Source: Anaerolineae bacterium (GTDB lineage: Bacteria; Chloroflexota; Anaerolineae; B4-G1; SLSP01). Taken from it: a DNA stretch of 33,127 bases. This document shows positions 1 through 33,127 of the stretch, piece by piece. The notes beneath the pieces are model-generated. The model ran no database searches, was not told where the DNA came from, and saw only the letters and a list, made by a program, of their open reading frames with translations. Both the position numbers and the translations under genes were made by a program. Where the stretch lies: NCBI GenBank assembly GCA_016926915.1, contig JAFGNR010000326.1, positions 1 through 33,127 of the forward strand, written 5' to 3'. Every line of letters starts with the position of its first letter. Position 1 is the first letter of the stretch.

Positions 1-402
1 AGCCGGAATGACGCCCAACGTGACGAAAGTCTCCGGCGCTTCCCAGTGATGATTGAAGATGCGCGTGCCCGCATACGTCGTGGCCCGTTCCGCCGTCGTG
101 ATGCCCACCAGGCGACAGCGCGCCTCCTCTGACATCAGCGGGTGCGTGCCCAACGCGACCAGGAAATCCAGGGCGGCGACGCGCTCCCGGAGCAGGTGGT
201 TGAGCAACCGGAACAGCAACGGGAGCGGCGCCGTGCGGGTGCTATCGGGGATGATGACCAGGACACGCTCCCCCGCTCGAACGGCGCTTTCCAGACCCTT
301 TGCCAGGATGGCGTGGACTTCGGCAGGACTCAGGCAAGTAGCTGGCGGGTCGCCGGTGGAGGCAAGCGCCCCGGCGCTTTGCGTAGGGACAGAGACGTTC
401 AC
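1..402 (-). CDS. LarA-like (DUF2088) nickel-pincer racemase family protein, 3' part missing
   Basis: The reverse strand is open from a GTG at 402 to the left edge, giving the first 134 residues of a protein that continues outside the window. The N-terminal part carries the sequence IIPDSTRTAPLP (about residues 53-64), matching the DxTRxxP motif of LarA-type proteins, then LVALGTHPLMSEEA (about 85-98), matching the GTHxxM segment that holds a catalytic His in lactate racemase, and a NHH segment near residue 121. LarA family members racemise or epimerise alpha-hydroxy acids using a nickel-pincer nucleotide cofactor in the cytoplasm; the substrate here is unknown. The start overlaps the stop of the upstream HAD gene as GTGA, so the two are probably translationally coupled. 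The GTG start is chosen because of this overlap and because the family N-terminus begins shortly after it. The C-terminal domain cannot be judged. Confidence 0.8.
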   Translation of the reverse strand, partial: MNVSVPTQSAGALASTGDPPATCLSPAEVHAILAKGLESAVRAGERVLVIIPDSTRTAPLPLLFRLLNHLLRERVAALDFLVALGTHPLMSEEARCRLVGITTAERATTYAGTRIFNHHWEAPETFVTLGVIPA

Positions 403-1295
403 CGGTCCAGCTCCCAAGGGGGGAGTTCCGGCAGGAGCGCCTCGAATTCCGCGATACGCGCGGCTTCGTACCCCCCTGCATACTCCCCGTCCAAGAACCT
501 GGCGGCGGCCTCCTCATGGAAACGCTGCCACGCTTCCGCCTCATGGCCCGGCAAGATGGGGTAGAACAGGGCAGCGTTGGCCTTGGCGGCGCGCATATCG
601 CCCGGCGCATCCCCAATCATCAGGATATGCTCAGGAGCATATTTGCCTTTTGCCGCCAGCGCCAGATGCTGTTTCTTCGACCCCATCTCCTGCCCGGCGA
701 TGAGGCGCACATACTGCGCCAGCCCATGTTCCGCCCATTCGCGCTCCAACGCTTCAAGCGGCGTCGCCGAGACCACGATCATATCGGCGCGCCCGGACAG
801 CTGTTGCAGGCTCTCGCGCACGTAGGGGTAGGGACCCACACCGTGGACAATGTCGGCGACGGAGGCATTCACCCCTTCGGTCCAGGCCAGGGCCGTCTCC
901 AGTTCGGCATCCCCGGGATGATCTGCCATGTAAGCGGCCAGCCCGGCGTTGCTCTTGGGATACCCGTCGCTGGCGATGAAGGCCCGTAAACTGGCGGCCT
1001 GGGGCGGGGTGAAGCCCCGCGCCTGTACCTCCAGACGTTCGCGCAGCAGATCGAAGACTTTGACCAACGCGGGCCAGCGATTCACGCCGCGCCATTGCGA
1101 GTAGAGATTCACGAACTCCGCCGCTTCGCGCGCGTATCTGGCCACGGGTTGTAATCCCCAATACTTGATCGTGTTGGGGATGAAGCACTCCTGGTGCTTG
1201 ATTTCCATCGTATCGAACGCGCACCCGTCCGAATCGATGCCGACGAAGAAGTCATGGTCTGGGGTCAACTGCATGAGTTTCTGGGTGTGGGTCAT
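399..1295 (-). CDS. HAD-superfamily hydrolase (predicted phosphatase)
   Basis: The 298-residue product has the four HAD motifs in order. Motif I is IDSDGCAFDT with nucleophile Asp21 and Asp23, motif II is VVSATP with Ser176, motif III is a Lys pair in GSKKQH (207-208), and motif IV is MIGDAPGD (Asp229, Asp233). The long insert between motifs I and II (about residues 30-165) is a cap domain, as in phosphoglycolate-phosphatase-like members. The substrate is probably a small phosphorylated metabolite and cannot be named from sequence. The ATG at 1295 is preferred over an upstream ATG at 1340, because GAGGAG lies just before it and motif I then starts at the usual distance. The gene overlaps the LarA-like gene by 4 bp, which suggests a joint role in hydroxy-acid or sugar-acid metabolism (inference). 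Confidence 0.85.
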   Translation of the reverse strand: MTHTQKLMQLTPDHDFFVGIDSDGCAFDTMEIKHQECFIPNTIKYWGLQPVARYAREAAEFVNLYSQWRGVNRWPALVKVFDLLRERLEVQARGFTPPQAASLRAFIASDGYPKSNAGLAAYMADHPGDAELETALAWTEGVNASVADIVHGVGPYPYVRESLQQLSGRADMIVVSATPLEALEREWAEHGLAQYVRLIAGQEMGSKKQHLALAAKGKYAPEHILMIGDAPGDMRAAKANAALFYPILPGHEAEAWQRFHEEAAARFLDGEYAGGYEAARIAEFEALLPELPPWELDR

Positions 1296-1317
1296 GATCG
1301 CTCCTCGTTTTGGAATG

Positions 1318-1346
1318 ATGATACTCAATTCTGACGCCACTGCAAA
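1318..1346 (-). promoter_or_regulatory. Possible promoter for the HAD/LarA-like pair
   Basis: On the reverse strand TTTGCA (1341-1346) and TATCAT (1318-1323) are 17 nt apart, about 23 nt upstream of the HAD start. The match to sigma-70 consensus is moderate (4/6 and 5/6). Confidence 0.4.
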
Positions 1347-1372
1347 AAGTGGGAACTCACCGCGAGCCGGGT

Positions 1373-1400
1373 TTTACAAGACGAATATCTTTGATATAAT
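1373..1400 (+). promoter_or_regulatory. Strong sigma-70-like promoter with extended -10
   Basis: TTTACA (1373-1378) and a perfect TATAAT (1395-1400) are separated by 16 nt, with TGA directly before the -10 box giving an extended -10. It lies 40 nt upstream of the alpha/beta hydrolase start at 1440, which also has AAGGAG in front of its ATG. Confidence 0.75.
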
Positions 1401-1439
1401 AGGGAAAACGCCCGTATCACGAGCCTGACAAGGAGAATT

Positions 1440-2597
1440 ATGGTGGTCGCTTTCGTCAAACGCACAGCCTCCGCGCGCCGGAGGGTCTTTTCGCTTGCGC
1501 TGGTGCTGGCCGCGGTGCTGGTCGCCTGTAGCCCGGCGCCAAGCCTCACCCCCACGCCATCCCCCACGTCCACGGCGCCCCCTACCCCAACGCCCACACC
1601 GCTCCCCACGGCTACCCCGATGCCCACCCTTACGCCAACGCCTACCGCCACGCCCTCGCCAACGCCGACCCCCAAGCCTACGCACCCGCTGATGATCGAG
1701 GTGATGCGCGAGCAGGTCTATCCCGGCAGCGACATCGTGATCGAGGAGACGCTGGCGCCGGGCGCCAACTACGATCGCTATCTGGCCTCGTATTTATCGG
1801 AGGGTCTCAAGATCTATGCCTTGCTCACCGTGCCGTATGGCGACCCGCCGGAGAGCGGCTGGCCCGCCATCATCTTCAACCACGGATACATTCCCCCCGA
1901 CCAATACCGGACCACGGAGCGATATGTGGCCTACGTGGATGGCTTCGCCCGCAGCGGCTACATCGTCTTCCGGCCCGACTACCGGGGACATGGCAATTCA
2001 GAAGGCGAGCCCTCCAACGCTTATGGGGCAACCGATTATACGGTTGACGTCCTCAATGCCATGGCCTCGGTCCAGCGCCACCCGGCGGCAGACCCGGACC
2101 GGATCGGAATGTGGGGACATTCGATGGGCGGGACGCTGACGCTGCGCGCCATGGTGGTCAATCCGGAGATCAAGGCCGGGGTAATCTGGGCCGGCGTCGT
2201 GGCCTCCTATCCGAATCTGGTGGAACGGTGGCGGGAATGGTCGGCCAGCGCCCCGACGCCGACGCCAGGCGCGCGCAGCGGGCGGCGCTTGTGGGTCGCT
2301 ACGATGTTCGAGGAGTACGGTTCATTCGAGGAGAACCCGGAGTTCTGGGCCGCCATCGATCCTATCACTTACGTGAGCGAGATTTCAGGACCGGTGCAGT
2401 TACACCACGGGACAGCGGATAGCTCCGTACCCGTGGCGCATTCCGAAGAGCTCTTCGCGGCGCTCCAGGAGGAGGGGATCCTTTCCGAGCTCTATATCTA
2501 CCCGGGGGATGATCACAATCTTTCGCCTAGCTTCGGCGCGGCCATGCAGCGCTCGGTGGCCTTCTTCGATGCACACGTGAAGGGGACGGAAGAATAG
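1440..2597 (+). CDS. Secreted lipoprotein alpha/beta hydrolase (prolyl-oligopeptidase-like)
   Basis: This 385-residue protein starts with basic residues, a hydrophobic stretch and a lipobox ending at Cys30 (VLVAC), so it is predicted to be a membrane-anchored lipoprotein. Residues about 33-82 are almost only Pro, Thr, Ser and Ala, a flexible linker typical of Chloroflexota surface proteins. The catalytic domain follows. IIFNHGY (about 144-150) suits the oxyanion loop, GHSMGG contains nucleophile Ser228, [10 protein letters not shown] gives Asp327, and GDDHN gives His359, in the normal order of an alpha/beta hydrolase triad. Such enzymes hydrolyse peptides or esters; the substrate is not deducible. 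AAGGAG precedes the ATG, and a strong extended -10 promoter lies just upstream, so high expression is plausible. It is monocistronic, and the next gene is convergent. Confidence 0.88.
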
Positions 2598-2629
2598 AGA
2601 GTCGCCCACGTGTGAAGGTTGGTGAATAA

Positions 2630-2700
2630 GGTTCGTAGTAGCGACTTCAGTCGCTCTTCTCTGCTGTGCGGAAGAACGACTAAAGTCGTTACTACGAACC
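2630..2700. repeat. 71-bp nested palindromic element (REP/BIME-like)
   Basis: Two 30-nt arms (2630-2659 and 2671-2700) are inverted copies matching at 27 of 30 positions around an 11-nt loop. Each arm contains its own small palindrome: AGCGACT-TC-AGTCGCT on the left and AACGACT-AA-AGTCGTT on the right. The three arm differences are all transitions. It sits between two convergent genes and could end transcription from both sides. The architecture resembles dispersed REP-type elements mobilised by RAYT transposases (inference; only one copy is seen here). Confidence 0.75.
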
Positions 2701-2705
2701 CATCA

Positions 2706-3953
2706 TTACGCGGCCGGGGCTTCGGAAGGGGGCGTAGATACCGGGAGAGCGCTGGCCTTTTCGGCGCGTTTCCGCAGCGTCAGCGGCACGACGATGACGC
2801 CGGTGAGCGCCAGCAACGCCAACGCCGCCAGTAGGATAACGCCCACCACGGCCATTGCCGCCTGGAACTGGGGCATCTCCGAAGCCAGCAGGTCCACCGA
2901 CACGCTAGAGGCAGAGATCAGGCCGACGGCGCTGAGATTCCACAGCCCGTGAAAAACGATGGCGACGCCATAGAGCAGCGGCAGCATCCACCGACGGCGT
3001 TTCTGCCAGAAGTAGCCCCATCCCAGACCGGTCAACCCGCAGGTGAGGATATGCATGGCCGTAGCCGGAACACGGGATCCCACGGCCGCGAGCCACTCCG
3101 AAGTTGCTCCCAGACCCATCCCCCCGTTGAGCACACCCTCGACGAGAGCAAAGCCCAATCCGCAGGCCGCCCCCCAGAGAAAGGCAGTCAGCAAGCCAGG
3201 ACGGCGCCAATAGCCAATAACGGCGACCAGCAATGTCTTGACCAGTTCCTCGATAATGGGCGTGGCGACCGCCAGGGTCAGGGCCAACACCCCAATCACC
3301 ACCGGCGACCCCAATACCGCTATCAGATCCTCGGTGGCGGCCATACCCGGCGGCATCTGGGACCAGCGCTCAAACTCCATCAGAAGCCGGTCGACCTCTG
3401 CCTGACCGCCGGGCACGAGTAGGGCCACGGCGATTACGACGACAATGCTGATGAAAAGCGCAACGACCTCGAAGGTAAAAGCCAGCGTGGTAGACGATGC
3501 GCCGGCTGTGGCCATCACGACCACCTGCCTAACGCTGAGGCGGCTTGCACGTCCGGCCGCCAGCAGGCTCCAGGAGAAGAGCGCCAGCGCCGGCAGCACC
3601 ATCGCCAGCACGTGAAAGAAGGCAAACACCGGACGGCTTTGCACCGCCTCCGGGAGCAAGAAGCCGCCCCCCACAATCAGGACCCAGATAGCGACCAGCG
3701 CGGGCCAGGCCTTGGGGAAAAGCAACTCGGCCGGCCGGCCCTGCACCGCGCGAATCCCCATCACGACCCAGACGATGGAAAATCCCAGTCCCAGGAGTCC
3801 CACCATGGCTATCAGGACCGCAGCCAGGGCAGCATCCACCGCCGGTATGAGGGGAAGGATGAACCCGAATAGGAGCAGGCCCGCACTCAACAGGCCGATA
3901 AGGGCGGCGCCAACAATTGCCGCTAACCAGGCTACACGTTTCGTTTGCGTCAT
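2706..3953 (-). CDS. PrsW-like glutamic intramembrane protease family protein
   Basis: The 415-residue product is a polytopic membrane protein with roughly nine or more hydrophobic segments. The conserved cluster of the PrsW/CPBP clan is visible: IIEELVK (Glu235, Glu236, Lys239), GFALVEGV (Glu272), ATAMHILTCGL (His301) and VFHGLWN (His335). In this clan the glutamates and histidines form an intramembrane active site, and PrsW in Bacillus cleaves an anti-sigma factor; whether this protein is proteolytic is inference. The ATG at 3953 is supported by GGAGG 7-8 nt upstream. It is transcribed leftward behind the terminator of the DsbA-cyclophilin gene, so it appears to be monocistronic. I saw no convincing promoter in the short gap. 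The C-terminal tail after the last helix is Ala/Pro-rich and short. Confidence 0.8.
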   Translation of the reverse strand: MTQTKRVAWLAAIVGAALIGLLSAGLLLFGFILPLIPAVDAALAAVLIAMVGLLGLGFSIVWVVMGIRAVQGRPAELLFPKAWPALVAIWVLIVGGGFLLPEAVQSRPVFAFFHVLAMVLPALALFSWSLLAAGRASRLSVRQVVVMATAGASSTTLAFTFEVVALFISIVVVIAVALLVPGGQAEVDRLLMEFERWSQMPPGMAATEDLIAVLGSPVVIGVLALTLAVATPIIEELVKTLLVAVIGYWRRPGLLTAFLWGAACGLGFALVEGVLNGGMGLGATSEWLAAVGSRVPATAMHILTCGLTGLGWGYFWQKRRRWMLPLLYGVAIVFHGLWNLSAVGLISASSVSVDLLASEMPQFQAAMAVVGVILLAALALLALTGVIVVPLTLRKRAEKASALPVSTPPSEAPAA

Positions 3954-4010
3954 GTTCTATACCTCCGTCCCAGCATCACACCCTGCGTGATTATCGACAG
4001 AATCCGGCAA

Positions 4011-4041
4011 AAGAAAAGGGGATAGAGTCTCCTCTATCCCC
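4011..4041 (-). terminator. Rho-independent terminator of the DsbA-cyclophilin gene
   Basis: GGGGATAGAG (4018-4027) and CTCTATCCCC (4032-4041) form a perfect 10-bp stem with a 4-nt loop. Read on the reverse strand it is followed by TTTTCTT, 22 bp after the stop at 4063. Confidence 0.85.
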
Positions 4042-4062
4042 CCTGTTTTCTCACGGAGCCGC

Positions 4063-5325
4063 TCAGTTTTCGACGATGGTAACGCTTTCGACGCGGTCGC
4101 GAGTCACGCCCTCGACGCCCACCGCCGTCTGCACCAATTGCTCGATGACTTCCTTCCCTTCGATGACCTCGCCGATCAAGGGGAAGTTGCCGCTCAGGCT
4201 GGCGGCATCGGCGCCCAGGGAGAAGAAGAACTGCCCGTTGGGCACCATGCCGAACAGACCGGCGCGGTCGAAGGTACCCTGCACCTCGCCGCCGCAGTAA
4301 TACCCCGGCGCGCCATTACCGGTGTTCGTGGGATCCCCGGCTACCGCCGCGAACCCCTCTTGCACGAAGAAAAACTCGGTGTTGTCGTACCAGCCTTCAC
4401 GCGCCAGGAAGAGGAAATTGTTCACGTGGGTCGGCGCCACGTTCGGCAGCAGCGATACGACGATATCCCCCTTGGTTGTGGTCAACGTCACCACATATTC
4501 GGCATCGCTATCAACGGTCATGGCCGGGATCTCGGCGTATTGTCGCTCGCGCAAGGCCAGAAGAGAATCCAGCACCGGCAAGAACGCCTCCAACCCCTGG
4601 TAAGAAAGCCCGTATTGCTGGGTAGGGTAAAGAAGTCCCTCGAAGACAAACGAAGGCGTGCCCGGCAGCTGGATGTCTTGCGACTCCTGCAGCTGCGCCT
4701 CAATCTTCGGCACATGCACATCCTCGTCCAACTCGCGATCGAATTGCTCCACATCCAGCCCCAACTCTTCGGCGTAATCGCTCATTTTGACTCGCGCTTC
4801 GTCCACCGAAAGCGCATTCCACTCGTCGACGCGCCCGAAGAGCAAATTGTACATTTCCCAGAATTTACCCTGCGCGCCGGCAGCTTCAACAGTTTCGGCT
4901 GTGACCATGGCCTTGTCGTGAAAGCTCAACGGGAAGTGACGGTAGACCAGGCGAATATTGGGATGGGCTTTCAAGAACTCGTCGAGGATCGGCACCACGG
5001 CAGAGCAGCCGGGGCACTGAAAATCGGCGTACTCGATCAACGTGATTTCTGCCTCGCCATCGCCGGCGCTCTTGACCCAATCGTCCTCGGTGACGGGACT
5101 CACGGGCAGGGTCATGTCGACGACTTCGCAAATTCCCGGTTCCACCGGCAATTCATCATTGGCGGTCGCCGTCTCTTCCGTGGGCGCCGCAACCGTCTCC
5201 TCGGTGGGGATTTCGGTCGGCTCCGGGCTCGGTTCCGGTGTGGCGGGTTCCGTCGGACTACAGGCACTCAACAGTAAAACAACGGCCATCAAGATGGCCG
5301 TAAATGCCACGAACTTCCGTTTCAT
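4063..5325 (-). CDS. Lipoprotein with DsbA-like thioredoxin domain fused to a cyclophilin-like domain
   Basis: The 420-residue protein has a signal peptide with lipobox LLSAC (Cys22) and an acidic Pro/Thr/Glu linker (about 24-60). A DsbA-like domain (about 75-260) carries the redox motif CPGC (104-107) and the cis-proline loop PGTP (221-224). A cyclophilin-type domain follows (about 277-420). It should act outside the membrane in oxidative folding of exported proteins. The cyclophilin part keeps the AGDPTNTGNGAPGY and NGQFFF segments, but the position of the catalytic Arg of CypA (FHR) is Phe320 and the usual Gln is Val328, so isomerase activity is doubtful. The ATG at 5325 is chosen because GAGGAG precedes it and the signal peptide starts there; an open extension to 5535 lacks both. 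It is monocistronic, with its own promoter and terminator. Confidence 0.9.
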   Translation of the reverse strand: MKRKFVAFTAILMAVVLLLSACSPTEPATPEPSPEPTEIPTEETVAAPTEETATANDELPVEPGICEVVDMTLPVSPVTEDDWVKSAGDGEAEITLIEYADFQCPGCSAVVPILDEFLKAHPNIRLVYRHFPLSFHDKAMVTAETVEAAGAQGKFWEMYNLLFGRVDEWNALSVDEARVKMSDYAEELGLDVEQFDRELDEDVHVPKIEAQLQESQDIQLPGTPSFVFEGLLYPTQQYGLSYQGLEAFLPVLDSLLALRERQYAEIPAMTVDSDAEYVVTLTTTKGDIVVSLLPNVAPTHVNNFLFLAREGWYDNTEFFFVQEGFAAVAGDPTNTGNGAPGYYCGGEVQGTFDRAGLFGMVPNGQFFFSLGADAASLSGNFPLIGEVIEGKEVIEQLVQTAVGVEGVTRDRVESVTIVEN

Positions 5326-5355
5326 GTGTATACTCCTCATGACCAATTTAGCAGA

Positions 5356-5383
5356 ATTATACCACCAAAATTCTTCGAAACAA
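5356..5383 (-). promoter_or_regulatory. Promoter of the DsbA-cyclophilin gene
   Basis: On the reverse strand TTGTTT (5378-5383) and a perfect TATAAT (5356-5361) are 16 nt apart, about 30 nt upstream of the start codon at 5325. Confidence 0.55.
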
Positions 5384-5501
5384 GCCTTTGCCGGTGAAAA
5401 CCAGGCGCTTATCCTTCTCCATTCCGCTACAAAAGGCTCACAGATACACACGGATGAACACCGACTCCTCTGTGTACCCCACCTACGATCCGAGATCTCA
5501 A

Positions 5502-5542
5502 CACAGAGATTCACAGAGACGTCACGGAGATGCACAGAGGGG
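5502..5542. repeat. Short imperfect tandem repeat, CACAGAGA units
   Basis: Four units of 10-11 bp begin with CACAGAG or CACGGAG (5502, 5512, 5523, 5533). CTCTGTGT at 5468-5475 is an inverted copy of ACACAGAG at 5501-5508. The element fills the end of the non-coding gap 5326-5550, which otherwise shows only the promoter of the leftward gene. Confidence 0.5.
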
Positions 5543-5550
5543 ATTCGGCA

Positions 5551-6591
5551 TTATTTCGCGGCGGGCCGGGATTTAGTCTTCGAACCAGGGGGCCAGAACG
5601 GCGGGCGTTCCATGCGCCACAAGGCATAGCCTCCGGCTGCTACGGTCAAGCCGCCAACGGTGTAGCTCTCCCAGACCCCGGCCTGGGTCACGAACAGGGC
5701 CGCCAATCCCAGCAGGAAAGCCACGATGTAGAGCACTAACACCGCCTCCCGCCGCGTAAGACCGGCATAGGTCAGGCGGTGCGAGGAGTGGTCGGTGCCG
5801 GGCGTCGTCAGGGGATTCAATCTGCGCCGTAAACGCGAGAGGGTGACGAGGGTCGTATCGAAAATGGGCACCCCAAGCACGAAGAGCGGAATCATCCAGG
5901 TGACGAAGGGGACGTTGTTCGGGAAACCGATCTTGATGCCAATCGCCGCCAGCATGAAGCCCAGGAAAAGGCTGCCCGAATCTCCCATGAAGATCGTGGC
6001 CGGGTTCCAATTGTAGATGAGGAAGCCAATACAGGCGGCGGCGACCGCGATCGACAGGGCGCCGACCAGATATTGGCCGGTAAAGGCGCACATCAGCGCG
6101 AAATGGGCCGCCGCGATGGCCGCGATGCCCCCGGAAAGGCCATCCATGTTATCCAGCAGGTTCAGGGCATTGGTAATCCCCACGACCCACAAGACGGTCG
6201 CCCCGTAATTCAACAGCGGAATGCGCAGGGTGGAAATCGAAACGCGGGTGAGCAACAGCAACCCGACGGCGATAAACTGTCCCCCCAGCTTGACCCAGGG
6301 ACTGAGCGTGAAACGATCATCCCAGAATCCCATGAACGAGACCAGGGAAGCGCCCAGCAGAATGCCAAAGAGCTGGTCGAGATTGTATTCCCGGCCGAGA
6401 AACAGGGTGACGATGAGAGTGCTCAAGAAGATCGCCACACCTCCCAAACGAGGCGTGGCGATCGTGTGTACTTTGCGAGAAGGGTCCGGCTGGTCAATGG
6501 CGTTGAGCCGCAGACCCAGCCGCCGCGCCAGCGGCGTTCCCACCACCGCCAGAAACAGCACGCCGGCGAACACCAGCAGGTACGTTGTCAT
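5551..6591 (-). CDS. Undecaprenyl-phosphate glycosyl-1-phosphate transferase (WecA/TagO/MraY family)
   Basis: This 346-residue polytopic membrane enzyme has the family motifs in order: WDD (Asp91-92), NALNLLDNMDGLSGG (141-155), FMGDSGSLFLG (Asp204), VPIFDT (Asp245) and HSSHRL (268-273). The last motif is typical of the WecA/TagO branch, not MraY. The enzyme transfers a sugar 1-phosphate, usually GlcNAc-1-P, from a UDP-sugar to undecaprenyl phosphate at the cytoplasmic face, starting polymer synthesis for the cell envelope. The exact sugar is not deducible. Its ATG overlaps the TGA of the upstream O-antigen-ligase-like gene by one base (TGATG), and AGGAG lies just upstream, so the two are translationally coupled. 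Both probably serve the same surface polysaccharide or protein-glycosylation pathway. Confidence 0.9.
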   Translation of the reverse strand: MTTYLLVFAGVLFLAVVGTPLARRLGLRLNAIDQPDPSRKVHTIATPRLGGVAIFLSTLIVTLFLGREYNLDQLFGILLGASLVSFMGFWDDRFTLSPWVKLGGQFIAVGLLLLTRVSISTLRIPLLNYGATVLWVVGITNALNLLDNMDGLSGGIAAIAAAHFALMCAFTGQYLVGALSIAVAAACIGFLIYNWNPATIFMGDSGSLFLGFMLAAIGIKIGFPNNVPFVTWMIPLFVLGVPIFDTTLVTLSRLRRRLNPLTTPGTDHSSHRLTYAGLTRREAVLVLYIVAFLLGLAALFVTQAGVWESYTVGGLTVAAGGYALWRMERPPFWPPGSKTKSRPAAK

Positions 6592-9500
6592 CAGGGCTCC
6601 TGTATGTCAGGGGTCTCGCCCTGGGGCTGAATCGCCGCAAGCAGCTGCTCGACCACCGCTTTCTGGCTCTCAGGGGCCAGCGTAAGGGCGGTCTGGGCCG
6701 TCTGCACAGCGGTCGCCTGCTGCCCCTCGTAATAGTAGGCAATGGCCAACATCCGGTAGATGTCCCAGAGTTCGCTCATGGTCGGGCAGTACCCAATCGT
6801 GGCTTCCAGATTTTCAATGGAATCGGTCCACAGGCTCTGTTGGGTCTGCAGAACGCCCAGCGCCCGGCGCACTGTGCAATCCTTCGGCTTGATCTCCAGG
6901 GATTGCTCGTAGGCCGCAATAGCGCCGGGAATATCCTGCTCCCGGTTTGCGCGGACATCCGCGATCAGGCTCCATGTCTGCTCGTATTCGGTATCCAGGG
7001 CCAGAGATTGGTCCACTGCCATCTGATAGTTTTCCATAGCATCCAAGTCAAAGGCATAGAGGATAGCCAACTCGTTCCAGAGAATCGGGTTATTGGGACT
7101 CAACACCAGCGCCATCAAGTAATTATCCTCAGCCAGGCCCAGCAAGGCGTTGCGGCTCCCCTCTCCGACGCGCGCGGCCCAGCTGCGATAGAAGCGGGCC
7201 AGGTTGGCGCTGTGGTCGGTGTTCAAAGGATTGATCTCGCGGGCCTCCAACAACACCGACTCGGTCGTGCGGAAAACCTCGGCCCGCTGCGTGTCGGTGA
7301 TCAGCTCGGAAGGCGTTTGGGCCAGTTCGAGATAGGCTTTGCCCAGGAAGAGGAAATAGTAGTCCTCACGCGGCGCCAGTTCAATAGCCCGCTCATAGTG
7401 CGCGATGCCGATTTGCCGCTGGGTAGCATCGGAGTTGTTGGCGAAGGCGCCTCCCTGCTTGTAGATGATGTCGGCGCGAATCAGATCATAGCAATAACGC
7501 CCGATAAGCGGCACGCTGAGTACCAGCAGCACCAGGAACACCACCCAGCTGGCCGTGTGCCCCCAGGACTTGGGTAAATCGGATTCCCACATCAGGATGA
7601 GACCGATAGCGATCAGACTGACGAAAATCAGGCCGTAATAACGCCCCAACACGTTGGCCAGGGTTTCGGCCACGGCTACGACGTCCTCCACGGTCTGAAC
7701 GGGGATTTGCGGCAAGAGCGCCTGCACCCCGGCCAGGATACCGGCAAAGATGAGGAAACCAAAGAAAGCAATCCCGACAAAGGTCAAGGCGATGTTCCAC
7801 CACTCCCGGGGGTCGCGAACCTCCAGCAGCCCCTCACGATGGTATTCGCTAAGGCCAATCACTCCAAAGATGGCTCCGGAAAAGACAACGATCACCAGCC
7901 CACCGGGAGAAGCAAGGTCCTTGGAGCTGATCACGGTCAGCGAGCGCCACATAATCGCGCCGGGATCCGTCGAACGGTTGGGATTGTTGATGAAATCATA
8001 GGCCAGCGTCCCCAGGAGGAACACCGCCATCAAGCTGAGCGCCACCACGGCCGGCCCCCAACTCTCACTCGCCGCGCGCGCCACGCGGCGGCGCGCGCTG
8101 CGCGACCGGTGGGCGTTCTGACCGGATTTCGCGGTGGGTTTGGACGTCCCATTTGCGGCTTCTGCCACCGGCGAGACCAACGCCGGCAACCATTCCAGGC
8201 CCAAAATCACGAGCAGGCCCACAAAGGCCCAGAACGTCGTTCGCGTGGCAGCAATCGCGATACCGAAGTTGATTTCCACAAAATGGCCCAGAATCGCCAT
8301 CAGCAACGCCGCCAGCAGCGTGCTATGGGAATGGAGCACGATTTCACCGGCGACAATCTGGCGGCCGCGCACCCGCAGGCGCAGGGCGTACCAGGTCATA
8401 TAAAGCGCCGTCCCCACCACGAAACCAATGGGAATGGCCACAGCAAAGAAATAAAAACGGCCGATGACGGCGAAGAAAATCGCCAGGCCCAGGGAAATCG
8501 CCGCGATAAGCCCAAAGTAGAGCCAGGCTTGCCCGCGCGTCGTCAACAGACCCAACCAGCGCAACCCCCAATAGAAGACCGCGCCAAACAATACCAGGTA
8601 GACGATCGCTCCCAAGGCCCCCGTAATCACAACCGCATCCAGAGTTTCGTTGTGCGACCGATCCGGAGAAGCCGTGCGAGATTCGTAGTGTCCCAGTTCA
8701 GGCGGATAGAAGCTATTGTAGGCCACGTACATCGACTCCGGCCCATAGCCCACGAGGGGACGAATGGCGTTGAAGGTGTCCTCAGAACCATCGGGGAAAG
8801 CGATCGGTTCATGAGGAGAGACCAGTTCCATGGCGCCTTCCCAGATCAGCGTGCGCACTTTGCCTGAACCGCTTTCCCACTGGAGAATGCGCGTCATACG
8901 GCTAATGGTCGGAACCTGCTGCGCCATGTCCTGGAGCGGCCCTGGAACGTTGATGACCAACAAGACGGCTGCTGCGGCCATCCCCACTACGGCCCATCCC
9001 ATCCATAACCAACGCCAGCCGATACGTTCCACGATGAAGTAAAGCCAGATGCCGCCGAAAGCTAATAGCGCCAGACCGCCCCCCAGGAGCGCGCCGAGAT
9101 TGCCGGGAATGAGTAAGATGAGGGGAGCCGCCAGCAAGCCGGCGCCGGCCAGAGAGCCCACACCCAGAGCGACGCCGTACAAAAGATCCAGGCCCCATTT
9201 CCCGGCGGCCTTGCTTTCCGCGGCAGCCTCCTCCCCCCGCGCTCTCTCATCCGCTGCGGCGGCTGCCGCCTGGCGCTGCAAAAGGATCAGAAGGAGATAG
9301 GGCAGCAGCAGGCCCGCAACGCCAATCCCCAGGAAAGGACCACGACTCTTCGAGTAAACCGTGGTCAAGATTTGCACGACGAAGATGAAAATATAGCCCG
9401 AGGCGCGCAGGATATCGGTTACCCGGGCCTTTTCGCGCCGCAGGATGTCGCCGAAGCTCTCGATGATCCGCGCAACGGTCAACGGCGCAATCATGATCAG

Positions 9501-10067
9501 GTAGGCGGCAACGAAGATGGCATTTCCCATATTCGATGCCACGCGGGTCTGCACGTCGCCGGCCCAGGGCAGAGGATCGAGACCCTCGTGCTGCACGATA
9601 CCGTAAAGCGCCACCGGCAGACTGTTCAGAATCAACACGGTGATCAAACGGCTGAGCTGCGCACGGGTCCGCAGGCTGGTCAGAATGGCGAAGAAGATGA
9701 CCAGATAGCCGAACCACGAATAGGTCCCCTGGAGACGTTGGTAGGAACCGACAAAACTTGTATAAGGCGTCAACGAGAGCAGGGACGTGATGACGTATAC
9801 CGCCATCGTCGCCAGGGCCGGCCACACCAGCGGCGTGCGCCACGAGAACCGCAGCGGTTCGGCAGAGCCATGCAGCCGCTCATCCAGGAATCGCACCAGC
9901 CACACTATTGCCATCACCGTCGCCAGAGCGCGCAAGGTGGTCAACTTGTCCGGTTCGAACACGCGGCTGGAATAAACGTTGAAGAAGACCGGTGTGATGG
10001 TGACGCCGATCAACCAACCGGCCTCCAATGCCCGCTCGCAGAAAAGACTTAATTTCGATGAACGCAT
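6591..10067 (-). CDS. Large O-antigen-ligase-like membrane protein with C-terminal TPR repeats
   Basis: The 1158-residue protein has an N-terminal half with many membrane segments and a Wzy_C/O-antigen-ligase-like layout. There are helices from residue 15 onward, a large loop after the segment ending in QQVPTISR (about 380-460), and further helices. Around residue 645 a basic stretch (SRSARRRVARAA) interrupts the membrane part, followed by more helices. The C-terminal 280 residues are soluble TPR-like helical repeats (HYERAIELAPREDYYFLFLGKAYLELA, AIAAYEQSLEIKPKD). Family members polymerise or ligate lipid-linked glycans, or transfer them to proteins, outside the membrane; TPR fusions are common among such proteins. 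The start has GAGGAG upstream. It leads a two-gene unit with the WecA-like enzyme. The exact reaction is uncertain. Confidence 0.8.
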   Translation of the reverse strand: MRSSKLSLFCERALEAGWLIGVTITPVFFNVYSSRVFEPDKLTTLRALATVMAIVWLVRFLDERLHGSAEPLRFSWRTPLVWPALATMAVYVITSLLSLTPYTSFVGSYQRLQGTYSWFGYLVIFFAILTSLRTRAQLSRLITVLILNSLPVALYGIVQHEGLDPLPWAGDVQTRVASNMGNAIFVAAYLIMIAPLTVARIIESFGDILRREKARVTDILRASGYIFIFVVQILTTVYSKSRGPFLGIGVAGLLLPYLLLILLQRQAAAAAADERARGEEAAAESKAAGKWGLDLLYGVALGVGSLAGAGLLAAPLILLIPGNLGALLGGGLALLAFGGIWLYFIVERIGWRWLWMGWAVVGMAAAAVLLVINVPGPLQDMAQQVPTISRMTRILQWESGSGKVRTLIWEGAMELVSPHEPIAFPDGSEDTFNAIRPLVGYGPESMYVAYNSFYPPELGHYESRTASPDRSHNETLDAVVITGALGAIVYLVLFGAVFYWGLRWLGLLTTRGQAWLYFGLIAAISLGLAIFFAVIGRFYFFAVAIPIGFVVGTALYMTWYALRLRVRGRQIVAGEIVLHSHSTLLAALLMAILGHFVEINFGIAIAATRTTFWAFVGLLVILGLEWLPALVSPVAEAANGTSKPTAKSGQNAHRSRSARRRVARAASESWGPAVVALSLMAVFLLGTLAYDFINNPNRSTDPGAIMWRSLTVISSKDLASPGGLVIVVFSGAIFGVIGLSEYHREGLLEVRDPREWWNIALTFVGIAFFGFLIFAGILAGVQALLPQIPVQTVEDVVAVAETLANVLGRYYGLIFVSLIAIGLILMWESDLPKSWGHTASWVVFLVLLVLSVPLIGRYCYDLIRADIIYKQGGAFANNSDATQRQIGIAHYERAIELAPREDYYFLFLGKAYLELAQTPSELITDTQRAEVFRTTESVLLEAREINPLNTDHSANLARFYRSWAARVGEGSRNALLGLAEDNYLMALVLSPNNPILWNELAILYAFDLDAMENYQMAVDQSLALDTEYEQTWSLIADVRANREQDIPGAIAAYEQSLEIKPKDCTVRRALGVLQTQQSLWTDSIENLEATIGYCPTMSELWDIYRMLAIAYYYEGQQATAVQTAQTALTLAPESQKAVVEQLLAAIQPQGETPDIQEP

Positions 10068-10224
10068 CCTTCACTCCTCTATCGCAAGACGTGGAGCCGA
10101 GCCGCCCACCTCCCGGCGATTCAATATCAGGCCAGATCCATCGCGCAGGACCGCCTTGCTGGCGCCGCCTGATCCCAAAGCGACAGACGGAGTTACCGGC
10201 GGCAGTCTCGACACAACGAGAAGC

Positions 10225-10252
10225 ATAATACCCCACCCGATTGAAAAGGCAA
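10225..10252 (-). promoter_or_regulatory. Possible promoter for the O-antigen-ligase/WecA pair
   Basis: On the reverse strand TTGCCT (10247-10252) and TATTAT (10225-10230) are 16 nt apart, about 158 nt upstream of the start at 10067. It lies in the 325-nt divergent gap 10068-10392. Confidence 0.4.
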
Positions 10253-10279
10253 GGGCGCTGCCAGCGCGCTGTTCTCAAT

Positions 10280-10308
10280 TTGACAGCTTGGATCAGATAT
10301 GCTAGACT
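10280..10308 (+). promoter_or_regulatory. Promoter of the hydrogenase operon
   Basis: A perfect TTGACA (10280-10285) and TAGACT (10303-10308) are 17 nt apart, with TGC before the -10 box (extended -10). It lies 85 nt upstream of the first gene of the twelve-gene operon. I found no clear operator repeat in the leader 10309-10392. Confidence 0.65.
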
Positions 10309-10392
10309 TCACCCACACACCAAACACCGCTTATAGTAACAACTACTCTTTACTGCGACGTGTTACCGTACAAATGTGCCGGAGGAATTGGG

Positions 10393-10650
10393 ATGCACGC
10401 CGGAATCTACCTGTTGTTGGCGATTATGATGGTCGCCAGCGCCATTGCCGCACTGTTCTCCAAAACCCTGACGCGCGCTGTCATCGCTCTGGGGGCGAGT
10501 AGCGCCAGTTTGGCCACGCTACTCTTCTTCCTCAAGGCCCCCTACGCCGGGGCCTTTGAGTTAAGTGTAGGGACCGGTCTCATCAGCGTCCTCCTTATCA
10601 TTGGACTGAGTTTGACGCGCACCTCACGGGAGTATGCCGATGCGGAGTGA
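10393..10650 (+). CDS. MbhD/DUF4040-like membrane subunit (N-terminal half of a NuoJ equivalent)
   Basis: This 85-residue protein has three hydrophobic helices. The last segment, AFELSVGTGLISVLLIIGLS, matches the DUF4040 pattern of hydrogenase and Mrp antiporter subunits (MbhD; part of MrpA), with an acidic residue at Glu56 in a membrane-facing position. In complex I the equivalent is the first part of NuoJ, beside the proton-relay axis. The ATG at 10393 is chosen because GGAGGA stands just upstream; an earlier in-frame ATG at 10360 has no ribosome binding site. It is the first gene of the operon and overlaps the next gene by 11 bp. Confidence 0.75.
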   Translation: MHAGIYLLLAIMMVASAIAALFSKTLTRAVIALGASSASLATLLFFLKAPYAGAFELSVGTGLISVLLIIGLSLTRTSREYADAE

Positions 10651-10906
10651 ACGATTGATTTGGGCAGGTCTCATTATCGCTGCCCTTTTTGTGGGGTGGC
10701 TGATAGGGCACGGCTTCAGCACTGACGAAGACACTGAGATGCCGCAACCCAGCAGTTTCCGCAGTTGGTTCTGGGAAGATCGCACACTGGATCTATTGGT
10801 GCAGGTTGGCTTGATCTTCGCGGGCGCATTGGGCGTCGCCGCGCTGCTGCCGGGACAAAGCGAACTGCACACCCAACACGAGGATCCGCATGTCCCCCTG
10901 GCTTGA
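10640..10906 (+). CDS. MbhE-like small membrane subunit
   Basis: The 88-residue protein has an N-terminal helix (about 7-23), a short polar acidic loop, and a second helix in the segment DRTLDLLVQVGLIFAGALGVAALL. That segment resembles the DTLgE...GvxaLL pattern of MbhE and the C-terminal MrpA region, although the usual acidic residue after L is replaced by Val. Together with the preceding protein it would correspond to a split NuoJ. The ATG at 10640 is preferred to the one at 10634, because GGGAG then lies 7 nt upstream. The short, poorly conserved sequence makes family assignment less certain than for its neighbours; an MbhF-like (MrpB) role is an alternative. Confidence 0.6.
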   Translation: MRSERLIWAGLIIAALFVGWLIGHGFSTDEDTEMPQPSSFRSWFWEDRTLDLLVQVGLIFAGALGVAALLPGQSELHTQHEDPHVPLA

Positions 10907-11201
10907 CATCGCCAACACCACGCTAAGCCTGATCCTCTTCATTACTGGCCTGTTGGGATTGCTGACACAGCGCCAGTTGATCAAGCAGGTGATCGGTCTC
11001 AAAGTCATGCTTCAAGGGGTAACATTGGGATTGATTCACGCGGGCCAGGTCAGCGGCAACCCGGATTTCGCCCAGTCTATGGTGGTCTCCGCGCTCATTG
11101 TAGAGGCGGTCTTGATCGCCGTAGCGCTGGCTTTGATTGTCAACATCTTCCGTCACTATCCCTCCGGGGATGTAGACGACCTACAAAGACTGGAGGGCTA
11201 G
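10890..11201 (+). CDS. NuoK/MrpC/MbhG-like membrane subunit
   Basis: This 103-residue protein has three transmembrane helices (about 8-25, 33-52, 62-87), the standard size and layout of NuoK, MrpC and MbhG. The buried acidic residue of the third helix is present (SALIVEAVLIAVALAL, Glu72). The second-helix motif reads GLKVMLQGVTL, with Lys38 where NuoK usually has a Glu. In complex I this subunit carries part of the charged axis that links the redox module to the antiporter-like subunits. The start overlaps the previous gene by 17 bp and has GAGGAT upstream. It is the third gene of the hydrogenase operon. Confidence 0.8.
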   Translation: MSPWLDIANTTLSLILFITGLLGLLTQRQLIKQVIGLKVMLQGVTLGLIHAGQVSGNPDFAQSMVVSALIVEAVLIAVALALIVNIFRHYPSGDVDDLQRLEG

Positions 11202-11207
11202 ACTGAT

Positions 11208-12650
11208 ATGGCACAGACTGCTTTGTTAGCCGGATTGCTGGGGCTGCCGGTAGCCGTAGCGATCTGGCTAGTTTTGACCGAACACGGCCCACCGGGCCAG
11301 GTCCGGTGGGTGGTGAGTTTGACGGCAGGTGCGACAGCAATATGCGCACTGAGCCTTCTTCCGTTTGCCGGACAAATCCCGCCTCCCACCCTGACGTGGT
11401 TGCCAACCGCCGGGGCCATGCGCCTGAGCCTGGCAACCACCAACCTTCTCGCAACAACGGCGACCGCAAGTGCGGCCGTCGTTGTTTATCTGGTAGGAGA
11501 CACTAAACAGGTCGAGTCTCCTGGCCCGCGAAGCGGCGCGCTGACGCTCCTGGCGCTGGCTGCGGGGAATCTGACCTTCCTCTCGGGGCATTTCCTTTTG
11601 CGGTACGTGGCGTTAGAAATTGTGGGATTATGCATTGCCCTTGCTCCCTTGCTCGAACGGCGAGGACCCGCTCCGTTTAGCCGTGCTGGCTGGGTTTATT
11701 TCTTGTTGCGTTTTGGCGACGCCGGGCTACTTGCTGCTATTCTGCTGACAGGGGCACAGAGCGGCGTCTATGAAATCCAGGGCGCATTGGAGGCCGTCCA
11801 TACCCTCTCCCCCCAGACCCAGACCTGGATCAGCCTGGGGTTCTTCCTGGCGGTCGCTGTCAAAGTAGGAATGTGGCCCTTCCATGCCTGGATCGACAGT
11901 GGGCGCCATCTATCCCGGAGTACGTACACCTGGCTCTACGCTACGCTCATGCCCAATCTGGGTCTCTACCTGCTCTACAAGGTGGCGGGGCTACCGCCCA
12001 CCGCGCCGCCGTTACGCAATGGCTTGCTCGTCTTCGGCGTGGGGGCGGGCGCGTTGCCCCTCCTCTCCATACTCATCCAACCGCTGAGCAGGAAGCGTCT
12101 GCCGGCGCGAAGCGCCGCCCTATTGGGCGCCATACTCTGGTGTCTGACTTTGCTAGGCAATGACAAATTGGCCTGGTGGGGTCTGCTGGCGCTGAGTGTT
12201 ATCCGCCTGCCGCTTTACCTCAGCCTATCCCATGAAGAAGAACCTACGGAGAACCGCCAGACCCTAACCCGGTGGGTAGGCTGGAATCAGAGGGGAGGCG
12301 CGCTCGTGCAACGACTCCATGCCGGCCTGGAATTGGGCATCCTCAAGCGGGGGCCAGAGGCGCTCGCCAGAGGTCTGGCCAAGATGGCCGAATTTCTTCA
12401 CACGAGGGTAGAGGTAAAGATTCTCGAACAGGGCGTGGATGCATCGGCTGCTAAGATCGTCGATTCAGCGAAATTGCTCCATGTGGCGGTGGAACAGCGA
12501 AGTCTAGAGGCGCTATTGCACATCGCCGTGAACAAGATCTTGCAGCTCAGCCACCGGCTACGCGATTGGCACACCGGCCGCCTGCGCGCCAATCTCCTGT
12601 GGGTGGTGCTCTGCCTGATTCTGGCGATTGGCCTGGCCCTTGCTTATTGA
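11208..12650 (+). CDS. NuoL-like antiporter subunit, shortened, with lateral helix
   Basis: The 480-residue membrane protein keeps the core antiporter segments LRYVALEIVGL (Glu137) and VAVKVGMWPFHAWID (Lys219), the Glu-Lys pair of Mrp/Nuo antiporter subunits. After about residue 345 an amphipathic helical region of about 110 residues ends in a last transmembrane helix (461-479). This matches the lateral arm that in NuoL runs along the other antiporter subunits. The protein is short for NuoL (usually over 600), and the HxxxKxLLFL motif of the second half is absent, although it is present in both downstream antiporter-like subunits. It may still pump ions or serve mainly as a structural arm. 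GGAGG lies about 10 nt upstream of the ATG. It would be the distal pump module of the hydrogenase complex. Confidence 0.8.
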   Translation: MAQTALLAGLLGLPVAVAIWLVLTEHGPPGQVRWVVSLTAGATAICALSLLPFAGQIPPPTLTWLPTAGAMRLSLATTNLLATTATASAAVVVYLVGDTKQVESPGPRSGALTLLALAAGNLTFLSGHFLLRYVALEIVGLCIALAPLLERRGPAPFSRAGWVYFLLRFGDAGLLAAILLTGAQSGVYEIQGALEAVHTLSPQTQTWISLGFFLAVAVKVGMWPFHAWIDSGRHLSRSTYTWLYATLMPNLGLYLLYKVAGLPPTAPPLRNGLLVFGVGAGALPLLSILIQPLSRKRLPARSAALLGAILWCLTLLGNDKLAWWGLLALSVIRLPLYLSLSHEEEPTENRQTLTRWVGWNQRGGALVQRLHAGLELGILKRGPEALARGLAKMAEFLHTRVEVKILEQGVDASAAKIVDSAKLLHVAVEQRSLEALLHIAVNKILQLSHRLRDWHTGRLRANLLWVVLCLILAIGLALAY

Positions 12651-12713
12651 TGCCGGGAGGAAAGAGGCGTCGCTGTCTTATCTATGGACAACTAAACACA
12701 AAGGAGACTATCT

Positions 12714-14186
12714 ATGACCAGGGACATAGTCTTTCTCGAGCTTATTTTGGGGTTCCCTTTAGCGACCGCGCTGATTCTGGCGTTGTTGCGCGGGCGTGGA
12801 TCGCGGTCCGCCGGGTGGATTGCCGGTGGCAGCGCTCTCGTAACGCTGGGTTCGGCCTTTGCCCTCCTGCCGGCGCTCTACGGCGGCAGCGAACCTGCCG
12901 TGGCCTTTTCCTGGATCCCGGCGGCGAATATCCAGCTGCGCCTGCACGTGGATTGGCTGACGCTCCCCTTTTTGGTGACGGAAGCGGCGGTCACGTTGGC
13001 CGCCATTGTCTACAGCTGGGGCTACCACAAAGTTGACGCGCGCAGCGGCTATTTCTACGCGCTCTTGTTGCTCTTCGGCGTGGGTATGTCCGGCACCACA
13101 CTGGCAGATGATCTTTTCCTCTTCTACATCTTTTGGGAGTTGATGCTCATCGCCTCCTGTGTGCTCATCCTGATCTGGGGTGAGGGGGAACGACGCGGCA
13201 TCGTAGCGCTCAAATACTTCATCTTCACGCACATAGGCTCCCTGATGGTGCTGGTGGGGTTGCTGATGCTCTACGGAGCGACAGGAAGCGACAGTCTCGC
13301 GATGATGCGCGCCGGAGGCTGGTCCCTGGAACCAGCGTTGCTGAACACCGTGTTGCTCCTCTTCTTCATCGGTTTTTCCGTTAAGATGGCCATCTTCCCC
13401 GTGCACCTCTGGCTACCCGACACACACACGGTCGCCCCCATGCCCGTCACCATTATGCTGGCTGCGGCTATGTTAAGCATGGGAACCTACGGTATACTGC
13501 GCTTCCCTTTCAGCCTCTTCAGCATCGAGCACATCGCGCCCTTCGCCCTGCCCCTGATGATCGCCGGGCTGGTATCGGAAATCTACGGAGCGCTGATGGC
13601 CCTGGCCGAGCAAGATATCAAGCGCATTATCGCCTACTCCAGCGTGAGCCAGATGGGATACATCCTCTTTGGCCTGGGAACATTGACGCGCGCGGGAATC
13701 GAGGGCGCAACGCTGCACGTCATCTACCATGCCATCGTCAAGGCGCTGCTCTTCATGGTCACAGGATTGGTCATTCGCGCTACGGGTACGCGCAAGATCG
13801 AGGCGCTCGGCGGGTTAGGCAAGGCGTTGCCCGGCGTAGCGGTCTGTACCGCCATCGGCGCGCTGGGTATCGCTGGCATGCCCCCGCTAGGCATATTCAA
13901 CAGCGAATGGATGATCTTTGCCGGCGGTTTCGAGACCGCGCGCATCGTTCCATCGATGCTTACCCTCTTCGGATCCTTGCTTACTGTTGTCTACGCGCTG
14001 CGCTTCTTTGGCCGTATCTTCTTTGGGGAGCAGCCTCAGAACCTCAAGATACGCTCCCTACCCCGTGCGATGCTATACACTACCGTGGCAATAACCGTGC
14101 TACTCATCGTCGAAGGACTCTTCCCTGCGCCGCTTTTCGACTGGGTAGCCCAAGAGTTAACGCTGCTCCTGGGGGGCGGGCTTTGA
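12714..14186 (+). CDS. NuoM/MrpD-like antiporter subunit
   Basis: This 490-residue protein has about 14 helices. Conserved features are YIFWELMLIASC (Glu142), FSVKMAIFPVHLWLPDTHTVAP (Lys224, the broken-helix region) and HAIVKALLFMVTG (His339, Lys343). All are typical of complete NuoM/MrpD/MbhH pump subunits, so both half-channels look intact. It would translocate H+ or Na+ across the cytoplasmic membrane, driven by the hydrogenase module; which ion cannot be told. AAGGAG stands ahead of the ATG. Its stop overlaps the start of the next antiporter-like gene as TGATG, indicating coupled translation of the two pump subunits. Confidence 0.9.
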   Translation: MTRDIVFLELILGFPLATALILALLRGRGSRSAGWIAGGSALVTLGSAFALLPALYGGSEPAVAFSWIPAANIQLRLHVDWLTLPFLVTEAAVTLAAIVYSWGYHKVDARSGYFYALLLLFGVGMSGTTLADDLFLFYIFWELMLIASCVLILIWGEGERRGIVALKYFIFTHIGSLMVLVGLLMLYGATGSDSLAMMRAGGWSLEPALLNTVLLLFFIGFSVKMAIFPVHLWLPDTHTVAPMPVTIMLAAAMLSMGTYGILRFPFSLFSIEHIAPFALPLMIAGLVSEIYGALMALAEQDIKRIIAYSSVSQMGYILFGLGTLTRAGIEGATLHVIYHAIVKALLFMVTGLVIRATGTRKIEALGGLGKALPGVAVCTAIGALGIAGMPPLGIFNSEWMIFAGGFETARIVPSMLTLFGSLLTVVYALRFFGRIFFGEQPQNLKIRSLPRAMLYTTVAITVLLIVEGLFPAPLFDWVAQELTLLLGGGL

Positions 14187-15655
14187 TGGCTGAGAGTACC
14201 TGGGTCATCCTCCCCCTGCTCTGGTTGTTTGGTGGGGCCTTTGCCCTGGGACTTCTCGGACGGTTGGGGCGTATGCGCAACACATTCCTGGCGGGCGCGA
14301 CCGCCTTGATTTGCACGGGCGGCCTGCTGTGGCTGATCCCCCTCTTCGCCCTGACCCAATCGGCATGGGTGAATCAAACTGCCCTTCCCAGCTGGTCCGG
14401 CACGGCTTCCGGCGGTATCCAGCTGCGGGCGACCCCCAGCGCCCTGGTAATGACCGCCCTCGCATTGGGGCTGGGGCTACTCATCGCCATCTATTCAGGG
14501 CAATACTTAGCGCGGGATCGTCGCTACGCGACCGCGTACCCCCTGTTGCTCCTGATGTTGACCGGGCTCCTGGGCATGCTGTTGACCACCGACCTCTTCA
14601 ATCTTTACCTCTTCTGCGAACTGCTGAGCATCGCCGCCTACGTACTGGTAGCCTTCCGCCGTCACACCGACACCTCCATTGAAGCAGGTTTCAAATACCT
14701 CATAATGAGCAGTGTCGCCACGCTCATCATGCTGTTAGGAATCTCCTGGATTTACCGGGAGGTGGGCAACGTGACCCTGCCAATTATAGAAGGGCAAGAT
14801 AGCCTATGGCTTCGCCTGGGGATCGCTTGTTTCCTGGTAGGGCTGGCCCTCAAGAGTGGCGTGGCGCCGTTGCATACCTGGTTACCCGACGCCTACGGGC
14901 GTGCTCCTAGCAGTGTCAGCGCGCTGCTGGCCAGTGTTATCTCCAAAAGCACCCTGCTCGTCTTGCTCAGAGTTACGTTGGGGCTAGGCTTGCCGGCGCC
15001 CATACTCGGAATAGTATTCATCTTCTTCTCCTTCTTGAACATGACCCTGGGCAACGCCCTGGCGTTGATACAACGCAACATCAAACGGCTCCTGGCTTAC
15101 TCCTCCATCGCCCAAACTGGCTACATTCTGTTCGCTTTAGGGATAGGATTGCGTTATGACATACCAGCGGCGCTCAACGCCGGCTTCTTCCTGCTCTTGG
15201 TTCACGCTTTGCTCAAAGCATTGGCCTTCTTGAGCAAGGGCGTTTGCCACTTCTACTGCGGCGCGACACAGGTGAAGGATCTACAAGGGACGGCGCATCA
15301 GTTCCCCCTGGTAGCCCTTACCTTCAGCGTCTCCCTGGCGGGGTTAGCTGGGATCCCGCCGCTGGCGGGGTTCGCGGCCAAATGGTTTATCCTGGCCGCA
15401 AGTCTGACAGCGCAAGATACGTTGGCTTACGTGGGCGTGGCGATCTTTCTACTGAACAGCGTCTTGGCCCTGGGCTATTACCTCCCGCTTATCGTACAGA
15501 TCTTCACCCCGCCGCCAATCGGGGACACCGCGCGCCAGCGCGTTTCGCTGTGGATAAGCATCCCGCTAATACTGCTGGGGGCGCTGACACTGTCCGCCGG
15601 TTTGCAATCCACACCCTGGCTGGACATTGCAACCTGGCTGAACTTTTTTGAGTAG
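14186..15655 (+). CDS. NuoN/MrpD-like antiporter subunit
   Basis: The 489-residue polytopic protein is the third antiporter-like subunit of the operon. FNLYLFCELLSIAAYVL carries the conserved Glu, LALKSGVAPLHTWLPDAYG the conserved Lys and broken helix, and HALLKALAFLSKG the second-half Lys. These point to a complete pump unit related to NuoN/NuoM and MrpD. The ATG at 14186 is taken as the start because it overlaps the preceding TGA (TGATG) and gives the normal family N-terminus; the reading frame is open back to 13907, but that part lies inside the NuoM-like gene. The gene is followed after 24 bp by the NuoA-like gene. Confidence 0.88.
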   Translation: MAESTWVILPLLWLFGGAFALGLLGRLGRMRNTFLAGATALICTGGLLWLIPLFALTQSAWVNQTALPSWSGTASGGIQLRATPSALVMTALALGLGLLIAIYSGQYLARDRRYATAYPLLLLMLTGLLGMLLTTDLFNLYLFCELLSIAAYVLVAFRRHTDTSIEAGFKYLIMSSVATLIMLLGISWIYREVGNVTLPIIEGQDSLWLRLGIACFLVGLALKSGVAPLHTWLPDAYGRAPSSVSALLASVISKSTLLVLLRVTLGLGLPAPILGIVFIFFSFLNMTLGNALALIQRNIKRLLAYSSIAQTGYILFALGIGLRYDIPAALNAGFFLLLVHALLKALAFLSKGVCHFYCGATQVKDLQGTAHQFPLVALTFSVSLAGLAGIPPLAGFAAKWFILAASLTAQDTLAYVGVAIFLLNSVLALGYYLPLIVQIFTPPPIGDTARQRVSLWISIPLILLGALTLSAGLQSTPWLDIATWLNFFE

Positions 15656-15679
15656 AAACAGAATATCGAGGAGCAAGAT

Positions 15680-16018
15680 ATGATACAACAAATCCTATTA
15701 AGTCCTCCGGGAGCCTTTGTGTTTTTCCTGACGTTGACCTATGGCATATACAGATTAGGCGGGAGCATTGCTGCGCCGGGCGAACCACATGAGGACAAGC
15801 ATCTCTCCTATACCGGGGGGGAAAAGGTGCCGCCGCCGACAACCGGCCAACTCTCCTACCACGCCTTCTTCCGACTGGCATTACTCTTCGCTATCTTGCA
15901 CGTGGCAACGCTGGTGCTCGCCATGCTACCCAGAGACGTCGTCTCTCATCGAGTCGCATCACTCTATACCATAGGCATTGCCATTAGCGCCCTCGTGTTA
16001 GCAAAGGAAGAAGCCTAA
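15680..16018 (+). CDS. NuoA-like membrane subunit
   Basis: This 112-residue protein has a first helix (about 10-26), then a polar loop with LSYTGGEKVPPP, then two helices (about 65-82 and 91-106). The layout is that of NuoA/ND3, where the loop between helices 1 and 2 contacts the quinone or redox site. In NuoA the second helix carries acidic residues in an FDVE-like motif; here the aligned segment reads FAILHVATL, with His and no acid. Position between the antiporter genes and the NuoB-like gene supports the assignment. GAGGAG precedes the ATG. The gene ends 1 bp before the NuoB-like start. An MbhI-like assignment is the alternative. Confidence 0.7.
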   Translation: MIQQILLSPPGAFVFFLTLTYGIYRLGGSIAAPGEPHEDKHLSYTGGEKVPPPTTGQLSYHAFFRLALLFAILHVATLVLAMLPRDVVSHRVASLYTIGIAISALVLAKEEA

Positions 16019-16019
16019 G

Positions 16020-16463
16020 ATGCAGCAATGGCTTACTAAACAGGTTCATAACATCGTGAGTTGGGCGCGCCGCAAATCCCCCTGGATTCTGCACTTCAAC
16101 AGCGGGGGTTGCAACGGTTGTGATATCGAGATACTCGATCTCCTGACACCCCGCTATGACGTGGAACGCCTGGGTATCCTCAAGGAGGCATCGCCGCGCC
16201 ACGCCGATATACTCATCTGTACCGGCCCGGTGACACGCCAATCACGGGATCGCCTGCGGCAAATTTATGAGCAGATACCCGAACCCAAATGGGTGGTGGC
16301 CGTAGGGAGCTGTAGTTGCTCTGGCGGCGTTTTTCAGGGGGGGCACAACATCTTGGGTGGTGTAGAAAACGTGCTGCCCGTCGATATCTACATCCCCGGA
16401 TGTCCTTGCCGCCCTGAGGCCATCATTGACGGACTCGCCCAGTTACTGGAGACTATCACATGA
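16020..16463 (+). CDS. NuoB-like small subunit of [NiFe] hydrogenase
   Basis: The 147-residue cytoplasmic-side protein has the proximal [4Fe-4S] cluster ligands of group 4 hydrogenase small subunits. These are Cys31 and Cys34 in GGCNGCDIE, Cys98 in AVGSC, and Cys128 in IPGCP. Spacing CxGC, rather than the CC pair of true complex I NuoB, favours a hydrogenase. Two further Cys lie next to canonical ones, at 100 (SCSC) and 130 (GCPC, where Pro is usual). It passes electrons between the [NiFe] centre of the NuoD-like subunit and the ferredoxin-like NuoI subunit. It overlaps the next gene by 4 bp (ATGA). Confidence 0.9.
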   Translation: MQQWLTKQVHNIVSWARRKSPWILHFNSGGCNGCDIEILDLLTPRYDVERLGILKEASPRHADILICTGPVTRQSRDRLRQIYEQIPEPKWVVAVGSCSCSGGVFQGGHNILGGVENVLPVDIYIPGCPCRPEAIIDGLAQLLETIT

Positions 16464-16909
16464 GCAATGTGAAATTCAACCTAGAAGCATTACTAGCCGC
16501 GTGGCAAAGGGCCTTTCCTAAGCTCAAGTTGACAATGGAAACGCTGCCTCTGGACGAAGTCGTTGTGGCCTTTCCACCTGAGTATCTCGTCCCGGCAGTC
16601 TGCGTTCTCACAGAGCAATTCAACGTGAGACACCTTTCCACTATCACCGGCGACGACACAGGCGAGGGGATTGCGTTACTCTATCATTTCTGGAGCGGAT
16701 CAGGTCTCACCTTACGCACGCGCCTGCCCTACGATGCGCTGCACATCCCCTCGCTTACCGGGATAATTCCGGGCGCCGTGTTCTACGAGCGCGAGGCGGC
16801 GGAGATGCTGGGCGTTATCTTCGAAGGTCATCCCGCCCCCCAACCGTTGCTCATGCCGGATGACTGGGAGGGCGAGCACCCCTTACGCGCTTCTGCAGAA
16901 GATAGATGA
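16460..16909 (+). CDS. NuoC-like (30 kDa) hydrogenase subunit
   Basis: This 149-residue soluble protein resembles the NuoC/HycE-N 30-kDa domain. A beta-rich N-terminal half (LKLTMETLPLDEVVVAFPPEYLVP) is followed by the family segment VFYEREAAEMLGVIFEGHPAPQPLLMPDDWEG, close to the signature of complex I NuoC (ERE-DMFGI-FxGHPDLRRLL). The aligned basic residues of the HPDLRR segment are replaced by Pro and Gln. It is a separate protein here, whereas in E. coli hydrogenases 3 and 4 it is fused to the large subunit. The ATGA overlap with the NuoB-like gene suggests stoichiometric synthesis. It should sit on the cytoplasmic arm next to the large subunit. Confidence 0.85.
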   Translation: MSNVKFNLEALLAAWQRAFPKLKLTMETLPLDEVVVAFPPEYLVPAVCVLTEQFNVRHLSTITGDDTGEGIALLYHFWSGSGLTLRTRLPYDALHIPSLTGIIPGAVFYEREAAEMLGVIFEGHPAPQPLLMPDDWEGEHPLRASAEDR

Positions 16910-17006
16910 ACTATTGCGCGCTACCTGATATATCGACAGCACAGAATACCGGTCCTTGCTGCCAGAAGAGCCGATGAACCATGAATCATATAGACAAGGG
17001 AGAAAC

Positions 17007-18089
17007 ATGAATCGAATAACGGTGCCCATTGGCCCGCAACACCCGCTGCTCAAGGAACCCATGGCTTTCCAGCTAACGGTGGAGGGGGAAAGCGTCATCG
17101 AAAGCACCCTGCGCCTGGGCTACGTGCATCGCGGCATTGAGCGGCTCTGTCAGGAACGCACTTACGTGCAAAATATCCACCTTGTTGAGCGTGTGTGCGG
17201 TATCTGTTCGCATGTCCACACGACGACCTATTGCCAAGGCGTCGAAGCGTTGTTGGGCTTGGAAGTTCCGCTGCGCGGTCTATATCTACGTACCCTGCTC
17301 TGTGAATTGGAACGAATACATAGCCATCTACTCTGGCTCGGCGTGCTGGCGCGTAACATCGGCTTTGACACCATTTTCATGTATGCCTGGCGCGATCGTG
17401 AGATCGTTCTGGACATCATGGAAGATCTCTCAGGCGGGCGGGTCTCCCACGCGGTCAATGTCATTGGCGGTGTCCGCATCGATCTGACAGAAGAACACCG
17501 TGACACGATCCTGTCCCAGCTGGATCTATTGGACAAGCAGGTTGCCCACCTATTGGGCATTGTGGAACACGAGCGATCCTTGAAAGCACGCACCCAGAAT
17601 ATCGGGCATCTATCCTTAGAAGATGTGCGCCGTTACTGCGTCGTGGGGCCGGTAGCACGGGCTTCCGGATTGAACGTAGACCTACGCCGCGACCGACCGC
17701 CGCCCCCCTATGACCGGCTTACTTTCACAGTGCCTGTCCATGAAGATGGAGACGTATGGGCACGCACCTGGGTGCGTATGCGAGAGACAGTCGAAAGCGT
17801 GCGTCTCTGTCGCCAGATCTTGACCCTATTACCCGATGGCCCAGTCGCTGCACGCGCCCGTCGTCGTGTGCCTGCTGGCGAAGTCATCAGCCGCTCCGAG
17901 GCGCCCCGGGGTGAAGTCATCTACTACATCCGTAGCGACGGCAGCGATATACCCGCCCGTGTCAAAATCCGCACCCCCACGCTGACCAGTCTGATCACGC
18001 TGCCCACACAACTTGAAGGAGTCAATATGGCCGATGTCTCCGTGGTGCTTGCCGGCGTCGATCTCTGTATTGCCTGCGCGGACCGATGA
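17007..18089 (+). CDS. NuoD-like large subunit of group 4 [NiFe] hydrogenase
   Basis: The 360-residue protein begins with the NuoD/HycE signature VPIGPQHP and contains both Cys pairs that bind nickel and iron. The N-terminal pair is RVCGICSHVH (Cys64, Cys67, with His71). The C-terminal pair is DLCIACADR (Cys354, Cys357), where the usual Pro after Asp is Leu. Complex I NuoD lacks these Cys, so a hydrogen-reacting active site is expected. The protein ends directly at the Arg after the second pair, so there is no C-terminal extension for a maturation endopeptidase to remove. The ATG at 17007, with AGGGAG upstream, is preferred over 16956, which would add a non-conserved tail. A 97-bp gap separates it from the NuoC-like gene; I see no promoter there. 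Confidence 0.92.
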   Translation: MNRITVPIGPQHPLLKEPMAFQLTVEGESVIESTLRLGYVHRGIERLCQERTYVQNIHLVERVCGICSHVHTTTYCQGVEALLGLEVPLRGLYLRTLLCELERIHSHLLWLGVLARNIGFDTIFMYAWRDREIVLDIMEDLSGGRVSHAVNVIGGVRIDLTEEHRDTILSQLDLLDKQVAHLLGIVEHERSLKARTQNIGHLSLEDVRRYCVVGPVARASGLNVDLRRDRPPPPYDRLTFTVPVHEDGDVWARTWVRMRETVESVRLCRQILTLLPDGPVAARARRRVPAGEVISRSEAPRGEVIYYIRSDGSDIPARVKIRTPTLTSLITLPTQLEGVNMADVSVVLAGVDLCIACADR

Positions 18090-18153
18090 GTACTACGAAT
18101 GAATCAAACTGAACACACGCTGACTATGGCAAGCCAAACCATCAGGAGTTCCT

Positions 18154-19074
18154 ATGGCGCTAATTAACCTGTTGTTCTTTCCCGGCTTTACCTTTCTCTT
18201 CATGTGCGCGCTCTTCTTCGAGTGGCTGGACCGGCGCATCATCGCCCGCTTTCAAGAGCGTGTGGGACCACCCTGGTTCCAGCCGCTGGCCGACTTCATC
18301 AAACTGCTGGCTAAGGAGGATATCGTGCCGAGCGGCGCGCACGCCAAAGCGGCGGCCCTACTCCCCATGTTTTCCCTGACCGCTGTACTGACGGCGGGAC
18401 TCTACGTGCCGGTCGGCAACGTAGTCACAGCTTCCTTTGAGGGCGATCTCATCGTCGTGCTGTTCCTGCTCAGTTTACCCGCGTTGGGCTACTTCCTGGC
18501 GGGATGGACTTCGGTAGGCGTTTACAGTCTGATCGGTGGACATCGCTCGCTGTTGCAATATTTCTCCTACGAGGTGCCTTTCCTAATGGCGGTGGCTAGT
18601 CCGGCGATCCTCAGCGGGTCCTGGCGCATCGCGTCTATCGCCGCATACCAATCCCAGACAACGTGGGGAGCGTTGATGCAACCCTTGGGATTCATCCTGG
18701 CTATCATCGGACTCATCGGCAAGCTCAAACGCGATCCCCTGGACATCCCCAAGGCCAAGTCCGAAGTCGTCGCCGGGTCGCTAACTGATTTCAGCGGACG
18801 GAAGATCGCGCTCTGGCACCTCAGCATTTACATCCAAACCGTGGTCGGCATATTTTTGCTGGTCAATCTTTTCCTGGGGGGAAGCAGTCACCAGAGTTTG
18901 TTCGTCGCATTGCCGATCTTCGGATTGAAGGCGCTGGGAATCTTGATCCTTCTTTCCATGATTAGCGTGCTCTATGCCCGGTTACGCATTGATCAGTTGG
19001 CCAACCTCGGCTGGCGTGTGCTGGCCCCGCTAGCGCTCATACAATTACTGGTCACGATCTGGAGTGGAGGATAA
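18154..19074 (+). CDS. NuoH-like membrane anchor subunit
   Basis: This 306-residue protein with about eight helices matches NuoH/HycD/MbhM. Conserved segments are EWLDRRIIARFQERVGPPWFQPLADFIKLLAKEDIVP (about 23-60), GHRSLLQYFSYEVPF (loop near 130-144), and KLKRDPLDIPKAKSEVVAG, the charged loop that contacts the redox module. In complex I this subunit forms the quinone tunnel; in group 4 hydrogenases it joins the peripheral hydrogenase to the pump arm. AGGAG lies upstream of the ATG. It follows the large-subunit gene after 64 bp and precedes the ferredoxin-like subunit by 3 bp. Confidence 0.92.
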   Translation: MALINLLFFPGFTFLFMCALFFEWLDRRIIARFQERVGPPWFQPLADFIKLLAKEDIVPSGAHAKAAALLPMFSLTAVLTAGLYVPVGNVVTASFEGDLIVVLFLLSLPALGYFLAGWTSVGVYSLIGGHRSLLQYFSYEVPFLMAVASPAILSGSWRIASIAAYQSQTTWGALMQPLGFILAIIGLIGKLKRDPLDIPKAKSEVVAGSLTDFSGRKIALWHLSIYIQTVVGIFLLVNLFLGGSSHQSLFVALPIFGLKALGILILLSMISVLYARLRIDQLANLGWRVLAPLALIQLLVTIWSGG

Positions 19075-19077
19075 CGT

Positions 19078-19458
19078 ATGAGATGCCTTGAATCGATTGC
19101 CTACCTCTTCCCCCGCATTTGGAGGACATTGGCGCGTGGCCCGCAGACGGTAGCCTACCCCCTCAGCCCGATCGATCTGCCCGCAGGCTACCGGGGGCGG
19201 GTACACATCCGCGCGGAGCTATGTCGAGGCTGCGGTCTCTGCGTGCGCGACTGCCCCGCTTTCGGGCTGGAACTGGAACGAGAGGACCGCGAAACCTTTC
19301 GCCTAATCTACCACCCTGATCGCTGCGCCTATTGTGGGCAATGCGAGGAAAGTTGTAACTTCGGAGCAATCTATCTCGACAATGACTTCGTGCACGGCAC
19401 TTTTAATCGCGAAGCATTGATCGAGGTATTGGTGGATCGGAAAAGAACCAACAAATAG
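19078..19458 (+). CDS. NuoI-like ferredoxin subunit with two [4Fe-4S] clusters
   Basis: The 126-residue protein carries two classic cluster motifs: CRGCGLCVRDCPA (Cys49, 52, 55, 59) and CAYCGQCEESCNF (Cys83, 86, 89, 93). The second lacks the final Pro. It is the last gene of the operon and would pass electrons between a soluble partner, probably ferredoxin, and the NuoB-like subunit. There is no NAD-binding module in the operon, which supports ferredoxin over NADH. The gene converges with the glycerate kinase gene, leaving only 25 bp; an imperfect hairpin near 19472-19497 overlaps the kinase 3' end, but I see no convincing terminator. Confidence 0.92.
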   Translation: MRCLESIAYLFPRIWRTLARGPQTVAYPLSPIDLPAGYRGRVHIRAELCRGCGLCVRDCPAFGLELEREDRETFRLIYHPDRCAYCGQCEESCNFGAIYLDNDFVHGTFNREALIEVLVDRKRTNK

Positions 19459-19483
19459 CTCGACAACCCAATGATGACGCTAC

Positions 19484-20833
19484 TTAAAGCGTGGCATCTG
19501 GAGCAACGAGGATGACCAAAAGGTCGTTCACGTTGGTGCCGGTGGGGCCGGTCACCAGAAGATCTCCGGTAGCAGTCAGAAAGGGATAGGTATCATTGTC
19601 GTCCAACGAAGCATAGGGATCCAATCCCAGAGAGCGCGCCCGCGAGAGCGTCGCGCCGTCAACAACAGCGCCAGCAGCATCGGTGGGGCCATCGGTGCCG
19701 TCGGTGGCCAGCGCCATAATTGCAACGCCCGCCAGCCCGTCGATGCCCAAGGCAGCCGCGACTGCCAATTCCTGATTACGCCCGCCCCGCCCCCGCCCCC
19801 GCACCGTGACGGTCGTCTCACCGCCCCAGACGAGACAGGCCGGCGGGGATAGGGGATCGCCGTGTACTCGAAGGCTGCGAGCCAGCGCAGCTGCTACCCG
19901 CCCCACTTCCCGCGCCTTTCCCTCGACGAAAGTTGAAAGCAGCAGCGAGGCGTAGCCCAAACGTTCAGCTTCGGCGACGGCGGCGCGCGCCGCCAGCCGG
20001 TTGGACCCGATCACAATGTTGTGTACAGTTCGGAACAGAGGATCGCCGGGTTTGGGAGTCTCCGCAATGGCGCCGGCTACACCGCGCACCAGGCGCAGAC
20101 GCACCGCCGGCGGCGCCTGCTCCACGAGGCTGTATCGTTCCAGGATGGCCCAGGCTTCGGCGAAGGTCGAAGGGTCGGGCGCCGTGGGACCGGACGCAAT
20201 CACATCCAGGAGATCGCCCACCACGTCTGAAAGCACCAGGACAATCATCTGCGCGGGCGCGGATAACGCCGCCAGCTGCCCGCCCTTGATCCCCGACAGG
20301 TGCTTGCGGATGGTGTTGAGTTCGCCAATTGAAGCGCCCGCGCGCAACAGCGCGAGCGTCGCGGCCTGCAGATCATCCAACGAAAGGCCCTCCACAGGAT
20401 AGGGCAAGAGCGCCGAAGCCCCGCCCGAAAGCAAGACAAGAACCAGGTCCTGGGGTGTGGTCGTTTCGAGAAGACGCACTACGGCGGCGGCGCCTTGCAG
20501 GCCGGCGGCGTCAGGCGCCGGATGCCCCGCTTCGAATACCTCCAGGCGCGCCGGTAGGGAATACCCGGCGGTGTGGCCGTATTTGGTGATCACGACGCCA
20601 GACGTCAACGCCGGACCTAGAAGCGCCGCCGCTTCGGCAGCCATAGGGACAGCAGCTTTTCCCGCAGCCACGAGCAGCCGGCGACCTCCGGTAGCAATCG
20701 GCCAGGCCTCGTGGGAAACGCGCAGAACGCCGCTATCGCAACTGAGAACCCGCCGGACAGCCTGACCGGGATCCACCGCCCGCAAAGCCGCGTCACGAAT
20801 CAATGCCAGATCGGCGCGCAGATCCATAGCCAT
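19484..20833 (-). CDS. Glycerate 2-kinase (DUF4147/MOFRL family)
   Basis: This 449-residue protein matches the GckA/TtuD-type glycerate kinase. The N-terminal DUF4147 domain has AAGKAA (57-62), TKYGHTAG (83-90), EAGHPAPDAAG (101-111) and VLLSGGASALLP (133-144). The C-terminal MOFRL domain contains WGGETTVTVRGRGRGGRNQEL and LATDGTDGPTDAAGA. The enzyme phosphorylates D-glycerate to 2-phosphoglycerate in the cytoplasm, feeding glycolysis from hydroxypyruvate, glyoxylate or sugar-acid breakdown. The start at 20833 follows the upstream stop by 2 bp; an ATG two codons later is also possible, and neither has a strong binding site, which suggests coupled translation. It is last in a leftward unit with a sugar-binding lipoprotein and a glycosidase-like protein, fitting carbohydrate use. 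Confidence 0.9.
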   Translation of the reverse strand: MAMDLRADLALIRDAALRAVDPGQAVRRVLSCDSGVLRVSHEAWPIATGGRRLLVAAGKAAVPMAAEAAALLGPALTSGVVITKYGHTAGYSLPARLEVFEAGHPAPDAAGLQGAAAVVRLLETTTPQDLVLVLLSGGASALLPYPVEGLSLDDLQAATLALLRAGASIGELNTIRKHLSGIKGGQLAALSAPAQMIVLVLSDVVGDLLDVIASGPTAPDPSTFAEAWAILERYSLVEQAPPAVRLRLVRGVAGAIAETPKPGDPLFRTVHNIVIGSNRLAARAAVAEAERLGYASLLLSTFVEGKAREVGRVAAALARSLRVHGDPLSPPACLVWGGETTVTVRGRGRGGRNQELAVAAALGIDGLAGVAIMALATDGTDGPTDAAGAVVDGATLSRARSLGLDPYASLDDNDTYPFLTATGDLLVTGPTGTNVNDLLVILVAPDATL

Positions 20834-20835
20834 CT

Positions 20836-22134
20836 CTAATTTCGCAAGACCGTGAGGGCGTGGGCCGCGGCCTGCTCCGGCGTGACGGCCTCTCCCTCAA
20901 AGAGCAGCTGGAGACCGGACTGCATCGCGCGCCGCACCGCCAGATCGATGGCAGGCGACGGCGCAGGAACCGCCCGCGAAAGCAAGGTGTCGAGGAAGGC
21001 GATCTCGTCCGGCGTCAGAGGCCACAGGGCAAGCGCCTCCCGTTGTGAGGGTAAAAGAGAGGTGTCCTTGGCCAACCCGGAAACACGTCCGGGATCGATC
21101 AGCCATTGAGCCAATACCAGCGCCGCTTCCCGTCGCAACGGCTCCTGGGCAACGACCACCAAGGCCCACGACCGGCCCAGGGAGAACACCGAACCATCCG
21201 CCGTGGGGATGAACGCCGGGCGTCCGACCCGTTCTGCCGCCGTCCAGTATTCGCCGGCCGGCGCTACGGTCATCGTGGTCTCCGCTCCGCGCCACAATGT
21301 CCAGCAAGATGAAGCATCGGATAACGTTGTCGCAACTTCCGCGTCCAGAAGTCCGGCATCCCGCATCACCGCCAGGAAACGATAGAGGCTTTCCAAATAG
21401 GTACGCTCCAACAGGGGCTTCCCCTCTTCGTCGACGATGGTCCCACCCGATCCCAGGTACGCCGTCAACACCGCATCGGAAGCTAAATCCCCTGAAGCCG
21501 CGAGAGGAAACAGCATGGAATACCCGTTGGTCAGCACACCGGTCCAGGAAATGGGCAAGGTTGTCGTGACGCTGGAAGAATAGACCGTGTGTTCTACTTG
21601 ATTCAGGTAAGGAATGCCATAGCGTTGCGCGTCCACCGTGAGCGCGCTTTCGGTAAACGGCAACCAGGCGGCGGGAAGCGCCTCTGTTTCCGTCATCACC
21701 AGGGGCAAAATCACGCCACTTCTGGCCGCAGCCTGCACATCCACTTCACGCATGATGACCAAATCCGGCAAAACTGTTGGCGCGGCCTTCGCTGCCGTTG
21801 TCAGCAAATCCAGAATACCGCCGGCGCCCTCGGTCTTCTTGATCAGAGTCTGCACCTGGATTTCACGGTTATCGCGCGCAAAACTGTTGATCTGGGTAGC
21901 AAGCGACCGGGCGTTGCTCTCCCCACTGTAGGGATCGAGGAAGTCAGGGATCCAGAAGGTGATCGTCGTCAACCCCTCTTCCGGGATCGGGGTAGAGGTA
22001 GGAGCAGGTGCAAGCGTAGGCGCCGGCGATGGCATCTCCGTCTGGGGACGTTCGACTACTGGTGTACCGGTTGTGCAGCCGGCGAACAGTACCATACAGA
22101 ATACCCCCAAGGCAAGAAAGCACTGTATCTTCAT
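20836..22134 (-). CDS. ABC-transporter sugar-binding lipoprotein (family 1 solute-binding protein)
   Basis: The 432-residue protein has a signal peptide and lipobox FAGC (Cys20), a Pro/Thr-rich linker to about residue 52, and then a family 1 extracellular solute-binding fold. It opens with TTITFWIPDFLD, has DLVIMREVDVQAAARSGVILPL and RYGIPYLNQV, and a C-terminal region with ALVLAQWLIDP. It would bind an oligosaccharide or similar compound outside the membrane. No permease or ATPase genes are adjacent, so it is an orphan binding protein that either works with a distant transporter or has a sensing role. AAGGAG precedes the ATG at 22134. It lies 39 bp after the glycosidase-like gene and 2 bp before the glycerate kinase gene. 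Confidence 0.85.
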   Translation of the reverse strand: MKIQCFLALGVFCMVLFAGCTTGTPVVERPQTEMPSPAPTLAPAPTSTPIPEEGLTTITFWIPDFLDPYSGESNARSLATQINSFARDNREIQVQTLIKKTEGAGGILDLLTTAAKAAPTVLPDLVIMREVDVQAAARSGVILPLVMTETEALPAAWLPFTESALTVDAQRYGIPYLNQVEHTVYSSSVTTTLPISWTGVLTNGYSMLFPLAASGDLASDAVLTAYLGSGGTIVDEEGKPLLERTYLESLYRFLAVMRDAGLLDAEVATTLSDASSCWTLWRGAETTMTVAPAGEYWTAAERVGRPAFIPTADGSVFSLGRSWALVVVAQEPLRREAALVLAQWLIDPGRVSGLAKDTSLLPSQREALALWPLTPDEIAFLDTLLSRAVPAPSPAIDLAVRRAMQSGLQLLFEGEAVTPEQAAAHALTVLRN

Positions 22135-22173
22135 GGGTCTCCTTCTTCAATTTCTCTCCAATCCGGCCGGCGT

Positions 22174-23409
22174 TCATTCAATGGCGCCGGTCAGCGCAGA
22201 TTGAACGTAATGGTAAATGGGACGCTCGCGGAAGTCGGGCGTCACAAACGAAAAGTAATCCTGGTAATTGTGGAGTTTGCGGGGGGTTCGAAACACCCAC
22301 ATTGCGACGGTGGGACACCAAGGCCAGTTTTCCTGAGCCCACGCGTAAGCATCAAGTGTATACGTAATCCGCGTAACCGGCTGTACCGCCCACGTCCAGC
22401 GGGGGTGATCATTCCAACCGGCTTCCGTGATATAGAGCGCTTTTTCCTCGTCGCCGTGGGCGCACATGATCTCGCGCAACAACTCGACACGCCGGAAATT
22501 AACGTGGTCTGGAGCCGGAGCCGCGTCCGGCGGAAACGCAAACCCGTAGGCATGGACGGCTAAGGCATCTAGATAGGCCGAGGCGCCGTGCGCATACATG
22601 CGCTCCAGGTAGACGAGATCATTGAGACCAGCAGCGCTGCCTTCCGGCATCAAGGTAGGCGCCAACGCGCCGCCCAACACAACGATATCGGGATTGACCT
22701 CGTGAGCCGCCTGGTAAGCCACGCGCAGGAGCGCCACGTATCCCTCCGGATCAACCGGACGAAAGCCCCACTCGGAAGTTAGATTTGGTTCATTCCAGAT
22801 AACGATATGGCGTACACTGTCACGGTACCGCGCAGCAAAGGCGCCCACGTAACGCGCAAAGTCGGCATAATGCGCTTCATCAAGATAGGTGAACGTCGTC
22901 TCCAGATCGTCGGGGTTGGGCCGCGCCCATGCAGGCGTCATTCCCAAACGCGCGATCACCGTCAATCCCTGGTTTTGAGCGTGCGCGATGATCAAGTCGC
23001 TCTGATTCCAATCGAAGCGTCCGGGGGTATTTTCGACATAAGCCCAGGGGAAATATTCCACAATCCACGCTGCTCCCATCTCACGTGCCATAGCCAACGT
23101 CCGCTGTATCTTCCAGGCTTCGACCTCATCGATCAGGCGAGTATGGACAGCGGCCTTTGGATTGCTAGTAAGCACCTGTTGAGGATTACCCAACGTCACC
23201 AAGACGCCAGGGGGATGCAGCACAAAACCGAGCAAGAGCAGCAAGGCGACCAGGGCCAGATATGGCGCCCATTCGCGATAGAGAACTGCCAGGCGCGCAC
23301 CCGACAGACGATGACGTTCCTTAGTTGCGCTCACGCAGGCATTATACTCGAGCCCTCGAGAAAGCCACAATGCACACAAGGTCACACCTGTGGTAGATTC
23401 GCCGTTCAT
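22174..23409 (-). CDS. Membrane-anchored glycoside-hydrolase-like protein (clan GH-A fold)
   Basis: This 411-residue protein has a cytoplasmic N-terminus, one transmembrane helix (about 49-66) and an external TIM-barrel domain. VIWNEPN gives the acid/base Glu207 and YITEAGW the nucleophile Glu329, the two-glutamate arrangement of GH-A enzymes such as GH39 and GH5. Early barrel strands AAWIVEYFPWAYVENTPGRFDW and VIARLGMTPAWARP also fit. The substrate is unknown, perhaps a plant-type or microbial polysaccharide. The ATG at 23409 has AAGGA upstream and is preferred to the ATG at 23433, which has none. Linked to the binding lipoprotein and glycerate kinase behind it, it suggests a small carbohydrate-use unit. 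It is divergent from the NUDIX gene. Confidence 0.75.
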   Translation of the reverse strand: MNGESTTGVTLCALWLSRGLEYNACVSATKERHRLSGARLAVLYREWAPYLALVALLLLLGFVLHPPGVLVTLGNPQQVLTSNPKAAVHTRLIDEVEAWKIQRTLAMAREMGAAWIVEYFPWAYVENTPGRFDWNQSDLIIAHAQNQGLTVIARLGMTPAWARPNPDDLETTFTYLDEAHYADFARYVGAFAARYRDSVRHIVIWNEPNLTSEWGFRPVDPEGYVALLRVAYQAAHEVNPDIVVLGGALAPTLMPEGSAAGLNDLVYLERMYAHGASAYLDALAVHAYGFAFPPDAAPAPDHVNFRRVELLREIMCAHGDEEKALYITEAGWNDHPRWTWAVQPVTRITYTLDAYAWAQENWPWCPTVAMWVFRTPRKLHNYQDYFSFVTPDFRERPIYHYVQSALTGAIE

Positions 23410-23446
23410 GATTTCCTTGCGTTCCTGTCCCATGACCTATTTCCCA

Positions 23447-23475
23447 TTGCGGCTTCTGGGTCTGGGTAGTACAAT
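23447..23475 (+). promoter_or_regulatory. Promoter of the NUDIX/FAD-oxidase pair
   Basis: TTGCGG (23447-23452) and TACAAT (23470-23475) are separated by 17 nt. The expected transcription start (about 23482) coincides with the first ATG of the NUDIX gene, implying a leaderless message or a later start codon. Confidence 0.6.
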
Positions 23476-23481
23476 AGTCCT

Positions 23482-24144
23482 ATGGTGTGTGGATCAACCG
23501 TAACAAGTGACGCAAAGACTTTCATCAAGCAACTTAAACATGGCTTCCTTTCACCGCTACCTGGACGAACCGCCCAAATTCAAATGGCGCCGGTTCCGCG
23601 CCAGCTTGATCCTCCCCCTGGTGAAGCGCTGCGGGAATCTGCCGTTTTGATCCCCCTGTTTCTTCGGCAGGGAGAGATTACGGTCTTGCTCATCGAGCGC
23701 CAGCAGCACCTTTCCTATCATGCCGGGGAAATCGGCTTTCCCGGAGGCGGCCGGGAACCGCAGGATGCAACCCTCATCGAGACAGCCTTGCGCGAAGCTC
23801 AGGAAGAGATTGGCATTGCCAGTGCAGGCATCGAAATCCTGGGAGAACTGACCCCCCTCTATATCCCCCCTAGCCGGCACTTCGTTCATCCCTACGTGGG
23901 ATGGCTGAACGGCACCGCCCAAGTGCGCGGCAATCCCGGTGAAGTAAACGCCATTCTCGAGGTGCCTTTGTGCGCCCTGGTGCAGCCGGATGCCATGCGG
24001 CGGCAAACATGGATTCGCAACGGGCGCACCCTGATGGTTCCATTCTTTGAATATCAACAGCACCAGATCTGGGGAGCTACCGCCATGATCTTGAGCGAGA
24101 TGCTGGCTTTGATCCGGCAAAGTTCCAAGGATAGTCTTTCATGA
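23482..24144 (+). CDS. NUDIX hydrolase, CoA-pyrophosphatase (NudL)-like
   Basis: The 220-residue protein contains VLLIERQQHLSYHAGEIGFPGG (68-89), close to the UPF0035 motif of CoA diphosphatases. It runs into a Nudix box GREPQDATLIETALREAQEEIGI with Arg104-Glu105 and Glu108-Glu109, the Mg2+-binding core. Family members split CoA or related nucleotide diphosphates into phosphopantetheine and 3',5'-ADP. The preceding segment LPGRTAQIQMAPVPR also fits this branch, so the conserved protein begins before residue 25. The ATG at 23482 sits at the predicted transcription start with no ribosome binding site; an internal ATG at 23584 would cut into the conserved region. The gene overlaps the following oxidase gene by 4 bp (ATGA). 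Confidence 0.82.
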   Translation: MVCGSTVTSDAKTFIKQLKHGFLSPLPGRTAQIQMAPVPRQLDPPPGEALRESAVLIPLFLRQGEITVLLIERQQHLSYHAGEIGFPGGGREPQDATLIETALREAQEEIGIASAGIEILGELTPLYIPPSRHFVHPYVGWLNGTAQVRGNPGEVNAILEVPLCALVQPDAMRRQTWIRNGRTLMVPFFEYQQHQIWGATAMILSEMLALIRQSSKDSLS

Positions 24145-25655
24145 TATCGATCCCGGCCCCACATACCGCGCTGAAGAACTTCGATAGCTTCTGGCAGGCG
24201 CTACAATCGTTGCTGGCGCTGCCTCCAGAATCCCCACCCGCGCCGCATATCCCGGAACCGGGCGATTCCTCCCTGGAGCAGCCCTTACAACTCTCCCTGC
24301 AACAGTTACTCGGAGAGACCAAAATCACCTACGCACCGGAAGACCGGCGCAAGTATGGGGAAGGCATGGGGTACGACGGCTTTCTGAATCTGATCAATCA
24401 GGGGCTTTTTCCGTCCGCCGTTGTGTACCCCGAATCCGAACAAGAGATCGCGCTGTTGATGCTGTGGGCCGGGCAGCGGGAAATCCAGCTATTGCCGTGG
24501 GGCGGCGGCGGCGCTCCCTACCGCGCTAAGTCCACACCCCAGGGGGCATTTCTGGCCGTGGACCTGCAACGCATGAACCGGATTCTCGATCTCGACACAG
24601 AACAGCGGCGTATTCGGCTGCAGGCTGGCGTGCGTTGGCAAGACCTGCACAGCCAGTTGACCGCCTGGACAACCGGACAGGTCTTCCCTTTCGATGAAGC
24701 CACGGTAGGCGGGAGCCTGGCGACCAGCAGTATCGGCACACAAAGCCTGGGCTATGGCACGTTGATCGAAAACACCCCCTTCATCAAGGCGGTTTGCCCT
24801 ACCGGGCCCCTGGAATTGATGCAACCGGCAGCTTTCAGCAGTGATTTGAGAGGTATGATGTTGGGGAGCCAGGGAGCCTGGGGCTTCATTACCGAGGTAT
24901 CCTTGCGGATTTTCCCACAGCCCCAGGAAAAGGGTCTGATCCTCGCCAGTTTTATGTCCCGTAACGAGGCACTGGAAAAATTGCGGACACTCCTCAGGTC
25001 CGGCGTTCCGCTGAGCGCCGCGCGCATCGTGGATGCAGAAGACCTGTTACTCTTCAATGCCTCCCCACCCCCAAGTCTAGGGAGACTGCTGCGTTCCCTG
25101 CGGGGCAATACCCCGGCCTGGGCCGCACATCTGATTCTAGAAATCCATGGCAGCCGCGAAGCCTACACCACTACGCGCCAATACGTCGACGAATGGTCGA
25201 AAAACAGCGAGGGGCAGATCGCGCTGGGACCCCGGACGGTCCCCTTCCCCCTTCAAAACTGGTCGCAACGCTTCGCCCTCATTCGCCCCTTGTGGGAGCA
25301 GGGCGTTCTGGGACATCTTATCACGGCAGTGGTTCCGTGGCACCAGACGAACGGCTTCCTCAAAGATTGGGAAGAGGCCCTGCGCAGCGTCCTGCTGGCA
25401 ACAGGCGGCGTTCCGGGCGTGCTACTCACCACTGTGTATGCCTCGCCCCAACACGCTCTGATCTACACACTATTGTTCGGACGTCAGGCCTCAGGGGATC
25501 CGCCGGCTCTGCAGGAACAGCTGGACGACATCCAGGCCGTCGCACTGGAAACCAAGCGCCGCTGGGGCATGAACACCGAACAGCCGCAACTGATCCAGCA
25601 CACGCTACAATGCGTCGCCGAGGTACTGGACCCTCTGGAAGTCATTCTACGTTAA
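24141..25655 (+). CDS. FAD-linked oxidase, alkyl-DHAP synthase/glycolate oxidase-like
   Basis: This 504-residue protein has a PCMH-type FAD-binding domain (about 85-280). PSAVVYPESEQEIALLM, LLPWGGGGAP and TVGGSLATSSIGTQSLGYG bind FAD, and GSQGAWGFITEVSLRIFP closes the domain. The C-terminal half resembles alkyldihydroxyacetonephosphate synthases in length and in the segment LGHLITAVVPWHQ, but I do not find the terminal His cluster (HHH-G) that marks true alkyl-DHAP synthases, so ether-lipid synthesis is uncertain; a D-lactate/glycolate-type dehydrogenase is the alternative. The first 60 residues are Pro-rich and unconserved-looking. Its start overlaps the NUDIX stop (ATGA). A strong bidirectional terminator follows about 30 bp after the stop. 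Confidence 0.8.
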   Translation: MISIPAPHTALKNFDSFWQALQSLLALPPESPPAPHIPEPGDSSLEQPLQLSLQQLLGETKITYAPEDRRKYGEGMGYDGFLNLINQGLFPSAVVYPESEQEIALLMLWAGQREIQLLPWGGGGAPYRAKSTPQGAFLAVDLQRMNRILDLDTEQRRIRLQAGVRWQDLHSQLTAWTTGQVFPFDEATVGGSLATSSIGTQSLGYGTLIENTPFIKAVCPTGPLELMQPAAFSSDLRGMMLGSQGAWGFITEVSLRIFPQPQEKGLILASFMSRNEALEKLRTLLRSGVPLSAARIVDAEDLLLFNASPPPSLGRLLRSLRGNTPAWAAHLILEIHGSREAYTTTRQYVDEWSKNSEGQIALGPRTVPFPLQNWSQRFALIRPLWEQGVLGHLITAVVPWHQTNGFLKDWEEALRSVLLATGGVPGVLLTTVYASPQHALIYTLLFGRQASGDPPALQEQLDDIQAVALETKRRWGMNTEQPQLIQHTLQCVAEVLDPLEVILR

Positions 25656-25683
25656 GACCGACCGCCCTTCACGCGTGAATCAA

Positions 25684-25710
25684 AAACGGGCGCATTTCGT
25701 GCACCCGTTT
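25684..25710. terminator. Bidirectional terminator between the FAD oxidase and rimO
   Basis: AAACGGG (25684-25690) pairs with CCCGTTT (25704-25710), with an inner GC/GC pairing. Toward the left it is followed by a run of T (reverse strand, opposite 25682-25686) and toward the right by TTTCATTT. A second hairpin, ATCAGG (25726-25731) with CCTGAT (25745-25750), lies nearer to the rimO stop. Confidence 0.75.
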
Positions 25711-25783
25711 CATTTCACAAGCCGCATCAGGCCACGTCGTGCGCCCTGATTTTCGCGGCGTCAGAATCCATACTGGCAGCCAC

Positions 25784-27145
25784 TCAAGATGTCTCCAGGC
25801 GGCCAATGAGATCGTACTCCAGCGCATCGACAATAACGACCTCTGCCATGCGGTCCACCGGGACCTCTTCGTAGATCAGAACCAGACCGTCAATCTCCGG
25901 AGCATCACGATAGGTGCGCCCGATAGTAAGCCCTTTGCCCATCCCTTCCAACAGTACCGGCAACCGCTTTCCAACAAAGGCGCGATTCTTCTCGAAAGAG
26001 ATATCTTGTTGGGCTACCATCAAGATATCCAGGCGTTCCTGCTTGACATCATCCGGGACATTGTCATCCAACGCCCCGGCCGGCGTCCCCAATTCGTGCG
26101 AATAGGTAAAGGCGCCTAACCGGTCGAAACGTTGCTCCCTGACGAACGCCTCCAGTGTAGCGAACTCCGCATCCGTCTCGCCGGGGAATCCGACGATCAT
26201 TGTGGTCCGCAGGGCCACGCCGGGCAGACGGGCGCGCACGAAATCGAGCGTTTTGCGGACCGCATCCACATCGGCAGGCCGCCGCATGCGCCGCAGTACG
26301 TCGGGATGCGCATGCTGCAAGGGGATATCGACGTAAGGAATCAGCTGGTCGTAAGCCGCCATAACATCCACCAACCGGGGGGTCACATACCCGGGGAACA
26401 TATAGAGCACACGAATCCAGGGGATCTCAGGGACTGTGGCAACTAATTCTTCAAGAAGACGCGCCAGACCATCCTGCATGCCCAAGTCATGACCATAATA
26501 GGTGCTGTCCTGGGCAATGAGATTAATCTCCAGAATACCCGCATCGCGCAGCTGCCGGGCATCATCCAGAATGCCGGACAGGGAGCGGCTCATCGTCGGG
26601 CCTTTGATGGCAGGAATCGCACAGAAGGCACACTGCCGGCTACACCCGTCCGCGATCTTCAAAAAAGCGCTGGCGCCGAACCGGGCATACCCAGAAACAC
26701 CCGCATCTTCCGGCATGACCATGTTCCGGGATTCCGTCACTACCAGACGTTCCCCTGTCCCTTCACTCAATGCCTGCACCAGTTGGGGCAGCCGATGCCA
26801 GGAACGCGTCCCAATCACGGCATCCAATTCCGGCGCCCAGGACAATAGCGCCTCCGGCTCGCGCTGCGCCCAACACCCAGCAGCGATGAGCCGTTGGTGA
26901 GGCCGCAGAGACGCGGCCAGTGATTCCAGCATTTCCAGAGATTCCCCCCGGGCCTGGGCAATGAACCCGCACGTATTGACGATCAGGACGTCGGCGAACT
27001 GAGGGATTCCCACCTGGCGGTAGCCGGCGCGCTGCAACAAAATAGCCATCCCTTCAGAATCCACGGTGTTTTTGGGACACCCCAGGGAGGCTATGTAGAA
27101 ACGGGTGGCGCCATGACGGCGTCCGGACTTCGATGATCGTCGCAT
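25784..27145 (-). CDS. rimO: Ribosomal protein S12 methylthiotransferase RimO
   Basis: The 453-residue protein has the full methylthiotransferase layout. The N-terminal UPF0004 domain binds a [4Fe-4S] cluster through Cys23 (SLGCPKNTVDSE), Cys59 (VNTCGF) and Cys91 (AAGCWAQR). The radical-SAM motif is CSRQCAFCAIP (Cys168, 172, 175), and a TRAM domain covers the last 65 or so residues. SLGCPKNxVDSE is diagnostic of RimO rather than MiaB. The enzyme adds a methylthio group to an aspartate of ribosomal protein S12, using S-adenosylmethionine. The start at 27145 lies one base after the stop of the RodZ-like gene, so it is translated as part of the same leftward unit as rplI. Confidence 0.95.
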   Translation of the reverse strand: MRRSSKSGRRHGATRFYIASLGCPKNTVDSEGMAILLQRAGYRQVGIPQFADVLIVNTCGFIAQARGESLEMLESLAASLRPHQRLIAAGCWAQREPEALLSWAPELDAVIGTRSWHRLPQLVQALSEGTGERLVVTESRNMVMPEDAGVSGYARFGASAFLKIADGCSRQCAFCAIPAIKGPTMSRSLSGILDDARQLRDAGILEINLIAQDSTYYGHDLGMQDGLARLLEELVATVPEIPWIRVLYMFPGYVTPRLVDVMAAYDQLIPYVDIPLQHAHPDVLRRMRRPADVDAVRKTLDFVRARLPGVALRTTMIVGFPGETDAEFATLEAFVREQRFDRLGAFTYSHELGTPAGALDDNVPDDVKQERLDILMVAQQDISFEKNRAFVGKRLPVLLEGMGKGLTIGRTYRDAPEIDGLVLIYEEVPVDRMAEVVIVDALEYDLIGRLETS

Positions 27146-27146
27146 C

Positions 27147-27974
27147 CTAAGGGCCTTGCACGCTTAGCTCGCCCTCAGGCGACCACGCGCGCCGCACAAC
27201 CTCTCCCTCTACCCCCAACAGCCCCCACTCAACGCCATTGACAACCAACGTAAATGCGCCCCCATTCCCGGTTTCCACGAGACTCGATGTGCTGGCGACA
27301 GCTTCCAGAGTTTGACCAGGGACAGCGATCCCCTGGAACACGACCTCATCATCGGCGACCAGGCGAACCCAGACGTGCTGCTGCGGCGCCAGACGCACGG
27401 TCACGGTACCATCCGTGGCAGGAACAAAATCAGCTGATGGCGACACCTCTACAACCGGCGCCTCGGTCGCCGGCGAAACAACTTCCTGGGTAGGAACCGG
27501 TGTCGCCAAGGACACATCGAGATCGGCAAAGAACAACAGGTAAAGATACCCGCCGCCCGCAATCAGGGCGAAGACCAGCATCGCCCCCAACAAGACCTGG
27601 AGTAGGCCCCGGGGAACCCCCGGGGCCGTCAGACGCTCTTCTTCCTCGGTTGGCGGCGGCGCGAAGACCGTAGGACGTTCTACAGACTGGCCACGCGCCT
27701 CGTCCACGACCTGGTGAACACGGGGCTGCATAGGATGGCCCGCAAGTTCCGCTTCATACCTTGCCAGGGCCTCTTCACTGGGCAAGCCCAGAAAGCGCGC
27801 ATAATTCCGCAGAAAGCCTCTAGCCTGGATTTCCCCTGGCAACGCGGCATAATCGCCCATCTCAAGCGCCTGCAAATAACGCCGGCGAATGCGCAGAGCC
27901 GATTCCACCTCATCCAGGGAGAGTTTGCGCACCTCGCGCGCTCTACGGAGCCACAGGCCCAACCCTTCCGCCAT
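27147..27974 (-). CDS. RodZ-like HTH membrane protein
   Basis: This 275-residue protein has an N-terminal HTH domain of the RodZ type (about 1-75; LRRAREVRKLSLDEVESALRIRRRYLQALEMGDY), a cytoplasmic linker, and one transmembrane helix (about 122-148). A Pro/Thr/Val-rich outer segment leads to a C-terminal beta-rich DUF4115 domain (VTVRLAPQQHVWVRLVADDEVVFQG). RodZ links the MreB cytoskeleton to the cell-wall machinery; no mreB is in this window, so a role in cell shape is inferred from family only. The ATG at 27974 overlaps the rplI stop (TGATG). A TTG one codon earlier is less likely. Confidence 0.85.
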   Translation of the reverse strand: MAEGLGLWLRRAREVRKLSLDEVESALRIRRRYLQALEMGDYAALPGEIQARGFLRNYARFLGLPSEEALARYEAELAGHPMQPRVHQVVDEARGQSVERPTVFAPPPTEEEERLTAPGVPRGLLQVLLGAMLVFALIAGGGYLYLLFFADLDVSLATPVPTQEVVSPATEAPVVEVSPSADFVPATDGTVTVRLAPQQHVWVRLVADDEVVFQGIAVPGQTLEAVASTSSLVETGNGGAFTLVVNGVEWGLLGVEGEVVRRAWSPEGELSVQGP

Positions 27975-28423
27975 CAAGCCTCCGCCTCAACCACCAGACG
28001 AACCTGCGCAGCAACGTTGCCAGCCAGCTTGAGATCGACCAAATGAATACCAATGTCGCGAATGGGATGTTCGAGAATGATTTGGCGCCTATCGAACGGC
28101 GCCCCCAACACCTTGGAAATAGCCTGAGCAATATCCTTGTTGGTAATCGAGCCATAGAGGCGCCCCGTCTCGCCGGCTTTCACCTGGAAGACCAACGGCA
28201 CGACCCGCAACTTCTCCGCAACGCGTTCCGACTCGGCGCGCAACCGCTCTTCACGTTTTTGCGAATCCATCACGTGGCGTTCTGCGGCTGTAATCGCCTC
28301 CTTGGTCGCGGGAATCGCCAGACCTCTGGGAAGCAGATAATTCCGTGCATACCCCTCGGATACGGCTTTGACCTCGTTGGCCTTGCCAACGCCTTTTACG
28401 TCGCGCGTCAAGACTACTTTCAC
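27974..28423 (-). CDS. rplI: Ribosomal protein L9
   Basis: The 149-residue protein is a typical full-length bL9. The N-terminal RNA-binding domain is MKVVLTRDVKGVGKANEVKAV and GYARNYLLPRGLAIPAT, then a long connecting helix (about 45-75), then the C-terminal domain with GRLYGSITNKDIAQAI. It binds 23S rRNA in the large ribosomal subunit. Translation starts at a GTG preceded by a strong GGAGGAGG. In many bacteria rplI is grouped with rpsF, ssb and rpsR; none of these is next to it here. It is in a leftward unit between the TPR gene (with a 133-bp gap holding a parS site) and the coupled RodZ-like gene. Confidence 0.97.
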   Translation of the reverse strand: MKVVLTRDVKGVGKANEVKAVSEGYARNYLLPRGLAIPATKEAITAAERHVMDSQKREERLRAESERVAEKLRVVPLVFQVKAGETGRLYGSITNKDIAQAISKVLGAPFDRRQIILEHPIRDIGIHLVDLKLAGNVAAQVRLVVEAEA

Positions 28424-28500
28424 CCGACACCTCCTCCAGAATTTAGCCCACTGGGCCTCGGTCCCTTTCCCCGCAACAGCCTGACCGGAACCGCGCGCAA

Positions 28501-28516
28501 TGTTTCACGTGAAACC
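28501..28516. other. parS centromere site (ParB binding)
   Basis: TGTTTCACGTGAAACC matches the widely conserved parS 16-mer TGTTTCACGTGAAACA at 15 of 16 positions, and its inner 14 bp (28502-28515) form a perfect palindrome. It is in the non-coding gap between rplI and the TPR gene. In most bacteria with ParABS, parS sites cluster close to the replication origin. Confidence 0.88.
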
Positions 28517-28556
28517 TCGCGCCCTACATCACGCGACCGCACACGCCGGCAAATCG

Positions 28557-29108
28557 TCAACGGCTGCCCAACAAGCGAACCTGCAGCGCAATAAGCAGGC
28601 GCGTGATCCGCTGCATTAGCGTAGGATTGGAAATCATCTGCAGGCCGGATTGGTAGGCAGCGTAACCGGCCTGGCGCTGTCCAGAACGGAACAAGGCCAC
28701 GCCCAGGGTCAACAAGGTTTCCCCCTGGCGCTGCCGGTCATTCAATTCCTCGAAGATCAAACTGGCCGTTTGCCAGGCCGGAATTGCATCTTCGCGACGT
28801 CCCATAGCGGCATAGACGCCGCCCAGATTACCCCAGACCTGCGCCTCACGGGATTTATCTTCTAGGCGTGTGAACACGCGTTTGGCCTCGTTCAGCGACT
28901 CCAACGCTTCATCCCAACGTGATTGCTTACGCCGGATCAGGCCGATGTTGTTCAACATTTCTCCGGCCTCGATTTCGCGCCCCTCCTCGGCGAAATGCTC
29001 TAGCGCCTCGCCGAAACGCAAAGCGGCCTCGTCGTACAATCCCTCCTGAAACAGTCGCAGCCCTTCTTTTTGCAGTTCGTCAGCATTCGGCATGATCTCA
29101 CACTCCAT
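28557..29108 (-). CDS. TPR-repeat protein
   Basis: This 183-residue soluble protein is built of tetratricopeptide helices. The units include EGLRLFQEGLYDEAALRFGEAL, GEMLNNIGLIRRKQSRWDEAL, AQVWGNLGGVYAAMGRREDAI and GETLLTLGVALFRSGQRQAGYAAY, so about four repeats cover residues 10-160. TPR proteins bind partner proteins; no enzymatic role is expected. Its first ATG overlaps the stop of the HTH regulator gene (TGATG). An ATG at 29093, five codons later, has GGAG upstream and would also give a good N-terminus (MPNADEL), so the start is uncertain. The coupling suggests it works with the regulator. Confidence 0.75.
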   Translation of the reverse strand: MECEIMPNADELQKEGLRLFQEGLYDEAALRFGEALEHFAEEGREIEAGEMLNNIGLIRRKQSRWDEALESLNEAKRVFTRLEDKSREAQVWGNLGGVYAAMGRREDAIPAWQTASLIFEELNDRQRQGETLLTLGVALFRSGQRQAGYAAYQSGLQMISNPTLMQRITRLLIALQVRLLGSR

Positions 29109-29779
29109 CAGTAGGTGATTTCAAGAAGCCCTTCGGCGATTGTTCGCAAGGCGCCGGCCGGCATCTCGGCCAGTTTCATTGCCAGCTCCAGGTAGCTCAT
29201 GTTGATAGGACGCACAACAAATTCGCGCAGCTCGGCAGGTAACTCTGCAAATCTCGTAAATTGCGCCTTCAATGCATGCCATTCCCCCACCGGACTTTCT
29301 TGATCCAGGAAGGCATCCAACGGCACGCCCAATGCCCGCGCCACCAGTTCCAGCTCCGCCATGGGGACTGGTTTCTCTCCATACTCGTAGGCCGATATCG
29401 TTGATGTTGAATGTTCGACAAGATCCGCCAGATCACTCTGCGTACGCCCCGCATCGTGGCGCGCTTGCCGCAAACGGGCGCCGATGATCCGGTGGCGCAA
29501 CGGCAGGAACATCTCGGGATCGGGGAGAGCAGGACGATCATCCAGCTCGGCGCGCTCGTCGCGTAAGGCTTGCAGCGATACATCCAGATAACTGCAAAGC
29601 AACTCCAGTTCGGGAAGCGAGATATCACCTGAACCATCCTCATACCCCGCAAACCGGCGGCCGGAAACTCCCAAAACTTCCGCGCAGGCCGAGCGCGATG
29701 CACGAACCCGCTCACGCGCCCGCCGCAGCAGCACGCCCAGAACCCGCTTGCGCAATTCAATCACTTGCTGATTCGGCAT
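29108..29779 (-). CDS. Tandem XRE-type HTH DNA-binding regulator
   Basis: The 223-residue protein has two helix-turn-helix domains of the XRE/Cro class. The first spans about residues 10-70 (LRRARERVRASRSACAEVLGVSGRRFAGYEDG) and the second about 95-155 (LRQARHDAGRTQSDLADLVEHSTSTISAYEYGEKPVPMAELELVARALGV). The rest (160-223) is helical with no recognised ligand domain. It is probably a cytoplasmic transcription regulator; the target is unknown. It is the first gene of the leftward unit and sits next to the origin-like region, and it may bind sites in its own upstream gap. GGAGG precedes the ATG. Confidence 0.85.
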   Translation of the reverse strand: MPNQQVIELRKRVLGVLLRRARERVRASRSACAEVLGVSGRRFAGYEDGSGDISLPELELLCSYLDVSLQALRDERAELDDRPALPDPEMFLPLRHRIIGARLRQARHDAGRTQSDLADLVEHSTSTISAYEYGEKPVPMAELELVARALGVPLDAFLDQESPVGEWHALKAQFTRFAELPAELREFVVRPINMSYLELAMKLAEMPAGALRTIAEGLLEITY

Positions 29780-29903
29780 ATTTCGCCTCCCCCGACACTC
29801 CAGATTCCCTAATCCGGCTCACGAGAACTTGAGAACACCAAACGGACCAGGGTATTAAATTGCACCCCCCAACCCTTCTCACATGTAGAACTGACTTATT
29901 TGC

Positions 29904-29931
29904 ATTATAGCATATCCCAACATCGGAGCAA
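29904..29931 (-). promoter_or_regulatory. Extended -10 promoter of the HTH-TPR-rplI unit
   Basis: On the reverse strand there is a perfect TATAAT (29904-29909) preceded by TGC. TTGCTC (29926-29931) lies 16 nt further upstream as a weak -35. The leader to the start at 29779 would be about 120 nt. Confidence 0.6.
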
Positions 29932-30022
29932 TAGTGTGGTTAGATTAAGGTTCAGCATTTCCCATGCTTCCCACACACCCCATCCGCAACCAGGAGCGTG
30001 GTCCAATACCAACAGAGCGAAG

Positions 30023-30458
30023 TTTTCCACAGACGCTGCAGACACAAATCACCCGGATAGAGAGGGTCGCATGCCCCTAGATATAGGATGACACACGGGG
30101 TTTCCGTCACACACAACCAGCCAAGAAATATCCCACCTGTGGAAAACTGGCGTTTTTTGGTGGAAAACCATGCCATTCTGGGGAAAACTTAAGTTTCCTT
30201 ATACCAGTCTCGTAGAGTATACCCGCCGTCGCCCTGAGATTTATACCATCGCCGCTGACACTCAGCAGGAAACCTCGGGAGCTTCTCCCCAAGTTTTCCC
30301 CACCCATACACCCAGCAAAACGCGTACTTGTATGAACCAAACCGTTGGTTGGACACGAGATATAGGGAAGCGAAGCCGGATTTTCCCCGTTATCCACTGT
30401 TCTACTACCACGACTATCTATCCCAATTCTATACAGGGAAAAGGGATTACTTTCCACA
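30023..30458. other. Candidate chromosomal replication origin (DnaA-box cluster)
   Basis: The 843-bp gap 29780-30622 contains no credible gene. It does hold DnaA-box-like 9-mers (consensus TTATCCACA; TTTTCCACA in cyanobacteria). Forward strand: TTTTCCACA (30023-30031), TTTTCCCCA (30294-30302), TTTTCCCCG (30381-30389), TTATCCACT (30390-30398) and CTTTCCACA (30450-30458). Reverse strand: TTTTCCACA (30138-30146), TTTTCCACC (30159-30167) and TTTTCCCCA (30179-30187). Local sequence is visibly more AT-rich than its flanks, with AT-rich stretches near 29889-29919 and 30551-30596. It lies between divergent promoters, 1.5 kb from a parS site. No dnaA is in the window. Assignment as oriC is inference. 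Confidence 0.72.
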
Positions 30459-30549
30459 CACAGCTGCCTGAAATCTAAACCCAGTATGCATCTATGCGCC
30501 GCTTCGCTTCGGGAGTAAGATAAGACTTGGTCGCCTTTTGAAGCATGAC

Positions 30550-30577
30550 TGGACAAAAATGAGAAATCAAGTATACT
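30550..30577 (+). promoter_or_regulatory. Promoter of rpsT
   Basis: TGGACA (30550-30555) and TATACT (30572-30577) are 16 nt apart, each matching consensus at 5 of 6 positions, about 45 nt before the rpsT start. Confidence 0.65.
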
Positions 30578-30622
30578 TTTGGCTCATAAAGATACCTGTG
30601 AGTTGAGAAGTTGGAGGATTAG

Positions 30623-30886
30623 GTGGCCAATACTAAGTCTGCTCAAAAAGCTGTTCGCAGTTCTTACCGCAAGTGGTTGCGGAATCGTTATGTCAAAGGC
30701 AAAATGCGTAGCGCCGTCAAAGCCGTGCGCCATGCCGTCGCGGCCGGCGATGCAGCGCAAGCTCGAACATTGATGCCCCGCGCATACAAGGAACTGGATA
30801 AGGCGGCTCGCAAGAATGTCATCCATAAGAACAAAGCGGCGCGTTTGAAGTCGCGCTTGATGCGCCAGGTAAACACGCTCTCTTAG
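30623..30886 (+). CDS. rpsT: Ribosomal protein S20
   Basis: This 87-residue, very basic protein is a standard bS20. It begins ANTKSAQKAVRSSYRK and has the helical body MRSAVKAVRHAVAAGD and the C-terminal KNVIHKNKAARLKSRLMRQV. It binds 16S rRNA early in small-subunit assembly. Translation starts with GTG, with GGAGG 5 nt upstream. It is a single-gene unit with its own promoter on the left and a strong palindromic terminator on the right. It lies directly beside the origin-like region, reading away from it, so a ribosomal gene here would be co-directional with a rightward replication fork. Confidence 0.97.
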   Translation: MANTKSAQKAVRSSYRKWLRNRYVKGKMRSAVKAVRHAVAAGDAAQARTLMPRAYKELDKAARKNVIHKNKAARLKSRLMRQVNTLS

Positions 30887-30928
30887 GAGCGTTATCTGTA
30901 GTCTTCACTGTTACACGTTTTCTCGCCC

Positions 30929-30946
30929 GGCGGGTATCTACCCGCC
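30929..30946 (+). other. GC-rich hairpin after rpsT
   Basis: GGCGGGTA (30929-30936) and TACCCGCC (30939-30946) form an 8-bp stem with a 2-nt spacer. It has no T run after it, so it may be an RNA 3'-end stabiliser and not a terminator. Confidence 0.4.
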
Positions 30947-30974
30947 CGGTGAATGTGTTGAAGCTATTATACCG

Positions 30975-31012
30975 TAATGGGCCCTTTGCAAAGGGCCCAT
31001 TATTGGTTTCTT
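30975..31012 (+). terminator. Palindromic terminator of rpsT
   Basis: TAATGGGCCCTTTG (30975-30988) and CAAAGGGCCCATTA (30989-31002) form a perfect 28-bp palindrome, followed by TTGGTTTCTT. The hairpin also lies just behind the convergent proC stop (31022) and may act on both sides. Confidence 0.8.
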
Positions 31013-31021
31013 GAAGGCCGG

Positions 31022-31834
31022 TTATTCCCGTTTCCCTAACTGTGTGGCCCGCACGTAGGCCGCCCAGATTGCCCGCGATAGGATCGTGCGAAAGCCCCCC
31101 TTCTCCAGATGGTAGAGCGCTTCTGCCGTAGTACCACCCGGCGAAGTGACCTGATTTCTTAGGATCGCCTGGTGTTCGTGGGATTGTTGGGCGTAGCGCA
31201 CTGATCCCAGGACGGTCTGGTAGACCAATTGTTCCGCTACACGCCGCGAGAACCCCAAATGCACGCCGGCGTCGATTAGACCTTCCATGAAGAGATAGAC
31301 ATAAGCCGGACCGGTGCCGGAAAGCGCTGTGGCCATATCGAGGTAGTGCTCGTCTTCCACGTAGACTTCTTCCCCCAGGGCGCGTAGCAGGGTCAGGGCA
31401 TGCGTTCGTTGTTCTTCTGATACGTCGGGCGTCGCGGTCCAGACAGTGATTCCTTGTCCGATTTGCGCCGGCGTATTGGGCATGGCGCGCACGATGGCCG
31501 GCGTCCCCAGTGCGGCATGAATGGTCTCGATGCGGATACCTGCTGCAATGGAGAAAACGAGAGCGTCTGGGGCCACATGGCCTTGGATTTCGTGCAATAC
31601 TCTCGGCATGACCTGGGGTTTGACGGAAAGGAAGATGACTTCTGCTTCCTGCGCGGCGGCCACGTTGTCGGTCGTGGTGCGGATGTCAAAGAGCGTTTTT
31701 AGCTCGGCGCACCGTTCCTGGCGTGGATTGGTGGCCAGGATGTCTTGCGGTTCGATTTCGGTTTCCCTCAGAACGCCTTTGACAAGCGCGCCTCCCATCG
31801 TTCCGCATCCAATAACAGCAATTGTCGGTGACAT
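31022..31834 (-). CDS. proC: Pyrroline-5-carboxylate reductase
   Basis: The 270-residue protein starts with an NAD(P)-binding Rossmann motif, IAVIGCGTMGGALVKG. It has FLSVKPQVMP and VRAMPNTPAQIGQG of ProC, and the C-terminal dimerisation and active-site region ATALSGTGPAYVYLFMEGLIDAGVHLGFSR with QVTSPGGTTAEAL. It catalyses the last step of proline synthesis, reducing pyrroline-5-carboxylate with NAD(P)H. The ATG at 31834 is chosen because the Rossmann fold begins there and a purine-rich AGGGGGG precedes it; the open frame to 31978 adds only non-conserved sequence overlapping the S41 peptidase gene. It lies 74 bp downstream of that gene in the same direction. Confidence 0.95.
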   Translation of the reverse strand: MSPTIAVIGCGTMGGALVKGVLRETEIEPQDILATNPRQERCAELKTLFDIRTTTDNVAAAQEAEVIFLSVKPQVMPRVLHEIQGHVAPDALVFSIAAGIRIETIHAALGTPAIVRAMPNTPAQIGQGITVWTATPDVSEEQRTHALTLLRALGEEVYVEDEHYLDMATALSGTGPAYVYLFMEGLIDAGVHLGFSRRVAEQLVYQTVLGSVRYAQQSHEHQAILRNQVTSPGGTTAEALYHLEKGGFRTILSRAIWAAYVRATQLGKRE

Positions 31835-31908
31835 TAGTTTCCCCCCTCTATGGGTAACTCGACCATGCCGGTGGGCGGCGCTTACCGAGTGTCCTACCGG
31901 CCAGATCT

Positions 31909-33127
31909 TTAGGGTGCATGCAACCAGGTGCAGGCTGCTTCCACGTAGGGATCGGCGGTTTCGGGAATCTCTTCCCACCGCCCGTTAACGTGAATGTCGG
32001 GCGTCAGTCCGGCGCCTTCGAACGAAGAGCCATCCAGCCGGACGAATGACTCCTCTGCCAGCCACAGTCGCGATCCATCCTTGAAACCGTGTGGATAGAC
32101 GCCTTCCACGTTGCCGGCCGTGGGTTGCCCGATAAGGATGGCGCGCCCGCGTTCCTGCAGCGCGCTGCTGAAGACCTCGGCATAGCTTTCCGTCATGGGG
32201 CCAATCAGCACGGCCAACGGAAGTGTGAGCGTCTCTCCGATCGGGTCGCTTGCGATATCCAGCGTCTCGACTGTTCCCCCCTGATGCTGAAAACTGCCGA
32301 TAGGTCCGGAGATGAAAAGCGCCAAGAGACTTTCCAGTTCCGTATAGATGCCCCCGCCATTGATGCGGAGATCAAGGATCAGACCGTCAACGGGATAGGT
32401 TTCGAGTAAACCGGTAATGGCCTCCCGCGTGCGTTCTGCAATCGTCATATCCCAGAATGTAGGAATCAGCACGTAGCCAAAGAGCATCTCGCCGCTGTGA
32501 ATAGGGCGCGTCAATACCGGCAGTTGCGTGGCAATGCGCGCGCGTGTGACGCTGATAGTACGGGGTGCGCTTTCGGGCGTCTGAATGGTGAGCGTGACCA
32601 TGCTGCCCTCCGGTCCCGAGAGTAAATCGAGATTGTCAAAGCCGTCCGGTGTACAGCACGTGGGAAGCCCCTCGATGGAGAGGATACGATCGTGCGCGCG
32701 GATTCCTGCCTGTTCTGCCGGACTGTCCGGGAAAGTGAGGAGCACCACGCCGTAGGCTGCATTTTCCGGCACGGTGCTGTAAATGCCAATACCCACATAA
32801 TTTAAATCCCCTCTGACGGCCTGTTCTTCCTCGAATACCTCAGCGGGGGAAAGGTAGATCGAGTGCCGGTCCTCCAGGCGTCCGATGAGGTCTTGCATTA
32901 ACAACCAGAACGCCTCATCATCCGGCGCCATGGCAACCAGCGGCCGGAAATCGATGCACACCTGATCCCAAGCGACGCCGTTGAAGTCGGGGTAGACGTA
33001 GTTGTCGTGTACCAGTTCACAAATCTGTTCGAATTGCATCAGATACCGGCTGTCCTTGGCGATGTGGGCGACGCCGGCCTGATCGCTGATGTGGGACGCG
33101 ATATCCGGTTGATCGCGATTCCGAAGG
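31909..33127 (-). CDS. S41-family peptidase with PDZ domain, N-terminus outside the window
   Basis: The reverse frame stays open to the right edge, so at least 405 residues are present and the true start is missing; an ATG at 33039 is internal. A helical N-terminal part (QFEQICELVHDNYVYPDFNG) leads to a PDZ domain (GIGIYSTVPENAAYGVVLLTFPDSPAEQAGIRAHDRILSIEG). The S41 core then has GLILDLRINGGG, IGPMTESYAEVFSSAL with the catalytic Ser in TESYAE, and GQPTAGNVEG. The Lys of the CtpA GKG motif is replaced by Asn in that last segment, as in other members with the NVEGVYP pattern. Carboxyl-terminal processing proteases act on exported or misfolded proteins; whether this one is secreted cannot be seen without its N-terminus. 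Confidence 0.88.
   Translation of the reverse strand, partial: LRNRDQPDIASHISDQAGVAHIAKDSRYLMQFEQICELVHDNYVYPDFNGVAWDQVCIDFRPLVAMAPDDEAFWLLMQDLIGRLEDRHSIYLSPAEVFEEEQAVRGDLNYVGIGIYSTVPENAAYGVVLLTFPDSPAEQAGIRAHDRILSIEGLPTCCTPDGFDNLDLLSGPEGSMVTLTIQTPESAPRTISVTRARIATQLPVLTRPIHSGEMLFGYVLIPTFWDMTIAERTREAITGLLETYPVDGLILDLRINGGGIYTELESLLALFISGPIGSFQHQGGTVETLDIASDPIGETLTLPLAVLIGPMTESYAEVFSSALQERGRAILIGQPTAGNVEGVYPHGFKDGSRLWLAEESFVRLDGSSFEGAGLTPDIHVNGRWEEIPETADPYVEAACTWLHAP

Follow-up and report, generated by a model that had tools for sequence, protein, structure and literature searches.

A probable bacterial Hfo-like group 4g [NiFe] hydrogenase cluster in Anaerolineae with a half-degenerate distal antiporter subunit

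Analysis of the window, the whole stretch of 33,127 nucleotides examined here (contig C265 of an Anaerolineae genome bin that was 88.7% complete), revealed a real and well-conserved hydrogenase gene cluster that belongs to an Anaerolineae clade and has an overall design already known from archaea. The cluster probably encodes a bacterial Hfo-like [NiFe] hydrogenase of group 4g that would pump ions while evolving H2 from reduced ferredoxin, with the distal subunit L acting mainly as a clamp. The half-degenerate distal antiporter is apparently the new point, since no description of it was found in the literature searched, a search that most subscription papers fell outside.

Organization of the gene cluster

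The cluster consisted of twelve contiguous or overlapping open reading frames, all on the + strand between positions 10393 and 19458, in the order J1-J2-K-L-M-N-A-B-C-D-H-I.

J1, 10393..10650, +, N-terminal half of NuoJ, MbhD-like; PF13244 30.3 bits (cut-off 27.2), PF00499 29.5 bits; part of a fused J in related clusters
J2, 10634..10906, +, C-terminal half of NuoJ, MbhE-like; position and sequence conserved in the clade, matching the C-terminal half of the fused J
K, 10890..11201, +, NuoK/MrpC-like; PF00420 64.8 bits
L, 11208..12650, +, degenerate NuoL-like distal antiporter; PF00361 positions 1-153 of 294, residue table, AlphaFold2 model, structural match to NuoL
M, 12714..14186, +, NuoM-like antiporter with E142, K224 and E398 intact; PF00361 234 bits, TIGR01972 340 bits, residue map, tree
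N, 14186..15655, +, NuoN-like antiporter with E145, K223, K254 and K399 intact; PF00361 203 bits, residue map, tree
A, 15680..16018, +, NuoA-like connecting subunit; the family profile finds true NuoA
B, 16020..16463, +, hydrogenase-type small subunit, proximal 4Fe-4S cluster motif CxxC (GGCNGCD); PF01058 115.7 bits
C, 16460..16909, +, NuoC-like connecting subunit; PF00329 92.6 bits
D, 17007..18089, +, [NiFe] large subunit with L1 CGICSHVH and L2 DLCIACADR; PF00346 227.7 bits, PF00374 44.6 bits
H, 18154..19074, +, NuoH-like membrane anchor of the catalytic arm; PF00146 251.8 bits
I, 19078..19458, +, NuoI-like, two 4Fe-4S motifs, likely site of ferredoxin docking; Fer4 families, CRGCGLCVRDCP and CAYCGQCEESC

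Matches in Pfam and NCBIfam supported K, L, M, N, B, C, D, H and I, and these matches together with the reading frames upheld the first-pass annotation of a twelve-gene complex-I-like [NiFe] hydrogenase without NuoEFG. J1, for which an alternative earlier GTG start was possible at 10360, scored above the cut-off of the MbhD family (PF13244) and just below that of the NuoJ family; J1 and J2 together corresponded to the single J gene of related clusters. J2 and A had no match in Pfam, and the profile of the A family recovered genuine NuoA genes from E. coli and from the complex I of Chloroflexota and archaea. All 11 core subunits of Fpo/Nuo were present, with J as two genes, and the EFG and FO modules were absent. 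C (149 aa) and D (360 aa) were separate genes, not the C-D fusion of the Hyf type. This separation had been thought to make the layout distinctive; however, the same traits and the rotated Nuo-like order recurred in other loci, and the synteny check proposed at that stage found the same gene order in more than 20 other genomes. No genes of an Mrp-type sodium module were found between J1 and I, and the flanking genes were unrelated: an O-antigen-ligase-like TPR protein upstream (6591-10067, - strand) and a glycerate-kinase type gene (DUF4147/MOFRL) downstream (19484-20833, - strand).

Catalytic module and assignment to group 4g

The large subunit retained the four cysteines of the [NiFe] site, as claimed from the first inspection, and the motifs CGIC and DxCxxC were kept in all clade homologues examined. 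Group 4g is defined by the L1 motif C[GS][ILV]C[AGNS]xxH and the L2 motif [DE][PL]Cx[AGST]Cx[DE][RL] (PMC7886697), and D agreed with both (CGICSHVH and DLCIACADR). Residue E18 of D, the equivalent of E21 of MbhL, was invariant in the clade, and the best match of D in the PDB was MbhL (6cfw_L, 248 bits). At the positions of H38 and Y87, which contact the quinone headgroup in Nqo4, D carried K17 and G66 in the alignment to 7q5y_B.

In the tree of D the cluster joined the 4g set and did not fall within complex I, although D alone did not settle the deep order. The trees of B, D, H and I grouped the cluster with 4g at 95/92 and 98/98 and separated complex I at 100/100; in the catalytic-module tree complex I joined next to the 4g set. 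Comparison of the catalytic subunits with Nuo had been recommended as a check, and it placed the cluster outside a complex I that was monophyletic at 100/100. The cysteines, the quinone-site residues and the trees led to the rejection of a true complex I. The D homologues of 590 residues in sister genomes were considered as a Hyf-like hydrogenase and rejected, as they were devoid of the cysteines and resembled NuoCD fusions.

The 4g label was given by proxy, through the clade shared with Candidatus Fermentithermobacillus carboniphilus (L148), for which a group 4g hydrogenase cluster was reported (PMC10215811). The complete genome of this organism contained exactly one PF00346 protein, located within an identically ordered cluster, and the label of the window cluster rests on this. 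On its motifs and tree placement, the cluster falls in HydDB group 4g and is not a new class. In HydDB the members of 4g cluster only loosely, and ferredoxin-dependent H2 formation with ion transport is putative for the group as a whole (PMC5037454); no member of the group has been biochemically characterised (PMC7886697).

D of the window clade ended at the L2 motif with no cleavable C-terminal extension, so a maturation endopeptidase should be unneeded. The Ech-type homologues of D also terminated at L2, and an extension was present in the D of Fermentithermobacillus.

Half-degenerate L subunit

The first-pass annotation had counted three antiporter-like subunits. Two of these stood, as the key residues of M and N listed above were intact, but L aligned to just the first 153 of the 294 positions in the Proton_antipo_M model (PF00361), and its second half-channel was lost. 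Against solved structures L scored about 25 bits, compared with about 208 bits for M. The full NuoL-type residue set (E144, K229, H254, H334, H338, K342, and K399) was not found in L. In 26 clade loci, which are loci and not independent events since a few represent the same organism reached by different routes or close relatives, the TM5 acid (E144) was kept in 25 of the 25 aligned, and D178 and K229 were kept in all 26, whereas H254, H334 and H338 were kept in none. The position of K342 held Arg in 24 loci, and the equivalent of K399 was Lys in a single locus, possibly misaligned. In contrast, nearly all of the key residues were kept in the reference NuoL-type subunits (14 full-length sequences from complex I and sister hydrogenases). 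L was also shortened in many clade members. A frameshift or assembly error was rejected as the cause, because the same residues were lost in 26 loci.

The AlphaFold2 model of L, built from 22 sequences (pLDDT 79.6), contained about 11 membrane helices, after which came a long helix (about 70 residues) and an anchor helix at the end of the chain. Its best structural matches were NuoL chains, with Z values up to 37.6 and an alignment reaching the lateral helix of NuoL; the model was weak past residue 340 (pLDDT about 45-67), so a lateral helix in L is only suggested. As judged from these residues, L keeps the first (cytoplasmic) half-channel and has lost the second (periplasmic) half-channel.

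The M gene was missing from the cluster in four genomes (G009, G012, G019, and G037), where L and N were operon neighbours, and the rest of these bins, which are incomplete, yielded no close M. A link between the length of L and the presence of M was considered and was not clean, as one of the genomes without M had an L of 634 residues.

Antiporter trees and kinship with complex I

For the antiporter trees, complex I of bacteria and archaea was sampled together with Mbh, Mbs, Mrp, Ech and the two types of 4g cluster. The window clade was represented by M and N only, because its L was too degenerate to include; the result for L therefore rests on the related clusters, and the set was sampled without the Hfo sequences of Bathyarchaeia. 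The hydrogenase L, M and N each paired with its namesake in complex I, with joint support of 100/98 for L, 100/99 for M and 99/98 for N. Sampled complex I was monophyletic in each of the three, and the hydrogenase subunits were located outside it. A single origin of NuoL, NuoM and NuoN that excluded the other antiporters was rejected by the AU test (p = 2e-6). The alternative tested for L was also rejected (p = 0.005), and for N a grouping with Mbh/Mbs instead of NuoN was not (p = 0.065). These sequence trees support the hydrogenase L-M-N set as the sister of L, M and N of sampled complex I, with N weak by the AU test. The likeliest reading of the trees is that the L-M-N arm was already present together with a Ni-Fe catalytic head.

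The antiporters of the Omnitrophota type failed to pair with L, M and N of complex I, and their catalytic module fell in the same 4g clade. This mismatch between antiporter and catalytic genes indicates that modules were exchanged somewhere. In the Omnitrophota-type 4g clusters (L132, L136, L141, L143, L157, and others), the three antiporter genes were located upstream of J-K.

Comparison with known systems

The closest described design is Hfo, an 11-subunit Fpo-like [NiFe] hydrogenase of group 4g from Bathyarchaeia that was published in 2021 and argued to connect more closely to complex I than Mbh does (PMC7886697). The cluster of the window shared with Hfo the 11 subunit types, the absence of an EFG or FO module, a 4g large subunit with both Ni-Fe motifs, and the proposed position between hydrogenases and complex I. 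It differed in being bacterial, in the split J and in the half-degenerate L. Hfo is said to share the Nuo/Fpo order ABCD-HI-JKLMN, whereas the window order JKLMN-ABCD-HI is a rotation of it, and for this reason the enzyme was named Hfo-like and not Hfo. The layout had initially been read as a possible intermediate between hydrogenases and complex I. As a discovery this did not hold, as the cluster falls in 4g, the same layout occurs in Fermentithermobacillus and its relatives, and Hfo was already published. The intermediate reading itself gained real support from the pairing of L, M and N with complex I, but the Hfo paper made the same argument, so this central evolutionary idea was not new.

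The 4g cluster of Fermentithermobacillus (CP062796.1, PMC10215811) had the order J-K-L-M-N-A-B-C-D-H-I and a D that was 49% identical to that of the window, but its J was unsplit, its L was full length with all key residues, its D was extended at the C-terminus, and hypD and a gene for a hycI-type protease lay next to the cluster. Hydrogenase 4 (Hyf) of E. coli also has three antiporter-like subunits and a [NiFe] site; unlike the window cluster, it has a C-D fusion, a different order and no separate NuoA or NuoJ gene. The membrane arm subunits corresponded one to one to those of complex I (Nuo), which is without the Ni-Fe cysteines, possesses a quinone site and in most cases includes EFG. Mbh of Pyrococcus furiosus (group 4d) is likewise a ferredoxin-type [NiFe] enzyme with a split J, and the order of its remaining genes is similar. 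However, a single antiporter subunit is present in Mbh, together with a sodium module, whereas the window cluster had a complex-I-like antiporter set and no sodium module. MBS of P. furiosus, a member of the same superfamily with antiporter-like subunits and a lateral helix, differs in having two antiporter-like subunits, in the loss of two of the four cysteines and in reducing polysulfide (PMC7684303).

Host genome, maturation genes and electron donor

The genome of the window had a single PF00346 locus. This had suggested that the organism had no complex I, an idea refuted by contig C178 (L243:1-7499), on which the genes of a canonical membrane arm of complex I (H-J-K-L-M-N) ran into the contig end. 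The organism therefore possesses complex I as well as the hydrogenase, although a second NuoD was not detected in the 88.7% complete bin. Among the relatives bearing the cluster, hypD was found in 9 of the 10 tested (absent in G045). It was undetected in the 88.7% complete bin of the window, which contained HypF as a gene cut by a contig end. In two Bacillota relatives, hypD and a hycI-type protease gene adjoined the cluster, and one of these also had a hypE-like gene; such neighbours point to a matured hydrogenase. Genes of the PFOR type were present in all 10 genomes tested. The neighbouring genes were considered as electron-donor modules, and none was identified as such in the window or in the flanks of these Bacillota relatives. 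Ferredoxin, proposed as the partner from the start, is the likeliest donor.

Proposed mechanism and alternative explanations

Gene content, motifs, tree placement and residue losses were observed directly; from these we infer activity, donor, direction, ion and stoichiometry by analogy with Mbh, MBS and complex I (PMC7684303, PMC10212512). Reduced ferredoxin produced by the PFOR-type enzymes of this genome would dock at I, and the electrons would travel via both clusters of I and then the proximal one of B to the Ni-Fe site of D, which would reduce protons to H2. The energy released would be passed via the H/A/J/K interface into the membrane arm, with N and M as the putative ion-moving units. 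L, the counterpart of NuoL, keeps its cytoplasmic half-channel and apparently the long C-terminal (lateral-type) helix with its anchor; having lost the residues of the periplasmic half-channel, it would serve mainly as a clamp, and fewer ions would be moved per H2 than in a complex with three pumps.

The degenerate L may still pump via other residues, which would make three pumps; K229, D178 and the TM5 acid were conserved, so L is under selection, and a near-invariant Arg replaced K342. This is nevertheless unlikely, because the equivalents of H254, H334, H338 and K399 were lost in essentially all members and L was shortened in many. It is quite unlikely that the same hydrogenase runs mainly in reverse, using the ion gradient and H2 to reduce ferredoxin. 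Group 4 enzymes are reversible and Hfo of Bathyarchaeia was interpreted in this way (PMC7886697), but the several PFOR-type genes suggest that reduced ferredoxin is plentiful.

Two further alternatives concern the relation to complex I. A hybrid in which an Mbh/Ech-type hydrogenase captured its membrane arm from an early complex I, and which would not be an ancestral relic, is somewhat unlikely. Modules do move, as the Omnitrophota-type 4g clusters combine the shared catalytic module with other antiporters and another gene order; however, the hydrogenase L, M and N each fell outside sampled complex I, and the catalytic tree also placed complex I next to the 4g set. A variant complex I, in which ferredoxin electrons reduce quinone and the cysteines are relics, would account for the same 11 subunits, the NuoA- and NuoJ-like parts and the antiporters that pair with complex I. 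It is very improbable, given that the four Ni-Fe cysteines and E18 were conserved throughout the clade, B carried CxxC in place of the tandem Cys found in NuoB, K17 and G66 stood at the sites of the His and Tyr that bind quinone, D was located outside complex I in the trees, and the organism also has the canonical arm on C178. An Hfo-like, H2-evolving hydrogenase with L mainly as a clamp is the reading preferred here.

Implications for coupling in complex I

Tentatively, these genes may represent a monophyletic hydrogenase family with an arm sister to that of complex I, in which the distal unit is without its periplasmic half-channel and M is lost in four genomes, giving a series of three, two and one intact units. 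If this is true and the enzyme still pumps, protons must have an exit other than NuoL, contrary to one leading model of complex I, and the coupling stoichiometry would be set by the number of intact units. In that "domino" model all protons leave complex I via NuoL, using the TM8 His and a TM12 residue (PMC10212512). Since both were lost from L and M and N were intact, a pumping measurement would be a direct test of the model: a pumping enzyme with a degenerate L would contradict it or show that M takes over the exit. The half-lost channel would thus be a natural experiment on the working of such pumps. At standard state, the passage of two electrons from ferredoxin to H2 releases about 12 kJ/mol, compared with 81 for complex I (PMC7684303), and the residue loss in L fits these energetics because H2 formation yields too little for a full set of pumps. 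The complex-I-like members of 4g are candidates for the nearest kin of complex I among living hydrogenases, and the antiporter trees add subunit-level support for this to the earlier large-subunit tree and synteny.

Distribution and gene-order types

The same cluster was found in relatives of the same family and order (D identity 68-82%) and of the same class (63-64%). In a scan of about 85,000 species genomes, the window clade comprised Anaerolineae/Chloroflexota bins at 55-82% identity, and wider relatives at 48-53% identity occurred in Bacillota, Omnitrophota, Elusimicrobiota, Acidobacteriota, Verrucomicrobiota, archaea, and others. A contig labelled Marinimicrobia (L124, LGGY01000169.1) carried a window-clade cluster with a D of 63% identity, which is probably a binning error, or a transfer. 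Two main gene-order types were observed among the relatives. The order J-K-L-M-N-A-B-C-D-H-I was found in the window clade, in Bacillota and in one Euryarchaeota bin, with some Anaerolineae having only two of the three antiporter genes; in Omnitrophota and others, three successive antiporter genes were followed by J-K-A-B-C-D-H-I. In one relative (L068:6187-8253) a gene for a membrane H+-pyrophosphatase directly adjoined the hydrogenase cluster. In the genome JAQUAF01 (Verrucomicrobiia STC_78), two closely related large subunits of group 4g were encoded on separate contigs (L141 and L142), the second in surroundings without a recognisable membrane cluster. In archaeal bins of Thermoplasmatota (L225-L227), the [NiFe] clusters consisted of a split J, K and one Mbh-like antiporter, followed by B-C-D, and in L227 a second D homologue without the Ni-Fe cysteines was present on the same contig.
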